A stretch of DNA of 50,462 nucleotides from a virus: IMG/VR virus record IMGVR_UViG_3300035670_000309, positions 1 through 50,462 of that record; one strand, 5' to 3'. Below are positions 1 to 50,462 of the stretch, piece after piece (the stretch's first letter is position 1; every line of letters starts with the position of its first letter). The position numbers were made by a program, and so were the translations under genes. A model generated the notes under the pieces. It saw only the letters and a list, made by a program, of their open reading frames with translations. It did no database searches and was not told the origin of the DNA.

Positions 1-127
1 AATCACGTCCCCAGAAGTCAAACGGGACTGGCTGAAGGCCGCCCGTAGCACCCGGAAGAACACTTCACGGCAGACAGAGCCGGTATCTACATAGTTGAGA
101 TATTTGAAGGAAACGTTCTCATTCCCC
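1..127. repeat. Terminal overlap, left copy
   Basis: These 127 bases are identical to the last 127 bases of the window. The sheath gene stays in frame across the join, so the ends are two readings of one locus in a circular or circularly permuted molecule. A length of exactly 127 is a common assembler k-mer size, so this is more likely an assembly overlap than a biological terminal repeat. Confidence 0.95.
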
Positions 128-1308
128 GCCGCGTCGGTCTTGTAGGTGGTGACAACCTGCCCCATCACCACATTCGTTTCTGATGGGGAGACACCATAGA
201 CCGTAAAGCCGGAGTCGATCAGGTCAAGCTGTTCGAGGTCCGCATAGCCATCCGTGATGTTGGAGAGCGGGGTGTCATCCAGAGGGGTGTTAAAATACGG
301 AAGCGAAGCGGTGTGACCGCCGCCAAAGGCATCCAGCGGGCCGGAGGTGGCAACGATGTAGTCAGCAATCGGCGCACCGGACGTCAGACGGCGGGCACGG
401 ATGCCCATAAATTCCGCAGCCACCCAATCAGCCGGACGCAGGCAGGCCGGGCCGGTCGCCACCTTGCCGGAACCCATCGCAACCAGAACCTGAGTATTCA
501 GCGCCGACGAATAAGAAAGAGCATTCGCATAGGTCAGAGACTTGCCGATGAAGGCCACGCCATCCTGAATGCTGTTCGCAGCGTTAAACCGCTCTTCCAG
601 CAGGTCAACAACCTCGTCTTTGGAAGCATCCCAGTATTCCGGCCACGAAATACCGGTGTAACGACGGGAGCCGATGGCGTCGAGAATGCCGGTAACGGTC
701 GGATCGGTCGCGCCGCCAGTGAACTGAGTGACGGCCACGGAGAGGCCAGCCACCGAACCCGAAACGCGGATGCCCCAGTAATTGCCGACCGTGCCAACGT
801 CGGCGGCGGTGATGGCGACCGTGCCGGTAGTGTTGACGGCGGTAAACACCTTATCCACCAGCGCATTGATAGCCGCCGCGACAAGGGCGCCCGCAGCGGT
901 CGCGGTTGCGCCGGAAGGAATGCTAACGGTCGCGGTGAAGATCTTGGAATCCACCAGCGAGATAGTCAGGCTACCGGCAGCGGTGGCGGTCCCGGTAATC
1001 GCAATCGAACCAGCAGCAGCGGTAGCGCCGCCAGCAGGGGAGACACCCAGCACATCAACCTTGCTGTAGCCACCGTTCGGGCCGAGGAACGCCAGCGCCC
1101 GCTGGTAAAGCTCGCCCTGCCCCAGCAGGGATTTCAGGGCGCTCTTGCTGTACTGCTTGATGTTGTCAAGAACCACGCCAGACGTGGCGGTGGCTGACGG
1201 CCCAAGCTGGCCCACCAGCAGATCGCGGCGCTCGTCAAGAGCCTGCACGATGTTGGCAGGCAGCAACTGAATAGTAACGCGAGGATTCGCGACGACAGAC
1301 CCGGCCAT
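1..1308 (-). CDS. Tail sheath protein, DUF3383 type (N-terminal part)
   Basis: This is the first 436 codons of a 523-residue protein whose last 87 codons lie at 50335-50072. The frame is kept across the circular join. The start is the ATG at 1308 (MAGSVVANPRVT). The protein has alanine/threonine/glycine-rich beta-strand stretches in its first half and an ordered C-terminal part, and it lies directly upstream of the tube gene. DUF3383 proteins form the contractile sheath of many myoviruses. The family assignment rests on overall resemblance and on position in the tail operon. The gene looks truncated only because the window is cut here. Confidence 0.85.
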   Translation of the reverse strand, partial: MAGSVVANPRVTIQLLPANIVQALDERRDLLVGQLGPSATATSGVVLDNIKQYSKSALKSLLGQGELYQRALAFLGPNGGYSKVDVLGVSPAGGATAAAGSIAITGTATAAGSLTISLVDSKIFTATVSIPSGATATAAGALVAAAINALVDKVFTAVNTTGTVAITAADVGTVGNYWGIRVSGSVAGLSVAVTQFTGGATDPTVTGILDAIGSRRYTGISWPEYWDASKDEVVDLLEERFNAANSIQDGVAFIGKSLTYANALSYSSALNTQVLVAMGSGKVATGPACLRPADWVAAEFMGIRARRLTSGAPIADYIVATSGPLDAFGGGHTASLPYFNTPLDDTPLSNITDGYADLEQLDLIDSGFTVYGVSPSETNVVMGQVVTTYKTDAAGNENVSFKYLNYVDTGSVCREVFFRVLRAAFSQSRLTSGDVI

Positions 1309-1313
1309 GTGGG

Positions 1314-1502
1314 TTAGCCCTCCTTAGCCTTGGTGGCCTCTTTGGCCGGTTGCACGATTTCAACGCAGCCATCAAGGGCCGCATCTTTCAGCCGACGACG
1401 CCAAAAAGCCTCGGTCGGAATACCGTTTTTGTCCTGAATTTCAGCCGTTGCGCCGGGTTCTACCCCACCAATCGGCACGTCCGCACAGTTTTTAATCAGC
1501 AT
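1314..1502 (-). CDS. Small protein in tail operon
   Basis: A 62-residue protein between the tail completion-like gene and the sheath gene, only 5 bases before the sheath start. It begins MLIKNCADVP and has a central W-R-R-R-L segment and a lysine-rich tail (ATKAKEG). No family was recognised. The fixed place in the head-to-tail transition operon suggests a minor structural or assembly role, but nothing in the sequence shows which. No signal peptide or membrane segment is visible. Confidence 0.6.
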   Translation of the reverse strand: MLIKNCADVPIGGVEPGATAEIQDKNGIPTEAFWRRRLKDAALDGCVEIVQPAKEATKAKEG

Positions 1503-1555
1503 GATTTACCTCTTGCAAGATGGTGCGCCGATTATTGCACACAACGGCGGCGTTG

Positions 1556-2644
1556 TTAAGGCTCAGCATCCTGAGGGAGCTGGATGTCAAGCGAGAATCT
1601 CTCAGGCTCAAGCCCGAACGGAACCAGATCAAAATCAAGATTATGAGCGGCAACGTTTTCTTGCGGAATAAACCCTGAAGTCCAATCCTCATGGCGGCCT
1701 AGCTGGAACTCATAAATATGCGAATAAAACGACGAGTTATAGGAGCCGGAACCGTGCCCGACCATCGTAGCCTCAAAGCCGCCGCTGGCCTTGAACGCAC
1801 CGAAAAGTGAGGCCTGCATGGCATTATAAAGTGATCCGTAGGCCAGTTCCTGCGCCCGGTAGCCGGTTAGATCGTTCTGCGTCGGGATGAACACGACAAC
1901 CGAGAACGTATCAATCATCGTCAAACGCTTGGCGGTGCCTATCGCGGTCGCTGATTTCAGGTCGCTATCAGTGCGCCGGTCTTTGCTGGTTGACGTGTCC
2001 GTCATGATCACGAATGCGGCGGAAACGTTGGCCTTCTGGAACGTGCCATAAGCCGCTTCAGCCCGTCGGATGTCGGCAGCCCCGGCAATGCGCAGGCCCT
2101 TGCAGACCTTCAGGGCAATTACCGGATTTGCCGGATAGGCCAGCCCCCGCGTCTGATAGGTGAACGTCCCAGCGTCAATAACCGTAACCGGGAAGATCCC
2201 TTTCAGGCCTAGCGGCCTATCTTCGATCAGGTAGCCAGTGCCAGACGGAACGCCAGCTCCGGGCGGCTTGCTAACTTCAAATGTAGTAGACGATGGAACC
2301 GATACGATCTTGAACACGCCAGACCATGGCGCGGAAAACCCGGAAATGGTCAGGTTTTGTGCATCAAGGAACAGCCGTGGTGCCGTTAGATCGTGCGGTG
2401 CCTCAGTGGCGAACCTTACTGTGCCGTCTCCATTATCAACGTAACCCGTGATTTTGTTCCGAGCTACGCCAGCAACTACTGACACAAGAGCGCCACTCGT
2501 CAGACCGTGCGCCGGAGCGTTTACGGTGACTGTGTTCCCAGCTATGGACGCTGATGCAATCGTCAGAAGCTGCGAAAGCTCGTCCGTGTATCTCGGGAGA
2601 TACGTCTGAAGCTGTGCAATGATTGCAGACGGTGTAAGGCTCAT
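1556..2644 (-). CDS. Putative tail completion/neck protein with beta-domain inserts
   Basis: A 362-residue protein. The N-terminus (MSLTPSAIIAQLQTYLPRYT) and the C-terminal half look like a tail terminator or completion protein, whose role is to cap the tail for joining to the head. Residues about 35-170 are beta-rich inserts with the patterns HGLTSG, W-S-G-V-F-K-I and STTFEV. A similar pattern occurs in the baseplate J-like protein at 42373-43719. It starts one base after the gp10-like gene ends and precedes the sheath. The role comes from gene order and is tentative. Confidence 0.6.
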   Translation of the reverse strand: MSLTPSAIIAQLQTYLPRYTDELSQLLTIASASIAGNTVTVNAPAHGLTSGALVSVVAGVARNKITGYVDNGDGTVRFATEAPHDLTAPRLFLDAQNLTISGFSAPWSGVFKIVSVPSSTTFEVSKPPGAGVPSGTGYLIEDRPLGLKGIFPVTVIDAGTFTYQTRGLAYPANPVIALKVCKGLRIAGAADIRRAEAAYGTFQKANVSAAFVIMTDTSTSKDRRTDSDLKSATAIGTAKRLTMIDTFSVVVFIPTQNDLTGYRAQELAYGSLYNAMQASLFGAFKASGGFEATMVGHGSGSYNSSFYSHIYEFQLGRHEDWTSGFIPQENVAAHNLDFDLVPFGLEPERFSLDIQLPQDAEP

Positions 2645-3106
2645 TTACGGGGTTGCCTTCTTATTAATACGCCGCTTTGTACAGTCGTAAAGGATGTTTA
2701 CAGCGTCATTGGCCTTTTCGTTTGCAGTGACAAGAAGATGCGGCCTTGGCCTCATCCGTGATGTTCCGTCTTTATTTCGCGTACCAAATTCGAGATACTT
2801 ACCGTATTCGATAGTATCTCCGAATTCCATTTCCTCAGCCCCGTTAACTACGTAAGAAACAGACGCCGCGAGATCGCCACTTTGGTCCGCTGGAGCCTGA
2901 AATTCAGCGGACGACCTGTTCGGCAATCGCTTGTAATGGATTCCTGTTTTCTCTCCGGTCTTAATAATATATCTAGTGTAATCAACGCATAGCTTGCCGA
3001 GCGTATGCAGGGCCTCTTCAATTGCTCCTTCATGGGCCTCGCGTCTCTCGCCCACGTCAAGCATGACCTTTTGCTCATCTTTATTGACAAGGACACGAAT
3101 AGTCAT
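2645..3106 (-). CDS. HK97 gp10-like neck/tail completion protein
   Basis: A 153-residue protein with the C-terminal YLEFGT...RPRPHL signature typical of HK97 gp10-like proteins, which act at the head-tail joint. The N-terminal half is helical and charged (residues about 20-50). The start ATG overlaps the stop of the head-closure gene by 4 bases, so translation is probably coupled. The place after the connector and stopper genes fits the usual order. The precise role varies between phages. Confidence 0.8.
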   Translation of the reverse strand: MTIRVLVNKDEQKVMLDVGERREAHEGAIEEALHTLGKLCVDYTRYIIKTGEKTGIHYKRLPNRSSAEFQAPADQSGDLAASVSYVVNGAEEMEFGDTIEYGKYLEFGTRNKDGTSRMRPRPHLLVTANEKANDAVNILYDCTKRRINKKATP

Positions 3107-3519
3107 GCCTGCGTTGCCTCAAAGTCGTCGGGTCCGCGCTCGGTCGTTTGCAACAGAGTAACGCCTCCCACCGCCTCGTTGATATAGTCGGACCGCAGTA
3201 GCCGGAAATAACGGCCATCGAGCGAGACCCAAGTTTCAGACGCATTGATGGGTTCAAGATCTGGATCGCGCCTGATGTAAAACAGATGTGTCGCCCCATC
3301 CTCAATGTTGATTCCCATCACGCGGGCAACGCCCTGACCAACGCCAGCGACGGTCTGCACCGCTGCCCAACGTTCAGAGATCGGGACGAAATTATAGACA
3401 GGCTCCCCTCCGCCAATAGGCGTATAGGTGTTATCGCGCCGCAAAAGGCTAATGCGCCGGTCCATCGTTCCGGCGCAAATCTTGGGGCGAGGGACGTTGA
3501 TCGTTTTGCAAGTGGTCAT
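3103..3519 (-). CDS. Head closure (stopper) protein, SPP1 gp16/HK97 gp7-like
   Basis: A 138-residue small beta-barrel protein. The region from MDRRISLLRR through ERWAAVQTV and YFRLLRSDYIN matches the Phage_H_T_join family, which plugs the portal-connector channel after DNA packaging. The start is placed at ATG 3519 (MTTCKTINVP), because it overlaps the connector stop codon as ATGA. An in-frame start 36 bases upstream would need an unnecessary overlap. It follows the connector gene, as in HK97 and SPP1. Confidence 0.8.
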   Translation of the reverse strand: MTTCKTINVPRPKICAGTMDRRISLLRRDNTYTPIGGGEPVYNFVPISERWAAVQTVAGVGQGVARVMGINIEDGATHLFYIRRDPDLEPINASETWVSLDGRYFRLLRSDYINEAVGGVTLLQTTERGPDDFEATQA

Positions 3520-4100
3520 GCAAAAGCCCTCATGATTCTTTCGCCTCCCAGCCAAGGCTTCAGGTCAAGCCCGCGTTCGTCCGCGCAATCGCCGCGATTG
3601 CCGTACATATTCAGGACCAGAGCCTTGATAGCGGTGCGGTAAACCTGCGGTACGTTCGCAACGCCAAAGCCTGCGGTAAACTCAACCTGAATTTCCCAGT
3701 CGGTGCGGCTGATCCAATCCACGTATTGAGACGACGAAAACAGCACACGGGCATAGCCGGGCCGCCGCTTGACCGTGGTATTTGTCACAGGCTGAAGCGC
3801 CGATCCGGTCCAGACGTTCACAGACTGCACAGACCGGAAAGGGCTGCGCTGAAGCTCAACGAAAGGCCAGTTTTCGCCGGTAATCCCGAGGCTGTCAAAA
3901 TGTCCCCTCGCCGTGATCGTGCGCAGGGTCCGGCCCGTGTAGTCCTCGACATGGCTCTCAGCGGTCGCCAGCAGATCGGCAATCAGCGCATCATCTGCGT
4001 TCGTGTCAATCCGTGCGTAGAGCTTGAAATCGGCAACACTCACAATGTCGCCAGCTTCAACCGTGAGGGTTTCATACCAAGAGGCCGGAACGTTTGCCAT
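3516..4100 (-). CDS. Head-tail connector (phiE125 gp8/HK97 gp6-like)
   Basis: A 194-residue protein. Residues 20-60 have the helical pattern of the gp6-like family (VADFKLYARID..DDALIADLL..AESHVEDYTGR). The middle has FVELQRSPFRSVQSV and a hydrophobic strand W-E-I-Q-V-E-F, and the C-terminus has helices (YRTAIKALVLNMYGNRG). Such proteins form the first ring under the portal. It lies downstream of the capsid genes and overlaps the stopper gene. Confidence in the family is high; the exact subfamily is less certain. Confidence 0.85.
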   Translation of the reverse strand: MANVPASWYETLTVEAGDIVSVADFKLYARIDTNADDALIADLLATAESHVEDYTGRTLRTITARGHFDSLGITGENWPFVELQRSPFRSVQSVNVWTGSALQPVTNTTVKRRPGYARVLFSSSQYVDWISRTDWEIQVEFTAGFGVANVPQVYRTAIKALVLNMYGNRGDCADERGLDLKPWLGGERIMRAFA

Positions 4101-4400
4101 TTAGAAAGCCGCCTTGAAGTCTGCGAACATCTTTTCAACGCTCTTGCGCTTGTCCAGCTTTACGCCGAAGCCAGAGGCGTAGGAGTCCAGATCGTCCTTG
4201 CCAAGCTCAGACGCAAATTCGAAGTCTGGCGCATCCTCATGCCGTTCATTAGCCTCTGAAGCGACAGATTCAGCATCGCCAATCCATCCGCAGGCCTCAA
4301 GCTGGCTCAATTCAGCATCGGAAAGGCCGTCAATGCCCCGGATATCGACAATCCGCAGCCCGTTGAACGCGAAAAGACCATTTTTCAACAGCTTTTTCAT
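4101..4400 (-). CDS. Small head-operon protein with SAP/HeH-like C-terminus
   Basis: A 99-residue acidic protein. The N-terminus (LFAFNGLRIVDIRGIDGLSDAE) is a short globular segment. The C-terminal 30 residues (DLDSYASGFGVKLDKRKS then a basic helix) resemble the short helix-extension-helix motifs seen at the ends of small capsid-region proteins. It starts one base after the connector in gene order, so it is probably virion-associated, but no function is known to me. It sits just after a UUCG-type hairpin. Confidence 0.6.
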   Translation of the reverse strand: MKKLLKNGLFAFNGLRIVDIRGIDGLSDAELSQLEACGWIGDAESVASEANERHEDAPDFEFASELGKDDLDSYASGFGVKLDKRKSVEKMFADFKAAF

Positions 4401-4420
4401 ATCTTTTCCCCATAGAAAGA

Positions 4421-4438
4421 CGGGGGCCGAAGCCCCCG
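4421..4438 (-). terminator. UUCG hairpin downstream of the Tad2-like gene
   Basis: On the minus strand a 7-bp GC stem (CGGGGGC/GCCCCCG) closes a TTCG tetraloop and is followed by TCTTTCT. It is an intrinsic terminator or attenuator of moderate strength, 7 bases after the Tad2-like stop codon. A near-identical hairpin lies at 4999-5018 on the other side of the gene. Confidence 0.6.
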
Positions 4439-4444
4439 CCCGGA

Positions 4445-4975
4445 TCAGGAAACGATCTTCCAGTCTTCGGCCAGCATATCGGTCTGAGAGGCCAGCCAGC
4501 CCACAACCATAGAGCCGTCGGCCGCCTTCATGTCGATGTGACCGCTGATGATAAATGCGTCATCTGCCCCCATGCCCATTTCGTCAGCCATGGACTTGTA
4601 CGGGGTGTTGGGGCGCAAAACTCCAGCTTTCAAATTCGACCCCGGAACAAGAAAAATGAACATCCCCTTTCCGTTCCATCCTTCGCGGGCAACGCGGAAT
4701 CCCTTTTTGATAGCTTCTAGCGCAAGCCCGAAGGTCATCCCGGTCACAGGCCGATAGGCGGCTTCAAACTGTTCGGCAGGTGACCAAGAGATATAGCCAT
4801 CGAACCCCGGATGATTGGGCTTTCCTCCATCAAGATATTCGACGAGATATCCCGCGTCCGCACCGTCTTCGTCAGCCGGAAGGGACCATCCACGCAGGTC
4901 GTTATAGGCCTGCCGGGTAATCGGATAAGCCTTCACCTGCTTGGTTCCAATGTACGTTTTCGAGCCGTCAATCAT
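4445..4975 (-). CDS. Tad2-like (DUF2829) putative anti-Thoeris protein with N-terminal extension
   Basis: A 176-residue protein in two parts. Residues about 80-176 match the DUF2829/Tad2 family: MTFGLALEAIKKGFRVAREGW, NGKGMFIFLVPGS, a ..YKSMADEMG segment, DAFIISGHIDMKAADG..VVGWLASQTDMLAEDW and a short C-terminus. Tad2 proteins of phages bind the cyclic ADP-ribose signal made by the Thoeris ThsB enzyme and so block that defence. Residues 1-78 are a second domain (GYLVEYLDGGKPNHPG, YISWSPAEQFEAAYRP) often found beside such domains in phage proteins. The gene lies in the head operon between two matching hairpins, like a moron. Family is seen in the sequence; anti-Thoeris activity here is inferred. 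Confidence 0.8.
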   Translation of the reverse strand: MIDGSKTYIGTKQVKAYPITRQAYNDLRGWSLPADEDGADAGYLVEYLDGGKPNHPGFDGYISWSPAEQFEAAYRPVTGMTFGLALEAIKKGFRVAREGWNGKGMFIFLVPGSNLKAGVLRPNTPYKSMADEMGMGADDAFIISGHIDMKAADGSMVVGWLASQTDMLAEDWKIVS

Positions 4976-4998
4976 AGGTCATACCCTTTGGATTAGGG

Positions 4999-5018
4999 GC
5001 GGGGGCCGAAACCCCCGC
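4999..5018 (-). terminator. GC hairpin upstream of the Tad2-like gene
   Basis: A 7-bp stem GCGGGGG/CCCCCGC with a 6-base loop containing TTCG, between the decoration-like gene and the Tad2-like gene. It lacks a T-run on the minus strand, so it may be an attenuator, an mRNA-stabilising hairpin or a boundary left by insertion. It is nearly the same sequence as the hairpin at 4421-4438. Confidence 0.5.
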
Positions 5019-5028
5019 AGTTAGCACA

Positions 5029-5454
5029 TTACTGCGGCAGGCACTCGGAAGAACGCGCACACAGAACTGAAATGGTAGCGCCGGAAGTCACGCCGGTAGA
5101 AACGACAGACGCACGAATGTAACGCTTGTCGCCGCAAATCACGCCCACCTTCAGGAACTCGCCGCCTGATGCGGTGGCGGCAGTAATGCCGGTAGTCACC
5201 GGGTTAGCGCCGGTAGTGACCAGCAGGTTAGCAGCCGGAACAGCCACCGCATCGGACAGGGCCGAGTTATCGCCCCACTCCAAAAGCAGCTTATAGGTCC
5301 CGTCGGTACGCGCCGGGCACCCCATGAAATAGGTGATGCCCATTTCAAACTGCGCGGTGTCGAGGATCGCGCCCGCAGTGGTGGTGTTGGTGGTGATGGC
5401 ACCCGAAGACGACAAGGCCAGGCCGAGAAGGTCAACAGTCGAAACAATAGCCAT
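5029..5454 (-). CDS. Putative capsid decoration/cement protein
   Basis: A 141-residue protein directly after the major capsid gene (12-base gap). It is rich in Ala, Thr, Gly and Ser, begins MAIVSTVDLLGLALSSSGAI and has beta-strand patterns such as YKLLLEWGDNSALSDAVAVP and FLKVGVICGDKRYIRASV. This composition and position match Bbp16-type cement proteins, which bind the outside of the expanded capsid. No diagnostic motif is visible, so a tail-fibre-like or spike role cannot be excluded. Confidence 0.65.
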   Translation of the reverse strand: MAIVSTVDLLGLALSSSGAITTNTTTAGAILDTAQFEMGITYFMGCPARTDGTYKLLLEWGDNSALSDAVAVPAANLLVTTGANPVTTGITAATASGGEFLKVGVICGDKRYIRASVVSTGVTSGATISVLCARSSECLPQ

Positions 5455-5466
5455 TGTCTGCGCTCC

Positions 5467-6756
5467 TTACGCCTTGATCTTCAGGATTTTGCCAGCCGCA
5501 TAGTCCATCACCGCGCCGCCGGTGCGCTTTGTGGTGTAGAACTTAATGTACGGCTTAGAGGTGTACATGTCGCGAATCACGCGAATGTCGAACCGATCCA
5601 CGACGGTGTAGAACCGCTGGAAGTCGGCAACGACCATCGCCAGAGCGTTGGCAGCCACGGACGGGATGTCGGACATGAACACGACGCGGGAGCCCAGCAG
5701 GATCTTCTCGCCGCCTTCAGACAGGACGCGCGGGTTCAGCAGGTATTCGCCGTTCGTCGCCTTCAACTGCATCACCTTGGTGAAGGTCGAACGCTGCATA
5801 CCGAACGTGCTGTTGTATTGGTAGTCTTCCAGCAGGGTATTGTGCAGCGCAATCACGTCATCAGCGGTGAAATCGCCGGAGGTGGAAGAGGTGACCTGCT
5901 CCACAGCATCGCGCTGATAGACGCCCGGCGAAGACCACGCCGCATAGGACAGGAAGCCGCGCGGCTTGGCCGAACCGTCACCGACGACAAACGAGGTGTT
6001 TTCGGTGCGGCCAATCTTTTCAGCCACGCGACGAACCAGCCAGCCCTCAATATCGAAACCGGCATCATCGATCAGGCGCTGAGTAACCTGCGGCTGCGCG
6101 TAGATTTCATGAACCGGGATCTTGGTCAGGCCGATGTTCGGAGTGTCGGTGGTCGGGCGTGCCGAAATTTCACCAACCCAGCCACATTCTGCCTGCTGGT
6201 CATCAAGGACCATCTCGAAAACATCGCTGGTGGTGGTCTGCACATCGGCAACCAGACGGACCGGCGAGGTTTCGAAAATGCGGGTGATCATGCGGTTCGA
6301 ACGGTCAGCAGTGACCAGATAGCCCCCGTTCGGATTGGAGCCTTCCAGAAGATCCTTCTTCTGCATTTCCAGACGGGTCGGATCAGCGCCGAAGGTGTTT
6401 TTCTGCAAGAAAGCATCGATCTGGGAGCGCACAACCTCTTCCGGCATCGCGTCGCCCTTGCGCAGGTAGCGGGCGAAGTGCTGAGAAGCGTCGCGGTCAA
6501 AGCCTTTACCGGCCACGCCAGAACGCGCAAATTCCGCTTCCAGATCTTCCATGCGCTTCTGCATGGCGTCAACGGCTGCGGCCTTCTGCTTGATTTCCTG
6601 AGTGGCGGCCAGAGCGTCGGTCGCATCCTTGGCGGCCTTGTCGATCATGTCCTTATCGATGACGTCCAGCTTAGACTTCATCTCGGTAATGCGGCCCTGA
6701 ACGGCCTCGATACCCTTAACAGCAGTCTCAAGCTGCTGCGAAATGTTGTCGGTCAT
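5467..6756 (-). CDS. Major capsid protein, HK97 fold
   Basis: A 429-residue protein. Residues 1-90 are a helical charged delta domain typical of HK97 scaffolds (QLETAVKGIEAVQGRITEMK and onward). The mature part begins near GKGFDRDASQHFARYLRKGD and has the usual N-arm, the conserved DLLEGSNPNGGYLV strand, the E-loop/P-domain region and a C-terminal DIRVIRDMYTSKPYIKFYTT segment. The delta domain is expected to be cut off by the protease encoded just upstream. Length and order are normal for the family. Confidence 0.95.
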   Translation of the reverse strand: MTDNISQQLETAVKGIEAVQGRITEMKSKLDVIDKDMIDKAAKDATDALAATQEIKQKAAAVDAMQKRMEDLEAEFARSGVAGKGFDRDASQHFARYLRKGDAMPEEVVRSQIDAFLQKNTFGADPTRLEMQKKDLLEGSNPNGGYLVTADRSNRMITRIFETSPVRLVADVQTTTSDVFEMVLDDQQAECGWVGEISARPTTDTPNIGLTKIPVHEIYAQPQVTQRLIDDAGFDIEGWLVRRVAEKIGRTENTSFVVGDGSAKPRGFLSYAAWSSPGVYQRDAVEQVTSSTSGDFTADDVIALHNTLLEDYQYNSTFGMQRSTFTKVMQLKATNGEYLLNPRVLSEGGEKILLGSRVVFMSDIPSVAANALAMVVADFQRFYTVVDRFDIRVIRDMYTSKPYIKFYTTKRTGGAVMDYAAGKILKIKA

Positions 6757-6763
6757 GTGTTCC

Positions 6764-8242
6764 TCACATCATGGATTTAAGAGTTGTGTTAAGGCGCTGT
6801 AACGCCTCGGAGATTTCAGCTTCCCGCTGATCACTCCCCCCAACATCCCGTTGCGAGGATTTGAGCGCCGCCACTATTGCTTTCGCAGCGGACGCGGTAA
6901 AAGAGGCACCGTCCCGAAGCGCGGCCTCAAGCTGGCGTTCGGTCAGGACAGAAATTTCATCCACTCGAAACGACTTACCAAACGGGCTTTCGCGGTCCAT
7001 CTTGCGGTAATACCGTTCGATATTTGCGATGACCCCGGCCCGGTCAGAGTCTGGGATATCTACGCCACCCCGTGCGCCACGCATGGCGGCAGCGGCGGCA
7101 AAGACGGCACGGGGGACGGCCTTCAATTCGCCGTCGATCACGTCCGCGATGCCCAATTTGTAGGCACCGAAATTCTCGTCATTCTCGGAATCGTACCAGA
7201 GGAAGGCGTTGCGGTATTCGTCGCTCGGCTCCTCTTGGGAGTCAGACCATTCGCGCACACGGCGCTCGGCGGCTACACCGTCCCACGGGCGACTCTCATC
7301 GGCAAGCGGAAGATCCTGATACGGGACCACGGTCTTCATGCCAGTGATCTTTGCTGCGGTATTCATCGGGATCGTTACCAGCGAAATTTCATAGAGGGTC
7401 ACCGCTTTCAGCTTGCGCACCCCGTTTTCAAATTCGCTGTCATCGGGAACGTAACCGATGGACATTTCTGAAATAGACCCAACGCGCATTTGCGGAATAA
7501 CGCGCTTGGTAACGAAATCGTCAGCTTTCGGGAGGATCCCCTTGACGTAAAGGCCAATCGAATCCTCGCGCATTTCAACGAAAGATCCCACCGGCTCATG
7601 ATGCTTATGCTGCCAGAGGATCGGCAGTAGCTTCCGGTAATCGGTGCCCATGATCGGGGTTGCGTTCTGCGCAAGATTAAGCAAGGTGGCCTGATACGCG
7701 CCCTGTTCCACCACGTCGCCACCACGGTCCACGTTTCCGAAAGTGCTGGCATACCCTTCGAACACCCAGAATTCACGCTCCTCGGTCAGCGCCTTCAGTT
7801 CGAAAGAAAACGTGGTGAAATTCTTACGCATTCCGGCACCCTCTGAGCCACTTACCGAGATATTACCATCATCTTCTGTAATATCAATTGATTTTGCCTC
7901 GTCTATCTTGTCAAGCTCTTTTGTTTTTCTTTCGGCCCACGCTTTTCCGGGATCGCCACCCCAGAGAAGCCACGCTATCAGGCCGTTAGACGGATAGCCC
8001 GGCTCTCCTTCGCGGAAGCCATCTGCCTGCTTATCCACTTCATGCCGCGCAAAGAAAGAGCGCATCCTGCGCACGGTCGAGGCTGAAAGCTCCTGCCGAT
8101 TGACAAGCTGACGAGCGCGGGCAATCCCTACATCAGTCCCGCCACGCCCATGTTCGCGACGAAACTCAAGTCCGCGCTCTGCCGCCTTCTGCATTTCAGC
8201 GGTCGGCTTCAGGTCAATCTCTTGTCCGCGATAGGCAGCCAT
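6764..8242 (-). CDS. HK97-type prohead protease with extra N- and C-terminal domains
   Basis: A 492-residue protein, about twice the usual protease length, in three parts. Residues 1-110 form a helical domain (VGIARARQLVNRQELSAS, SNGLIAWLLWGGDPGKAWAE) found in other phage head proteins. Residues about 155-320 are the U35 prohead protease: FWVFEGYASTFGNVDRGGD, the His-bearing ILWQHKHHEPVGSF and the Ser-bearing VGSISEMSIGYVP. Residues 320-430 (RVREWSDS, NAFLWYDSENDENFGAYKLG, GVIANIERYYRKM) are a further common fusion domain. It matures the capsid by removing the delta domain. An internal ATG at about residue 138 could give a shorter product. Confidence 0.9.
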   Translation of the reverse strand: MAAYRGQEIDLKPTAEMQKAAERGLEFRREHGRGGTDVGIARARQLVNRQELSASTVRRMRSFFARHEVDKQADGFREGEPGYPSNGLIAWLLWGGDPGKAWAERKTKELDKIDEAKSIDITEDDGNISVSGSEGAGMRKNFTTFSFELKALTEEREFWVFEGYASTFGNVDRGGDVVEQGAYQATLLNLAQNATPIMGTDYRKLLPILWQHKHHEPVGSFVEMREDSIGLYVKGILPKADDFVTKRVIPQMRVGSISEMSIGYVPDDSEFENGVRKLKAVTLYEISLVTIPMNTAAKITGMKTVVPYQDLPLADESRPWDGVAAERRVREWSDSQEEPSDEYRNAFLWYDSENDENFGAYKLGIADVIDGELKAVPRAVFAAAAAMRGARGGVDIPDSDRAGVIANIERYYRKMDRESPFGKSFRVDEISVLTERQLEAALRDGASFTASAAKAIVAALKSSQRDVGGSDQREAEISEALQRLNTTLKSMM

Positions 8243-8243
8243 A

Positions 8244-8300
8244 TCACTTGCCCCGGATCAGTTTGCACAGAATGCAACGGCGGATGATTTTTCGGATCAT
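8244..8300 (-). CDS. Possible 18-residue leader peptide
   Basis: A very short reading frame, MIRKIIRRCILCKLIRGK, fills the gap between the MuF-like gene and the protease gene. Its ATG overlaps the MuF stop as ATGA, and its stop lies one base before the protease start. It is strongly basic. It may only carry ribosomes across the gap (translational coupling) rather than make a useful peptide. No protein-level evidence is possible from sequence. Confidence 0.25.
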   Translation of the reverse strand: MIRKIIRRCILCKLIRGK

Positions 8301-9160
8301 GGAGACACCTCATAGACGGAAAGGCAGCGGCAGTTACAGATGATTGATGCCGGAGCGCCAAATAACCCATCGGCGGGGAATCGCAGACGGTACCCACCCA
8401 CGCTAAACTTTTCCTCATTCAGCACTTTTTGACGATTGGCCGCGACGTGCGACGGTCTAACGCGACGGTCCCCTTGCGTCACCCATGTTTTCGTCGTCTG
8501 ACGTTCAGGACCAACAGCACGATAAACGGGCGGAGCGCCTTCCAGTCTAGTGCGTCTACTGCTAAGGGCAGACGGAACCTTGCCGCTCATAGCTTCCGAG
8601 ACGATGTATTTTGTGGATTCCGCACCGACCTGCGTTTCAGTGGTCGAAATAGTCGGAACGCGGGCCATCATCTTTCGCAAAAGGTAGGTCGCAGCAAGGG
8701 CGGCAATCGATGCAAGGTCTTGGTCCTCGCTATCAATCCGCGCTTGCGCCAAAGCCTCGCGCATTTCCCGGTCTGTCGTGGCTGTGATGATATCAGCGTC
8801 TTCCTGCGACTTGTCCAGCGCCCACGCGCCTAACGCCTCATCGATCAGGTCGTTAAGCTCCCGCTCTTCGTCGGCGGTCAGATCGGCCTTTGTCGCCCAA
8901 CCCTGAAAAGACTTGGCCCCGGACGCAAGCGCGACGTCCTGCCGGAAAGCTTTCTGGCACCTGCGGAATTGCACCCTAAGCGCGGCTTCCCAGTCATCGC
9001 GGTAACTTTCGGCCCCCGGCGACGAACCAGACCGGGCCACAGCGCGCCGGTATTCGTCCGCCTGCGCTCGAAAAAGCTTGCGAATCTCAGGCGAAAAGAC
9101 GCGCTCTAGGCGCAGCTTCTTGCGCAGGTCATCCGCAGCGATTTGCGCAATGGTTGGCAT
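8297..9160 (-). CDS. Phage Mu gpF/SPP1 gp7-like head morphogenesis protein
   Basis: A 287-residue protein. The N-terminal 150 residues are long charged helices (KLFRAQADEYRRAV, ELNDLIDEALGAWALD). The C-terminal third has the MuF signature, ending ASIICNCRCLSVYEVSP after VTQGDRRVRPSHVAANRQ. MuF-type minor head proteins travel in the capsid, bind near the portal and may leave with the DNA. It starts at the base where the portal gene stops and continues into the protease region, the standard order. Confidence 0.85.
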   Translation of the reverse strand: MPTIAQIAADDLRKKLRLERVFSPEIRKLFRAQADEYRRAVARSGSSPGAESYRDDWEAALRVQFRRCQKAFRQDVALASGAKSFQGWATKADLTADEERELNDLIDEALGAWALDKSQEDADIITATTDREMREALAQARIDSEDQDLASIAALAATYLLRKMMARVPTISTTETQVGAESTKYIVSEAMSGKVPSALSSRRTRLEGAPPVYRAVGPERQTTKTWVTQGDRRVRPSHVAANRQKVLNEEKFSVGGYRLRFPADGLFGAPASIICNCRCLSVYEVSP

Positions 9161-10491
9161 CAGGTCAGAGCCTCATTTTCAGGCAGAGCCGGGGCCGTCT
9201 GATAGTCTGCCTCGTCGTCTGTGTACAAATCTGTACCGACCGGTACAAGATTGGCCGGTTGATACAGAACGTTTCCACCTTGGATCGGCTCGCGGCCCGG
9301 CAGCAGGGAACGCATCTCGTTTACGGTTTCAATGCCAAGGGTCCGCCGCTTCTCCAGCTCATCCAGCATACGGGACCGAAGCGCGGTAATCTGTTCCGGG
9401 TCGTATGTCAATGACCATTGACGCGGATCCAACCCGAACCGGGGCAGGAGCGCCAGACCAAGCCCAGACATAAGCGCCTGATATACTGGGAGCGCGGCGT
9501 TATCGTAGAAATGATAGGTCGCTGTCTCCATGTTATTGAAAGTGCTGGCGTCTGTTGAGATCAGCGGCAGTGGAATCTTATATCGCTGATAGATGGCGCG
9601 CCCCGCAATGGCGTCTAGCTCCGCAAAATCCATGTCGCGGTTGTTCTGGCCGAACTCCTGAAACGTGACGTCAGTTCCAGAGACGCCAGTCACCCGACCA
9701 GCGTTTGACGCGCCGGAAACCTGCTCATTGAGGGCCCGGATGCGCTCGCGAAGCTCCTCCTGCGTTGGGTCGTCCCCAAAAGTGGCAACAAGTGTCAGCT
9801 TTCCGCCGTTTTGCAACAGAGAAAGGTTATGAACACGGGCCTGAATCTGCTGTTTCGCCTCCAAGAGCGCGGCCTGAAGGGGGCTGTCTGAATACCAGTT
9901 GTCCGCCCGAGACGAAAAAGAGCGAATGCGGAAAAACTCTTTCAGGCTGCCGTCGAGATATCGGGCCATCCGGTCACGAATGTCACGCCGGTAAGTGCCT
10001 GCGCCCTCGCCAATGGTGACCATATACATGGTCGGATAACGGCTGTAACCGTCGCCGGATGGCGTCACGTCAAACGGCTTGATCGCGTAAATCTCTGACG
10101 GTCTGGAGCGGATGTTGCCGATCATCGCTCCGTGGCTGTCGCCGGTCAGCAGGTAATGCGCTGCCAAGGATTTGATGAACTGCTCCCGCGTATCGAACGG
10201 GTTTGGGCGCTCTAAAAACGCGCAAGGCTCGGAACTTTCGACGAATTTACCATCCGGCCCCATCAGGACGGGCGGAATTGCTTTGACTGCGTCCGAGATC
10301 AGATCAACCGCGCTGGCAACGCTGGCGACGGTCGCATAAAACCGCATCGCGTCCGTGTATCCAAGATATCCGCCGTTGCCGCTCAGGATGTAGTCGAGAA
10401 ACGGAGAGCGCCCGGAAGGAATGCCAACTGGCACAATCTGTTTCAGCTGAACCGGCGCTTCAGTTTTGCGCCCAAACGGCCAAAGTTTCAT
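9160..10491 (-). CDS. Portal protein, HK97 type
   Basis: A 443-residue protein of normal length for the HK97 portal family. Features include the N-terminal FYATVASVASAVDLISDAVK helix, PCAFLERPNPFDTREQFIKS, the AYHYLLTGDS-like segment HYLLTGDSHGAM, EEFR-like stem residues near DGSLKEFFRIRSFS, and GRAIYQRYKIPLPLIS followed by LLPRFGLDPRQWSLTYDPEQ. It forms the dodecameric channel at one capsid vertex that takes up DNA from terminase. It lies between terL and the MuF-like gene. The acidic C-terminus ends at residue 443. Confidence 0.92.
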   Translation of the reverse strand: MKLWPFGRKTEAPVQLKQIVPVGIPSGRSPFLDYILSGNGGYLGYTDAMRFYATVASVASAVDLISDAVKAIPPVLMGPDGKFVESSEPCAFLERPNPFDTREQFIKSLAAHYLLTGDSHGAMIGNIRSRPSEIYAIKPFDVTPSGDGYSRYPTMYMVTIGEGAGTYRRDIRDRMARYLDGSLKEFFRIRSFSSRADNWYSDSPLQAALLEAKQQIQARVHNLSLLQNGGKLTLVATFGDDPTQEELRERIRALNEQVSGASNAGRVTGVSGTDVTFQEFGQNNRDMDFAELDAIAGRAIYQRYKIPLPLISTDASTFNNMETATYHFYDNAALPVYQALMSGLGLALLPRFGLDPRQWSLTYDPEQITALRSRMLDELEKRRTLGIETVNEMRSLLPGREPIQGGNVLYQPANLVPVGTDLYTDDEADYQTAPALPENEALT

Positions 10492-10557
10492 TGCTGATAT
10501 CCTGATTTACGTCTAGGCGCTGTGTAATATCGCACGGAATTTTGATCTTGACAACGA

Positions 10558-12000
10558 TCAGGCCACGGCGAACGTTTTCTTGCCGGATGTAGATAGCATA
10601 TCATTAATGGCGTCGATCATTGGGTCGATCTGGTCGTCGTGTGCATGGCTATCGTCTGCTGAAAATGCCTCGCACTCAGCTACAAAATCAGACAGCCATG
10701 GCGCTGATTCAGGGATACATACGTAACCAGACTGGATGAATGGCGTCACATCCATAACGCGGGTCAACTTGTCAGTGTTCCTCTGCTGGGCCTTTATCGG
10801 AATCTTCGCTTCTCTCTTTATCTCCTGAATCAGCCCCGTACCGCTTGCCTTATCCTCGACGATCATTTGACGCAACCGGCCTGAGTGCGAAGCATTTATC
10901 GCAGAATGCTTCGCCCAAAAAGCCTTTGCGTTAACCTTCAGGTCTGGGGCTTCCCACTTTCCGCGCAGCAGGTCGAGAAGGTAAATCTTCCCATCCTCTC
11001 CAAGCCCCCAGCACTCGAAAACGCTGTAATCGTTGCGCTCTTTCGTTTTTTGGGCGGTATCTGCGAAAATCTTTCTGAATTTGATGACCGGCGGAATAGC
11101 GTATCTTCCGAACCACTGCCCTTTGATCAGGCCACCACCAAGCGCGGACGGTCGCTGTTGAAACTGCCCGGCCACCGCGTGAGAGCCCATGATTTTCTTG
11201 TCTCGGTCCACGACTTCTCGCGGAAATCTCTCCGGGAAAAGAAGCTCACCATCCTCCTTACGCGGATCTTCAAACCCGATAGACGTGACGCATTTACGCG
11301 ACGGTTCAAATTCCATCGGCAGGCAAAGATGCTCGTATCCAAAATCATCAGACAGGATCACGCCGGAAACGTCGCGCTCGGCAAGCCGCTGCATCACAAT
11401 CACGATTGCCGAATGCTCCGGCGAAACGAGTCGCGTGGTCAGCGTGTCGCGGAAAATGCGTTCTGCCTCACGCAATGCCGCCGGGCTGTATCCGTCCTCA
11501 ACCGATAGGGGGTCATCCCAGATGATCCGATCACCGCGGCGGCCCGTCATAGACCGCACCGCGCAAGCCTGCCGGAATCCGCTCGATGTGTTCTCGAAAT
11601 TCATCTTCTGGTTATTGTCGCCACGCAGTTCCAGAGGCCAATGCTTCTGATACCAATCGCTTTCGATGAGGCGGCGCATTTTCAAGCTATCGCGCACAGC
11701 AAGAGATTGCTCGTGCGATGCCCCAATAAAACGCTTCGTCGGATTGATCGTCCATTCCCACGCGGGCCAGTAAACCGAGACGGCGGACGACTTAGACGTT
11801 CCGGGAGGGATGTTAATCAGTAAGCGCTTGATTTCACCACGGGTAACGGCCTCAAGATGCTCAGCCAGCGCGTCCATGTGCCAACCATGCACATAAGGCA
11901 TCCCCGGATCAATCTGCGGCCACGCTTGACGCAAAAAATCGATCAGGTGCCGTTCGCAAAGCTCTTTTTCGCACGCATCAAAATCAGACTGTGTCAGCAT
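10558..12000 (-). CDS. terL: Terminase large subunit
   Basis: A 480-residue packaging motor protein. The ATPase domain has a Walker A variant at about residues 64-71 (INIPPGTSKS) and a Walker B at RIIWDDPLS. The nuclease domain has an acidic strand FADTAQKTKERNDYS, the segment MIVEDKASGTGLI and a C-terminal HAHDDQIDPMIDAI. These are the metal-binding acids of the RNase H-like nuclease. The start overlaps the small-subunit stop region by 17 bases. It cuts and pumps DNA into the prohead. The type of DNA end it makes cannot be read from this sequence alone. Confidence 0.95.
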   Translation of the reverse strand: MLTQSDFDACEKELCERHLIDFLRQAWPQIDPGMPYVHGWHMDALAEHLEAVTRGEIKRLLINIPPGTSKSSAVSVYWPAWEWTINPTKRFIGASHEQSLAVRDSLKMRRLIESDWYQKHWPLELRGDNNQKMNFENTSSGFRQACAVRSMTGRRGDRIIWDDPLSVEDGYSPAALREAERIFRDTLTTRLVSPEHSAIVIVMQRLAERDVSGVILSDDFGYEHLCLPMEFEPSRKCVTSIGFEDPRKEDGELLFPERFPREVVDRDKKIMGSHAVAGQFQQRPSALGGGLIKGQWFGRYAIPPVIKFRKIFADTAQKTKERNDYSVFECWGLGEDGKIYLLDLLRGKWEAPDLKVNAKAFWAKHSAINASHSGRLRQMIVEDKASGTGLIQEIKREAKIPIKAQQRNTDKLTRVMDVTPFIQSGYVCIPESAPWLSDFVAECEAFSADDSHAHDDQIDPMIDAINDMLSTSGKKTFAVA

Positions 12001-12397
12001 CGGACTTCGCCGCCATGATTTCGCGAAGGGCTTCAGACGATAGAGCCTTAGCGTCGATCACAGGAGCGGGCGACATGCTCTTATCGCTGCTGGTGTGGTC
12101 GATCTGGCGCTTATCGCTCCACTCGTCCGGGGCCGCGTTCTTCAGTGCGAAAATGCGGGCAGTGACCATAGGGCCCACCTCAGACCCGAGCAAGCCGCGC
12201 TCAAGGCATTCTGTCCTGCAACCCTGAGCAATCTTTACCGCGTCCGAAAATTCAGGGTGATTAGACATCCATTCGTTGATCGTTGACTTGGCAACGCGCA
12301 AATGACCGGCAAAAGCAGTCAGAGAAAGACCCTCAGACATGAACTCAATTACGGCCTCGCAATACTTAGGATCGTACTTAGTCGGCCTACCTGCCAT
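11984..12397 (-). CDS. terS: Terminase small subunit
   Basis: A 137-residue DNA-recognition subunit. It begins MAGRPTKYDPKYCE, the usual start of terminase_5-like small subunits, followed by a helix-turn-helix (GLSLTAFAGHLRVAKSTINEW). The middle has GPMVTARIFALKNAAPDEWSDKR and the C-terminus LSSEALREIMA binds the large subunit. The start at 12397 is preferred over the upstream ATG at 12421 because AAGGAGG lies 7 bases before it. It is the first gene of the late block, just downstream of a long non-coding region. Confidence 0.9.
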   Translation of the reverse strand: MAGRPTKYDPKYCEAVIEFMSEGLSLTAFAGHLRVAKSTINEWMSNHPEFSDAVKIAQGCRTECLERGLLGSEVGPMVTARIFALKNAAPDEWSDKRQIDHTSSDKSMSPAPVIDAKALSSEALREIMAAKSDADTV

Positions 12398-12421
12398 GTC
12401 AGCCTCCTTGCTGATACACAC

Positions 12422-13020
12422 TTTCGTTAGTGTATAACATGACGCATCAACAGGACAGACGTTTATGCGCCCGCGCTTGATGAATTAGGTTTTCTGTGCC
12501 ATAAAAGAGTTGGGGCCAGCCGCTGCAAACGGTCTGGCCCCGAGACTGCGGTTACTGGGAGAATTCCCGCAGTTGTGATGCTGAATATGTACCAGATGGT
12601 ACGGATCAAGTCAACATCATCTGATATTCCCCCCAACTGTTACCGGGTCAGCCCTCAAAACCGGATATCTCATCGGGAAGGACCCCCGCCCCTGTCTGGT
12701 TGCCCAATCGCGCCAGACGAGAATGCAGGCATATGAACGGCACGAAGTATAGTACCCACCTATCAGGGGATATTTGATAGAGCCGGGACGGCTGGCCCAC
12801 GTAACGGGTACCTGCTGGATAGGTGAGTGGAATAAGATTGGCCCTCAGCGCGTTGCAGGCCCTGTTATTGGGGATGCCGGGATACGCGGGGGTCTTCTAT
12901 TGTCTAATGGGATGTAGTGCGCCAATAGGTTGAAACAATTTGTAATTGCTCAATCAGACGATTAGCATTGATTGTATTTATCAGATTAATCAAATATGCC
13001 TCTGCGATGAATACGCAGTC
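12422..13020. other. Non-coding region with dense inverted repeats, possibly a structured RNA
   Basis: No gene is credible in these 600 bases. The part from 12512 to about 12830 is packed with pairing elements. These are an 8-bp GGGGCCAG/CTGGCCCC stem (12512-12541), a CTGCGG/CCGCAG hairpin (12545-12571), the palindrome GTACCAGATGGTAC (12589-12602), a GTCTGG/CCAGAC stem (12694-12718), and a fold closed by CACCTATC (12757-12764) and GATAGGTG (12818-12825). That fold contains CTATC/GATAG and AGCCG-GGA-CGGCT (12781-12793). A further CTATTG/CAATAG pair and an AT-rich stretch (12940-13010) with TTGATT/AATCAA follow. The pairing could serve an RNA on either strand, or DNA-level functions such as packaging or origin sites. 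Confidence 0.5.
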
Positions 13021-13030
13021 GATCCCAAGC

Positions 13031-13060
13031 AAAAAGCCCCACCTTTCGGAAGGGCTTTCT
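13031..13060 (-). terminator. Intrinsic terminator
   Basis: On the minus strand AAAGCCC-T-TCC, a GAAA loop and GG-T-GGGGCTTT form a hairpin followed by a run of five T. It lies about 40 bases downstream of the promoter at 13098-13126, so that promoter could make a short RNA of about 60 nucleotides unless the terminator is passed. The plus-strand reading ends in TTTCT and is weaker. Confidence 0.7.
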
Positions 13061-13097
13061 GATCAACACGGAGAGAAGGAAAAGAGGAGGTGAGAAC

Positions 13098-13126
13098 ACT
13101 CTATTGATTTCTGTCTGGGGAGTCAA
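13098..13126 (-). promoter_or_regulatory. Sigma70-like promoter before the late block
   Basis: The minus strand has TTGACT (13126-13121), exactly 17 bases, and TAGAGT (13103-13098). It is the best promoter in the 900-base non-coding region and points toward the terminase and late genes. Two operator-like repeats lie immediately upstream of its -35 element and a terminator lies shortly downstream, an arrangement suited to regulated or antitermination-dependent late expression. Confidence 0.55.
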
Positions 13127-13237
13127 CCTGTCTTTACCAAAAATCGCGAGTAACCGCATGTGGCGGCGTATGCAACACTACCTGTCGTTACCCTCCAAAT
13201 CGCCGGTAACCGCATGGGAACCATTGCAACCCGCTGA
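13127..13237. repeat. Two imperfect ~55-bp direct repeats with internal dyads
   Basis: Two units start at CCTGTC (13127 and 13181). Each holds TTACC, then AAATCGC, then GTAACCGCATG, then GCAAC. In the second unit GTTACC and GGTAAC form a 6-bp inverted repeat about 13 bases apart; the first unit has a weaker version. They abut the -35 element of the promoter at 13098-13126. The GTTAC half-site is shared with the early operator at 29432. Probably protein-binding sites, inferred from layout. Confidence 0.5.
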
Positions 13238-13326
13238 TTTGCTTGGGTAATTCGTCGCTTTGATCTCACAATCTCGCGACGGGCCGGACATCGGCCCAAA
13301 TCAGAGAGATTTTACTTCAGGCCCGA

Positions 13327-13542
13327 CTACTTAGCGCCGGTGATAGGATCTTTTTTCGAGGCGCTTTCAGCCCGCGCAATTTCCAACGCCAGACCGTTAG
13401 CGGCAACAACACCCAGCCCGACATAGCCCAGCTTAGAGGCATCTTCCGGCGCAATATTACCATCAACAGAGGCATTCAGAACCCGGTGCAGGGTGTTCGC
13501 AACGTCGCGGGTCTGGTCGTGCATTTCCCTGAAATCGTTCAT
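13327..13542 (-). CDS. Small protein coupled to the TnpB-like gene
   Basis: A 71-residue protein, MNDFREMHDQTRDVANTLHR followed by a small-residue helix (GYVGLGVVAANGLALEIARA). Its ATG overlaps the stop of the TnpB-like gene as ATGA, so the two are almost surely co-translated. No family was recognised. The middle hydrophobic stretch is too polar for a clear membrane helix. A GGGCCG-ATGT-CCGGCCC hairpin without a T-run lies about 40 bases past its stop. It is the last gene of the leftward early block. Confidence 0.6.
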   Translation of the reverse strand: MNDFREMHDQTRDVANTLHRVLNASVDGNIAPEDASKLGYVGLGVVAANGLALEIARAESASKKDPITGAK

Positions 13543-14819
13543 TTCGCCTTTTCCTTTCGCATCAGCTTCTTTGCCACTTTGGCTGTTTTGACAATCTCGT
13601 TGCCAAGTTCGACAACGTGAGCGGTCTTTTTCTCTGCCACGGTGCCGCCTGCCTCCGTGATTTTGTCTTTAATCAGCCCGACGAACATCGCGGGAGCCAT
13701 GCTCAAGACAAAACGGTTAAACCCTGCTTTCCACTTCACCTTTGCGCCGTGTTCTTTCCGATCACCGGCACCGGTCGCCGTCGCATCCTTGATGCTTTTC
13801 GGCTGGTAGATCGTCACTTCGCCAAACTCGCGGGCGATAGCTGCTGACAGATTATGCAGGCGGTTGGCCCGCTGGTTAGCCTGTCGCGCCTCAAGCCGCG
13901 CCTTCATGGTCCGCAGCTTTTTATAGCGGTTGCTGCCCCGCTTGCACCGCGCCATGGCCTGCTGGATTTGGCCCACGCAGTCAACTTCTTCTCTGGAATT
14001 CCGCAACTCACTGTCGTCACCCTGCGCTTCATGGGCTTCCGCAGGCATCCCGACCACAGCATAGACCACTACGTTCTTGTCGTCACCCCGCATTTCCTGG
14101 GCTTCCGTAGGAGCTTCCCCGTTAAAGCCCTGAAAGTTAAGGGTGATTCGTCCGTCAGAAGCGATAGAAACCGCAACCTCAGGACCGGCGAGACATTCGC
14201 CGTCAACGATCTTCGCAAGCTGCGTCATCAGGTCAAGCCCGATCACGCCCTTCCGAGTCCCAGCCACACGCCGGGATTCTGTTTCAACCGCGACGGAAAG
14301 AAACCACTCTCCGCCACGGTAAAGAATTTCACCGTTCTTGACCGTCCCACCATTCGGCAGGCATCCGCGCATTTTGATCCATCCCTCAATAGACTGGATC
14401 CGAACACGGCCTTTTTTCTCCCCAATTTCGCAGTCCCATCCAGCCTTTGGTTTTCCTAGCGGGAATCCTGAGTAGTACTCTGAACCTTGGTAGCGAGGAA
14501 ATCCAGACGACGCTCCATCTCCTTTTTTGGCGCGAGCAAAGAAAGCTTTATACGCTTCATCAAGGCGCTTCGCCGTCCCGTTCATCGACGCTGAACCTAG
14601 AGCTTTGTAATCATGGTCTACGGCACGAAGCTTAGTGTTGTTGGCAGTCTGATCGAAATACGTAAGGCTCTTTCCACACCGTTCGAAGGCATCAATCCGT
14701 TGCTCCAGAAGAGCATTATACAGGCGGCAATGCAGACTCCGCACCACATCAAGCCGGGCGGCTTGCGTCGCATTCGGATACAGCTTGAAGTTATAGCGAC
14801 GAATAATCATCGCGGCCAC
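13539..14819 (-). CDS. TnpB-like protein lacking RuvC-II acid, zinc ribbon and RuvC-III
   Basis: A 426-residue protein related to IS200/IS605 OrfB. The N-terminal half is well kept: RRYNFKLYPNATQAARLD, LYNALLEQRIDAFERCG, LDEAYKAFFARAKKGDGAS and WFLSVAVETESRR. RuvC-I is present as VIGLDLMTQLAKIVDGE with its Asp. An insert of about 60 residues with an internal duplication follows, then the bridge-like helices QQAMARCKRGSNRYKKLR and NRLHNLSAAIAREFGEVTIY. The expected Glu of RuvC-II is replaced (..TIYQPKSIK), and no CxxC zinc ribbon or RuvC-III Asp follows. This suggests an RNA-guided-type binder without nuclease activity. It starts with GTG 14819 or ATG 14810. No IS ends were seen, so it looks resident. 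Confidence 0.8.
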   Translation of the reverse strand: MAAMIIRRYNFKLYPNATQAARLDVVRSLHCRLYNALLEQRIDAFERCGKSLTYFDQTANNTKLRAVDHDYKALGSASMNGTAKRLDEAYKAFFARAKKGDGASSGFPRYQGSEYYSGFPLGKPKAGWDCEIGEKKGRVRIQSIEGWIKMRGCLPNGGTVKNGEILYRGGEWFLSVAVETESRRVAGTRKGVIGLDLMTQLAKIVDGECLAGPEVAVSIASDGRITLNFQGFNGEAPTEAQEMRGDDKNVVVYAVVGMPAEAHEAQGDDSELRNSREEVDCVGQIQQAMARCKRGSNRYKKLRTMKARLEARQANQRANRLHNLSAAIAREFGEVTIYQPKSIKDATATGAGDRKEHGAKVKWKAGFNRFVLSMAPAMFVGLIKDKITEAGGTVAEKKTAHVVELGNEIVKTAKVAKKLMRKEKAK

Positions 14820-14822
14820 CGA

Positions 14823-15131
14823 TCACAGAGAAACAGAGAAGGAAGCAAAGCCTTCATCAGCAAACTTATTGCGACGAGCGGCAATCGCTGCATCAGACGC
14901 AACCGGCAGGTATCCGGTTCCATTCAGCGTGAAGAACCGGCCACCAGAGCAGAACTCATCAGCGCGAACGCAGATCATGCCGTCTTGAAACTCGTTAAAG
15001 TCGGAAGCCTTAGCAGACCCGGCAATCTCTTTCATCGCGACAACCTTACGACCACGACCCGGCTTTACCAGAAGAAACAGGTTATCGCAAACGATGTTGG
15101 AGATTTCGAAATCGTAGCTGATCTTTTCCAT
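14823..15131 (-). CDS. Hypothetical early protein with duplicated leader
   Basis: A 102-residue protein starting MEKISYDFEISNIVCDNLFL. The start at 15131 is chosen because it follows a ribosome site in a leader that also precedes the gene at 16414-16596. The sequence is a mixed alpha/beta fold with a basic segment (KPGRGRKVVAMKE) and the segment FCSGGRFFTLNGTGYLP. No family was recognised. It lies immediately upstream of the TnpB-like gene (4-base gap), probably on the same transcript. Confidence 0.65.
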   Translation of the reverse strand: MEKISYDFEISNIVCDNLFLLVKPGRGRKVVAMKEIAGSAKASDFNEFQDGMICVRADEFCSGGRFFTLNGTGYLPVASDAAIAARRNKFADEGFASFSVSL

Positions 15132-15178
15132 GATGCGGCCCCTTGCCGTTTCTGCTGCGGCCCCTGCCGCTGCTGATG
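15132..15178 (-). promoter_or_regulatory. Conserved mRNA leader, copy A
   Basis: The 47 bases before the gene at 14823-15131 match, with few changes, those at 16597-16643. On the minus strand the leader has GCGGC..GGCCGC, able to form a short hairpin, then AGAAACGG and an A/G-rich ribosome site ending CCGCATC before ATG. TATAAC about 55 bases upstream of the ATG may be a -10 element. Shared leaders before unrelated proteins suggest common post-transcriptional control. Confidence 0.45.
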
Positions 15179-15222
15179 AAACTGTTATATCGGCTTTTGA
15201 TCGTCTCGTCACACGAAAAAAT

Positions 15223-15462
15223 CTAAGCCTTTATTTTTTTAGCTCCCTTGGTTTCCAGCCGGTTCCACTCAGACCGGACCATCATCACCGCCTGAATCTG
15301 GCTCAACCCGCGACTGGCTTCAGCCTCGTTTTCGCACTCGATCCTAATTTCAGGACCGTTGCCAGTCGTCAGGATCACAACATTTCCTGACACCTGTGCC
15401 AGACAGTCAGGCTTCATGGAGCAGAGCGGCAGCAGCGTATTTCCGATCTTGATGTGGGTCAT
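15223..15462 (-). CDS. Hypothetical early protein
   Basis: A 79-residue protein beginning MTHIKIGNTLLPLCSMKPDC, with the start placed at ATG 15462, which overlaps the upstream stop as ATGA. The strands VSGNVVILTTGNGPEIRIECE followed by helix LSQIQAVMMVRSEWNRLETK suggest a small alpha/beta fold. The tail is lysine-rich. It matches no family known to me. It lies in a run of coupled small genes. Confidence 0.6.
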   Translation of the reverse strand: MTHIKIGNTLLPLCSMKPDCLAQVSGNVVILTTGNGPEIRIECENEAEASRGLSQIQAVMMVRSEWNRLETKGAKKIKA

Positions 15463-15623
15463 TTCCGCCCCCGCGTCTGCCAAGCGTAAATAGCCAGCAC
15501 AAGCACGCTGTTTGCAATCAGCATGACGCCTAATCGCTGCCCCTCAAGCATTACCATCCATACAGTCATGAGAGAACCAATTAAAAGAGCCGCCAGAACG
15601 TTTCCTATCAACGTATAGATCAT
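15459..15623 (-). CDS. Membrane microprotein, two helices
   Basis: A 54-residue protein with two hydrophobic segments: residues 2-24 (IYTLIGNVLAALLIGSLMTV) and 33-47 (MLIANSVLVLAIYAW), joined by a short LEGQRLG loop and ending RGRK. It overlaps both neighbours by 4 bases (ATGA), strong evidence that it is translated. It probably sits in the inner membrane with a basic C-terminus in the cytoplasm. Function unknown; small phage membrane proteins of this kind are often exclusion or host-takeover factors. Confidence 0.6.
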   Translation of the reverse strand: MIYTLIGNVLAALLIGSLMTVWMVMLEGQRLGVMLIANSVLVLAIYAWQTRGRK

Positions 15624-15835
15624 TCTTGAAGCTCCCTGATCAGTTCCCGCGCCATGTCAACGTGCGCGGTCAGAAGGTTTAAAAGCTCCATCCGCAGCCA
15701 TTTCGGTACCTCAGAATCCCCGGCGTCGTAACGCTGCACGGTCCGCAACGATATGTCAAAGTCACGGGCTACAGGGTTTCGCCAATTGTCTCCATAGAGT
15801 ATCTGGCATGATCTCTCAAACTGGTCTGGCGTCAT
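15620..15835 (-). CDS. Small HTH protein
   Basis: A 71-residue protein from ATG 15835 (TAATG overlap with the previous gene). MTPDQFERSCQILYGDNWRN followed by PVARDFDISLRTVQRYDAGD is a helix-turn-helix in which ISLRTVQRY is the likely recognition helix. W-L-R-M-E-L-L-N-L-L is a C-terminal helix. Such short proteins occur widely in alphaproteobacterial phages and are presumed transcription regulators. Targets are unknown. Confidence 0.7.
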   Translation of the reverse strand: MTPDQFERSCQILYGDNWRNPVARDFDISLRTVQRYDAGDSEVPKWLRMELLNLLTAHVDMARELIRELQE

Positions 15836-16341
15836 TACTCGGCCTCCTCGATCAATTCCCGTAAGCGGCCAACCTGCCATTCGCGTTCGGCGTCAAAATC
15901 AAGTGAGGCGTCCGCAGCCAGCGATGCCGTGTGGAAGGCAAGGTATGCGGATAAGTATACATCGTCTGTTTCGGCACAGAAAGCGGCGTAATAGGCAGAT
16001 CTACAAGCGTTTCTAGCGCGGTCAGCGTAGGTTGCATCTTCAGAAGCGAGTCCCGCGCATTCATCCCCATTTCTATCAGCATTAATCACGATGGATTCCA
16101 AGATAGGAGACACACGCTTCACGCAGTTCGCAGCAAAAGTTGCGCACAACTTACGGCTCTTATCTCCGAAAATGTTCGCGACAATCCAGAGCGCATCTGA
16201 GATGCCTTTGAAGTCCAGAACAGCGGCTACCGGAAGAGGCTCGTTGTCCTCCTTAGTCTTGCCCAGATGTTTAAGAAAATTTTCCCAATCACTTCGATAG
16301 ATACCGGCAGCGCGGATTTCGTTAAGGGTCGTGGTCAGCAT
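15835..16341 (-). CDS. LGKTK-family accessory protein, paralog 2
   Basis: A 168-residue protein that begins MLTTTLNEIRAAGIYRSDWE, has NFLKHLGKTKEDNEPLPVA, a central alanine-rich helical region, and ends W-Q-V-G-R-L-R-E-L-I-E-E-A-E. The same start, LGKTK..D..PL block and end occur in the gene at 23330-23947, so the two are paralogs. Family members are common in phages as helical proteins without a proven role; some are loosely labelled immunity-like. Sequence divergence suggests an old duplication or separate acquisition. Confidence 0.65.
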   Translation of the reverse strand: MLTTTLNEIRAAGIYRSDWENFLKHLGKTKEDNEPLPVAAVLDFKGISDALWIVANIFGDKSRKLCATFAANCVKRVSPILESIVINADRNGDECAGLASEDATYADRARNACRSAYYAAFCAETDDVYLSAYLAFHTASLAADASLDFDAEREWQVGRLRELIEEAE

Positions 16342-16413
16342 TTACTGAATCCCCACCATCATGGAAGCGATGAACTTCTGTTCTTGTCCGTCAGCCCGGC
16401 GGATAATCATCCC

Positions 16414-16596
16414 TCACGCCTCCGCAAAGGTTTTTTGCGCAAGGCGGATCAGATCTTCAAACTGAGAGCAGATCTTTTCATTTTTCTCGGCAATCGCAAC
16501 CATGATCTCATGAAACGAAACTTCATGCTTTTCAGCCAGAAACTTCATGGTTTCGACGGCGACGGTTGCGGTGAAGTGAGCGATTTCTTTGTTCAT
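16414..16596 (-). CDS. Small helical early protein with duplicated leader
   Basis: A 60-residue, almost wholly helical protein: MNKEIAHFTATVAVETMKFL, then EKHEVSFHEIMVAIAEKNEK and EDLIRLAQKTFAEA. It follows the copy-B leader and a strong terminator, so it starts a new transcript segment or is controlled after transcription. No family recognised. The 72 bases to the next gene contain nothing obvious. Confidence 0.6.
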   Translation of the reverse strand: MNKEIAHFTATVAVETMKFLAEKHEVSFHEIMVAIAEKNEKICSQFEDLIRLAQKTFAEA

Positions 16597-16643
16597 GATG
16601 CGGTCCTTTACCGTTTCTGCTGCGGCCCTTGCCGCTGCTGTAA
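16597..16643 (-). promoter_or_regulatory. Conserved mRNA leader, copy B
   Basis: Matches the leader at 15132-15178 with few changes. On the minus strand it runs CAGCAGCGGCAAGGGCCGC, then AGCAGAAACGG, then AAAGGACCGCATC and ATG. GCGGC and GCCGC can pair as a small hairpin close to the ribosome site. The upstream part lies only 13 bases from a terminator. Confidence 0.45.
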
Positions 16644-16655
16644 GACTGTTTTACC

Positions 16656-16702
16656 TAAAAAAGAGAAGCGCGGCAAATGAGATTTTCTCACCCTGCCGCG
16701 CT
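16656..16702 (-). terminator. Strong intrinsic terminator inside the early block
   Basis: On the minus strand AGCGCGGCA pairs perfectly with TGCCGCGCT (9 bp). An inner TGAGA/TCTCA stem extends it, and it is followed by TCTCTTTTTT. It divides the leftward early block, so genes from 16596 downward need antitermination, read-through or their own promoter. Confidence 0.85.
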
Positions 16703-16707
16703 AAAGG

Positions 16708-16872
16708 TCAGTCCTTTACGTTCCAGATCCACCGGGCCAGCTTGTCGATGCGATCCTGCCCGATATGAGAAACTGCCGTGCTTCGCGAATGCCGAGACGA
16801 AAATCCTACTCCGGGGATGATGTCCCCATCGCCGCTCACGACGTTCCACCCGTCATGGACCTTATCGCTCCG
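16708..16872 (-). pseudogene. Protein-like segment after an amber codon, no clear start
   Basis: Directly after the TAG that ends the recoded gene at 16873, the same frame stays open for 54 codons and reads like a real protein: DKVHDGWNVVSGDGDIIPG, then GFSSRHSRSTAVSHIGQDR and KLARWIWNVKD, then TGA. No ATG precedes it; only a GTG at 16839 is available, without a good ribosome site. It may be the tail of an amber-split gene, a read-through extension, or a GTG-started protein. Confidence 0.4.
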
Positions 16873-17189
16873 CTACCGCAGCTCCACTTGCGCGCGGATG
16901 GTGGCAGCGTGTTCTTCGGCGGCTTCGTAAGACGAGAACACACGACCTTCATCTAATCGTGAAGTATCAAAGCTATCGCCATCCCAAATGAAACAAATGA
17001 CACCCACGCCAGTCACAGGTACCCAATACACATCCCCCCCTTTGGCACCCACCTCTTGCGCGGCAACAGATCATCAATGCTGTGAGTGTTTTCCAGAGTC
17101 TTGTCCAGTGCCGGAAACAGGTCTTTTTGCGTCAGCCCTGCCGCCTCGATGACGGCTCTGGCTGCTGTGATTGCTGCGTTTCGGTCCAT
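16873..17189 (-). CDS. Gene split by a G7 tract; -1 shift restores a 105-residue protein
   Basis: From ATG 17189 the frame reads MDRNAAITAARAVIEAAGLT...RKRWVPKGG and then stops after 58 codons (stop 17015-17013). The G7 tract at 17040-17034 is an ideal slip site (AAG GGG GGG). In the -1 frame the text continues DVYWVPVTGVGVICFIWDGD, then SFDTSRLDEGRVFSSYEAAE and HAATIRAQVELR to TAG 16875-16873. This tail matches the C-terminal domain of the neighbouring gene at 17378-17950. So it is a programmed shift, a phase-variable tract, a fresh mutation or an assembly error. Confidence 0.65.
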
Positions 17190-17190
17190 A

Positions 17191-17376
17191 TTATTTCTCT
17201 CCTCCCCGAGTGATTAACCATAAAACACATTCGCCACCGACCGTCGCAGCCACCATACACAAAGATGCGATGACGGCTTGATTTAAACTCTGGCTTCCCG
17301 TCAGAAACAGAATAAATGAAACCGCCAACGGAAAAGCGACAAACCCCGTTATCTTCTTTATGTTTTTGAGGCCCAT
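17191..17376 (-). CDS. Small membrane protein, two helices
   Basis: A 61-residue protein starting MGLKNIKKITGF at ATG 17376, one base after the upstream stop. It has hydrophobic segments at residues 10-28 (TGFVAFPLAVSFILFLTG) and 35-55 (AVIASLCMVAATVGGECVLW), ending in ITRGGEK. It is probably an inner-membrane protein. No family recognised. A longer in-frame start upstream lies inside the previous gene and is rejected. Confidence 0.6.
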   Translation of the reverse strand: MGLKNIKKITGFVAFPLAVSFILFLTGSQSLNQAVIASLCMVAATVGGECVLWLITRGGEK

Positions 17377-17377
17377 G

Positions 17378-17950
17378 TTATTCAGCCCTGATGATTTCAG
17401 CGTGCTTGGCCTCAGCCTCTTCGAAGGTGCGGAAGACGTTTCCGGATTCCAGCGCATTGCGGTCGAAATTGTCGTTATTCCATGTAATCAAAGAAATGTT
17501 TCCTGAGTTTCTACGCACGAAGTACCGTTCACCAAGTTTCGGAACCCACCGTTCCGGCTTTTGGGCTGGGGCTTCCTGCTTGGCAAGGCGGTAAGAGATG
17601 ATGTCTTTAGGACTTTTTTCCATCTTCCAATTCAGATACTTAGCCTTTTCAACCGCTTGAATCCCGTCGCGAGTCTGGATCTCAACCATAGTTTCGCCAT
17701 CGACCGGACAGTCTCCACCGAACCAAAGGAGAAAGAAATCATCAGTCATGTATTTTGATTGCGTCGTCAGGTCTTCAGCCTGAAGGATATCGCAAATCCG
17801 GCTGAAAGCCGCCTGCGCCCCCTCTGGCGAACCGCAATCAAATTCTGATCCCGTCAGAAGCACTGACTGCCCAGACACGCGGAAAACTTCGTGCTTAAAC
17901 AGTACATCACTGGAAACAACAGCGTTTCCGATCCGATAGTACTTCTTCAT
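17378..17950 (-). CDS. Two-domain accessory protein
   Basis: A 190-residue protein. The middle (residues about 72-125: FFLLWFGGDCPVDGETMVEI, DIISYRLA) is the same domain as the C-terminus of the neighbouring gene at 17955-18425. The C-terminal domain (RWVPKLGERYFVRR, ITWNNDNFDR, GNVFRTFEEAEAKHAEI) is the same as the one interrupted in the gene at 16873-17189. Such modular small domains shuffle among phage early genes. Function is not known to me. Confidence 0.65.
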   Translation of the reverse strand: MKKYYRIGNAVVSSDVLFKHEVFRVSGQSVLLTGSEFDCGSPEGAQAAFSRICDILQAEDLTTQSKYMTDDFFLLWFGGDCPVDGETMVEIQTRDGIQAVEKAKYLNWKMEKSPKDIISYRLAKQEAPAQKPERWVPKLGERYFVRRNSGNISLITWNNDNFDRNALESGNVFRTFEEAEAKHAEIIRAE

Positions 17951-17954
17951 TTCC

Positions 17955-18425
17955 TCATTCCCCCACGACGCGGTAGGCGACGATGTCGTAAAGCTCTCCT
18001 GTCTCGTCCCACCTCAACAGACCTGCCATCTCAATTGCCTCTGTCCCGTCGCTCAACCTGATTTCAACGTCCACGTCCCCATCCACCGGGCACTCCCCGC
18101 CATGCCACTGGATCCATCCGTCAGCGTCAGTCTCCGGGGCCCGTCCCTCTTTCTCCTCGGATTTCCCCAGCGCCTCCCCGGCCAGCGCAGCGTATGCCGC
18201 GCAGTCAACAGCGCTGTCGGTCGGGTCGGCGGCGCTGCTCATCCGAACCAGCTTCAGGCAGGCCATAAACTGCCAACCCTGCGCCTCTGTCAGAGTGTGG
18301 CCGGTCAGAACGTTGAACGTTTCAACGATCCGGCCCATAGACCGCTCTCCTTCGGGCTGGTCGTAGTCTTTACCGCGCTGGTCCAGAGTAGCGGCAGCGG
18401 CTTTCAGAATGTCAGCGGCGTTCAT
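17955..18425 (-). CDS. DUF6378-like protein with WHGGECPVDG domain
   Basis: A 156-residue protein. Residues 1-90 (ILKAAAATLDQRGKDYDQPE, IVETFNVLTGHTLTEAQGWQ, ACLKLVRMSS) match the DUF6378 pattern of phage proteins. Residues 102-155 (DGWIQWHGGECPVDGDVDVE, YDIVAYRVV) form a small domain repeated in the next gene. Its ATG overlaps the membrane-protein stop by 4 bases. The role of DUF6378 is not established. Confidence 0.65.
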   Translation of the reverse strand: MNAADILKAAAATLDQRGKDYDQPEGERSMGRIVETFNVLTGHTLTEAQGWQFMACLKLVRMSSAADPTDSAVDCAAYAALAGEALGKSEEKEGRAPETDADGWIQWHGGECPVDGDVDVEIRLSDGTEAIEMAGLLRWDETGELYDIVAYRVVGE

Positions 18426-18745
18426 TTCTTATCTTCCTCTTCGTCTTCGACATCCACTCCAATTACTTCGAACATATGTGCAGCCATAAACAATGCTGCT
18501 CCGATAATTAACGTTCCAAGAATTGCTCCGACAATTGGACCTACTCCAGAACTGTCTCTAATTGCCGAGACCCAAATTGATAAGAGCCCGTGCAACGCTC
18601 CTAGGCAGCAAAATAAGAATGAAAACATTCCAAACATTTTTGTGTTTTTGGCATTTTCGCGCTCAATTTTTTCCGCCTCTTTTTTCCATTTTGTGTATCC
18701 GTCCCAAGGCTCGTTTATAAACGAATTGTTGTTTTTTGATTTCAT
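18422..18745 (-). CDS. Two-helix membrane protein with acidic tail
   Basis: A 107-residue protein, visibly more AT-rich than its neighbours. A basic N-terminus (KWKKEAEKIERENAKNTK) is followed by hydrophobic segments at about residues 40-60 (FSFLFCCLGALHGLLSIWVS) and 68-92 (GPIVGAILGTLIIGAALFMA). The cytoplasmic tail is DVEDEEEDKK. This is a typical small inner-membrane phage protein. The composition suggests recent acquisition. Overlaps at both ends (4 bases) show it belongs to the operon. Confidence 0.65.
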   Translation of the reverse strand: MKSKNNNSFINEPWDGYTKWKKEAEKIERENAKNTKMFGMFSFLFCCLGALHGLLSIWVSAIRDSSGVGPIVGAILGTLIIGAALFMAAHMFEVIGVDVEDEEEDKK

Positions 18746-19050
18746 TCTTCACTCTCCAGTGCGTCGTTGATGCGGTCCAAAAGAGTATCTTTGGACGGAT
18801 ACAAAATTGCGTTCCCGGCGTGCGGGACGCTTCCTACAATTTTTCTTGCGGTGCGCAAAGTAGCCTCAAGTTTGTCAATGCGCTGCTTTGTTTCCAACGG
18901 GACAACCTGTTCGGCCAAAGCGCAAACCAAAAGCTGTTCTGTCAGACGATAAAGCTGGGTGCCCTGCTGGGCGGCTTTAGCTTTGAGCCTGTCTTTTAAT
19001 ACGCGCGGCACAAAGACCGGGACCAGATCAAGAGTTTCTTTCAGGGCCAT
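18742..19050 (-). CDS. Hypothetical early protein
   Basis: A 102-residue protein from ATG 19050, chosen because GGAGGA lies just upstream. The N-terminal strand and helix LVPVFVPRVLKDRLKAKAAQ resembles a ribbon-helix-helix start, followed by helix LYRLTEQLLVCALAEQVV and a coiled segment TKQRIDKLEATLRTARKIV. A DNA-binding role is possible but not demonstrated. The upstream gap holds a palindrome and may contain a promoter. Confidence 0.6.
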   Translation of the reverse strand: MALKETLDLVPVFVPRVLKDRLKAKAAQQGTQLYRLTEQLLVCALAEQVVPLETKQRIDKLEATLRTARKIVGSVPHAGNAILYPSKDTLLDRINDALESEE

Positions 19051-19108
19051 CGCATCTCCTCCATGTGTTGACGCCCCGGTCTGATATGATCGGGGCATCT
19101 CGCCCACT

Positions 19109-19124
19109 AAAAACTTTAGTTTTT
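19109..19124. promoter_or_regulatory. 16-bp AT-rich palindrome
   Basis: AAAAACTTTAGTTTTT is a perfect dyad with 7-bp arms, 58 bases upstream of the gene at 18742-19050. TTGACT lies just upstream on the minus strand (about 19146-19141), at the end of a microprotein gene. It could be an operator; with its T-run it could also act as a weak terminator on the plus strand. Confidence 0.35.
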
Positions 19125-19137
19125 TAGGTGATTTTAT

Positions 19138-19239
19138 CTAAGTCAAAAGATATCGGGCTGCCGCGCAGGACACGATGGAAACAACTGCGATTATGTGCAG
19201 AGCCACTAGAGCGGCAAAGATTTCCGCGATTGGCCCCAT
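19138..19239 (-). CDS. 33-residue membrane microprotein
   Basis: MGPIAEIFAALVALHII followed by AVVSIVSCAAARYLLT is one continuous hydrophobic helix with a short polar start. It starts on the base right after the previous gene's TAA, a tight spacing that supports translation. It is probably a single-pass inner-membrane peptide. No function can be assigned. Confidence 0.4.
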   Translation of the reverse strand: MGPIAEIFAALVALHIIAVVSIVSCAAARYLLT

Positions 19240-19437
19240 TTAGATATCCACCGGACTATCAATGGTAAATCCCGGTTCCGTTACGCGGGAAAGTTGCACA
19301 GAGATGTTAATAATCGCGTTCCAGTTCGGCCCGCGCTCCACAAGGTCGGAAATCTCTGAAAGCTCCTCGACCTCATGTAGCACGTCTCGCAGTCCGGCGG
19401 TGGTGCGGTAGGTGATTGTTACGCTCCAGCGCTTCAT
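19240..19437 (-). CDS. Hypothetical early protein
   Basis: A 65-residue protein: MKRWSVTITYRTTAGLRDVL, then EVEELSEISDLVERGPNW and NAIINISVQLSRV. It looks like a beta-alpha-beta fold with a strand at each end. Proteins of this shape (K-x-W-x-V-x-I-x-Y-R at the start) are common in alphaproteobacterial phage early regions and remain uncharacterised. About 110 bases separate it from the upstream gene. Confidence 0.6.
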   Translation of the reverse strand: MKRWSVTITYRTTAGLRDVLHEVEELSEISDLVERGPNWNAIINISVQLSRVTEPGFTIDSPVDI

Positions 19438-19546
19438 CTTTCATTCTCCGTTTGCGGCCTATACAGTGGCCTTTGGTGTTTTCTGCGCCATCGCCCCGTC
19501 ATTTGGTGCAAAGGCCATCGGGCGGGGATTATATCGAGATTGCGGG

Positions 19547-19750
19547 CTATTCCCCGTCAGTTTTGCTCCTTACCTGATCTGCCGCGCTCCTCAGCGTTGC
19601 AGCCGACGCCCGTGGGCTTTGAGACAGATCATCGCGACCATTCAGCCACCCATGACAATAGGCGGGCGTCCTGTTTCCTGTCGGCTTCGGGCTGCACGGG
19701 TCAAGGCCGTCCCGATAGCCTTGCAAAATTTCATCATCTGCAAATGTCAT
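19547..19750 (-). CDS. RMF/CrpP-like small protein
   Basis: A 67-residue protein with the pattern EILQGYRDGLDPCSPKPT, then YCHGWLNGRDDLSQSPRAS. The G-Y..G..........GW.NGR.D spacing recalls the ribosome modulation factor/CrpP fold, which is frequent in phage early regions. In bacteria RMF joins ribosomes into inactive dimers; whether phage versions touch ribosomes is not known. The similarity is short, so the assignment is weak. Confidence 0.5.
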   Translation of the reverse strand: MTFADDEILQGYRDGLDPCSPKPTGNRTPAYCHGWLNGRDDLSQSPRASAATLRSAADQVRSKTDGE

Positions 19751-19917
19751 CCCTCAGTCTCCATCAGGGTTTTCCGAGCCGCCATCTCAGCCGCCCGGAG
19801 TTGCGCATGAACGTGCGCGGGCTTTTGTCTCACATCTGGCTCGGTCAGCATCCGCAGCGCCGTTGTGGCCTGTTGCAGCGCCAGACGTAGCGCGGTGATC
19901 TTTTCGGCGTTGGTCAT
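19747..19917 (-). CDS. Small helical protein
   Basis: A 56-residue protein from ATG 19917 (4-base overlap with the previous gene): MTNAEKITALRLALQQATTA, then LRAAEMAARKTLMETEG. It is two amphipathic helices joined by a polar turn. The start of the next gene overlaps its stop by 4 bases. No family known to me. Confidence 0.5.
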   Translation of the reverse strand: MTNAEKITALRLALQQATTALRMLTEPDVRQKPAHVHAQLRAAEMAARKTLMETEG

Positions 19918-20084
19918 TTTTCGGCTTCCTTTCCACACGAAAGATGGCCGCTCCGCGCTAAGTCTAGGTCTTTTTGGAGAAGGGCGATTTCAATGCGTTT
20001 CTCCGCATCGCTAGATTCAACGCCTGCCCCAATCAAGTATCCGACGATTCCGCCGATAAAAAGAAACACGGCTAAAACCTCCAT
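19914..20084 (-). CDS. 56-residue single-pass membrane protein
   Basis: MEVLAVFLFIGGIVGYLIGA is a membrane helix at the very N-terminus, followed by a soluble helical tail (SDAEKRIEIALLQKDLDLAR). ATGA overlap with the downstream gene and abutment with the upstream stop support translation. An Rz-like or membrane-anchored helix role is possible by shape only. Confidence 0.45.
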   Translation of the reverse strand: MEVLAVFLFIGGIVGYLIGAGVESSDAEKRIEIALLQKDLDLARSGHLSCGKEAEK

Positions 20085-20293
20085 CACTCATCCCCCTCGT
20101 ATCGCAGCCAACGGGCCACCCATCCAGATTTGATGCGCCAGACGGCCCACACATGCTTGAGCCCGCCGACGGTCGTCGTAAAAATTATGCAACCCCGCTG
20201 CCCCATCGCCCGGTCTGGAAATTGTTGCCGCGCGTCCTGAGCCAGCCGCAGCCCGACCAACTCATACGCTTCGGGCGCTTCGATCTTTATCAT
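20084..20293 (-). CDS. Hypothetical early protein
   Basis: A 69-residue protein: MIKIEAPEAYELVGLRLAQD, then GCIIFTTTVGGLKHVWAVWR and SGWVARWLRYEGDE. It appears to be a small beta-rich fold rich in Trp and Arg. It overlaps the upstream gene by 4 bases. Not recognised. Confidence 0.55.
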   Translation of the reverse strand: MIKIEAPEAYELVGLRLAQDARQQFPDRAMGQRGCIIFTTTVGGLKHVWAVWRIKSGWVARWLRYEGDE

Positions 20294-20526
20294 CCCTCAT
20301 CCCCCGGCTTGTCCTGTTTCTTGAGGTCTTTTATCGCAACACACATCCTGTCTTGCAGAGCGTTGCCAAATGCAATCACAGCGTGAGGAAGATTGCATTT
20401 GCTCCCTCTAATCATGGAGACAACAACAGCAGAACGCCCCTCCGCGATCCAGCCACAAAAAGGCTGCACAAAATCTACGGCGCGGTATGCATGGACAGTA
20501 ACGTTGTCTCCGATGCGAATTTTCAT
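20290..20526 (-). CDS. Hypothetical early protein
   Basis: A 78-residue protein: MKIRIGDNVTVHAYRAVDFV, then FCGWIAEGRSAVVVSMIRGS and NALQDRMCVAIKDLKKQDK. Short strands suggest an SH3-like small barrel, but no motif confirms this. It overlaps neighbours on both sides by 4 bases in the coupled operon. Confidence 0.55.
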   Translation of the reverse strand: MKIRIGDNVTVHAYRAVDFVQPFCGWIAEGRSAVVVSMIRGSKCNLPHAVIAFGNALQDRMCVAIKDLKKQDKPGDEG

Positions 20527-20891
20527 TTGTCACCCCTCGCTTCCGTCTTGGCTGGGGCGGCTGCGATAACAGCGGCGGCATACTGCCGCGCCAGCTGCAT
20601 GTCTTCCGCCGTGGGTTCCTGATCTGACAGCAGCCAAAGGCGCGTCAAGGGGCGGGCCATTTCATCGGTGGGGATTACCGGAACGGCCTTCCATGTTCCA
20701 GCCTTTAACGCGGATAGCGTTGCAGTGTGCAGCCCAAGAAAAGAAAGAGCCATAAAGTGCTGTTTCGTGAGATCTACCCAATACTCCCGTTCAGCTGGGC
20801 TAAGACGCATCCACAAACTACAAGCTGCGTCTCCCTCGATAACGGCTCGTAACTGTTGCGCAACGCGCATGATAAAGTCATCAACGGTCAT
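20523..20891 (-). CDS. Paralog of the gene at 28100-28471
   Basis: A 122-residue protein from ATG 20891, after GAGGAGAGC. Its C-terminal half (LSALKAGTWKAVPVIPTDEM, TRLWLLSDQEPTAEDMQLAR, AAAVIAAAPAK) is nearly the same as that of the protein at 28100-28471, while the N-terminal halves differ (this one MTVDDFIMRVAQQLRAVIEG). The shared half is a widespread phage domain of unknown role. The pair points to duplication or domain exchange within the genome. Confidence 0.65.
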   Translation of the reverse strand: MTVDDFIMRVAQQLRAVIEGDAACSLWMRLSPAEREYWVDLTKQHFMALSFLGLHTATLSALKAGTWKAVPVIPTDEMARPLTRLWLLSDQEPTAEDMQLARQYAAAVIAAAPAKTEARGDK

Positions 20892-21048
20892 TTCCGCTCT
20901 CCTCGGATTTAAACATGGCGTCAACGGCAGCTTGAGCGATCTGCTTGGCGGCCTCAACGGTGTCTGAAACTGATAAGCTTGGGTCCGCGCACAGACCCGT
21001 CAATGCCGCCAAAAACGCGCGTTCGTAAAAATCTTTCCTGTTATCCAT
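20881..21048 (-). CDS. 55-residue early protein
   Basis: MDNRKDFYERAFLAALTGL, then VSDTVEAAKQIAQAAVDAM and FKSEESGNDR. The D-F-Y-E-R-A-F-L-A-A-L-T-G-L start is a recurring small phage family of unknown role. It starts inside the end of the upstream gene (8-base overlap) with a GGAG ribosome site identical to that of the gene at 21041-21454. Confidence 0.6.
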   Translation of the reverse strand: MDNRKDFYERAFLAALTGLCADPSLSVSDTVEAAKQIAQAAVDAMFKSEESGNDR

Positions 21049-21454
21049 TCTCGCTCTCCTCGATCATCTGGGTTGATCCATCCTCTAAAACTCGGTGCGT
21101 CCGCCAATCGCAAATCGCAATGTATTCCGTATTTAGATTGGCTTGGTCCGCCCAGCCAACGATTGCCGCCCGTACGGCTCTTTGCAAATCATCTATATTT
21201 TCAACCGTTATGTTTGCCAGCCAGCTTTCCCCGAGTTCTCCTATTTCGGCACTGACTGCGATTTGCATTTTTTCGATTAGGTCGCGGGCGTCAGGGATAA
21301 CGTCTGCGATGGTCTTTCGGACCAGCCGCCCAGTGTCAAATGTGCTGCCCGGGAAAAGTACACACTCCTCTACGGCTACGGCTGCCGCATCTTCGCGGCA
21401 TTCTTCATCCCCGTAAAACACTTCGCCGTCTATTGAATATCCGTACTCATCCAT
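21041..21454 (-). CDS. Hypothetical early protein
   Basis: A 137-residue acidic protein: MDEYGYSIDGEVFYGDEECR, then AVAVEECVLFPGSTFDTGRL, EKMQIAVSAEIGELGESW and a tail ending IEESENG. Not recognised. Its ribosome site (CGAGGAGAGCGAGAATGGAT) is the same as that of the next gene, and because it also codes for the last residues of the gene before, both upstream proteins end in IEESENG. Confidence 0.6.
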   Translation of the reverse strand: MDEYGYSIDGEVFYGDEECREDAAAVAVEECVLFPGSTFDTGRLVRKTIADVIPDARDLIEKMQIAVSAEIGELGESWLANITVENIDDLQRAVRAAIVGWADQANLNTEYIAICDWRTHRVLEDGSTQMIEESENG

Positions 21455-22043
21455 TCTCGCTCTCCTCGATCTGCCCCACGGGGCGGTGTTGTTCGTCTAT
21501 CATGCGGGCGCGGTCTTTCCGGCGTGCTTCTGCCTGCTCTCGCGTCTCGCGTCGCGAACCGGTCCTCGTCGCAACCATCAGGGCGGTTTCGATTTTGGCC
21601 CCATCAAGTGCCCGGCGCTCAAGGTCGCCTGCCACTGTGGCCCGGATCTCGGCGGGCAGCGGCATGCGGTATCCGTTTGACCATCCGGCCACAGTGCGCC
21701 GGATCGCCAACGCCAGAAGGTCGGCTGGCAAGCCGTCTAAACCCTCTCGGTAGGCCTGCGTCATCCATCCCCAGTCCTTGACTTCGATCCGCATGTTTTC
21801 GGAGAGGCGCTTAAGGGTACCAATGGCTACCGCCCACTGTTCCGCCGTTGGCGGCTCCATCAGGCTTTGCAGGGCTTCGCGGCCATCAGTCAGCGTCTGG
21901 CGCGTAATCCCAATCGGCAAAGGGTCCGCTATCATCCACTCGCTTAGGCGCGAGGCCAAGAGCTTCAAGGATTTTGAGGTCGTCGTCATCTGACTTGCGT
22001 TGCTGCTCAGCGCGACGGCGCTCATCGTAGCTTTGGCTGTCAT
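21447..22043 (-). CDS. Probable replication partner (helicase-loader-like)
   Basis: A 198-residue protein from ATG 22043, preceded by CAGGAGAG 9 bases upstream. The first ~30 residues are low-complexity. Then come LKLLASRLSEWMIADP, a helical middle, and WMTQAYREGLDGLPADLLAL followed by WSNGYRMPLPAEIRATVAGD. This W-x-x-G-x-R-x-P-x-P-A-E-I pattern is typical of phage proteins that pair with an O-like initiator, as lambda P does. It overlaps the 3' end of the initiator gene. Helicase loading is inferred from position and pattern. Confidence 0.55.
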   Translation of the reverse strand: MTAKATMSAVALSSNASQMTTTSKSLKLLASRLSEWMIADPLPIGITRQTLTDGREALQSLMEPPTAEQWAVAIGTLKRLSENMRIEVKDWGWMTQAYREGLDGLPADLLALAIRRTVAGWSNGYRMPLPAEIRATVAGDLERRALDGAKIETALMVATRTGSRRETREQAEARRKDRARMIDEQHRPVGQIEESENG

Positions 22044-22917
22044 GGGTTGATCTCTCCTGTTTGGCTGGCTCGTCCTCCCAACCTTTGCCGTTGAGCCACG
22101 TTGCGGGATGGCGAGTGTATTGAGGGTCCTGCCCGGCTCTCTCGCTGGCATAACGCTGGGCGGCGGTCAGGATCGTTTCCGGGGAGGCCAGCTTGATAGC
22201 CTTGGCGTATGCCCTCTCGGCTTGCCCCTTCCCGACCTTCCGGGGGTAGGCCCTCCAGAAGGCTGCAAATCCATCATCCCCCTCTGGGGGACTATAGGGG
22301 GTAACACTATTATTCTTCTTTCCTCTCCTCTCCTCTCCTATAGCGTGACACTGCGTGACATCCGTCACATCTGATTTATCTAGCAAATTCAACTGGTTAT
22401 CTGCGTCCGCGTGACGGTCAATGTGACGACGTGACGTCACGCTTTCGTCACGAGTGACGCATGTGACGTCACATTTCGTCACATCTTCGTCACTCGTCAC
22501 TGATTTTTTTTTGCGTTCACGGAGCGCCCGCATTCTCTCCGCGCCAGTCATTGGACCGGCACTGCTTTCGCGACTGCGCTGGGCTTTTTTTCGATCCGCA
22601 GCCGTTTCGTCCTCGCGTTTCGGCTGGCGTTTTTCCCAAGCAACGATCAAATCCCCATCGCCCGACAGGACTTTACCCCGCATAGCATCCATGATGCGGT
22701 CGACAACGCCACGATCAATGTCAATCGCCTGCGACACGTCATCCGGGTCTATCCCAGAGATAGAGCCTCGTTCGTCAGATTGGCTAGCCTGCTCCAACAG
22801 AAATGCCCAGATCGCAATAACGGCGGTCAGATGGCATCCAGCTTTGCATGCAATTGTTCGGAATTTCGGGTCGGTGGTTGTCCCGTGATACCACCGAAGC
22901 CAATGGTTTACGGCCAT
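21886..22917 (-). CDS. Replication initiator, lambda O-like with DnaT/DnaD-type C-terminus
   Basis: A 343-residue protein. The N-terminal winged-helix-like region (WLRWYHGTTTDPKFRTIACK, VIAIWAFLLEQASQSD) is common in phage initiators. A charged, low-complexity linker (residues about 95-200) follows, and is encoded by the iteron-like DNA. The C-terminal domain has FAAFWRAYPRKVGKGQAERA, then QDPQYTRHPATWLNGKGWED, the signature of O-like replication proteins. It probably binds the origin inside its own gene and recruits host helicase with the next protein. Confidence 0.8.
   Translation of the reverse strand: MAVNHWLRWYHGTTTDPKFRTIACKAGCHLTAVIAIWAFLLEQASQSDERGSISGIDPDDVSQAIDIDRGVVDRIMDAMRGKVLSGDGDLIVAWEKRQPKREDETAADRKKAQRSRESSAGPMTGAERMRALRERKKKSVTSDEDVTKCDVTCVTRDESVTSRRHIDRHADADNQLNLLDKSDVTDVTQCHAIGEERRGKKNNSVTPYSPPEGDDGFAAFWRAYPRKVGKGQAERAYAKAIKLASPETILTAAQRYASERAGQDPQYTRHPATWLNGKGWEDEPAKQERSTHDSQSYDERRRAEQQRKSDDDDLKILEALGLAPKRVDDSGPFADWDYAPDAD
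22345..22500. promoter_or_regulatory. GTGAC/GTCAC cluster, candidate replication origin iterons
   Basis: In 156 bases there are 14 copies of GTGAC or its complement GTCAC, seven in each orientation. Two are perfect palindromes GTGACGTCAC (22431-22440 and 22463-22472). An AT-rich gap and a T-run (22504-22512) flank them. The cluster lies inside the linker of the replication initiator gene, as the lambda origin lies inside gene O. The encoded residues are a low-complexity T/S/D/V linker, so constraint may be on the DNA. Confidence 0.6.
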
Positions 22918-23043
22918 TGTCGGTGCAGTCCTCAGCTATGCAGTCCGGGGAATAGGCGACGGCGTGGGACTGCGGCACGCAAGGCGGCTCATGACTTCCG
23001 CCCTTTTTTCGTCGCCCGCCGATTGTATCACGGCGTCCTGCAG

Positions 23044-23337
23044 TTATCCATGCCGAAAATCCTCCAATGCTGCTACCAATGTCGCGTGGCGAAGGCTGGC
23101 TTCCCCGTATCGAAACAACTCTTTTGTCGCTTTTCCCCCCGCGTCTTGGGCCGCCGACAGGACAATATGCGCACATCGCGCAGCATCTGCGGCTTCTTCG
23201 CAGTCGGCCCGCATCTGGGCCTCAATGGCCCGACGAACGTACTCGGACGGCGTCATGCCCATTGCGTGGGCCGCAGCCTGCCACGCGCTGCGCTGGGCAG
23301 CGGTGGCCCGGGCGGAAATCCTGACGTCCTCAGCCAT
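23044..23337 (-). CDS. Ribbon-helix-helix protein, MobC-like
   Basis: A 97-residue protein from ATG 23337 (better spaced from GGAG than the ATG 6 bases upstream). VRISARATAAQRSAWQAAAH, then GMTPSEYVRRAIEAQMR is a ribbon-helix-helix domain. The remainder is an alanine-rich helix. Such proteins bind DNA as dimers. Next to the initiator it may regulate replication genes. About 125 bases to the initiator start hold no gene. Confidence 0.7.
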   Translation of the reverse strand: MAEDVRISARATAAQRSAWQAAAHAMGMTPSEYVRRAIEAQMRADCEEAADAARCAHIVLSAAQDAGGKATKELFRYGEASLRHATLVAALEDFRHG

Positions 23338-23947
23338 TTTCATTTTCTCCGATTAGCTCCCATAGCCTTGATCGTTGCCATTTTGCTTCATCCATGCTGC
23401 CCTTCTCCCCGCGTGCAGCGCAGGCAAAGTTAGAGGCTTTGCGTGCGTTTTCGGAAAGCTTTGTAATGTTTGCGGCATGGTCTATATGAGCCGCATGAGC
23501 TGCATGAGCTGCATGAGCTGCGGCTGAAGCTGCACAGCGTATTTCTCTTCCCCAATCTGTATAATTGCAGTGCATAAGATGATCACTAGCAGCGGCATGA
23601 GCCGCCTCAGCAGCCTTAAAAGCATTTATTCCAGTCATCGCGGATGAAATGGCAAAACGCGGTCTTTTGTCGTTGCCATGATGTTTTTCCCAGATAAATA
23701 AAACTCTTTTCGCACAATCTGCTGCCCAAACTGAACACAGCTTTCGCCCTGTTTCTCCACAAGACGCCGAGATATCAAAAAGAATTTCATCGTATTCACC
23801 AAGCATTAATATTGTTGACGGCAAAAGTGGGTCGTCGTCAGGCTTAGTTTTACCAAGGTATTCCAGCAAATTTTCCCAATATTTCGGCGTTGACCAGCCT
23901 ATAGACTTGCGATATTTTAGAATGTCGTTCAACGTTGTTATCAGCAT
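23330..23947 (-). CDS. LGKTK-family accessory protein, paralog 1, with AAH repeats
   Basis: A 205-residue protein from ATG 23947: MLITTLNDILKYRKSIGW, then LLEYLGKTKPDDDPLLPST, a central alanine/histidine tract with repeated A-A-H triplets (about residues 150-170) and the end W-Q-R-S-R-L-W-E-L-I-G-E-N-E-N-G. The ends match the paralog at 15835-16341. The AAH tract comes from a 9-bp tandem DNA repeat at about 23484-23520 and may vary in length. The family's function is unknown to me. Confidence 0.65.
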   Translation of the reverse strand: MLITTLNDILKYRKSIGWSTPKYWENLLEYLGKTKPDDDPLLPSTILMLGEYDEILFDISASCGETGRKLCSVWAADCAKRVLFIWEKHHGNDKRPRFAISSAMTGINAFKAAEAAHAAASDHLMHCNYTDWGREIRCAASAAAHAAHAAHAAHIDHAANITKLSENARKASNFACAARGEKGSMDEAKWQRSRLWELIGENENG

Positions 23948-23970
23948 TTTGTCTCTCCTGATTTGCTTCA

Positions 23971-24957
23971 TTACTTTCCTGCCTCGGAGCACAGAAGGCT
24001 CATGGCTGCGATGCTGGCCTCCACATCATACCGGCAATCGTGCGGGCTGCCTTCCGGCTTCCCGGCCCCCATAAAAGACGACAGATAACCATCCACGCTG
24101 TCGGCGGGGTGCCCCGCCATAAACAGTGCCGTGGCGATGTCATGAAGGGGGTAGGGACCATCAAAGTCCCCGATAAGCCCACGCTCGTGCATGGAGCGGA
24201 AGAGACCGCTTTCGACGGGTGAGCCCATGTGCGCCCATGCTGCCCCCTTATTTGCCAGCCACCACGCAGCGAACGCAGTGAGAAGATCCGGAACCTCCTT
24301 GATATCCGCATTGTGCGGGTAACAGTTCGCCTTCACCCACTCGTTTTCCGGCACATACCCGGCCTGCCGCCCCTCAAAGCGGGCAACTTCTGCGCCGTTT
24401 TCAATCCGGACGGCGCAGATCGCCCATGTGGGGCCGTACAACCCATCTGTCTCTGCGTCGAGGTAAACCCCATCCGGGGCTGACGTCTTTGCATCCTCGG
24501 ACTTCCAGCTATTCATCTGGTCAACGAAAACCTGGACAATCTTCTCGCGGTCGTCTTCATAGAGTGTAACGGGAAAGGCCAGCCGCCCCGAGACATCCGG
24601 GTGTGTTATTGTGGTGAGGGACCACTCTTCCCGTTTGTGGTCTGGGTTTAGTCGGACCCCCGACTTGGTCGCTGCGGTAAATTTTGGCGTCTTCACAGCC
24701 GCGAACATGGTTTCAAAGCCGCCAAAGCTTGCGATCTCTCCGGCTGCCACCCGCCCGAGAACGTCCCCGGACGACGTTGTAAGAATCAACGGACCGAACC
24801 GGTCAGGTTCGGTGACGATCAGCCGACCGCCAAAAAATTCCTTCCTCAAGAGAGGGCGGATCATGGCCGCTTCCATCTCTAATTTGGCCTTATCCCACGC
24901 GCTCAGTTCGCGCGGCGGTTCCGGGCGAGAAAAAATCTTGCGGATTGCGCTGAACAT
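23971..24957 (-). CDS. DEDD-family 3'-5' exonuclease
   Basis: A 328-residue protein. The C-terminal half is a DnaQ-like exonuclease: the first acids in GVYLDAETDGLYGPTWAICA, the second block in AAWAHMGSPVESGLFRSM, and the H-D...D block in SPHDCRYDVEASIAAMS. This is the DEDDh arrangement. The N-terminal 160 residues form an extra domain (LSAWDKAKLEMEAAMIRPLL) of unknown type. It lies beside SSB and upstream of the replication genes, and may act in recombination or in degrading host DNA. Confidence 0.75.
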   Translation of the reverse strand: MFSAIRKIFSRPEPPRELSAWDKAKLEMEAAMIRPLLRKEFFGGRLIVTEPDRFGPLILTTSSGDVLGRVAAGEIASFGGFETMFAAVKTPKFTAATKSGVRLNPDHKREEWSLTTITHPDVSGRLAFPVTLYEDDREKIVQVFVDQMNSWKSEDAKTSAPDGVYLDAETDGLYGPTWAICAVRIENGAEVARFEGRQAGYVPENEWVKANCYPHNADIKEVPDLLTAFAAWWLANKGAAWAHMGSPVESGLFRSMHERGLIGDFDGPYPLHDIATALFMAGHPADSVDGYLSSFMGAGKPEGSPHDCRYDVEASIAAMSLLCSEAGK

Positions 24958-24986
24958 TTGTCATCTCCTTGGCTTGATTGCCGCAC

Positions 24987-25012
24987 TTGGTATACCGGTG
25001 ATGGTATACCAA
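24987..25012. promoter_or_regulatory. 10-bp inverted repeat, candidate operator
   Basis: TTGGTATACC and GGTATACCAA form perfect arms around a 6-base spacer, 30 bases upstream of the exonuclease gene. On the minus strand TTGACT lies at 25028-25023. TATACC follows at a 14-base spacing, so any promoter here overlaps the dyad. It sits just after the SSB terminator, so a separate regulated promoter for the replication half of the operon is likely. Confidence 0.5.
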
Positions 25013-25048
25013 CGGGCCGGGCAGTCAACAGATTTTTGAAAAAATCAC

Positions 25049-25076
25049 AAAAAAAGACCCCGCCTTTCGACGGGGC
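25049..25076 (-). terminator. Intrinsic terminator after ssb
   Basis: On the minus strand CCCCG and CGGGG enclose TCGAAAGG and are followed by TCTTTTTTT. It lies 20 bases beyond the ssb stop codon. It ends the first part of the leftward early transcript, from 29361 to 25095, unless antiterminated. Confidence 0.8.
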
Positions 25077-25094
25077 AGAAGTTGAGAGTTGCTA

Positions 25095-25574
25095 TCAAAA
25101 AGGAATTTCGTCATCAAGATCGGTCGGCGGAGCATCCCACCCCGACCCGGCACCACCACCGCTTCCGCCTCCAAAGCCGCCGCCTCCGGACCGGCCACCG
25201 CCCTGTTGCTGCCCGCCGTCGGATCGCCCGTCCAGAAGTACCAACGTCCCGTTAAACGCCTGCAACACGACCTCAGTAGAGTACTTTTCAGCCCCGTTTT
25301 GATCGGTCCACTTTCGGGTCTGAAGCTGCCCCTCAATGTAGACCTTCGAGCCCTTCCGCAGATAGCGTTCCGCCACTCCGGCCAGCCCGTCGTTAAAGAT
25401 AACTACGCGGTGCCACTCTGTGCGCTCCTTTTTCTCGCCGGTCTGTTTATCCTTCCAGCTTTCGGAGGTCGCCACCGACAGATTGACAATCTTGCCCCCA
25501 TTTTGGGTGGTGCGGACCTCCGGGTCTTTACCCACGTTGCCGACGAGGATCACTTTGTTAACGCTGCCTGCCAT
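25095..25574 (-). CDS. ssb: Single-stranded DNA-binding protein
   Basis: A 159-residue protein with a complete OB fold: [40 protein letters not shown] and [18 protein letters not shown] Gln/Gly-rich flexible linker and the acidic tip DLDDEIPF follow, which in bacterial SSB recruits partner proteins. Length is close to bacterial SSB. It overlaps the upstream stop as TAATG and ends at a terminator. It serves replication and RecT recombination. Confidence 0.97.
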
Positions 25575-25834
25575 TATTCGTCACCTTCAACAACTCGGAA
25601 AGTCATCGCCTCTAGATTGGCAATCTGTTTTCTGAGGCTAGCGATACGCTTGTCTCTGGCGGCTTTGGCAGCGGAAACGGCGGCCTCTGGCGTTTCATAC
25701 GCGTCTTTTCCAAGCGTCATAAAGCCCCATCCGTTAATCATGAAGTATTTGTCGTCATTATTGGTTTTATCCACATTTGCGACCGCAATTTTTCCATTGC
25801 TGCCAAGTGAGTATTTCGTCACATAAACCTTCAT
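25574..25834 (-). CDS. Hypothetical early protein
   Basis: An 86-residue protein: [20 protein letters not shown], then [20 protein letters not shown], followed by a coiled helix [20 protein letters not shown]. The K-V-Y-V-T-K-Y start and a conserved Tyr/aromatic middle are seen in other small phage proteins of unknown role. It is translationally coupled to ssb. Confidence 0.6.
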
Positions 25835-25845
25835 GATATGGCTCC

Positions 25846-26229
25846 TTACAGTGCTGCGGCGCGTTGTGCGCCTTTGATGGATCTGATTGGCCCGATGGGT
25901 GGATATTTGCGCCCTTTCTTGACGATCTCGCGATCTAAGAGGGCGGCGGGAATGTCCTCAAAGTAGATCCCCGGCGGCCAGCGGTCTTTAACCGTCACCG
26001 GCTCAATCGGGTGCGCGTCAAGATCTCTTGGTTTTTTTGCGGAATCGTATGTTGTCTTGTAAATGCGCCGATATCGTGCTGATGCGACATTTTGGCTTAC
26101 CCCCAATGCCTCTGCGGCCTCTCGGACATATAGCCCTTTTTCAGCAGCCTCTTTTAGCCAAGCGTCTGCCTCGGGGGTCCAATGCCATCCCCGTGTTTGT
26201 GGGCACTTTTTGAGCTTTTCGACCATCAT
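25846..26229 (-). CDS. HTH protein, GcrA/homeodomain-like
   Basis: A 127-residue protein: HWTPEADAWLKEAAEKGLYV, then REAAEALGVSQNVASARYRR is a three-helix HTH of the kind used by GcrA-like and SANT-like small DNA-binding proteins. The C-terminal half (WPPGIYFEDIPAALLDREIV) is unassigned. Start 26229 or 26226 (ATGATG). It overlaps the VRR-NUC gene by 4 bases. Probably a regulator; target unknown. Confidence 0.65.
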   Translation of the reverse strand: MMVEKLKKCPQTRGWHWTPEADAWLKEAAEKGLYVREAAEALGVSQNVASARYRRIYKTTYDSAKKPRDLDAHPIEPVTVKDRWPPGIYFEDIPAALLDREIVKKGRKYPPIGPIRSIKGAQRAAAL

Positions 26230-26624
26230 ACTCTCCCATCTAGTTTGACACTGAGGGGCAGGCCCCAGCCGGTCAGGATCGTTTGCACATCATCAACGGA
26301 TCGGGCCAGCGCCCAGAGCGCACCTGACGCTTGGGCATCATCGCGAAACGTTCCTTGCTCCGTCGAGAGCCGACCGGGCCGGGTTTTACGACCGTCGATT
26401 GCCCGTCCCCCTTTAGCTTTCAGTTCAATAAATGCGGCCCTCCCGTCCGGCAGTATGAAGGCCAGATCCGGCACACCGGCCCGTGCCCCCATTCGCTTGA
26501 GCTTGGCGGCCTCACGTTTATTTCTGCTCCCCCCGTTTGGCGTGTGCCACCAGACGATGCTTTCCGGCAATCCAAATCGCAGCAGCGTGGCCACCGCGAT
26601 TTGGAGCGCGTCTTCCTCGGTCAT
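26226..26624 (-). CDS. VRR-NUC domain nuclease
   Basis: A 132-residue protein with the virus-type replication-repair nuclease signature: HTPNGGSRNKREAAKLKRMG, then GVPDLAFILPDGRAAFIELK and K at AFIELKAKGG. The G-x-P-D...E-x-K core is the PD-(D/E)XK active site. TEEDALQIAVATLLR at the N-terminus is typical. Such enzymes cut branched or replication-related DNA structures. Complete in length and active-site residues. Confidence 0.88.
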   Translation of the reverse strand: MTEEDALQIAVATLLRFGLPESIVWWHTPNGGSRNKREAAKLKRMGARAGVPDLAFILPDGRAAFIELKAKGGRAIDGRKTRPGRLSTEQGTFRDDAQASGALWALARSVDDVQTILTGWGLPLSVKLDGRV

Positions 26625-27310
26625 GGCTTATCCACCATCTGATCAATGTTGCAGTGATGCGCGGAAAACGTGGTCGCTACCACCCACGGGTTAGCGTCCC
26701 ATGAGCCGGGTCCGTAGCAGGCATCCCAGAGGTTCGCAAAGCTGGCGATGTGGAGGTATTCGGACGTATTATTGGGGACCCCAAGCGGCGACGGCCCCTC
26801 CGCAATCGCATCCTCCGGGCTGATGTCCTGCAAGCGCTGCACGCGCACATCAGTGACGATCAGGGTGAGGCGGCTGGCCCACCGGGGCATATGGATAGAG
26901 GGACGCCAACGGTCTCCATCAACCTCGACCCCCTCAAAATCGAGCCCCGACATAAGGCGGATATTATCTTTAAACTCCGCGATGCTATCGAGTCCGTCAG
27001 CGCGATAGCCCGCCTTGCCATCTGATACCTCGGAAAACGCGCCTCCGTTACAATAGACGACAAAATTGATAGTTTGATACAGCGCCCATGTCTCGCGCAC
27101 CCACAGCCGGTCACCGATGGCGTGAGGGACGCGGAGCCGCTCCAATTCATTTCCCCACTCGTCGCCGGTGAACATCCCGGCGGCGTCCCGGCAAATGGTT
27201 GAAAACGGCACGGTCGGCGGCATTTTCAGCGGGCGGCGCGTCTGGGTTTTACGCCCTTCAAGGATGGCGCGGACCATCGGGCCTGAAAAAAGGATCGGGC
27301 GGTCAGTCAT
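26621..27310 (-). CDS. ASCH/PUA-like phage protein
   Basis: A 229-residue protein with the pattern ILFSGPMVRAILEGRKTQTR, IGDRLWVRETWALYQT, then PSIHMPRWASRLTLIVTDVR, LQDISPEDAIAEG and a C-terminal LWDACYGPGSWDANPWVVAT. This is a widely distributed phage family of the ASCH/PUA-like type, with RNA or nucleotide binding suspected. No exact function is established. Overlaps both neighbours by 4 bases. Confidence 0.75.
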   Translation of the reverse strand: MTDRPILFSGPMVRAILEGRKTQTRRPLKMPPTVPFSTICRDAAGMFTGDEWGNELERLRVPHAIGDRLWVRETWALYQTINFVVYCNGGAFSEVSDGKAGYRADGLDSIAEFKDNIRLMSGLDFEGVEVDGDRWRPSIHMPRWASRLTLIVTDVRVQRLQDISPEDAIAEGPSPLGVPNNTSEYLHIASFANLWDACYGPGSWDANPWVVATTFSAHHCNIDQMVDKP

Positions 27311-27651
27311 GGTTCATCATCCCACTGAATTTTAGCGATGGTCAGTTTGCTGCCTGCCTCCGAAAGAGCGTCTTTTCTCGATTTATAGATGGTTCCGTAT
27401 GGAGCTTCTGCCCACTGATTATGAGCGGAGACAAGAATCCATCCTTCGCGCTTAATCTTGACGTTGCGCAGGGTCAAGCCGTCCCCAGGTGGGGTTCCAT
27501 CCGGCTTAAAAGTAGTAACATATTCAGAGTTATCGCCACCCCATACAACTACAATAGAATACTCATCATTAACATCTGATGCGACGATGCGGGCCTTACA
27601 CACACTTCCTGAATCTGTGACAACCTCGACCGGCTTGTTGATGTCGATCAT
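27307..27651 (-). CDS. Hypothetical early protein
   Basis: A 114-residue protein: MIDINKPVEVVTDSGSVCKA, SIVVVWGGDNSEYVTTFKPD, then GWILVSAHNQWAEAPYGTIY. Short beta strands followed by a C-terminal helix suggest an SH3-like barrel. Start ATG overlaps the upstream stop as ATGA. Not recognised. Confidence 0.6.
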   Translation of the reverse strand: MIDINKPVEVVTDSGSVCKARIVASDVNDEYSIVVVWGGDNSEYVTTFKPDGTPPGDGLTLRNVKIKREGWILVSAHNQWAEAPYGTIYKSRKDALSEAGSKLTIAKIQWDDEP

Positions 27652-28103
27652 ATGAAATACCCCTCATCCTGCATTGTTTTGATCAGGCGCACAGACAGAT
27701 CCTCTGCTGTCGGCACCATGCCCTCGTTGATAATTTCAATGTCATTAACGTGATCCAGCAACGCGTTTTTGATCGCGTCGTATGCACGGCCAAATGCGGA
27801 ACGCTCCCGGATCTTAATGCGCCCATCGTCAACCAGACGATTGACTGAAAAGGCCAGCGTCATAAACACAACCGGCATGGGCTGCCCCAGCAGCACGGGA
27901 GAACATGCGCGGTCGAGCGCGTGCAGCATCTTGAGTTTTGGCCCGAGGCGGTCAGTCGCTAGCGCCTCGGTTTCAGCGGCCCGGAGCGTCCGCAGGATCG
28001 TGACGTGTTCCGGCTTGTTGGCCTCTTTCGCTGCCACCATCCACCACGCCAAAAGGCGCGGGAAGATGGCAGCTTCAATGCGGGCCTTATGAGCTTTCAT
28101 CAT
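27648..28103 (-). CDS. Hypothetical early helical protein
   Basis: A 151-residue protein from ATG 28103 (overlapping the upstream stop): MMKAHKARIEAAIFPRLLAW, then ILRTLRAAETEALATDRLGP, AFSVNRLVDDGRIKIRERSA and the end KTMQDEGYFI. Almost entirely helical. A longer in-frame start lies within the previous gene and is rejected. No known family. Confidence 0.6.
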   Translation of the reverse strand: MMKAHKARIEAAIFPRLLAWWMVAAKEANKPEHVTILRTLRAAETEALATDRLGPKLKMLHALDRACSPVLLGQPMPVVFMTLAFSVNRLVDDGRIKIRERSAFGRAYDAIKNALLDHVNDIEIINEGMVPTAEDLSVRLIKTMQDEGYFI

Positions 28104-28471
28104 TCCTCCCCTGGCTTGGCAGGAGCGGCTGCGATAACGGCTGCAGCAAAATGCCCGGCGTGCTGCATATCTTCCGCTGTGGGGTCCTGCTCTGGAAGCA
28201 GCCAATAAAGGCGCGTCAAAGGAAGGGCCATTTCATCGGTGGGGGCCACCGGCACGGCCTTCCACGTTCCAGCCTTCAGCGCGGCCAGCGTCTCAAGCGG
28301 GATGTCAAGGCTTTCCAGAACATCACGCGCAATTGTGCGCCACTTATATTGTGCGTCTTCATTCAATTGAGACCACTTAACGTAATCTTCTCCAGAAACC
28401 CACATCCTCCGATTTACTTTTTCGGAGAACGCTTCCTTAGCCGCTTCATCAATCATCTCTTCAACGGTCAT
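28100..28471 (-). CDS. Paralog of the gene at 20523-20891
   Basis: A 123-residue protein with a distinct N-terminal half (MTVEEMIDEAAKEAFSEKVN) and the shared C-terminal domain LAALKAGTWKAVPVAPTDEM, then LPEQDPTAEDMQHAGHFAAA. The two paralogs differ mainly at their N-termini, which suggests domain swapping on a common C-terminal module. Function unknown. It overlaps the GapR-like gene by 4 bases. Confidence 0.65.
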   Translation of the reverse strand: MTVEEMIDEAAKEAFSEKVNRRMWVSGEDYVKWSQLNEDAQYKWRTIARDVLESLDIPLETLAALKAGTWKAVPVAPTDEMALPLTRLYWLLPEQDPTAEDMQHAGHFAAAVIAAAPAKPGEE

Positions 28472-28716
28472 TTGCCTACCCCCGCTGCGAGAGCATAAAG
28501 TTCGGTAAGCTGCTTCTGCTCTTCCAGATCCGATGGGTTCATAGCCCGCATGCGCACGATCAGGCGCATAATCTTTGGGTCGTACCCGGAGCTTTTAGCT
28601 TCGCCGTAAACGTCCTTGATATCAGCCTGAATGGCTTTTTTTTCCTCCGTCAGGCGCTCAATCCGCTCGATGTAAGAGCGCAGGCGCTCGGCTGTCGCGT
28701 TGTCCATGGTTTCCAT
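28468..28716 (-). CDS. gapR: GapR (DUF2312) nucleoid-associated protein homolog
   Basis: An 82-residue protein: NATAERLRSYIERIERLTEE, KKAIQADIKDVYGEAKSSGY, then DPKIMRLIVRMRAMNPSDLE and a C-terminal helix. This is the DUF2312/GapR family of alphaproteobacteria. Known GapR is a tetrameric clamp that holds overtwisted DNA ahead of forks and polymerases. A phage copy might support phage replication or compete with the host protein. Either METMDN or the second Met may be the start. It is a strong hint of an alphaproteobacterial host. Confidence 0.9.
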   Translation of the reverse strand: METMDNATAERLRSYIERIERLTEEKKAIQADIKDVYGEAKSSGYDPKIMRLIVRMRAMNPSDLEEQKQLTELYALAAGVGK

Positions 28717-28728
28717 TTTTGTCTATCC

Positions 28729-29361
28729 TTATCGGTAAATTTTGCCGCCGATCTTGGCGGATGCTGGAATGTTCGTCACACTGGTGCCCCGGAGGTAGAG
28801 GGAGCCTCCGACGGTCAGACCGTCAGGCAGGGCGGTGACACCGGTGACCTCAAGGTCGAGGTAGCCTCCGACGGTCAGACCGTCAGGCAGGGCGGTGACA
28901 CCGGCGCCACGGAGGTCAAGGTAGCCGCCGACAGTCAGGCCATCGGGCAGGGCGGTGACACCGGTGCCCTCAAGGTCGAGGGAGCCTCCGACGGTCAGAC
29001 CGTCAGGCAGGGCGGTGACACCGGTGCCCCGGAGGTAGAGGGAGCCTCCGACAGTCAGGCCATCGGGCAGGGACGTGACACCGGTGCCCCGGAGGTCGAG
29101 GGAGCCTCCGACGGTCAGACCGTCAGGCAGGGCGGTGACACCGGCGCCACGGAGGTCAAGGTAGCCGCCGACAGTCAGACCGTCAGGCAGGGCGGTGACA
29201 CCGGTGCCCTCAAGGTCGAGGTCGCCGCCGACGGTCAGACCGTCAGGCAGGGCGGTGACACCGGTGCCCTCAAGGTCGAGGTCGCCGCCGACAACATAAC
29301 CAGCCGGGAGCGCCTCAAATTCGGAGGCAGTCATTCGGATTGTGATTTTAACGTTTTCCAC
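28729..29361 (-). CDS. LRR-like protein with nine 20-residue repeats
   Basis: A 210-residue protein with a GTG start (29361). After a short head (KITIRMTASEFEALPAGY) it has eight near-identical 20-residue units of the form G-x-L-D-L-x-G-T-G-V-T-A-L-P-D-G-L-T-V-G and a ninth, degenerate one (TSVTNIPASAKIGGKIYR). L-D-L and L-P-D-G-L spacing fits a leucine-rich or beta-solenoid repeat. The units differ mainly at two positions (D/Y/S before L; E/R after L). It is the first gene after the leftward early promoter, so it is probably expressed early and strongly. Function unknown. Confidence 0.75.
   Translation of the reverse strand: MENVKITIRMTASEFEALPAGYVVGGDLDLEGTGVTALPDGLTVGGDLDLEGTGVTALPDGLTVGGYLDLRGAGVTALPDGLTVGGSLDLRGTGVTSLPDGLTVGGSLYLRGTGVTALPDGLTVGGSLDLEGTGVTALPDGLTVGGYLDLRGAGVTALPDGLTVGGYLDLEVTGVTALPDGLTVGGSLYLRGTSVTNIPASAKIGGKIYR
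28781..29300. repeat. 60-bp tandem repeat array, 8-9 units
   Basis: The coding DNA of the LRR-like protein repeats every 60 bases (core ACGGTCAGACCGTCAGGCAG on the plus strand). Most units differ at a few bases, mainly near the ends. Such close units can expand or shrink by slippage or recombination, so unit number may vary between isolates and assemblies may miscount it. Confidence 0.9.
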
Positions 29362-29393
29362 TTTTGCGTCTCCGCTGCGTTGTTGATGGGCTG

Positions 29394-29422
29394 ATTATGT
29401 CGAGGCGGTGGAGTGGCGTCAA
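29394..29422 (-). promoter_or_regulatory. Leftward early promoter
   Basis: TTGACG (29422-29417), 17 bases, CATAAT (29399-29394) on the minus strand, a very good sigma70 match. It lies 33 bases upstream of the first leftward gene and 9 bases from the shared operator. Its -35 region and leader resemble those of the plus-strand promoter at 32185-32213. Confidence 0.75.
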
Positions 29423-29431
29423 GGGAAAAAT

Positions 29432-29446
29432 GTTACCATCTGTAAC
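29432..29446. promoter_or_regulatory. Early operator GTTAC-N5-GTAAC
   Basis: GTTAC CATCT GTAAC is a perfect 5-bp-arm dyad in the centre of the divergent early promoter region. The same motif (GTTAC GGAGA GTAAC) lies at 32162-32176, also 8 bases before a TTGAC element. It is likely the site of the phage Cro/XRE regulator, which is inferred. Confidence 0.6.
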
Positions 29447-29454
29447 TTTTTTTG

Positions 29455-29483
29455 TTGACCATGAATGCGCGCTGCGCGATGAT
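29455..29483 (+). promoter_or_regulatory. Rightward early promoter (weak -10)
   Basis: TTGACC (29455-29460), 17 bases, GATGAT (29478-29483) on the plus strand. It is placed 8 bases after the shared operator, exactly as at 32162-32190, so the region is divergent. The -10 is poor, so this promoter may need activation. Confidence 0.45.
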
Positions 29484-29507
29484 GAGGCATCAGCTCAGGA
29501 GGATGAT

Positions 29508-29900
29508 ATGAGCCGTAGCTACGATACTGGAGCGCCGCAATCAGCGCCTCCACGGGGTCCAGATCCGAAGCCGGGGTATTTTCGCATGCGTCTTGTCAAG
29601 GGCGGGCCTTTTGTCCCGGCCCAGATTTGGCGAAGCTGCTGCTGCACCGTCAACGGAGGATACACCAATACCCAGCACCGCTGGCGCGACACCTGCGACC
29701 GATACCCGCCACTTCAGGGTGAGCTGAATGGCTGCCCGGAGGATCCACAACGGATCTGGGACAGCGGCTGGCCGATCACCAAGCCGGAATTTGATCACCT
29801 GACGGCGGTGCGGGACTGGGCAGAAACCCACGCCCCCGCCGCCCCCGAAGCCAACCCCCGCCGCCGCATCGACCTGCACACGATGCCGCCGCTTTTCTGA
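29508..29900 (+). CDS. Hypothetical early protein, first gene of rightward block
   Basis: A 130-residue protein from ATG 29508, 5 bases after AGGAGG; an upstream in-frame start would run through the promoter. It has a proline-rich N-terminus (APQSAPPRGPDPKPGYFRMR), then FVPAQIWRSCCCTVNGGYTN, W-R-D-T-C-D-R-Y and a C-terminal TAVRDWAETHAPAAPEANPR. Such proteins occur next to RecT in related phages. No function known to me. Confidence 0.65.
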   Translation: MSRSYDTGAPQSAPPRGPDPKPGYFRMRLVKGGPFVPAQIWRSCCCTVNGGYTNTQHRWRDTCDRYPPLQGELNGCPEDPQRIWDSGWPITKPEFDHLTAVRDWAETHAPAAPEANPRRRIDLHTMPPLF

Positions 29901-29918
29901 CCCAAAGGACGCACCCCG

Positions 29919-30710
29919 ATGTTTGATCAGACCATTACCCCCGCCGCCGTGATCGGTCACAACGCCGCCCCGCCGGATGCCAACCCGATCCGCGACCGGC
30001 TTGTGGTGCAGTATGCCGACCTGACCAACCGCCGCGATGCGCTGCTGGCTGCTGCCGACCGCGCCCCGGCGGTGATTGAGGATGATGAAACCGCCGGTCG
30101 TATCGGGGATTTCGTCAAACAGATCCAGGCCTGCGGCAAGACGGCGGACACCGCCCGGGTGAGCGAAAAGGCCCCCTATCTGGAAGGCGGCAAGACTGTT
30201 GACGGCTGGTTTAAAGGTATCACCGATCCGCTGGCTGCCACCAAGACCCAGATGGAACGCCGCCTGTCCGCATACCTGAGGCAGAAGGCCGATGCCGAAG
30301 CCCGCCGCCGTCAGGAAGAGGCCGCCCGCGCCGCCGCCGAACGGGAAAAGGCTGAGGAGGAAGCCCGCGCCGCCGCTGCCGCCATGCGCACGGATGCCGA
30401 CCTGTCCGCCGCCCTGTCGGCGGAGGAGGAAGCCCGCGCCAAGGCCGAGGCCGAGGCACTGGCCGCCAAAGCCACCGCAGCCAGCGCTGCCGACCTTAGC
30501 CGCACCCGAGGCGACTATGGCAGCACTACCAGCCTGCGGGCGGACTGGACCTTCCGCGACCTCGACCGCGCCACGCTGGATCTGGAAGCCCTGCGCCCGT
30601 ACCTGCCGATGGACGCGCTGGAAAAAGCCGTCCGTGCCTTCATCCGGGCCGGGGGCCGCAGACTGACCGGCGCGGTCATCGAGCAGGATTTCAAGGCGGC
30701 CGTCCGCTGA
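29919..30710 (+). CDS. Coiled-coil protein preceding RecT
   Basis: A 263-residue protein. The N-terminal third (VVQYADLTNRRDALLAAADR, DFVKQIQACGKTADTARVSE) is helical, the middle (about 105-190) is a long Glu/Ala/Arg coiled coil, and the C-terminus (DWTFRDLDRATLDLEALRPY, DALEKAVRAFIRAGGRRLTG) is a compact domain. The gene order coiled-coil then recT recurs in many phages, so a role in recombination is likely. The long coil makes similarity searches unreliable. Confidence 0.65.
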   Translation: MFDQTITPAAVIGHNAAPPDANPIRDRLVVQYADLTNRRDALLAAADRAPAVIEDDETAGRIGDFVKQIQACGKTADTARVSEKAPYLEGGKTVDGWFKGITDPLAATKTQMERRLSAYLRQKADAEARRRQEEAARAAAEREKAEEEARAAAAAMRTDADLSAALSAEEEARAKAEAEALAAKATAASAADLSRTRGDYGSTTSLRADWTFRDLDRATLDLEALRPYLPMDALEKAVRAFIRAGGRRLTGAVIEQDFKAAVR

Positions 30711-30735
30711 CCGCCAGAACAGGAGAATTGAACAG

Positions 30736-31881
30736 ATGAATACCCAGACCAAACCCTCCACCGCCCTTCAGGTCCAGCCCCCGCCCCCCGGCCCGCTGGC
30801 GGTGGTAGGCAGCGGCTCCACCGCTGTTGCAGCCTTCGCCCCGACCTCGTTTGAAGGACTAATGCAGGTGGCAGACATGATGTCACGCAGCGGTCCGGCG
30901 GTGCCCAAACACCTGCGCAACAGCCCCGGCATGTGCTTGTCGGTGGCGATGGTGGCCTACCAGAACGGATTTAATCCGTGGCTGTTGGCAGCTGACAGCT
31001 ATGTGGTGAATGACATTCTGGCCTATGGGGCCAAAGCGCTGATCGCCATGATTAACAATTCTGCGCAGATGGACGGACGCCTGCATTATGACCTGACCGG
31101 GGCATGGCCGAACCGGGCCTGCACCGTCACCGGGCGGCTGCGCGGCGATGACCGCCCGAAGGAATTCACCGTTCAGGCCGCGACCATCACCACCCGCAAC
31201 AGCCCGTTGTGGAAGCAGCAGCCGGACCAGCAGCTGATTTACTTCTCCGCCCGTGCGTGGGCCCGGCTGTATATGCCGGAAGTCCTGCTTGGCCTGATGG
31301 ACACCGACGAGGCGGTGGACCGGGCCAGCCAGCAACTGTCCGATCACGGACACGGCGCGGCAGTGGCCCGCCCGACACGCGCCGCGCAGGGGCAGGCGGC
31401 GGAAGAGTCCCACATCATCGATGCCGAGGCCGAAACCGTGCCCGAACCCCTCGAATGGGTCTCCGCTGACGGTGACGTGACCGAGCTCAGCCCCACCGAC
31501 TGGGTGGACTGTTGGCTGTCGGCCATCGCCGACACCACCGACGGGGATATCCTCGTCGGCCTGTGGGACAGCAACAGCAGCCAGCTTCAGCGTCTGCGGG
31601 ATCTTGGCCTTGAGGCCCCGGCGGAGGAAATCGCCACCGCCCACACCGCCAAGGCCAACGCGTTGGCCGCCACCGAGCGCCAGAAGCGGGAGAAGCAGCA
31701 GGCCTACATCAATAACTGCCTGAAAGAAATCGAAGGCTGCCAATCGGTGGAGGCTCTGGACCGCTGGCAGGATGAGCGGGCCACCGCCCTGCGCAGGATG
31801 AGCGACCTTCAATATGCTCCCGTTGGGGCTGCGATCGAAAGCCGTATGGCATTCCTGCGGGAGCAGGCCGCCACCGAGTAA
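30736..31881 (+). CDS. recT: RecT-family single-strand annealing protein
   Basis: A 381-residue protein. The RecT core is at about residues 40-190: LMQVADMMSRSGPAVPKHLR, SVAMVAYQNGFNPWLLAADS, YVVNDILAYGAKALIAMINN, then SPLWKQQPDQQLIYFSARAW and the end of the domain MPEVLLGLMDTDEAVDR. A C-terminal half rich in acidic and alanine residues follows, longer than in E. coli RecT. It pairs complementary strands and probably works with SSB and an exonuclease. An adjacent RecE-type exonuclease was not seen; the DEDD enzyme at 23971 is the nearest candidate. Confidence 0.85.
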   Translation: MNTQTKPSTALQVQPPPPGPLAVVGSGSTAVAAFAPTSFEGLMQVADMMSRSGPAVPKHLRNSPGMCLSVAMVAYQNGFNPWLLAADSYVVNDILAYGAKALIAMINNSAQMDGRLHYDLTGAWPNRACTVTGRLRGDDRPKEFTVQAATITTRNSPLWKQQPDQQLIYFSARAWARLYMPEVLLGLMDTDEAVDRASQQLSDHGHGAAVARPTRAAQGQAAEESHIIDAEAETVPEPLEWVSADGDVTELSPTDWVDCWLSAIADTTDGDILVGLWDSNSSQLQRLRDLGLEAPAEEIATAHTAKANALAATERQKREKQQAYINNCLKEIEGCQSVEALDRWQDERATALRRMSDLQYAPVGAAIESRMAFLREQAATE

Positions 31882-31941
31882 CCAGTTAGGCGGCGCACGG
31901 AAAAGGGCTCGGAGCCGCCGCCAGTTTTTTTAGGAGCAATT

Positions 31942-32175
31942 ATGACCCCCAACCAAATCACGGGGAAGCTGATCAGAGAGGCGCGGAAACGGGCAGGGCT
32001 GCGACAGCATCAATTGGCGGCTGCCGTTGGAGTGTCGCGCCCGTCCATCGTGCAGTATGAGCGCGGCGGGCGGCCCGTCTCTGTCGATGTACTGGCCAAA
32101 ATAGCTAACGCTCTGGGTGTGCGCCCGGCGGCTCTCATGCCGACACATGGAGAAATAAAAAGTTACGGAGAGTAA
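31942..32175 (+). CDS. XRE/Cro-family regulator
   Basis: A 77-residue protein: KLIREARKRAGLRQHQLAAA, then VGVSRPSIVQYERGGRPVSV and VLAKIANALGVRPAALM. It is an HTH_3 DNA-binding domain and little else, as in Cro. Its stop codon lies inside the operator dyad GTTAC-N5-GTAAC at 32162-32176. It is therefore the best candidate to bind that operator and the one at 29432. Control of early promoters is inferred. Confidence 0.85.
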   Translation: MTPNQITGKLIREARKRAGLRQHQLAAAVGVSRPSIVQYERGGRPVSVDVLAKIANALGVRPAALMPTHGEIKSYGE

Positions 32176-32213
32176 CATTTTCTGTTGACGCCGCTCCGTC
32201 GCGGCAGTATAAC
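32162..32213 (+). promoter_or_regulatory. Operator plus strong promoter, second copy of early module
   Basis: The dyad GTTAC-GGAGA-GTAAC (32162-32176) is followed after 8 bases by TTGACG (32185-32190), 17 bases and TATAAC (32208-32213). The leader after it (CATCAACA, ACGCA, CGGAGA, CAAAA) resembles the leader of the leftward promoter. It should drive 32246 and the genes after it. Confidence 0.75.
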
Positions 32214-32245
32214 AGGGCATCAACACGACGCAACGGAGAGACAAA

Positions 32246-32479
32246 ATGGCCACGATCAGCGAAGTCCTTAACCACCCGGCGGTTTACTCCTCGTCTGAGT
32301 GGCACGCCGGAAATGCCCATCGCATTTACATCAACCTCAAAGGCCGCAGCAAAAACCATCGTGGTGACAGCAATGTCAAGCTGTGGATCGACAAGACGGA
32401 AAAGACCATCCACTGGGAAAAGGGGAAAGGCGTCAAGGTCGAACTCGATGCCGATGCCGCTGCGAAATACTACAACTGA
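32246..32479 (+). CDS. Hypothetical early protein
   Basis: A 77-residue protein: MATISEVLNHPAVYSSSEWH, then RIYINLKGRSKNHRGDSNVK and TIHWEKGKGVKVELDADAAA. Beta-rich and basic; it is the first gene behind the strong promoter at 32185. Proteins of this type (RIYINLKGR, KIW) are frequent in phages, perhaps nucleic-acid binding. Not proven. Confidence 0.65.
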   Translation: MATISEVLNHPAVYSSSEWHAGNAHRIYINLKGRSKNHRGDSNVKLWIDKTEKTIHWEKGKGVKVELDADAAAKYYN

Positions 32480-32491
32480 GGGGGTGTGAAA

Positions 32492-32755
32492 ATGTGGATT
32501 GAATTTAGCAACGGGTCGGAAACTCTCTATGGCTGGACAGACCGCGACGATGTGACGCAGTCATGTCTTGACTGGCTCAACCGTCGCCAAGATGCAAAAA
32601 ACAACATGCAGGTCGGTTGCTCTGGGGCATTTTCCGTGTGGCGCTGCTATCAGCTGACGTACACTGAAGCCGAAGAAATTGGGTGCAACGCCCTTGACAC
32701 CCTGATCTGCGACGCTGACACGCGCCCTGAAGATTATGATGATGATGACGAATAA
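32492..32755 (+). CDS. Hypothetical acidic early protein
   Basis: An 87-residue protein from ATG 32492 (GTG 32486 is an alternative): MWIEFSNGSETLYGWTDRDD, then YQLTYTEAEEIGCNALDTLI and a D/E-rich end RPEDYDDDDE. It has a compact N-terminal half and an acidic tail that could mimic DNA, though that is only a thought. Not recognised. Confidence 0.55.
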   Translation: MWIEFSNGSETLYGWTDRDDVTQSCLDWLNRRQDAKNNMQVGCSGAFSVWRCYQLTYTEAEEIGCNALDTLICDADTRPEDYDDDDE

Positions 32756-32879
32756 GCAAAGCCGTTACGCCGACTACCTTCGCGCCCGGCAGGACGAGGC
32801 GCGGGAGATCCTGAAGAAATACGATGCCCGCCCCAGCCTGAAGGCGCTGGCTGAGCGCGTTTTGAAGATCGGAGAGTGA
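32745..32879 (+). CDS. 44-residue basic protein
   Basis: MTNKQSRYADYLRARQDEAR, then EILKKYDARPSLKALAERV and LKIGE. A run of four ATG codons (32736-32747) gives several possible starts; the frame overlaps the end of the previous gene. It is a basic helical peptide. The stop lies one base before the next ATG. Confidence 0.45.
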   Translation: MTNKQSRYADYLRARQDEAREILKKYDARPSLKALAERVLKIGE

Positions 32880-32880
32880 C

Positions 32881-33261
32881 ATGAGCGAAGAAAAGCCAGC
32901 AAAAGGCACGCAGTGCTGCGTGCGCGTCCATTCAGGCGGTTACGTTCGCGGGCATCAGTGCGGAAATGCCGCAAAGGTCATGCGTAACGGGATCCCGTAC
33001 TGCGGTCGGCATGACCCGGTAGCGATCAGAGCGCGCAAGGATCGGCGCAATGCAAAATGGGAAGAGCGGTGGAATGCAGAAGCGGCGGCCCGCGAAAAAG
33101 TCAAAGCCGCCCGTGCCGAACGGGACCGCCGGGCCGACTGCTTTGATGGGCTGCTGGAGGCGCTGGAATACATGCTGAATTCCTGCCCGGCGATTGACCC
33201 CAATGGAGAAGAAGCCCGCCAAAAAGCCCAAGCCGCCATCACCAAAGCAAAGGGAGAATAA
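32881..33261 (+). CDS. Cys-rich N-terminus plus helical tail protein
   Basis: A 126-residue protein. The N-terminal part has paired cysteines (TQCCVRV, GHQCGNAAKV, IPYCGRHD), a likely zinc-binding knuckle. A basic helix (RARKDRRNAKWEERWNAEAA) follows, and the C-terminal LEALEYMLNSCPAID..ARQKAQAAITKAKGE is the same ending module found in the next gene. Early phage genes often share that module. Function unknown. Confidence 0.65.
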   Translation: MSEEKPAKGTQCCVRVHSGGYVRGHQCGNAAKVMRNGIPYCGRHDPVAIRARKDRRNAKWEERWNAEAAAREKVKAARAERDRRADCFDGLLEALEYMLNSCPAIDPNGEEARQKAQAAITKAKGE

Positions 33262-33262
33262 C

Positions 33263-33556
33263 ATGTCCGAAAAACACACGCAGGGACCGTGGTGGGCCTC
33301 AGAAGGATATTCATTTGTTCTTATGGTTAAAGCGCCGTCTCGGTCCGGGGCGTCCGTCGCCCACGTTCTGCCACACGTTGAAATACCAGACGAGGAAGCC
33401 AAAGCCAACTATCACCTGATCGCCGCCGCGCCGGAGTTGCTTGAGGCGCTGGAAGAGTTGCTTTCGCGAGAATGGCAAGACGACGACGGAGCGCCTACGC
33501 TTGAGGTGGCACGCTCTAATGCAAGGGCCGCCATCGCCAAAGCGCGGGGTGAATGA
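33263..33556 (+). CDS. Small early protein sharing the AAPELLEALEELL module
   Basis: A 97-residue protein: MSEKHTQGPWWASEGYSFVL, then NYHLIAAAPELLEALEELLS and LEVARSNARAAIAKARGE. The H-T-x-G-P-W-x-A start and N-Y-H-L-I-A-A-A-P-E-L-L-E-A-L centre are very widespread among phages and still unexplained. The start one base after the previous stop supports this frame. Confidence 0.75.
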   Translation: MSEKHTQGPWWASEGYSFVLMVKAPSRSGASVAHVLPHVEIPDEEAKANYHLIAAAPELLEALEELLSREWQDDDGAPTLEVARSNARAAIAKARGE

Positions 33557-34020
33557 TGGCATACAACGAATATAGGCATTTTGCCTTCGGCCATGCCAGC
33601 CCGCTCGGATCTCGCGATGCGCACGGAAACCTGATCAAAAGTTCTCCGGCCCGCACGGTCGAAGAACAGGCCGCGATTGATGAGTACATTCGCAGTCGCG
33701 GAGTGACAAAGGTTGAGCCGCGCATGTCAGGATTGCCAGAGGAGGAGGACGCTCCGAAGGTCCGAGACAACAGCAAAATCAATGTCGGCAACGCGCTGCG
33801 GTATCATCTTGAGCGGCAAGCCAAGGTAAAATTGATCCTTGGAGTTCTGTCCGCACATGGTAAGCAGGCTGCTACGGCATTGGCGGCGCTGGTTGGATAC
33901 AACGACCACGGCAGTATATATCGACTGCTAGGACGGCCCGAATACTCACGGCTCGTTCATCGGTCAGCAAAAAACGAGTTCAGCCTGACCGACGAGGGAC
34001 GAAAGGAGCTTAAAAAATGA
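33553..34020 (+). CDS. Winged-helix-like early protein
   Basis: A 155-residue protein. The N-terminal 70 residues are unstructured in appearance. From residue 80 on (ALRYHLERQAKVKLILGVLS, AHGKQAATALAALVGYNDHG, IYRLLGRPEYSRLVHRSAKN, EFSLTDEGRKELKK) it follows the pattern of a MarR-like winged helix. It probably binds DNA. Overlaps with both neighbours are 4 bases. Confidence 0.55.
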   Translation: MMAYNEYRHFAFGHASPLGSRDAHGNLIKSSPARTVEEQAAIDEYIRSRGVTKVEPRMSGLPEEEDAPKVRDNSKINVGNALRYHLERQAKVKLILGVLSAHGKQAATALAALVGYNDHGSIYRLLGRPEYSRLVHRSAKNEFSLTDEGRKELKK

Positions 34021-34472
34021 TCCTTTCAGCCCAATCCATTCGCGCCCGGTCTGGCATGATTGAGCCGTTCTGCAAGCGCGGAGTTATCAGAGGGATGAGC
34101 TACGGACTTTCCGCCTGCGGGTATGACGTCCGCATTGCAGAGCATGTCAGGCTGGATCGCGGGGCATTCGCGCTGGCGTCAACCATTGAGCATTTCGACT
34201 TGCCAGCTGATGTGGTCGGTATGCTCTGCGACAAGTCCACTTGGGCACGTCGTGGTCTGTCAATTTTCAATACGGTATCAGAACCGGGCTGGCGTGGCCA
34301 TTTGACGCTAGAGCTTGTCAATCACGGTCCTGAAACATTGATCCTTTGGCCGGGCGACCCCATTGGACAGATGGTGTTCCACCGCCTCGACCAGCCTACC
34401 GACCTGCCGTATTCCGGAAAGTATCAAAATCAAGACAAAGGTCCGCAATCAGCGCGAGAGGAGCAATCATGA
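34017..34472 (+). CDS. dcd: dCTP deaminase-like protein
   Basis: A 151-residue protein, shorter than bacterial Dcd (about 190), with the trimeric dUTPase/deaminase motifs: SYGLSACGYDVRIAEHVRLD, GMLCDKSTWARRGLSIFNTV, PGWRGHLTLELVNHGPETLI, GDPIGQMVFHRLDQPTDLPY and the C-terminal YSGKYQNQDKGP. It converts dCTP to dUTP (or dUMP in bifunctional forms) to feed dTTP supply. The KSTWARRGL and E-x-V-N motifs are complete. Coupled by overlaps of 4 bases. Confidence 0.88.
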   Translation: MILSAQSIRARSGMIEPFCKRGVIRGMSYGLSACGYDVRIAEHVRLDRGAFALASTIEHFDLPADVVGMLCDKSTWARRGLSIFNTVSEPGWRGHLTLELVNHGPETLILWPGDPIGQMVFHRLDQPTDLPYSGKYQNQDKGPQSAREEQS

Positions 34473-34750
34473 TCCAGATCCACCACAGCCTGACGGTCCG
34501 CAACGACGGTCAGGAGGTCGATACGTTTGACCTGACAGTTGACGTGTCGTTTTCCGGGCACACAGTGTATTACGAAGCGGTGCGCGCGCAGGACGCGGAA
34601 AAACCTTATCCAGAGCCGCTCAAAGGTGCCCTTGTTGCGCTCCTCAAAAATGACGACGGCTGGCACGGTAAAGTAGTTATAGCCCGCACTAGATGGCTGC
34701 GCGGCCAGTACATCAACCAGATGTGCGATGCGAAGGGAGGTGAAGCATGA
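34469..34750 (+). CDS. Hypothetical early protein
   Basis: A 93-residue protein from ATG 34469 (overlaps the dcd stop as ATGA): MIQIHHSLTVRNDGQEVDTF, DLTVDVSFSGHTVYYEAVRA and WHGKVVIARTRWLRGQYINQ. It has beta strands and a C-terminal helix. Not recognised. A longer in-frame start lies within dcd and is rejected. Confidence 0.6.
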   Translation: MIQIHHSLTVRNDGQEVDTFDLTVDVSFSGHTVYYEAVRAQDAEKPYPEPLKGALVALLKNDDGWHGKVVIARTRWLRGQYINQMCDAKGGEA

Positions 34751-35202
34751 AACGCCTCATTCTCGCCGCCCTGCTGCTATGCGCTCCGGCGCACGCAGCG
34801 GAGATCCGGGGGCCTGCCACGGTCCATGACGGGGACACCATCAAAATAGGAGGCGAAAACATCCGCCTCTATGGGATTGATGCTCCGGAACTGCGCCAGA
34901 CCTGTCGGTATATGGGCGGCGAAGTCCCCTGCGGACAGATGGCGCGCGATGCTCTGGTCCGCCTAATCGAAGAACGGCCCGTCACCTGCACCTACAAGGA
35001 GCGCGACAAATACCGGCGCATCGTCGGAAAGTGCTATGCGGAAGACGAAAATCTTTCCCTGCTGATGGTCATGCAGGGCTGGGCGCTGTCCTATTACGTC
35101 AAGGACTACAAGGGCGTGGAAGACTGGGCCGTCAAGAACCGAGAAGGGATGCACGAGTACGAATATCTCGCGCCGTGCCGGTATCGGGGCACGTGCAAAT
35201 GA
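34747..35202 (+). CDS. Secreted staphylococcal nuclease-like protein
   Basis: A 151-residue protein. Residues 1-18 are a Sec signal peptide (MKRLILAALLLCAPAHAAE; cut after AHA). The rest is a thermonuclease domain: GPATVHDGDTIKIGGENIRL, YGIDAPELRQTCRYMGGEVP and RYRGTCK, with the DGDTI, R-L-Y-G-I-D-A-P-E and E/R active-site elements. It should act in the periplasm or outside the cell. This may destroy incoming DNA from rival phages, or salvage nucleotides; both are speculation. Four cysteines may form disulfides. Confidence 0.85.
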   Translation: MKRLILAALLLCAPAHAAEIRGPATVHDGDTIKIGGENIRLYGIDAPELRQTCRYMGGEVPCGQMARDALVRLIEERPVTCTYKERDKYRRIVGKCYAEDENLSLLMVMQGWALSYYVKDYKGVEDWAVKNREGMHEYEYLAPCRYRGTCK

Positions 35203-35495
35203 TGAAACTGAGGTATGACGGATGCATCTGGCTTGAAGAAAACAATCCAGTTATTTGCGATTGCAAATTTAAAATGCTGTTTAATAAGTGCACGCAAGAA
35301 AAAATAGAAAACGGTGTAAAAATGGAATTGTTCGAAGGTGACCGTGTTTTTTCATCCGCTGAAACCGTGGCTTCAATTATGGTTTTTATGAAAGAAAACG
35401 GAATCATCTTTGATGATGAGTATAAAACCGTTGAAGTGATTGGTGATGTTGTTTGCATCACCGCTTATGGTGAAGCCTTAAAAAAACTCAGTTGA
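35202..35495 (+). CDS. AT-rich orphan protein
   Basis: A 97-residue protein: MKLRYDGCIWLEENNPVICD, CKFKMLFNKCTQEKIENG, ELFEGDRVFSSAETVASIMV and a C-terminal DDEYKTVEVIGDVVCITAYG. The start is either ATG of ATGATG at the SNase stop. It is clearly more AT-rich than all neighbours, a sign of recent gain. No family recognised. Confidence 0.55.
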   Translation: MKLRYDGCIWLEENNPVICDCKFKMLFNKCTQEKIENGVKMELFEGDRVFSSAETVASIMVFMKENGIIFDDEYKTVEVIGDVVCITAYGEALKKLS

Positions 35496-35499
35496 AACG

Positions 35500-35860
35500 T
35501 TGCCGGTCGTGCGGTAGCGTTAGGAATACTCGGCGGCGTGGAAAGCAGACACGCTTTGAACAGGGGTGACAGAACCTTTGGGGCATGGAGTGCGCGCAGG
35601 CGCGGCATACGGGTCTCATAAAAAGCCGGAGTAGCTCCCGGCCCGAGTACAAGTTTTGGGTTGCTGCTACTTTCGCCCTCCGGTGCCTGCCGCATGGGTA
35701 AAAATTGTCTCTGATGCTGCTGCGTAGGCCCCAAAACTGCATAGCCTGCGCATTGATGTGTTAATCCTTGGCAGCGTAATTTAGTGGGGAAATCAGAGAA
35801 AAGGGCGCGGTGACGGCGTGACGGTCTGATGTTCCGGCACGCCAATGCCGGAATACAACC
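35500..35860 (+). ncRNA. Possibly structured non-coding region before tRNA-Arg
   Basis: About 390 bases without a credible gene. Long-range and local pairing is frequent. TACTCGG (35527-35533) pairs with CCGAGTA (35643-35649) around a GCGTG/CACGC hairpin (35536-35554), a TGCGCGC..GCGCGGCA hairpin (35591-35607) and a GC stem near 35625. AGTTTTGGG (35652-35660) pairs with CCCAAAACT (35731-35739). TTCCGGCA/TGCCGGAA forms a perfect hairpin (35832-35853). It may be a structured RNA co-transcribed with the tRNA. Strand is inferred from neighbours. Confidence 0.35.
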
Positions 35861-35889
35861 CGGTGAAAGGCCGGTACCACATTAGAAAT

Positions 35890-35966
35890 GCTCCCTTAGC
35901 TCAATTGGATAGAGCATCGGGATTCTACCCCGACGGTTTGCGGTTCGAGTCCGTGAGGGAGCGCCA
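35890..35966 (+). tRNA. tRNA-Arg (anticodon TCT)
   Basis: The 77 bases fold as a complete cloverleaf: acceptor GCTCCCT/AGGGAGC, D arm GCTC..GAGC, anticodon stem TCGGG/CCCGA with loop ATTCTAC (anticodon TCT), T arm with TTCGAGT, and an encoded GCCA end. It reads AGA codons, which are rare in high-GC hosts, so it may aid translation of the phage's AT-richer genes. A terminator follows 17 bases later. Confidence 0.95.
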
Positions 35967-35983
35967 CTAACCCCTAAACTTGA

Positions 35984-36020
35984 CCCCCGTTGAGCGCCTC
36001 CGCTCCGGGGGTTCTTTTTT
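35984..36020 (+). terminator. Terminator of the rightward block
   Basis: CCCCCG and CGGGGG enclose a GAGCG-CCTC-CGCTC inner stem, followed by TTCTTTTTT. It is a textbook intrinsic terminator just after the tRNA; its T-run overlaps the stop codon of the convergent membrane-protein gene by two bases. Confidence 0.9.
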
Positions 36021-36459
36021 AGACCAAAGCGCACCCGCCAATGATGGCCGCTCCCATCGGGAGCCGGTAGTAGGCTTCCGGCCCGTCTAAAAGCCACCAG
36101 CGCGGCAGCCCGATGCGCTTATCCAGCCAGACGAGCGGCATATAGCTGACGGCGGCGGCCAAGACAAGACCGACATACAGCAGGCCGTCAGTCCACATCG
36201 GGGCCGCTCCGATCAGCGCCGGGACACCAAATCGAAGCGCCTGATAGCCCGGATCCTCCCACCGCGTCTGCCCCCAGACAATAGACGTTGCGGCCCATCC
36301 GCCGATCCAGAGCGCCCACCATCCAGCCCCAGCATAGGCCGCGCCACCAATCGCCAGCGCGTAAAACAACGCCACCCGGACGCCATTAGGGACGCCCGTA
36401 TTAGCCCCGTCAACCAGACGGACCAGAGCGCCAGCCAGAAGGAAAGCTGCCTCTATCAT
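36019..36459 (-). CDS. Multi-pass membrane protein
   Basis: A 146-residue protein with about four hydrophobic segments: residues 2-16 (IEAAFLLAGALVRLV), 27-62 (VRVALFYALAIGGAAYAGAG and on), 88-112 (LLYVGLVLAAAVSYMPLVWL) and 132-146. Tryptophan-rich loops (GQTRWEDPGYQ, LPRWWLLDGPEAYY) lie between them. No known family. It stands alone between the tRNA terminator and the antirepressor. A membrane-level accessory function such as exclusion is possible. Confidence 0.6.
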   Translation of the reverse strand: MIEAAFLLAGALVRLVDGANTGVPNGVRVALFYALAIGGAAYAGAGWWALWIGGWAATSIVWGQTRWEDPGYQALRFGVPALIGAAPMWTDGLLYVGLVLAAAVSYMPLVWLDKRIGLPRWWLLDGPEAYYRLPMGAAIIGGCALV

Positions 36460-36483
36460 TGCTGCGCATCCCCAATCGTGATA

Positions 36484-36519
36484 AAAGAATGGGGCGGCAC
36501 CTCTGGAAAGGTCCGCCCC
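36484..36519 (-). terminator. GC hairpin upstream of the membrane-protein gene
   Basis: GGGGCGG and CCGCCCC pair, with an inner ACCT/AGGT stem; on the minus strand ATTCTTTTAT follows. It would end minus-strand transcripts arriving from the late block, isolating the membrane-protein gene. Confidence 0.5.
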
Positions 36520-36557
36520 TTGGTCCTCGCAAAACTCACAGCCAACGCGACGACAAC

Positions 36558-36576
36558 CGGATAATAACTCTATCCG
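36558..36576. promoter_or_regulatory. Inverted repeat before the antirepressor
   Basis: CGGATA and TATCCG flank 7 bases, 37 bases upstream of the antirepressor start. TAATAA inside it may be part of a -10 element. A clear -35 was not found. It may be an operator for a regulator of the antirepressor. Confidence 0.4.
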
Positions 36577-36612
36577 CTCAAAGGGTCAATCCCCGGCTGA
36601 CAGGATACAGTT

Positions 36613-37311
36613 ATGTCTAACATCATTCCCTTTTCCTTTGAAGAAACCGCCGTTCGCGTGATCGATGGCGAAGGCGGCCCGTGGTTTGTACTGGCGGATG
36701 TGTGCGCGGTATTGGATATCTCCAAATATCGTGACGCTGCGGCCCGACTTGATGACGACGAAAGGGGGTCGGCAGTAGTGGACACCCTTGGGGGGCCGCA
36801 AAAAACTATCACCATCAACGAATCCGGCCTTTACAATCTGATCTTTTCCAGCCGGAAAGAGTCTGCGCAACGATTCCGCAAGTGGGTGACCGCTGAAGTC
36901 CTGCCGACCATCCGCAAGACAGGTCAGTACAAAGTCGTTGAAGCTCCGGCACCGCAGAACACCGCCGCGCTTGCCGACTTTGGCCGGTTCATCATCGAAT
37001 ACGCGGACCGAAACCTTCCGAATCTTGGCGAAAAGTCCCGTCAGGTCTTGGCCGCTCGCGTCGCGAACAGCGTTTACGGTGAAGGAACCTTGCCGCTTCC
37101 TCGAATTGAGGAGAAGTTTTACACGACAACCGAGATTGCCAAGGAAGCGGGCATCACTCCGGCCCGCGCTGGTCGGCTAGCGAACGTGAACGGGCTGAAG
37201 GTTCCCGAAAACGGGGAGGTGCGGCTTGGCAAAGCTTCCCACTCGGAAAAGCACGTTGAGCAGTGGTATTGGAACGAGCGCGGTAAGATGGCGCTCCTGA
37301 GCGTGGCGTAA
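36613..37311 (+). CDS. Bro-N antirepressor
   Basis: A 232-residue protein. Residues 1-105 are the Bro-N domain: IPFSFEETAVRVIDGEGGPW, FVLADVCAVLDISKYRDAAA, INESGLYNLIFSSRKESAQR and FRKWVTAEVLPTIRKTGQY. The C-terminal domain has FYTTTEIAKEAGITPARAGR, an HTH-like segment, and VEQWYWNERGK. Phage antirepressors of this type bind DNA or repressors to favour lytic growth. It stands alone on the plus strand between the lysis genes and the membrane protein, with its own upstream gap of about 150 bases. Confidence 0.9.
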   Translation: MSNIIPFSFEETAVRVIDGEGGPWFVLADVCAVLDISKYRDAAARLDDDERGSAVVDTLGGPQKTITINESGLYNLIFSSRKESAQRFRKWVTAEVLPTIRKTGQYKVVEAPAPQNTAALADFGRFIIEYADRNLPNLGEKSRQVLAARVANSVYGEGTLPLPRIEEKFYTTTEIAKEAGITPARAGRLANVNGLKVPENGEVRLGKASHSEKHVEQWYWNERGKMALLSVA

Positions 37312-37315
37312 GAGA

Positions 37316-37342
37316 AAAGCCCCGGCTCATCGCCGGGGCTTT
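37316..37342. terminator. Bidirectional terminator between antirepressor and late block
   Basis: AAAGCCCCGGC and GCCGGGGCTTT pair perfectly (11 bp) around TCATC. T-rich sequence follows in both directions. It ends the plus-strand antirepressor transcript and the minus-strand late transcript, the end of the late block. Confidence 0.9.
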
Positions 37343-37344
37343 CT

Positions 37345-37746
37345 TCATTTCGAGACGCCCTTGAGCTTCTCGACGGTACGCAGGCCACCAAAGCCCAGCA
37401 TTCCGAATATCAACTCCCACAACATTCCATCAAGCGACGGCGGAGGCGGAACGGAAAGCCCTGCAATCTGGCAACCCCAGAGCGCAAGCGGGGCCACGAT
37501 GAACTGATAGGCCAGCGCGGCCCCACAGACCCATCCGATAAACGGACGCCAGCCACCGACGAACACAGACCCGCTGGCGGCCTCGGCCTTATTTACCTCG
37601 ACCTGCGCAAGCGCGGCCTGATTGGCGCTTTCGATCAGGCGCATTTCCATTTCCGCCTTGGCCTTCGCGGCTTCGGCGGTATCGGGAATAACCCGGTCCA
37701 GAACGCTGGAAATGACCGGCAACAGCGCGGTGATGATCGGTAACAT
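37345..37746 (-). CDS. GTA-type three-helix holin
   Basis: A 133-residue protein from ATG 37746, which overlaps the endolysin stop as TGATG. MLPIITALLPVISSVLDRVI, PDTAEAAKAKAEMEMRLIES, a glycine/tryptophan turn (GGWRPFIGWVCGAALAYQFI) and LWELIFGMLGFGGLRTVEKL match the three-TM holin family named for gene-transfer-agent release. It is the last late gene. A second holin-like gene exists at 39090-39455. Confidence 0.85.
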   Translation of the reverse strand: MLPIITALLPVISSVLDRVIPDTAEAAKAKAEMEMRLIESANQAALAQVEVNKAEAASGSVFVGGWRPFIGWVCGAALAYQFIVAPLALWGCQIAGLSVPPPPSLDGMLWELIFGMLGFGGLRTVEKLKGVSK

Positions 37747-38138
37747 CACGGGTAATCCTTGCGCGGAAGCTGGAAATGCGGGCCGTCCTTCAGGGTCCGC
37801 CAGTCGCCGCCCCATTCAAGCGGGATAGCCAGACGGGCCGCCTCGGCTTTAACGACCGCCCCCAGCCGGTCGAACAGCGGCCAATCCCACCGGGCCTTGC
37901 CATCAATCGCGATGTATAGATCCACCGCATGGCCTGTCAGGTGGCGACTGTTCTGCGTCTGGCTGGCCCCGGCCTTGACAAGCTGCGCCTGCCGCTCCGG
38001 TGTGCGCAGGCCCTCGGACACCTCAACGTTGCAGTCAGGGTACAGGCGCTCATACGCATCTGAGGCCGCCGTCACGACAGCGACAAGATCCGGGTGGACG
38101 CCCTCAAGGCGATGCTGTGAAGTGATTGAAAGAGCCAT
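37746..38138 (-). CDS. Endolysin, M15 peptidase
   Basis: A 130-residue protein: GVHPDLVAVVTAASDAYERL, VSEGLRTPERQAQLVKAGAS, SRHLTGHAVDLYIAIDGKAR, then W-G-G-D-W and GPHFQLPRKDYP. The zinc ligands (H in SRHLTGHAVD, D, and H in PHFQL) are present. Peptidases of this type cut L-Ala-D-Glu or D-Ala links in cell-wall stems. No signal peptide, so a holin is needed. Coupled by overlap to the holin downstream. Confidence 0.9.
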   Translation of the reverse strand: MALSITSQHRLEGVHPDLVAVVTAASDAYERLYPDCNVEVSEGLRTPERQAQLVKAGASQTQNSRHLTGHAVDLYIAIDGKARWDWPLFDRLGAVVKAEAARLAIPLEWGGDWRTLKDGPHFQLPRKDYP

Positions 38139-38957
38139 TTAGACCTCCGTTGATAGCGGCCCCTCATACCACGTCAAGCCGTACCAGACGGACGCGGCGG
38201 CAGTGGTAGAGCGGTTGGTGATGCGAGCAAGGTAGGGCGTCGCAAAGGCAAGGCGGCGCTCAATGCCCGATGTTTGCGTAAACCCTGACACCCGGTTTCC
38301 GGCACTGACGCTGCCGTAGATGGGCTGGCTATCAATCAGGAGGCCGGGATTTGTGACGGTCGGGCCGGACAACATAGAAACAGTCGTCGCCGCCGGAGTG
38401 ACCTCGTTGTAATTGTGGATCGGAACAGCGGTTCCACCCGAAAATGATGTGCCCCGGTAGACCTGATACAGCACGTTATCCCCGTTGGTGCGAATTTCGC
38501 GGCCTTTGACGAGAACCGGTGTCATGTCGGGGACAAACAGAACGTCAACTGACGCACCTTGCGCAATCGTCAAAAACTCAATTCCAGCATAAAACTGTGT
38601 ACCATTTTTGACGTTCGCTTCTGAAAACGGCTGCGTGGTGATGGCTCTAAACCGGCCATCATAGACGCGCTGGTCGAGTGCCGGGAGCAACGAGCCATCC
38701 GTATAGGTGTAGGTCAGCGACGCGCCACCGGAGCGGCTGCGAACGTACAGAGTGTTTCCGGCCTCTAGCGGCAGCGTGTATTGTTTTCCGGGAAAGATCG
38801 CATGACCGACTACGGAAGCTCCGGGGGGCTCATTCGCTACCGCAAAATAACAGTCTGTCGCTGTGCTTTCGAAGATCAGGATGCCAGCCACGGGGCCAGC
38901 CACAATTGATTGCCACGTTGCGCCAACAGGGATTTGAGTTGTGTTCTGAGCGGTCAT
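38139..38957 (-). CDS. Hypothetical virion or lysis-region protein
   Basis: A 272-residue protein from ATG 38957 (AGGCG ribosome site 8 bases before). Beta-rich and Thr/Ser/Gly-rich: TTQIPVGATWQSIVAGPVAG, GNTLYVRSRSGGASLTYTYT, VDVLFVPDMTPVLVKGREI and the end WYGLTWYEGPLSTEV. Repeating strand patterns suggest a jelly-roll-type surface or fibre protein. It lies between the LydA-like holin and the endolysin, with a folded RNA element in the gap before it. No family assigned. Confidence 0.55.
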   Translation of the reverse strand: MTAQNTTQIPVGATWQSIVAGPVAGILIFESTATDCYFAVANEPPGASVVGHAIFPGKQYTLPLEAGNTLYVRSRSGGASLTYTYTDGSLLPALDQRVYDGRFRAITTQPFSEANVKNGTQFYAGIEFLTIAQGASVDVLFVPDMTPVLVKGREIRTNGDNVLYQVYRGTSFSGGTAVPIHNYNEVTPAATTVSMLSGPTVTNPGLLIDSQPIYGSVSAGNRVSGFTQTSGIERRLAFATPYLARITNRSTTAAASVWYGLTWYEGPLSTEV

Positions 38958-38995
38958 TTTATCGCCTCGCCCTGCCGGGTTAGCCTGCACTGTGG

Positions 38996-39056
38996 CCTCC
39001 GGGGTTGGGCCGGGCAGGTCAGCCCGTCCACACCGCTAGCTGTGCGGCCCCGGAGG
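38996..39056 (-). promoter_or_regulatory. Three-way-junction-like RNA element in late mRNA
   Basis: CCTCCGGGG (38996-39004) pairs perfectly with CCCCGGAGG (39048-39056). Inside lie CGGGC/GCCCG (39011-39026) and a CCGC/GCGG or CACA/TGTG hairpin (about 39029-39047). No T-run follows, so it is not a simple terminator. It sits 39 bases upstream of the start at 38957, between a holin gene and a hypothetical gene, and may control translation or mRNA stability. Confidence 0.45.
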
Positions 39057-39089
39057 TTGGCGCAATTCTCGCATTGTCAGTTGTAAAAC

Positions 39090-39455
39090 TCAATCCTTGC
39101 GGTCTGAATCAACTTCAATTTGACATTTAATGTCACTAAATCCGAATCTCTTGGCAATAACCTTAATGGTGAAGTCAATTGTCTTGACACCAAAGTATCC
39201 ACAGATAGACGCAACAGCCCCGGCGACGGGGAAACTTTCAATTCCAAGCGACGCAATAAGGCCCGCAGAAATGGAGCCAAGCGACGCAACCATGATAGTT
39301 TCAGCAAGAGCCTCTTTGATCGTAGGCAGTCGTTTCTTCCGCTCCGACCAGTGCAATGCGCGCCCCAATGCAACAAATGCAATGCTTGCCGCCATTAGCG
39401 TTAACTCCGCAGGTTTTACGGCTTGAAAAGCCGCGATAAAATCGTTCCTGTCCAT
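39090..39455 (-). CDS. LydA/P2-type holin-like protein
   Basis: A 121-residue protein. MDRNDFIAAFQAVKPAELTL and MAASIAFVALGRALHWSERK form the first membrane helix, then EALAETIMVASLGSISAGLI and FPVAGAVASICGYFGVKTID form further helices, with a charged tail (IKCQIEVDSDRKD). This resembles LydA-type holins. It overlaps the previous gene by 40 bases. Together with the GTA-type holin it could act as a holin/antiholin pair. Confidence 0.7.
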   Translation of the reverse strand: MDRNDFIAAFQAVKPAELTLMAASIAFVALGRALHWSERKKRLPTIKEALAETIMVASLGSISAGLIASLGIESFPVAGAVASICGYFGVKTIDFTIKVIAKRFGFSDIKCQIEVDSDRKD

Positions 39456-40105
39456 ACAATACCCCTGCGGAAAAGGACTGTCTCTAGTCTGGAATTACTA
39501 CGAAGTTGTGCGCAATCGTATACTAACGGAATGCACTGTGAACCTACAATACTATCAAGCCGTGAAGTTGTAGAGACATTCAACGCCTCGTTACTGTTGA
39601 TTAGCGTATATCCGCGAATATCCACCAGAGACAGGCGAAGTTTTTTAAAAACCCCTTTGTGAACGCAATAAATATAATCCCCAGCGATTACGGCGCGTCC
39701 GCCAAAAACAGCCAGCGCGGTAGGGCGCAAGATGTTTACCACGCCACCCGGCCCTGAGATTGGAGACAGGGCATACATGTAGCGAGTCCGGTCTAGCGGC
39801 TCAGGCTTCAGGCGGCGCAAGAGCGATGTCTTGATCGCCCAAAAAACGAACAGCGCGACGATGGGAGCGTAAAGCGGTAGATCATCAGCCAGCGTCACGC
39901 CAGCGACAGCTAAGAACGCATCGCAGAAAAACCAGACGCACAGGATCAACCAAAGCCCCGAACGGATGGGGCTGCGCATAGCCTCCCCATCCGCCAGTTT
40001 TGCAGCCATGACGAACATTGCCAACGTTAAAGCGGCCACAGACGTAGAATCGTCTGGGAGAGCAACGTATGCGCATACAAGGGCCAAGACTGTCAGAGGA
40101 ATCAT
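39416..40105 (-). CDS. Membrane protein with soluble C-terminal domain
   Basis: A 229-residue protein. Four hydrophobic segments lie in residues 1-95 (PLTVLALVCAYVALP, VAALTLAMFVMAAKL, SGLWLILCVWFFCDAFLAVA and YAPIVALFVFWAIK). The C-terminal 130 residues are soluble, with AGDYIYCVHKGVFKKLR, then VGSQCIPLVYDCAQLRSN. The G-D-x-I-x-x-V-H followed by Cys motifs recall permuted papain-like peptidases, a weak resemblance. It may be linked to lysis or host surface changes by location. Confidence 0.55.
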   Translation of the reverse strand: MIPLTVLALVCAYVALPDDSTSVAALTLAMFVMAAKLADGEAMRSPIRSGLWLILCVWFFCDAFLAVAGVTLADDLPLYAPIVALFVFWAIKTSLLRRLKPEPLDRTRYMYALSPISGPGGVVNILRPTALAVFGGRAVIAGDYIYCVHKGVFKKLRLSLVDIRGYTLINSNEALNVSTTSRLDSIVGSQCIPLVYDCAQLRSNSRLETVLFRRGIVWTGTILSRLFKP

Positions 40106-40275
40106 TACTTTTTCGGCTTCCCGAGGGCCTCACGCATCGCACCGCGCAATGCATCACGCATGGGGCTGCTGGTGGGCTTATTCCCGCGCGGAATGACCTT
40201 CTCTCCAGCCATCCGACGCATAGGCGCAACGGTACCGCAGTCAGATTTACCGGGCTTTTTCATGGGTTTGTCCAT
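40105..40275 (-). CDS. 56-residue basic protein
   Basis: MDKPMKKPGKSDCGTVAPMR, then RMAGEKVIPRGNKPTSSPMR and DALRGAMREALGKPKK. It is rich in Lys, Arg, Pro and Met. The ATG shares a base with the stop of the fibre assembly gene (TGATG), and its TAA overlaps the next ATG, so it is clearly part of the operon. No similar family known to me. Confidence 0.55.
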   Translation of the reverse strand: MDKPMKKPGKSDCGTVAPMRRMAGEKVIPRGNKPTSSPMRDALRGAMREALGKPKK

Positions 40276-40862
40276 CAGAATTTTTCCTCGAGGTTAACTG
40301 TTGGAGGGTTAATAGATGTGTCAAAGGCCTGCAGGTCTGCAAGCGTAGCCGTCCCTGTATCGACCTGATCACGCAGAGACTCTAGTGCTATAATCTTAGC
40401 TTTGACCTGTCCAAGTATGTTTCCAGCCGCAGTCTTCCACTCGGCAGCATTCGCGAGGATCGCAGCAGACAGGCCGGAAAGAGTCCAGCCGCCGTTAGAC
40501 GCTGCGACCATTGAATGGAGCATCACCGGCACATAAGTAGGATTTTCTGACCACTCTTCCGCTTCGTGGTACTGGCACCACCACGTTTGAGCTTCTTCGG
40601 CACTGTAGGGAACCTTTACTGCGCGTGCCGTATCTTCACCGGAGCGTCTGATGTCATTGATTTTTTGATTGTAAATTTCTTCAGCCGTTGGCGCTGGAGG
40701 GTCAACCAAAATGGGGCGTCCGTCAGCATCTGTCGCAATTATCTTTCCGGCAGCCTGACCCGCCAATAATTCGGCATGCCGCTCCGGAGTAACTGGTACT
40801 GCTCCATCAGGAATAATATGGACAGAATCAACATAAAATCCACCATTAAACCAATAAAACAT
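40275..40862 (-). CDS. Tail fibre assembly/DUF4376-like protein
   Basis: A 195-residue protein: FYVDSVHIIPDGAVPVTPER, HAELLAGQAAGKIIATDADG, then RPILVDPPAPTAEEIYNQKI is the recurrent fibre-chaperone module. The C-terminal part (ESLRDQVDTGTATLADLQAF) follows after an unassigned middle. It probably helps fold or attach the fibre encoded just upstream (12-base gap). Confidence 0.75.
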   Translation of the reverse strand: MFYWFNGGFYVDSVHIIPDGAVPVTPERHAELLAGQAAGKIIATDADGRPILVDPPAPTAEEIYNQKINDIRRSGEDTARAVKVPYSAEEAQTWWCQYHEAEEWSENPTYVPVMLHSMVAASNGGWTLSGLSAAILANAAEWKTAAGNILGQVKAKIIALESLRDQVDTGTATLADLQAFDTSINPPTVNLEEKF

Positions 40863-40874
40863 AATTTCACCCCT

Positions 40875-41759
40875 TTAATACCCGGTTGAAATCCAATGGT
40901 TATAATTTCCACCACCCCAAACAACAGCGGAAGAATTACTTACGCTGCTTACGCCAGAGGCAGCGCTGGAAGTATTAAAAGCCGCACCATTTGTTGTTGC
41001 CTCCATTACAAAGCTAAAACACCCATTGGGATATGTAATCGGGAACGTCACTGTTGCCGGGTTCGTTGTTATGAACGCGCGGCCCCATTGGAGGATCAGG
41101 CCACCGGGAAAAATCTGATAGCCAGAAATAGCAAGGGATTGATTGGAGCCCTGAAGCGCCTGCTTGAGCTTAAGAGGACTAATAAACGTCGAGTCATTAG
41201 CCTGAGCCTGCGCCTGCGCAGTGGACGAGACACTAACCGCAGTAATCGATGACCAAGGCAGCAACCTGAAGTTTGTGCCGTCGTATTGTATTTCTACCGG
41301 CTTTGCCGCCGTCAACTCTCCACCTGTCAGGGGTGCCCCTGAGTAAGATAAAAGAGACTTTACTCCCAAAAGGGTCGCCGCCGTTTGGCCGATATTTACC
41401 GTTACCGCACCAGTATTGGATGCGGCTGGAGAGAAAGCAATCCTCATCCCGGACAGGAGCGTGTAATCAGGGGGCAGAAGGACGCCAGACGCTCCTGAAA
41501 CAGGAGTCAACTCAATCGCATTTGCAGATCCTCCCGCTTGAAACGCGGTTGCCTTGGTCGAGTGGATAAAAAGTGACTTGGCAAGCTGGGTTGTATCCGA
41601 ATCTGCAGAGCCATCATCGGAAGAAAGCGTCTGCCCAGAACGAGAAACCGATGCCTCAAGCTCCGACAGAAAATTATTGATGTTGATAGCGCCCAAGTAA
41701 TCAGTCGCTGAAGGATCGTTCCCTACCGGCGTATTATTGAACGTTCGGAAATTTCTCAT
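40875..41759 (-). CDS. Tail fibre protein
   Basis: A 294-residue protein. After an N-terminal virion-anchor-like stretch (ATDYLGAININNFLSELEAS) it has beta-rich repeats and a receptor-binding tip with FPGGLILQWGRAF, TFPITYPNGCFSFVM and NYNHWISTGY. This W-G-x-A-F / NGC pattern is typical of gp53-like fibre tips that bind host surfaces. It follows the gp48-like baseplate gene and precedes the fibre assembly gene. Confidence 0.85.
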   Translation of the reverse strand: MRNFRTFNNTPVGNDPSATDYLGAININNFLSELEASVSRSGQTLSSDDGSADSDTTQLAKSLFIHSTKATAFQAGGSANAIELTPVSGASGVLLPPDYTLLSGMRIAFSPAASNTGAVTVNIGQTAATLLGVKSLLSYSGAPLTGGELTAAKPVEIQYDGTNFRLLPWSSITAVSVSSTAQAQAQANDSTFISPLKLKQALQGSNQSLAISGYQIFPGGLILQWGRAFITTNPATVTFPITYPNGCFSFVMEATTNGAAFNTSSAASGVSSVSNSSAVVWGGGNYNHWISTGY

Positions 41760-42376
41760 GATCTAACCTCGATTTGAACGTAGACATTTGCCGGAACGAT
41801 TCTAGCCATGATGCACTCTATTTTGCTGGTGTCGATGCCGCGAATCAACTGTTGCGGCAATTGATATGGCAACTTTGCGCCGCCGCGCTCCACTTCAACA
41901 ACGATGATAAACCGCTTTCCGGGAGCGGAAATTAGGTGCTGCGGCAACCGATAAGGCAGCGTGTAATAAGGTTGGCCCGGATACAGCGTGATCGCCTGCC
42001 CGTCGAGTTGCGAATTAACGAAATCCTGCATTTCTTGGAGCGTAACAATTGGGGATTTTCGCAACCGCGAAATAACAGCCGCCCGACGCTGCGCCAGATC
42101 CGGCAAAACTCCGATGCAATTATCCGGCAGCCCGACAGATGTTTCCCACTCAGTAATCAGATCTGACGTTGTGTTCGCGTTGAACTCACGCGCTGCGTAT
42201 TCGATTTCCTGCTCTAGAGCGTTAAACGGAACGGCCATCCCGGCCAGAAGGCCCCGAATATTCGATCCCTCGCTGTACTTACGCATCCACGCGACACCAT
42301 CAGGCGCATGAGCTGCAAGCTCATCCGTTGATTGCTCCAGCGTTCCCGCGTCAAATAGGGTTAGGCGAACGGTCAT
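41756..42376 (-). CDS. Baseplate protein, Mu gp48/DUF2313 (YmfQ) type
   Basis: A 206-residue protein: DGVAWMRKYSEGSNIRGLLA, GMAVPFNALEQEIEYAAREF, SDLITEWETSVGLPDNCIGV and RRAAVISRLRKSPIVTLQEM match the Mu gp48/YmfQ family that links wedge to fibre. The extra C-terminal part has the repeated YQLPQQL/YRLPQHL motif, unusual and perhaps lineage-specific. Overlaps of 4 bases on both sides. Confidence 0.85.
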   Translation of the reverse strand: MTVRLTLFDAGTLEQSTDELAAHAPDGVAWMRKYSEGSNIRGLLAGMAVPFNALEQEIEYAAREFNANTTSDLITEWETSVGLPDNCIGVLPDLAQRRAAVISRLRKSPIVTLQEMQDFVNSQLDGQAITLYPGQPYYTLPYRLPQHLISAPGKRFIIVVEVERGGAKLPYQLPQQLIRGIDTSKIECIMARIVPANVYVQIEVRS

Positions 42377-43719
42377 GGGTAAGTCGCACCCCCGAACACT
42401 GCAATCTGCCCCGCGCTCACGGTCACGTCAGCGGTCGGAGACGAAAGCGAAAAGGAAACCAAGGCCGCGCCCGTCGTCGTGTCCACCGTGTTCTGGATCG
42501 CTCCAAGATAAGCGGCCTCCCGCAAAGTCTCTTCGAAATCAACCGTATCCTCAAAAAACGCCTGAAGCTGCGCCGTAATCGCGCTGCGCATGGTCGTGGT
42601 GTCGGGGACGATTGACGAAAAAACGAACGGAACTGACACGGGCACGGGAGCGAAAACGAAAACATCCCCCTCCCATGTGTTGGCCGGAAGCCGACCGTTC
42701 GCAAGAATCGCGGCTTTCGTGTTGCTCAGGACCGTTTGCGTCGGGATCGGGTTTGCGTCATTATCCCGCAGGATGTAAACGACCGTTTGCCCAGGAACCG
42801 GAATCATGCCCGGACCCGGAGATCCGCACACAGAAAGCGACGGCGTGACCACAAAGGCCCGTGTGTTCCCCGCTACGCCAAGCGCCGCCAGTTTGACCTG
42901 ATCGGACGTAAACACGCCTTCCTGAATCGACCGAGACAGCAGGATCCGCGCCCGGTAATCCTCATCGCTCTCAACGGCAGCCCCCCCGGAGATTCCATCG
43001 ATCCCAGCCGTTGCCGACGAATTGACCCCAGCCGGTGCAGCGGTGAACGCAAAAACACCTCCTGCCGGTGCGTTCGCGGCCTGCCCTGTCGAAGTGCTTT
43101 CAATTTGCACAGGGGCATAGGTCGCTGAATAGCCGATGGTTCCCGTTGCCGGGCTGACCGGAGAGCCTGAAACCGTGTATTGAAACTGGTTACGGGCTGT
43201 CACGACAATTTCAAACGTACCGTTATACTCGGTCTGCGTCGCGCCGGAGATGGTGACAGACAGCCCAGACGAAAGCGAATGATCGGATGGCGTGGTCGCA
43301 ATGGCGGTTGTGCCGGTGCGTGTCAACGAGCTAATGGACTGAGACACAACAGAAATAACCGCGACGGCGGTGGTCTGGTAGATCACGCCCGAGCGTGAAA
43401 GCTGCGTCCCTGACGGAATAACGCTCCCGTTCGTTCCGGTCGCTGCCACAACTCCGATAGCAGGTGACGCGGCCTTGCGCGGCAGGGTTTCGTAGCCGCC
43501 CCAAAGGTCGAGAAATTCGCCCTCCGCGGTCTGCGGGAAATACTGCTTCGCCAGATCGCGAATAATCAGAAGGCCGGTCTGTGTCTGAAGTGCCGTTGTA
43601 TCAAGCAGCGCCTTAGCAAAAGACCCCTGAATAGTCGGGTCAACAGACGGCAATTGCCGCCGCAACTCAGCCTGAGCCTGCGCTGACAGATCGTTAAGCG
43701 TCGGAAATGTCAGCGGCAT
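42373..43719 (-). CDS. Baseplate J-like wedge protein (Mu gp47)
   Basis: A 448-residue protein: LNDLSAQAQAELRRQLPSVD, DLAKQYFPQTAEGEFLDLWG, VIPSGTQLSRSGVIYQTTA, then GIDGISGGAAVESDEDYRAR and VVYILRDNDANPIPTQTVLS. This is the Baseplate_J family forming the wedge core. Residues about 130-185 are an inserted beta domain (DHSLSSGLSVTISGATQTEY, NGTFEIVVTARNQFQYTV) similar to inserts in the tail completion-like protein at 1556-2644. Confidence 0.92.
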   Translation of the reverse strand: MPLTFPTLNDLSAQAQAELRRQLPSVDPTIQGSFAKALLDTTALQTQTGLLIIRDLAKQYFPQTAEGEFLDLWGGYETLPRKAASPAIGVVAATGTNGSVIPSGTQLSRSGVIYQTTAVAVISVVSQSISSLTRTGTTAIATTPSDHSLSSGLSVTISGATQTEYNGTFEIVVTARNQFQYTVSGSPVSPATGTIGYSATYAPVQIESTSTGQAANAPAGGVFAFTAAPAGVNSSATAGIDGISGGAAVESDEDYRARILLSRSIQEGVFTSDQVKLAALGVAGNTRAFVVTPSLSVCGSPGPGMIPVPGQTVVYILRDNDANPIPTQTVLSNTKAAILANGRLPANTWEGDVFVFAPVPVSVPFVFSSIVPDTTTMRSAITAQLQAFFEDTVDFEETLREAAYLGAIQNTVDTTTGAALVSFSLSSPTADVTVSAGQIAVFGGATYP

Positions 43720-44155
43720 TGGTCAGGCTCCAAAGTCTGGCGAACTGCTGAATATTACCATTGTTCTGTGTAATTTGAACGGTAATTTGAATTGTCTTGG
43801 AATTGTACTGTACGGCGGTCGCCTCAACAGAACGAGCCGCGCCGCTTTCGATCATCCAAGACAAGGCTGCTTCGGCGTCAAGCTCAATGCGTCGGCGGAT
43901 TTCATCGGTAATTCTGGCCTGCGCATAGGTCCAAAGCAGACTATCAGCCACGGCCTGCGGGTTAATGACGTTGCCCGGCCAGCCGCGCCGCCGCTGCGGG
44001 ATCGGGTTGCGTGACGCTGGGGCGCGGCCATCCGTGAACAGGCTTTTGGTCACGGCGGTTTCGAACCCATCCACAACCCCGAACTGGTCGCCGTCGATCA
44101 CCAGATCATAGCCGCCGCCAGCGTCCAGCGTAAGCGCAAGATCCTGAGCCATCAA
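43694..44155 (-). CDS. Baseplate protein gp46/gp25-like
   Basis: A 153-residue protein: DQFGVVDGFETAVTKSLFTD, RRGWPGNVINPQAVADSLLW, then ARITDEIRRRIELDAEAALS and a C-terminal strand TIQITVQITQNNGN. It matches Mu gp46, the short wedge protein related to T4 gp25. Starts with ATGATG, overlapping the spike gene by 4 bases; its end overlaps the J-like gene by 26 bases. Confidence 0.88.
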   Translation of the reverse strand: MMAQDLALTLDAGGGYDLVIDGDQFGVVDGFETAVTKSLFTDGRAPASRNPIPQRRRGWPGNVINPQAVADSLLWTYAQARITDEIRRRIELDAEAALSWMIESGAARSVEATAVQYNSKTIQITVQITQNNGNIQQFARLWSLTNAADISDA

Positions 44156-44736
44156 ACCGGGCCTCCCGTGTTTCCGCCGCCCGGAGTGACGCCGGAATGC
44201 AAGTGCGAATTAAGGCTGATGCCGGACGCAACAACATCCGCAGGCGTTGTAACGTTCCCGGTGGTCGTGATGTCGCCGGAGAACGAAGCCGCGCCGCCGC
44301 CTGTTTGCGTGAGAGTCCCGGCAATCGTCACGTTTCCATTAAACGTGATCGATGGACAGTTAACCGTGGTCGTCGCGCTGGCATTGACCGTGACGTTAGT
44401 TGCCTTGGTGATGATCACATCGTTTTCAGATGAAACCTCAATCGTTCCATCATCGCGCCAAAGAACCCACGACCGGGTTTTGTAGTTTCCAATCGCAACC
44501 TCCCACGTTTTCAGCGCCGTTAGCGGTCTGCTCTTCGGATCGTCGGCAATGCCGATCAGGTTACTGTCAAGGCCCATCTGCTGATATACGGGCACAAACG
44601 AACCAACCGGCGGGTTGTGCATCAGACCGTAAGGCGCATGCAGCACGGTTTTAGCATCGGTTCGGCCCTGCATTTTGACCACGCCGCGCCGCATTCCGCC
44701 ACTGTCGTCCGATGATGTAAGTGTGCCTACCTTCAT
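44152..44736 (-). CDS. Baseplate spike, Mu gp45/gpV type
   Basis: A 194-residue protein. The N-terminal OB-like domain (RRGVVKMQGRTDAKTVLHAP, YGLMHNPPVGSFVPVYQQ) and a beta-helical needle with repeating strands (DVIITKATNVTVNASATTTV, VTIAGTLTQTGGGAASFSGD) end in NSHLHSGVTPGG. The H-x-H of SHLHSG matches the metal-binding tip of such spikes. It pierces the outer membrane. Gene order hub, spike, gp46, J is as in Mu. Confidence 0.9.
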   Translation of the reverse strand: MKVGTLTSSDDSGGMRRGVVKMQGRTDAKTVLHAPYGLMHNPPVGSFVPVYQQMGLDSNLIGIADDPKSRPLTALKTWEVAIGNYKTRSWVLWRDDGTIEVSSENDVIITKATNVTVNASATTTVNCPSITFNGNVTIAGTLTQTGGGAASFSGDITTTGNVTTPADVVASGISLNSHLHSGVTPGGGNTGGPV

Positions 44737-44742
44737 TTCACA

Positions 44743-45855
44743 TCATCCCGAAGTAAATTCCGTTCCAATCATAGCCCGCATACGTGTTTTTGTCGAGGCC
44801 ACGCCCTGCACATTGTAGGCGTCAGGCGGGCAGAGCGTGAGTTTGCAAGACGTTCCGCCGCTGTTGTCCTGCGACACGTTTACGGACCGGATCAGCAGCG
44901 TTCCGGCCACGCCTGCGAACTCATCAGACACGCGCACAAGCTGCCCGATGTCCCAAAGGCTGCCGTTGCGCTGCATCACGTCAGGGATCGTTACGCAATA
45001 TTCAGTGGATCGCGCACGGCGCAAGTTGGCTTCTTCATTGGCCTGCCCGCCGCACTGTCCGTCATCGCTACTCTCTTTGGCCTGCACCTCAAGATAGCGG
45101 CTCGTCCTGATCTCTGGATCGGTCAGCGTTCCGCTGCGGTCGGTGCCTTCGCCGTAATCGTCTGAGTCGTCGGAAAAATTATCCTGCGATGTGACTTTGT
45201 ACGTGTGAAAACGGTCCTGCCATGATTGAGAGATAGACCAATTCGTGACGTTGTTGTTGCGACCGTTCCGCATGTTTTGAATGGGATCGTGCGCCCGGTC
45301 AGATCCGGGCCGGTAAATCACGAGCTTCCCATCGCCGGACGGGATCAAATAAACCTGAGCCTTTCGCGCAAAACTATTCAGCAACTCCATGCACTTACGG
45401 CCAGAATTTGAACCAGCGCGCCCAGTCTTATCCTCGGCAGGGTTTTTCGCTGATGCGCCTCCTGACTTATCAACCACAGGAATTGACGCACCGAGCGCCG
45501 AAATCACGCGCTGGCATAGGCTGGCTAGGCTCACGTCTCCGTCGATGTCCTTGACGCTATCAGGAACGCTGCTGTCGATCAGGTCACAGATATTGTCACG
45601 GCCACGAACCTGCACCGATGATCCGCCATTGTCACCTGATGCGCTGATTTCATCCACGTATCCGAAGACTTTAGAGACGCCATTCACCAGCACTTGAACC
45701 GCGTCGCCAGCCTTGACAGGATACGCTTGCGGGAGCGTGTTCGTCGTTGAAAACGTAAAATCACCCGCGTTCGTGTCAATGGAGCGCGTGTAAGACAGAT
45801 TCTTCCACAGCGTATAGGGAAGGCCGTTAACTCGAAGCTCTATTTTCGTCGGCAT
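44743..45855 (-). CDS. Baseplate hub, Mu gpP/gp44 type
   Basis: A 370-residue protein: KIELRVNGLPYTLWKNLSYT, SIDTNAGDFTFSTTNTLPQA, GDAVQVLVNGVSKVFGYVDE and QVRGRDNICDLIDSSVPDS, then KAQVYLIPSGDGKLVIYRPG. This fits the Mu gpP (gp27-like) hub. The C-terminal part (WDIGQLVRVSDEFAGVAGTL, LLIRSVNVSQDN) is the usual last domain. It joins tube to spike. Confidence 0.9.
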   Translation of the reverse strand: MPTKIELRVNGLPYTLWKNLSYTRSIDTNAGDFTFSTTNTLPQAYPVKAGDAVQVLVNGVSKVFGYVDEISASGDNGGSSVQVRGRDNICDLIDSSVPDSVKDIDGDVSLASLCQRVISALGASIPVVDKSGGASAKNPAEDKTGRAGSNSGRKCMELLNSFARKAQVYLIPSGDGKLVIYRPGSDRAHDPIQNMRNGRNNNVTNWSISQSWQDRFHTYKVTSQDNFSDDSDDYGEGTDRSGTLTDPEIRTSRYLEVQAKESSDDGQCGGQANEEANLRRARSTEYCVTIPDVMQRNGSLWDIGQLVRVSDEFAGVAGTLLIRSVNVSQDNSGGTSCKLTLCPPDAYNVQGVASTKTRMRAMIGTEFTSG

Positions 45856-45858
45856 CGT

Positions 45859-47193
45859 TTACCCCCGCGTGAAAACAGATACGGTTCCGCTCAGGCCGTT
45901 CGACGGCAGCGCAGGGTTCAGGCCACGCACGCCTTCCGCCGCTTGCACCATGTCCGATGCGGTCCTGAACTGTTCCGCGTACAGACTATAGCTGGTCAGC
46001 AGGCTAGGAGTTGGCCGGTTAATCCCAATGGAATCAACACGATAAACGCTTGATCGCTTGCCATCCATCACGGCCAACGCGGCAAGGCGCACATCCTCAA
46101 CCGCCTGACGCACGACAGGATCGGCCTGCAAAACATCGGGGTTGCTAACGTCAATTCGCATGATTTGCTCATGTGCGTTCTCAAGTTGCGCTCGTGCTTG
46201 GATTAGCTCGTCCTCGGTCGCATAAGTGCGGGCTGCCCCGACTTCATAGGCCGAAACTAGCGCGGCGGTCCGGTTGGCGCGAACAACAGCCAGCCGGTTA
46301 AGGTTGCGCTGGTCGCGTTCGTAAGTGGTCGCAGGCCACAGCGGGACTGTGTAAGACTGCCCGATTGTCGGAGACGACGACCGCGATGCGCGCGCAATGT
46401 CCGAAAGCTGAAGGATAAGTCCCGCTCCAAACGCGGTTAGCCCGATCAGCCGCGAAAAGGCCGGGGCAAGCTGAACGCCAGCATTGCCGACCCAAAGCCC
46501 TTCGGCTAGAGCGGTCCAGACGCCGGTTTCACCGAGGATCGAAAGGGCGAACGCTCCCGGATCACGAATCAGCGCATTGACGTTTCGGTAAACGTTTTGC
46601 GCGGCAGTCGTAACCGCCACAATTTGAGATACCGGGATGGAGTCAACCAGCCCGTTCACAGCCTCGGCCACACCTGCCAGACCGTCAAAACTGAAAACGT
46701 TAGCGTTGGCTGCCGTCTGAGGCGCCATCGAATAGGCGGAAAAACGATCCGCCAAAGCCTCGCGGGCGGTAAAGCCACGATCATAGACCGTTTGTTCATC
46801 GATTTCCGCAAGCGAAGGCCCGGCCAGAGTGCGGCCACGAGTGAACCGCAGCGAATAGGTGACTTCACCGAGGCCGGTCTGCGCCACGGACCTGCTGTAC
46901 TGCATCGCGTAAACTTCGACGCGGCCCACAGACGGAAGGAAAAGCTCACCCGGCCCTTCTTCATTAAGGACCGCCTCGAATCCACGGCTGTTCTGATACC
47001 AGTTTTCGCCAAAGATAAAGCCGTCAACCTCAAATTCAGAGGGTATTGACCCCAGATCTTCGGCGTAGCGCTCCCCCGAGTTGACGAAATCGTGCAGGAC
47101 GACGCGCCGCCCCAGAGATGGAACATTTTCCGAGCGAACCCAAAACGGATAGCCCTTGAAGGATGCCGGAACAACTTTGTCAAGGATCGCCAT
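45859..47193 (-). CDS. Mu gpN-like baseplate/DNA circularisation-type protein
   Basis: A 444-residue protein. The N-terminal 130 residues (PASFKGYPFWVRSENVPSLG, RRVVLHDFVNSGERYAEDLG, FIFGENWYQNSRGFEAVLNE, GEVTYSLRFTRGRTLAGPS) are the DNA_circ_N domain, which despite its name belongs to a tail/baseplate protein. The C-terminal 300 residues are helical (TTYERDQRNLNRLAVVRANR). It lies between tape measure and hub as in Mu. Confidence 0.9.
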   Translation of the reverse strand: MAILDKVVPASFKGYPFWVRSENVPSLGRRVVLHDFVNSGERYAEDLGSIPSEFEVDGFIFGENWYQNSRGFEAVLNEEGPGELFLPSVGRVEVYAMQYSRSVAQTGLGEVTYSLRFTRGRTLAGPSLAEIDEQTVYDRGFTAREALADRFSAYSMAPQTAANANVFSFDGLAGVAEAVNGLVDSIPVSQIVAVTTAAQNVYRNVNALIRDPGAFALSILGETGVWTALAEGLWVGNAGVQLAPAFSRLIGLTAFGAGLILQLSDIARASRSSSPTIGQSYTVPLWPATTYERDQRNLNRLAVVRANRTAALVSAYEVGAARTYATEDELIQARAQLENAHEQIMRIDVSNPDVLQADPVVRQAVEDVRLAALAVMDGKRSSVYRVDSIGINRPTPSLLTSYSLYAEQFRTASDMVQAAEGVRGLNPALPSNGLSGTVSVFTRG

Positions 47194-47196
47194 ATC

Positions 47197-48987
47197 TTAC
47201 CGCCCAGTGGGAGCGTTTGCCCCCGTCGCCAGAGGGGCCGCAGCAGGAGCAGACGAGACCTCAGCCGTAACCGTCGCAGACTCCATTCCCGCCTTGACCG
47301 CACCTTCAAGCCGTGCAAATTGCGCGTCGTCCAGCTTTGCAACGGCGGTTGCCTGCGCTTGCTTGGTCGCCACGTCAATAGTGGTCGGAGCAACAGCACC
47401 CATTGGAGCAGTCACGGCAGCCCAGGCCGATTGCGCATCCTCAACGGCGGCGAAAAATTGACTTTTGATCGCATCGGCTGCCCCGGAGAAGTCACCACTT
47501 GAGACGGCCTGAGCAGCGCCAATGACTGCGCGGAAACCGTCGAGAAGCACCTGCAACGGCAGCAAAGCCGCGACAAAGCCGCGCCCGATAGCATCGACCC
47601 AGTCAAAGTTGGCACCATCCGAGACGCCAAAAAGCTCAAGGATCTTTACCGTCAGCTTCCCGACTTCTTCCCAAGCAAGCTGAAGCTTGGCCCATAGCGC
47701 CTGCAAGTGCGCAACGACCGGGTGCCCGGCGGCCTCCCACTGAGGATAGAGTGCAATTGCGGTTGCGATGGCGGCGGCTAGAGCAATGATCGGCAGCGAG
47801 ATAGAGCCAACCACGACCGCCAGTACCCCGCCTACAACACCGACAACGGCCAGCAGAGCCATAAACGCCACAGATGCTTTAACGATCACCGGGTTGGCCT
47901 GCATGAATGCTCTGACAGACTGCATAACGCTTACTGTCAGCGGCCCGAAATCAGCGATGACCATTTTAATAGAGTCGCCAATAGTCACCATCATATCTTC
48001 AAAACCGGCTTTGACTCGCTCGATCACGTTTGATGCGCGGCCCAGCCGGTTCTGAAACTCTTTGTCGAGAGACGCAAGGGCATCAGAAGATGCTGATTTT
48101 TCGATCATCTTGTTAAGCTGGTCAGACTGTTCAACGGCCTTCAGAACGAATCGCCCGGCTTCAGACCCATAATCCTTAAAGATGGAGGCGGCTCGCTTCA
48201 CAGCGTCCATCTTCTTGTATTTTTCAAGCTCTGCCGCGATTGTCTTTTGCGGGTTTGCCAGTAGACCCGCCATCGTCTTCTTGTTCTGCATCATCTTCCC
48301 GAACATCATGTTCAGGCCAGATGCGGCCAATTCGGGCGATGTTTCGAGGGTATCAGCAAATGATGCAAGCCCGGCAACAAGGGTGTCCGGCATTTTAAGT
48401 GTAGCCATAGTACCTGACGTGCGCTGAATGATTTCAATCATACGTGCGCCATCAGATGTGAAGTTGTCGGCCAAAAAATTGACGCGTGCCATGAGCGTTG
48501 TTACTTGGTCAACTGAAATACCGAGTTTCGCATTGATTGACCCGATAGCCTCGCCTGCGGCCTGATCGCTCATCTCAAACGCTGTTGAGACTTTGGCGAC
48601 AGTCGTCGTAAACTTTTCAAGGTCGGCCCCGGCAAGGCCCATCTTGGAGCCTTCATAGGCGATTTGAGCAAGGCCGACAGCGGACTTACCCATCTCGATA
48701 GACATATCACGAAATTTTTGCTTGAATCCGTCGATAGTCTCGGCTGGAACGTTTTTAGCTAAGTCCTGCATGGCGTCATCAAGCGCAAGAGACTTTTTGG
48801 TAGCCTCTACCAGAAACGCGCCGACACCGAGGCCAGCGATACCGTTCATGGCGGTTTGCATCCGGTCCATGAGCGGAGGGATGGGCTGCGCCGCAGACCT
48901 AAAGCGGTCCGTTGCCGCCGCAATCTTTTGCAACGGCCCCGTATATTTATTGATGACCTGATAAATATACGAGACCGTGAAAGCCAT
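47197..48987 (-). CDS. Tail tape measure protein
   Basis: A 596-residue protein. The N-terminal half is the TP901-type tape-measure domain (DAMQDLAKNVPAETIDGFKQ, GLAQIAYEGSKMGLAGADLE, SDGARMIEIIQRTSGTMATL). Hydrophobic segments at about 370-420 (FMALLAVVGVVGGVLAVVVG) are followed by a C-terminal helix-rich part. It sets the tail length; at about 0.15 nm per residue a tail near 90 nm is expected. It follows the frameshifted chaperone by 2 bases. Confidence 0.93.
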   Translation of the reverse strand: MAFTVSYIYQVINKYTGPLQKIAAATDRFRSAAQPIPPLMDRMQTAMNGIAGLGVGAFLVEATKKSLALDDAMQDLAKNVPAETIDGFKQKFRDMSIEMGKSAVGLAQIAYEGSKMGLAGADLEKFTTTVAKVSTAFEMSDQAAGEAIGSINAKLGISVDQVTTLMARVNFLADNFTSDGARMIEIIQRTSGTMATLKMPDTLVAGLASFADTLETSPELAASGLNMMFGKMMQNKKTMAGLLANPQKTIAAELEKYKKMDAVKRAASIFKDYGSEAGRFVLKAVEQSDQLNKMIEKSASSDALASLDKEFQNRLGRASNVIERVKAGFEDMMVTIGDSIKMVIADFGPLTVSVMQSVRAFMQANPVIVKASVAFMALLAVVGVVGGVLAVVVGSISLPIIALAAAIATAIALYPQWEAAGHPVVAHLQALWAKLQLAWEEVGKLTVKILELFGVSDGANFDWVDAIGRGFVAALLPLQVLLDGFRAVIGAAQAVSSGDFSGAADAIKSQFFAAVEDAQSAWAAVTAPMGAVAPTTIDVATKQAQATAVAKLDDAQFARLEGAVKAGMESATVTAEVSSAPAAAPLATGANAPTGR

Positions 48988-48989
48988 TT

Positions 48990-49639
48990 TTACCTCTTCT
49001 TCACAGCGCGGTTTCGCTCTTCAGCAATCCGCTGCAACTCGTCAATTGTCAGGGAAAGCTCCCACGTTGACATAGATTTTACCTCTGTCAGTGAGAGCGC
49101 CCCTTCGGAGAGCATCACGACCCTTAGGCGCTGCCGGTGCCACTCTTCCGGACTTGCGATCGCTCCTGCATAAAATTTACATAGGCGGCAGCCATGTTGA
49201 GGTGATCTTCAGGGCTGATTTCATCAAGGATAGATGCAGTAAAGACTTGCTCGTTATTGATCTTCGCCGCTACATGCTTGTGAGTTGTGGTGACGAGCTT
49301 ATCAAAAGCAGCGATAAAGCCGTCTGTGTCAAAGCTATCAATCATCAGCAGCATTTCGCCAAGGTCAGACGAAACATCCGTCTCGGTCGCTTCATGAGGC
49401 TTTTTCAGCGTCGAATCAGCGATAGCGGCTTTAGCCCCGCCCATCTGATCGGCAAGCGCCATCAGTTTTGGGAAGGCCGCCATATAGATGTTTTTGAGCC
49501 GTAAAGCAGGCCCGACATGGGACCCCTGCGGCTCAAAAAACGTCACAAAAGTACCCGTCCGGGGCTGCCCCCCGAACGCATACTGGACCGGCCTCGTCAG
49601 TTGAAAATCAAACGTGCCGTCAATCAAGTTGGTGTTCAT
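48990..49639 (-). CDS. Tail assembly chaperone, -1 frameshift product (GpGT-like)
   Basis: Reading from ATG 49639 with a -1 slip on the heptamer at 49178-49172 gives a 216-residue fusion: 156 residues in frame 0, then FYAGAIASPEEWHRQRLRVV and LSEGALSLTEVKSMSTWELS in the -1 frame to TAA 48992-48990. The -1 extension has the acidic/W-E-L-S-L-T-I-D-E-L-Q pattern usual for the T domain that binds the tape measure. The stop is 2 bases before the tape measure gene. Strong case for programmed frameshifting. Confidence 0.85.
49124..49639 (-). CDS. Tail assembly chaperone, frame-0 product (GpG-like)
   Basis: A 171-residue protein: MNTNLIDGTFDFQLTRPVQY, FVTFFEPQGSHVGPALRLKN, then LGEMLLMIDSFDTDGFIAAF and a C-terminal EISPEDHLNMAAAYVNFMQE. 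It is the short form made when no shift occurs. GpG-like proteins coat the tape measure during tail building and leave the virion. It lies between tube and tape measure, as expected. Confidence 0.85.
   Translation of the reverse strand: MNTNLIDGTFDFQLTRPVQYAFGGQPRTGTFVTFFEPQGSHVGPALRLKNIYMAAFPKLMALADQMGGAKAAIADSTLKKPHEATETDVSSDLGEMLLMIDSFDTDGFIAAFDKLVTTTHKHVAAKINNEQVFTASILDEISPEDHLNMAAAYVNFMQERSQVRKSGTGSA
49172..49178 (-). promoter_or_regulatory. -1 ribosomal frameshift heptamer
   Basis: On the minus strand the heptamer is A AAT TTT, read in frame 0 as AAT TTT (Asn-Phe), so both tRNAs can re-pair on AAA TTT after slipping back one base. The -1 frame is open for 60 codons after it. No stimulating hairpin was worked out; GC-rich sequence lies downstream. 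Confidence 0.85.
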
Positions 49640-49660
49640 CAGTCCTGCCTTTCTGATGTG

Positions 49661-50059
49661 TTACGCGCCGGTCATCGGATCGCCTGACCACTCCAGCGAC
49701 ACGGTACCATCTGCCGAAATGGTGCGTTCAACGGCGTTCATCAGCGACATGCCCGGGAAGTTCCGAGTCACCGGAGAGCCGTTCACGGTCGCGACGAAGG
49801 AAATAAAGTTTCCGCCGACAGACTGCTTCCACTCGGCAATCTGGCCGTCAAGCTCTGTGGTGTTGTAAAGCTCGAAAGACACTTTCGAAATGCGGGTTTC
49901 AGCATTGATCGTGTGCACAGAAACAGCGCGGTTCCCGGCCATCGCAGACCGAACATTAACCTCTCCCTCCCCTGCGTCGTAGGTCAGAGAGTTGGGAACG
50001 ATAGCCAGCGCTACGTTGTTAATCGTAACCGAGGCAACCGAAAGAGCGATTGAAGCCAT
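49661..50059 (-). CDS. Tail tube protein
   Basis: A 132-residue beta-rich protein: VTINNVALAIVPNSLTYDAG, RAVSVHTINAETRISKVSFE, FISFVATVNGSPVTRNFPG and a C-terminal VSLEWSGDPMTGA. Size, beta pattern and position (after the sheath, before the chaperone) are those of myovirus tube proteins. It polymerises into the inner tube through which DNA passes. The subfamily is not certain. Confidence 0.85.
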   Translation of the reverse strand: MASIALSVASVTINNVALAIVPNSLTYDAGEGEVNVRSAMAGNRAVSVHTINAETRISKVSFELYNTTELDGQIAEWKQSVGGNFISFVATVNGSPVTRNFPGMSLMNAVERTISADGTVSLEWSGDPMTGA

Positions 50060-50071
50060 ATCCGGCCCTCC

Positions 50072-50462
50072 TTACAGATTGATTTGCGTCCCGGTCTGGC
50101 CGACCGAGAAGGAGAACTGAAGAGAATAGTTGATGGTGCGAAGCTGCGTCACGATGTACAGCGGCCCGCTGATGGTGGCGGTGCCGGTGGAAAGGTTAAC
50201 GGTGACGGTGGTGTTGTCGCTGAACGCGGCTTCAGCAGCCTGCCCTGCCTGCACCAGACCAGCATTGGCGAGAGTGCGGTAAATGTCGGCGCACACCGAC
50301 TTGATGGTTCCAGCGTTAGCCATGTTGAGGCCCGGAATCACGTCCCCAGAAGTCAAACGGGACTGGCTGAAGGCCGCCCGTAGCACCCGGAAGAACACTT
50401 CACGGCAGACAGAGCCGGTATCTACATAGTTGAGATATTTGAAGGAAACGTTCTCATTCCCC
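50072..50462 (-). CDS. Tail sheath protein (C-terminal part)
   Basis: The last 87 codons of the sheath gene are 50335-50072; bases 50336-50462 repeat positions 1-127 in the same frame. The segment reads FFRVLRAAFSQSRLTSGDVI, then ADIYRTLANAGLVQAGQAAE and ends SFSVGQTGTQINL. The C-terminal domain of sheaths is the inner core that contacts the tube. The frame is intact across the window ends. Confidence 0.85.
   Translation of the reverse strand, partial: GNENVSFKYLNYVDTGSVCREVFFRVLRAAFSQSRLTSGDVIPGLNMANAGTIKSVCADIYRTLANAGLVQAGQAAEAAFSDNTTVTVNLSTGTATISGPLYIVTQLRTINYSLQFSFSVGQTGTQINL
50336..50462. repeat. Terminal overlap, right copy
   Basis: Identical to positions 1-127; see the left copy. It shows that the assembly closes on itself. 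Confidence 0.95.

Follow-up and report, generated by a model that had tools for sequence, protein, structure and literature searches.

The gene analyzed here probably encodes a two-module phage sponge, in which a C-terminal Tad2 domain is joined to an autonomous N-terminal module that we term NDOM, and the protein is most likely directed against TIR- or cGAS-type signals. Profile searches show NDOM sharing an ORF with members of four unrelated families whose counter-defense function has been demonstrated, namely Tad2, Acb2 (Pfam: PF24729), Acb4 (Pfam: PF13876), and RyR/RyDEP (Pfam: PF02026). The Tad2-type activity proposed in the initial annotation is favored by the family model, the predicted fold, and the pocket segments, and we regard the protein as a putative sponge.

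Gene Neighborhood

The window is the whole stretch of viral DNA that was analyzed (50,462 nt). The gene begins with an ATG start codon on the minus strand, no strand having been named in the initial annotation, and is surrounded by genes for portal, head morphogenesis, protease, major head, head–tail adaptor, head closure, and Neck1-type proteins (table 1). The initial annotation had placed it between decoration and connector genes. The head-gene setting holds, but the upstream gene (5029–5454; 141 aa) matches only phrog_5707, a family of unknown function, which does not establish a decoration protein; a connector gene does lie on the other side, but a 99-aa ORF (4101–4400, minus strand) intervenes. 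Over its last 32 residues, this ORF resembles the beginning of a family named "minor head protein inhibitor of protease" (2.4e-5), and these residues also match the end of phrog_3259. Farther away, a 426-aa ORF (13539–14819, minus strand) precedes the terminase genes as the strand is read, and its translation, by inspection of the sequence, resembles a TnpB-type (IS200/IS605) nuclease. The TerL protein is nearest to those of a Manatee Spring phage and a Paracoccus phage, at 55–56%. No further sponge modules were found elsewhere in the window.

Table 1. Coordinates of the NDOM-Tad2 gene, its modules, and features nearby in the window
Feature	Position	Strand	Basis or remark
Head–tail adaptor	3516..4100	minus	Context gene
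UUCG hairpin CGGGGGCTTCGGCCCCCG	4421..4438	minus	Just downstream of the NDOM-Tad2 gene; near-identical to the upstream hairpin
NDOM-Tad2 protein, 176 aa	4445..4975 (stop codon included)	minus	ORF, Pfam, PHROG, and AlphaFold
Tad2 domain, residues 80–175	4451..4738	minus	PF11195, fold, and pocket segments
NDOM, residues 6–76	4748..4960	minus	N-terminal module
UUCG hairpin CGGGGGTTTCGGCCCCCG	5000..5017	minus	Just upstream of the NDOM-Tad2 gene
Major head protein	5467..6756	minus	Context gene

The two hairpins that bracket the gene are the only matches to this element in 50 kb with three mismatches allowed (shuffled sequences: mean of 0.22 matches, at most 1). Their RNA stems have predicted energies of about −20 to −22 kcal/mol, which GC-rich shuffles nearly equal (z of −1.9 and −1.75), and they were not called as terminators. 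In the best 8 of 32 records, the DNA that resembles other phages lies entirely within the NDOM-Tad2 gene, and together with the hairpin pair this is compatible with a mobile cassette. The same two observations are consistent with the gene being a moron, as first suggested, but the promoter of its own that such an element would have was not found: searches of the gene returned neither a sigma-70-like promoter nor a minus-strand terminator.

The C-Terminal Tad2 Domain

The only Pfam family found in the protein is Tad2-like (Pfam: PF11195), which covers residues 80–175 (E of 7.1e-25) with a score of 87.8 bits, above the model cut-off of 25, confirming the assignment of residues 80–176 to DUF2829/Tad2 in the initial annotation. 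The nearest PDB sequences are HgmTad2/AcrIIA7, AcrIIA7 (9kzr), SptTad2, ModTad2, and SPO1 Tad2. An AlphaFold2 model built from 94 sequences (mean pLDDT of 94.0, pTM of 0.74) contains two confidently predicted folds with a boundary near residue 78, and conservation extends over residues 6–76 or so; the N-terminal part, originally delimited as residues 1–78, is indeed a separate domain. From residue 78 onward the predicted strands and helices of the monomer are those of Tad2. All 24 chains retrieved by Foldseek below an E of 0.001 are Tad2 proteins (8kbi at 1.1e-9), and the first VIA-align match is SptTad2 with cGG (8wjd; Z of 13.6, rmsd of 2.5, 98 residues aligned), where rows within 1 of each other count as tied. 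By both comparisons the model has the Tad2 monomer fold.

The Tad2 pocket has been described as formed by the β1–β2, β3–β4, and β4–α3 loops, strand β4, and helix α3, and binding of cyclic dinucleotides has been attributed to an insert between β2 and β5 (PMC12043709). We mapped these elements onto the model ourselves and compared segments rather than single contact residues. The β1–β2 and β4–α3/α3 segments are identical to those of HgmTad2 at 9/10 and 13/14 positions, likewise to those of SptTad2 at 9/10 and 13/14, and to those of ModTad2 at 10/10 and 8/14. The loss of pocket residues that was named at the outset as an argument against a Tad2 function is therefore not seen at the level of segments. 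The β2–β5 insert is similar in length to those of HgmTad2 and SptTad2, with an identity of only 5/30 and 7/30, respectively. Given that the pocket segments are conserved and the insert has diverged, the predicted pocket more likely binds an ADPR-type signal, and cyclic dinucleotides are possible ligands of the predicted insert.

Sponge activity is established for Acb2, Tad1, and Tad2 (PMC12043709). From the family, the monomer fold, and the pocket segments, we infer that the C-terminal domain would form a Tad2 tetramer that captures the ADP-ribose-type signals of TIR (Thoeris) enzymes. An insert of HgmTad2/SptTad2 size may permit cyclic dinucleotides to be trapped as well, such that the effectors would not be triggered.

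NDOM and Its Partners

NDOM comprises about 70 residues with the conserved motif YIGTK...PMTRxxYNxxRGW...GYLVEYxDGG...GYISWSPxxxFExAYR, for which there was no Pfam match and no PDB sequence match; its conserved residues include K12, N25, R28, W30, D49, S63, and W64. The combination of NDOM with Tad2 is already known as PHROG 872. This family, whose function is unknown, includes gp49 of phage N4 and covers residues 5–175 of the window protein (E of 8.5e-62), which is a further member; the matches to phrog_9467 and phrog_32732 are confined to the N-terminal part. Nor is the extra domain unusual: of 349 matching phage records, 92 span 80% or more of the protein at a single place. We also considered that NDOM might be a decayed Tad2 repeat, its SWSPxxxFExAY stretch looking like GWLASQTDMLAEDW, and rejected this on an hhalign probability of 0.6% over 13 columns.

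A query consisting of NDOM only retrieved 80 viral loci. After near-identical ORFs were merged and one edge-truncated NDOM ORF was dropped, 59 ORFs remained, in 48 of which NDOM accompanies Tad2, Acb2, or Acb4; nine others carry PF21825, an uncharacterized hairpin, without any of these, and the last two comprise one ORF with a tail lacking an assignment and one with NDOM alone. When the hairpin alone served as the query, 32 ORFs were obtained; Acb4 or Tad2 is present in 9 and NDOM in 12, and 2 of these contain both. Partner-neutral proportions come solely from these two queries; the pooled census mixes loci from Tad2-, Acb2-, hairpin-, and RyR-bearing queries, and its proportions carry no meaning. 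The hairpin itself was considered as a form of Acb2 and rejected: these hairpins match PF21825 and not PF24729 (T4 Vs.4 matches PF24729 only), no Acb2 chain was retrieved by profile, and the hhalign probability is 0.1%.

The partners found with NDOM in one ORF, RyR and PF21825 included, are confirmed by Pfam above its cut-offs. One ORF combines NDOM with Acb2 (L114; 3.1e-16 to PF24729 and 3.1e-8 to the solved Acb2 p26). Acb4 is found with NDOM above the Pfam cut-off in seven loci (L105, L146, L161, L138, L193, L183, and L182) and in phages Axy13, Philippe, and crAssphage C0521BW15, and one of these ORFs has four modules in the order NDOM-Tad2-Acb4-PF21825 (L193). The lead to RyR was a structural match to a protein of Yersinia phage TG1, in which one open frame encodes both RyR (E of 2.3e-11) and NDOM (E of 4e-10); the same pair occurs in Pectobacterium phage Nepra. 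This association is meaningful because the partners are established immune-signal proteins: 3'3'-cGAMP is reported to be bound by 8/8 purified homologs of Acb4, the PF13876 family (PMC11722364), and the RyR proteins of phages are glycosidases or sponges of Thoeris signals, by which 2'cADPR and 3'cADPR are cleaved or sequestered (PMC13232231).

Other arrangements were encountered in the same searches. RyR appears to be inserted inside NDOM and followed by Acb4 in one three-module ORF, one module being nested (L329:1806–2699, plus strand). Fusions above the Pfam cut-off that do not include NDOM are RyR-Acb2 (L319:1995–2621, plus strand) and Acb4-Tad2 (L245:5689–6273, plus strand), and a WDGH (PF25311)-Tad2 fusion gene overlaps an NDOM-PF21825 gene (L057:5420–6064, plus strand). 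NDOM is followed by further tails in Vibrio phages 1.205O and 1.184A and Rhodoferax phage P26218 (L345:1498–1920, L346:1495–1914, and L306:2879–3421); no Pfam family was recognized in the tails of L345 and L306. PF21825 hairpins also follow approximately 100–250 Pfam-blank residues in four ORFs (L269:1453–2058, L281:1686–2192, L284:519–1010, and L289:1236–2207).

Among 24 isolate phages, which were hand-picked from search matches with divergent ones favored and TG1 added by accession, NDOM is joined to Tad2 in 3, Acb4 in 6, RyR in 2, PF21825 only in 3, and a tail lacking an assignment in 3, and it stands alone in 7. The stand-alone genes encode 69–78 aa, some of them without a sponge gene in the stretch fetched. 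The occurrence of NDOM with Acb2, Acb4, and RyR and as stand-alone genes points to an autonomous module not specific to Tad2 and does not bear out the initial proposal that it alters the ligand or the oligomeric state. Judging from these ORFs, NDOM is a unit that phages join, in variable order, to Tad2, Acb2, Acb4, RyR, or the PF21825 hairpin, or to carry by itself.

Function of NDOM

We favor, with some hesitation, the hypothesis that NDOM itself binds or otherwise handles an immune signal, in which case the protein would cover two kinds of signal. This is preferred over a role in assembly or tethering because the order of the modules is free, NDOM also occurs alone, and all assigned partners except PF21825 act on immune signals. 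Structural comparison is less informative. The predicted NDOM fold is strand–strand–helix–strand–strand–helix (AlphaFold2), and its best rows are DUF1653 (3be3; Z of 4.8, rmsd of 4.4, 59 residues aligned) and SH3/Tudor-like domains (Z of approximately 3), which are at chance level; VIA-align gave no confident match between NDOM and nucleotide-binding folds. A model of NDOM with PF21825 had no PDB match below an E of 0.001, and its VIA-align list was filled by helical hairpins, so NDOM was masked.

A rather unlikely alternative, although the best of those considered, is that NDOM is an adaptor for assembly, avidity, or localization, which would multimerize sponges or anchor them to some structure of the host or the phage, with signal binding left to the partner alone. 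An adaptor would explain why NDOM is common to unrelated sponges in either order and why most copies are fused, mainly to Tad2; its fold is weakly SH3/Tudor/chromo-like (Z of about 3 to 5), and SH3-like folds could equally fit protein-interaction domains. The stand-alone genes speak against this role, as does the degree of conservation: in 94 NDOM-Tad2 proteins, a mostly NDOM-seeded sample that biases the comparison toward NDOM, at least 85% of sequences share one residue at 29 of 68 NDOM columns versus 19 of 96 Tad2 columns, and many of the 29 are polar or aromatic, exceeding what a scaffold needs.

Less probable still is a reading in which the protein acts as an ordinary Tad2 sponge and NDOM is a neutral passenger that recombination has spread among neighboring counter-defense genes. 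Such genes are in fact close at hand. Across 98 distinct NDOM loci, 18 of 190 immediate neighbors bear a sponge module, versus 6 of 771 other genes (odds ratio of 13, p of 5e-9, with loci treated as independent and domain-bearing ORFs given priority in gene picking at every position), and end-to-end fusion would be easy. In Escherichia coli phage N4 the gene for gp48, a member of the Acb4 family (PF13876, 8.8e-35), overlaps that for the NDOM-Tad2 protein gp49 (L302, 3606–4459). A tree of 176 NDOM sequences, built on a short domain of approximately 70 residues, requires at least 41 changes of partner type compared with a mean of 59.2 for shuffled labels; on this tree partner type is partly inherited and often switched. 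Against the passenger reading, the conservation of NDOM equals or exceeds that of the Tad2 core (mean pairwise identities of 0.61 for NDOM, 0.45 for Tad2, and 0.53 for its core in the same 94 mostly NDOM-seeded proteins), and it persists alone, whereas a passenger would be expected to decay.

Position among Head Genes

Its place between head genes raises the question of whether the Tad2 domain has been recruited to a role in the virion or in head assembly, and the labels given to stand-alone NDOM genes in two records (L334, Kc283; L335, JELG-KS1) are "Dec protein" and "putative decoration protein." We consider this role very improbable given the intact pocket segments and the many other sites of homologs: next to vRNAP in N4, near lysis genes in Kapi1, and beside DNA primase in Nepra, MIF8, and Kc283, where NDOM-RyR in Nepra occupies the same site as NDOM alone in Kc283 and MIF8. 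A fixed head-operon location of NDOM is not supported, since PHROGs assigned to 130 of 210 neighbor proteins gave mixed functions, only a few being head or packaging proteins. The position may instead mean that the putative sponge is made together with the head protein. Such coexpression would be apt by analogy with Staphylococcus aureus, in which the major head protein acts as the trigger of Thoeris (PMC11312562).

The remotest alternative is an anti-CRISPR of the AcrIIA7 type acting on Cas9, suggested by the nearest PDB titles ("AcrIIA7" or "Inhibitor of Type II CRISPR-Cas system") and by homologs named "anti-CRISPR protein" in several phage records, but according to PDB titles this very protein has been solved, under the name HgmTad2, with 1',2'-cADPR and cGG, and the name AcrIIA7 was given before the sponge function became known. 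The NDOM-Tad2 genes of other records bear that "anti-CRISPR protein" label, which is probably misleading, as are the two decoration labels.

A Possible Combinatorial Toolkit

Sponges have so far been found family by family, through biochemical or genetic screens. Having traveled with four unrelated established anti-signal families, NDOM works as a sequence beacon, which predicts action on immune signals for NDOM itself, for PF21825, and for the tails in P26218, 1.184A, and 1.205O; these tails, which lack a Pfam family, are candidates for further counter-defense domains. It is conceivable, and we put it forward with caution, that NDOM and PF21825 each represent an undescribed family of domains that sponge up or process immune signals. 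Together with Tad2, Acb2, Acb4, and RyR they would form a combinatorial toolkit, fused, nested, and shuffled into polyvalent proteins of up to four modules per ORF. If so, single polyvalent proteins would block several nucleotide-signal defenses at once, the window gene being a two-module example. The data suggest that phages build multi-signal inhibitors through domain shuffling. The available account of Acb4 mentions extensions on some homologs without assigning them (PMC11722364), and domain shuffling could explain these.

In titles and abstract openings we found no description of NDOM or PF21825 as a counter-defense domain, which does not establish absence in print, and no account linking four anti-signal families via one mobile domain, although likely relevant papers lie outside this material. 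N4 is a classic E. coli phage with an Acb4 gene and an NDOM-Tad2 gene, and the prediction is therefore testable in a standard laboratory system, with gp48 and gp49 as a ready model for paired sponges.

Comparison with Known Systems

The closest known systems are HgmTad2/AcrIIA7 (8kbi, 8kbj, and 8kbk) and SptTad2 (8wjd), which resemble the window protein in Tad2 domain, fold, pocket segments, and insert length. They differ in that the PDB matches cover residues 79–175 only, the insert sequence has diverged, and the window protein adds NDOM. Phage N4 gp49 and PHROG 872 share the complete NDOM-Tad2 architecture; gp49 overlaps a gene of the Acb4 family, whereas the window gene stands alone among head genes. 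Acb4 proteins are likewise phage sponges, some of which carry NDOM, PF21825, or both within one ORF, but their fold is unrelated and their targets are the cyclic dinucleotides of CBASS. RyDEP is also an anti-Thoeris protein and is joined to the same NDOM in TG1 and Nepra, but it has an unrelated fold and is a glycosidase or sponge. Acb2 is a sponge as well, in this case a helical hexamer, and its NDOM fusion has the module order reversed, with NDOM at the C-terminus of Acb2.

What the first reader, a model, noticed from the sequence alone, without database searches (positions are those of the whole stretch)
13539..14819. Phage-resident TnpB-like protein that appears nuclease-dead
Seen: the N-terminal and RuvC-I parts of an IS605-type TnpB are kept (GLDLMTQLAKIVDGE), but the RuvC-II Glu is replaced around VTIYQPKSI, and the zinc ribbon and RuvC-III Asp are missing. 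No IS ends were seen; the gene is coupled to a 71-residue protein and is in line with a phage operon. Known: some TnpB-derived proteins (TldR type) are nuclease-dead RNA-guided repressors, some of them carried by prophages. Inference: this may be an RNA-guided regulator of host or phage genes, with its guide RNA near its 3' end or in the 900-base non-coding region.
Basis: partly seen in the sequence, partly recalled or inferred. Interest (0 to 1): 0.85.

Follow-up and report, generated by a model that had tools for sequence, protein, structure and literature searches.

The report
Dead TnpB gene with internal CRISPR-like array
A phage gene for a cutting-disabled relative of the TnpB/Cas12 RNA-guided nucleases carries, inside its own protein-coding sequence, evenly spaced repeats that in its only known relative form a clear CRISPR-like repeat-spacer array, which suggests a DNA-binding protein that carries its own guide cassette; guide function itself is not shown.

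Summary
ORF 13539-14819(-) is a TnpB homolog (NCBIfam guided_TnpB above cut-off; fold closest to ISDra2 TnpB). RuvC-I Asp (D196) is kept, RuvC-II Glu is Gln339, RuvC-III Asp is Thr412, and the zinc ribbon is gone. No IS ends or tnpA. After RuvC-I lies an extra insert encoded by two 36-nt repeats with 66-nt period and an unrelated spacer. The only relative found with this insert is on an unrelated phage (G001, IMGVR_UViG_3300031576_000141; 42% identity, same sites dead). At the same place it carries a clear CRISPR-like array in frame: 36-nt repeats (three identical, last one degenerate), 30-nt unrelated spacers, one spacer polymorphic. The repeats of the two phages are homologous (22-23/36 nt but only 3/12 aa, third codon positions no more diverged). 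The array encodes a disordered loop; the rest of the protein is under purifying selection. The omega-RNA 3' end found beside all 8 held-out active relatives is absent here. Best reading (0.5): an RNA-guided, non-cutting DNA binder whose guides come from an array nested in its own gene. No targets were found, so guide function is inference.

The parts
13539..14819 (-). TnpB-like, nuclease-dead protein, 426 aa
14232..14234 (-). RuvC-I Asp codon (D196), kept
   Evidence: invariant column in 46-sequence alignment; codon GAC
14127..14195 (-). pre-array segment CLAGPEVAVSIASDGRITLNFQG, shared with the G001 relative and absent from other TnpBs
14076..14111 (-). repeat 1 (CCTACGGAAGCCCAGGAAATGCGGGGTGACGACAAG)
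14046..14075 (-). 30-nt spacer-like stretch between the repeats (AACGTAGTGGTCTATGCTGTGGTCGGGATG)
   Evidence: unrelated to the following unit; coordinates
14010..14045 (-). repeat 2 (CCTGCGGAAGCCCATGAAGCGCAGGGTGACGACAGT), predicted hairpin
13980..14009 (-). 30 nt following repeat 2, possible second guide position (GAGTTGCGGAATTCCAGAGAAGAAGTTGAC)
   Evidence: position only
13803..13805 (-). RuvC-II position: Gln339 in place of the catalytic Glu
13584..13586 (-). RuvC-III position: Thr412 in place of the catalytic Asp; zinc ribbon missing between RuvC-II and here
   Evidence: alignment weak locally
13327..13542 (-). 71-aa ORF overlapping the stop of the TnpB-like gene (ATGA); no known family; a 77-aa ORF sits in the same place in G001 but without significant similarity
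12422..13326 (.). stretch of about 900 nt without a convincing gene, upstream of the small terminase gene; no omega-RNA-like match

Best explanation
This is a TnpB-derived, nuclease-dead, RNA-guided DNA-binding protein of phages, whose guide RNA(s) come from a CRISPR-like repeat-spacer array nested in frame inside its own gene, in a loop between RuvC-I and the following long helix. The transcript would be both mRNA and guide precursor: each hairpin repeat would be bound or processed, the sequence 3' of it would serve as guide, and the protein would block its DNA target without cutting it, as Cas12m and TldR do. Shown: the protein family, loss of two of three catalytic acids and of the zinc ribbon, purifying selection, the array in the G001 relative, homology and common period of the window's two repeats, and absence of the relatives' 3' omega-RNA. 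Inferred: that the protein binds the repeats, that spacers act as guides, and that targets are repressed. In the window the array is minimal (two repeats, one true spacer) and may give one or two guides or be in decay.
For: Two otherwise unrelated phages (no other window gene has a significant match in G001) share the dead protein (42% identity, E339 to Q/K, D412 to T/A, no zinc ribbon) and the insert at the same place; none of 139 other TnpBs examined has it. In G001 it is a CRISPR-like array: 36-nt repeats with three identical copies and a degenerate last copy, 30-nt spacers with chance similarity to each other (6-12/30), and a spacer present in one contig end and absent in the other. Repeats are homologous between the phages: the best pair of sites 66 nt apart in the whole window genome for the G001 repeat is exactly the window's two repeats (45/72 against at most 39 elsewhere). 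Nucleotides (22-23/36) are better kept than amino acids (3/12), with no excess of third-position change, whereas the rest of the gene shows protein-type constraint (.565/.631/.376). The G001 repeat hairpin is more stable than 98.6% of synonymous recodings. Array-coded residues 232-272 are disordered in the model. The relatives' 3' omega-RNA is missing while 8 of 8 held-out controls have it.
Against: No protospacer found: none in either phage itself, phage records, plasmids or 398 Pseudomonadota genomes. The window has only two diverged repeats, and repeat 1 folds weakly (13% of recodings as stable). No Cas1 in either phage. Only two members are known. The G001 gene is read across the join of a circular contig. 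No RNA data.
Confidence: 0.5

Rival explanations
1. The repeats are a protein feature: a tandem-repeat, hypervariable disordered linker of a dead TnpB (a 'false CRISPR'), with no RNA role.
For: The array is in frame (unit of 66 nt, spacers free of stops only in the coding frame) and encodes a disordered loop. False CRISPRs inside protein-coding genes are known (PMC5294841). No targets found.
Against: False CRISPRs are defined by lack of spacer diversity (PMC5294841), whereas the G001 spacers are unrelated. Repeats are identical at synonymous positions and are conserved between phages as nucleotides rather than as amino acids.
Confidence: 0.22
2. The hairpin repeats are protein-binding RNA elements without guide use: autoregulation of the mRNA by the dead TnpB, or an RNA decoy against a host CRISPR effector (as in RNA anti-CRISPRs).
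For: Stable hairpins in the mRNA; TnpB proteins bind RNA hairpins of their own transcripts (general knowledge); phage repeats can act as decoys (general knowledge).
Against: Does not explain unrelated equal-length spacers and whole-unit variation in G001. A host CRISPR with this repeat was not found in 398 Pseudomonadota genomes with up to 2 mismatches.
Confidence: 0.13
3. An ordinary TldR: a dead TnpB with a guide RNA encoded at or after its 3' end; the insert is irrelevant.
For: Dead RuvC, phage setting and no transposon are as in TldR (PMC13418256).
Against: No omega-RNA-like 3' end in the window although the model finds 8 of 8 held-out relatives; an ORF follows directly; the insert with its array is conserved in the only close relative.
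Confidence: 0.1
4. A decaying domesticated TnpB without function.
For: Two catalytic residues and the zinc ribbon are lost, and the window's repeats are diverged.
Against: Open 426- and 481-aa frames in two unrelated phages, purifying selection in N- and C-terminal parts, confident model of the core.
Confidence: 0.05

Closest known systems
TldR (TnpB-like nuclease-dead repressors)
   Same: TnpB-derived, RuvC inactivated, phage-borne, no transposon ends (PMC13418256).
   Different: TldR guide RNA lies downstream of the gene; here no such RNA is found and a repeat-spacer array lies inside the ORF. No association with fliC, csrA or another known target gene; no target known.
IS605-family TnpB of Pseudomonadota (Acidiphilium, Azospirillum, Methylorubrum, Marinospirillum)
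   Same: Sequence and fold along the whole protein (30-36% identity).
   Different: These keep the RuvC acids and mostly the zinc ribbon, have an omega-RNA at the 3' end and have no insert.
Type V CRISPR effectors without DNA cleavage (Cas12m, V-C) and miniature V-U/Cas12n/Cas12f
   Same: RuvC-fold effector with CRISPR-like repeats; silencing by binding is documented for V-M and V-C (PMC12669027, PMC11013384). PADLOC Cas12u4/Cas12f models match at E about 1e-20, solved Cas12n at 3.7e-8.
   Different: Their arrays lie outside the effector gene; here the array is nested in the coding sequence. The protein is closer to TnpB than to any Cas12 in fold.
TIGR-Tas
   Same: Phage-borne tandem guide arrays with a single effector, some with inactive RuvC (PMC12045711).
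   Different: Tas proteins carry Nop domains, and TIGR arrays have two alternating 8-12-nt repeats with 9-nt spacers, outside the gene.

Membership tests
TnpB superfamily (protein) | Homology over N-terminal and RuvC regions | tested here: met
   guided_TnpB above its cut-off; Foldseek 8exa E 3.5e-17
Active TnpB nuclease | RuvC D-E-D triad | tested here: not met
   D196 kept, Q339, T412
Active TnpB nuclease | C-terminal zinc ribbon | tested here: not met
   deleted in alignment; no PF07282 match
TldR | TnpB homolog with inactivated RuvC, outside a transposon | tested here: met
TldR | Guide RNA encoded downstream of the gene | tested here: not met
   covariance model finds 8 of 8 held-out relatives, nothing in the window; a strongly diverged RNA could escape
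TldR | Guide complementary to a host or phage gene and RNA-guided repression | not testable with these tools
   host unknown; target searches empty
Type V CRISPR-Cas | Repeat-spacer array with identical repeats and diverse spacers | tested here: inconclusive
   met in G001; the window has only two diverged repeats
Type V CRISPR-Cas | Spacers matching mobile elements | tested here: not met
   low power
Type V CRISPR-Cas | Adaptation module (Cas1) in the locus; often absent in small type V and phage systems | tested here: not met
   no PF01867 match in G000 or G001; control genomes ring
TIGR-Tas | Nop-domain protein and dual-repeat array with about 9-nt spacers | tested here: not met
   only TnpB-type domains; single 36-nt repeat with 30-nt spacers

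The most novel reading that the evidence does not exclude
A 'self-guided' effector gene: a CRISPR-like guide array nested in frame inside the coding sequence of the effector that uses it, so that one transcript is at once mRNA of a dead TnpB/Cas12 and pre-guide RNA, with spacers (30 nt, free of stops) constrained to keep the reading frame, shared by unrelated phages as a horizontally moving repression cassette.
Probability: 0.4. Interest if true: 0.93.

Novelty: new variant of a known kind. Interest (0 to 1): 0.8.

Why it matters
Type V CRISPR systems are inferred to have arisen about 50 times by association of TnpB with repeat arrays or adaptation modules (PMC12669027). A dead TnpB with the array inside its own gene would be an unknown arrangement: guide and effector locked together in one transcript, mobile between phages, in DNA that must satisfy protein code, RNA hairpin and guide at once. 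It makes testable whether guide arrays can evolve within a coding sequence and whether phages use programmable non-cutting repression. It also cautions annotators, since translated arrays in ORFs are usually discarded as artefacts (PMC7673337).

Tried and rejected
Close relatives by direct peptide-pattern scans of viral and genome contigs: none. Relatives through the 71-aa neighbour: none. Syntenic phages through the terminase: 80 loci, none with the TnpB-like gene. Family members in 385 and 369 genomes of two classes: none. The exact G001 repeat, the window repeat and a relaxed two-copy 66-nt-period pattern in all viral contigs: only G001, plus one chance hit in another phage protein, L274. 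Spacer targets: only chance-level matches, several crossing the artificial joints of concatenated spacers. Similarity of the 71-aa ORF to the ORF in the same place of G001: not significant (score 24, shuffle mean 24). Canonical omega-RNA in the window: absent. The literature library shows no array nested in an effector ORF; subscription journals and bioRxiv are largely not covered, so novelty is provisional.

Full report
Setting. The window is a whole IMG/VR phage record with a 127-bp terminal repeat, which I read as the assembly overlap of a circular genome of about 50.3 kb. It encodes a terminase related to those of Paracoccus and Aeromonas phages (about 55% identity), a tape-measure protein, RecT, dCTP deaminase and a Bro-N anti-repressor. 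The gene of interest lies in a run of minus-strand genes just upstream of the packaging genes.

The protein. ORF 13539-14819(-) is a TnpB homolog by profile, by sequence to solved TnpBs and by predicted fold (mean pLDDT 79.8; best PDB match ISDra2 TnpB 8exa, E 3.5e-17, then Cas12f, dCas12f, Cas12m and TranC). Its nearest ordinary relatives are IS605-type TnpBs of Pseudomonadota at about 30-36% identity. In alignments of up to 55 sequences the RuvC-I Asp (D196) is kept, the RuvC-II Glu is Gln339, the RuvC-III Asp column is Thr412 and the zinc ribbon is deleted. The alignment around residue 412 is weak, but nothing resembling the R-D-x-N-A motif is left. Nuclease-dead is therefore well supported.

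The insert. Compared with other TnpBs there is an extra segment of about 60 residues after RuvC-I. At DNA level it holds two repeats (14076-14111 and 14010-14045, coding strand) spaced by 66 nt. They are 29/34 identical, against at most 24 in 200 codon shuffles, and the intervening 30 nt show chance identity to the next unit. The model puts residues 232-272, the array-coded part, in a disordered loop, so the fold tolerates it.

The relative. A profile scan of viral contigs found one closer relative, on IMGVR_UViG_3300031576_000141 (G001). That phage is otherwise unrelated: no other gene of the window has a significant match in it (that list held only complete ORFs of the linear record, so the split gene itself was not in it), its GC is 64%, and it has its own portal and methyltransferase. 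Its gene runs across the join of a circular contig. Read across the join it gives 481 aa, 42% identical to the window protein, with RuvC-I Asp kept, Lys and Ala in place of the other two acids, and no zinc ribbon. At the same place it holds GGTGTCGATACCCCGGAAACGGGGGGCGACAACAGG in three identical copies at the contig end plus a degenerate last copy, separated by 30-nt sequences with no similarity to each other. The two overlapping ends of the contig differ by a whole repeat-spacer unit: one has an extra spacer between two shared ones. The reads must therefore hold at least two array versions. Degeneracy at the 3' end, identical repeats and unit-wise variation are hallmarks of CRISPR arrays (general knowledge). 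The coding frame is open through every spacer, whereas the two other forward frames contain 4 and 3 stops.

The two arrays are homologous. Sliding the G001 repeat over both strands of the window genome, the best pair of sites 66 nt apart is exactly the two window repeats (45/72 against at most 39 elsewhere). The ungapped identity is 22-23 of 36 nt but only 3 of 12 amino acids, and it is not lower at third codon positions (7,7,9 and 7,8,7 of 12), unlike the rest of the gene (.565/.631/.376). This argues for constraint on the nucleic acid in the repeats and on the protein elsewhere. The G001 repeat folds into a nested hairpin more stable than 98.6% of synonymous recodings. In the window, repeat 2 shows a similar shape (3.9% of recodings as stable) and repeat 1 only weakly (13%). 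None of 139 other TnpB relatives examined has an insert there, and no other viral contig carries a comparable 66-nt-period array with this core.

Where is the guide RNA? For the closest IS605 relatives I located the right ends by comparing element copies (the shared end is GAAAC, a hairpin, then AGTTCAT, followed by the guide), aligned 12 of them and built a covariance model. It found all 8 held-out relatives at their tnpB 3' ends (E 9e-15 to 7.5e-4), nothing in the window, and nothing significant in G001 (best E 0.11, opposite strand). Rfam finds only a tRNA in the window. So the 3' guide of the relatives is lost or changed beyond recognition, while an array sits inside the gene.

Mechanism. 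I favour a non-cutting, RNA-guided DNA binder that draws guides from its own transcript. Every step after 'array present' is inference. The layout, a hairpin followed by a short tail and then variable sequence, is like the omega-RNA end before its guide. Precedents for silencing by binding are Cas12m and V-C (PMC12669027, PMC11013384) and TldR (PMC13418256). What the guides would aim at is unknown: there was no credible target in either phage itself, phage records, plasmids or 398 Pseudomonadota genomes. This absence is weak evidence because the hosts are unknown.

Limits. Only two members are known. The window's own array is minimal and could be a relic. The G001 gene is joined over contig ends. 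The protein-repeat ('false CRISPR') reading is the main rival; it is disfavoured by spacer diversity and by nucleotide-over-amino-acid conservation, but needs RNA data to be excluded. The claim that the arrangement is new rests on the libraries available here.

Verdict. The specific TldR layout is not met. The real surprise is the in-frame CRISPR-like array.

Noticed in passing
window 28729-29361 (-): ORF made of 60-bp tandem units (about 84-91% alike) encoding 20-residue repeats of the type DLEGTGVTALPDGLTVGG.
   Followed up: no
window 15122-15189 and 16586-16653: About 68 bp duplicated at 85% identity around the starts of two different small genes, possibly a shared leader or expression signal.
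   Followed up: no
window 20547-20720 and 28115-28291: About 177 bp duplicated at 82% identity in two distant places.
   Followed up: no
window 13130-13216: Two imperfect copies of a palindrome-bearing sequence (AAATCGC..GTAACCGCATG, 56 nt apart) in the 900-nt stretch upstream of the small terminase gene; could be packaging or operator sites.
   Followed up: partly
window 1-127 and 50336-50462: Exact 127-bp terminal repeat, the size of a common assembly k-mer; suggests a circular, complete genome.
   Followed up: partly
L001:2254-3513 and L002:2254-3498: TnpB-like genes annotated as hypothetical protein or transposase in large Klebsiella (Stephanstirmvirinae) and Salmonella (Seunavirus) phages, without a transposon annotated beside them; their RuvC acids look intact.
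   Followed up: partly
L268:4784-5000: A TnpB gene on IMGVR_UViG_3300035130_000021 is followed directly by short repeats whose translations (VFPARAGMN, VPRPRGDEP) look like CRISPR repeats.
   Followed up: no
window 35890-35966 (+): A tRNA-Arg (TCT) gene in the phage genome.
   Followed up: no
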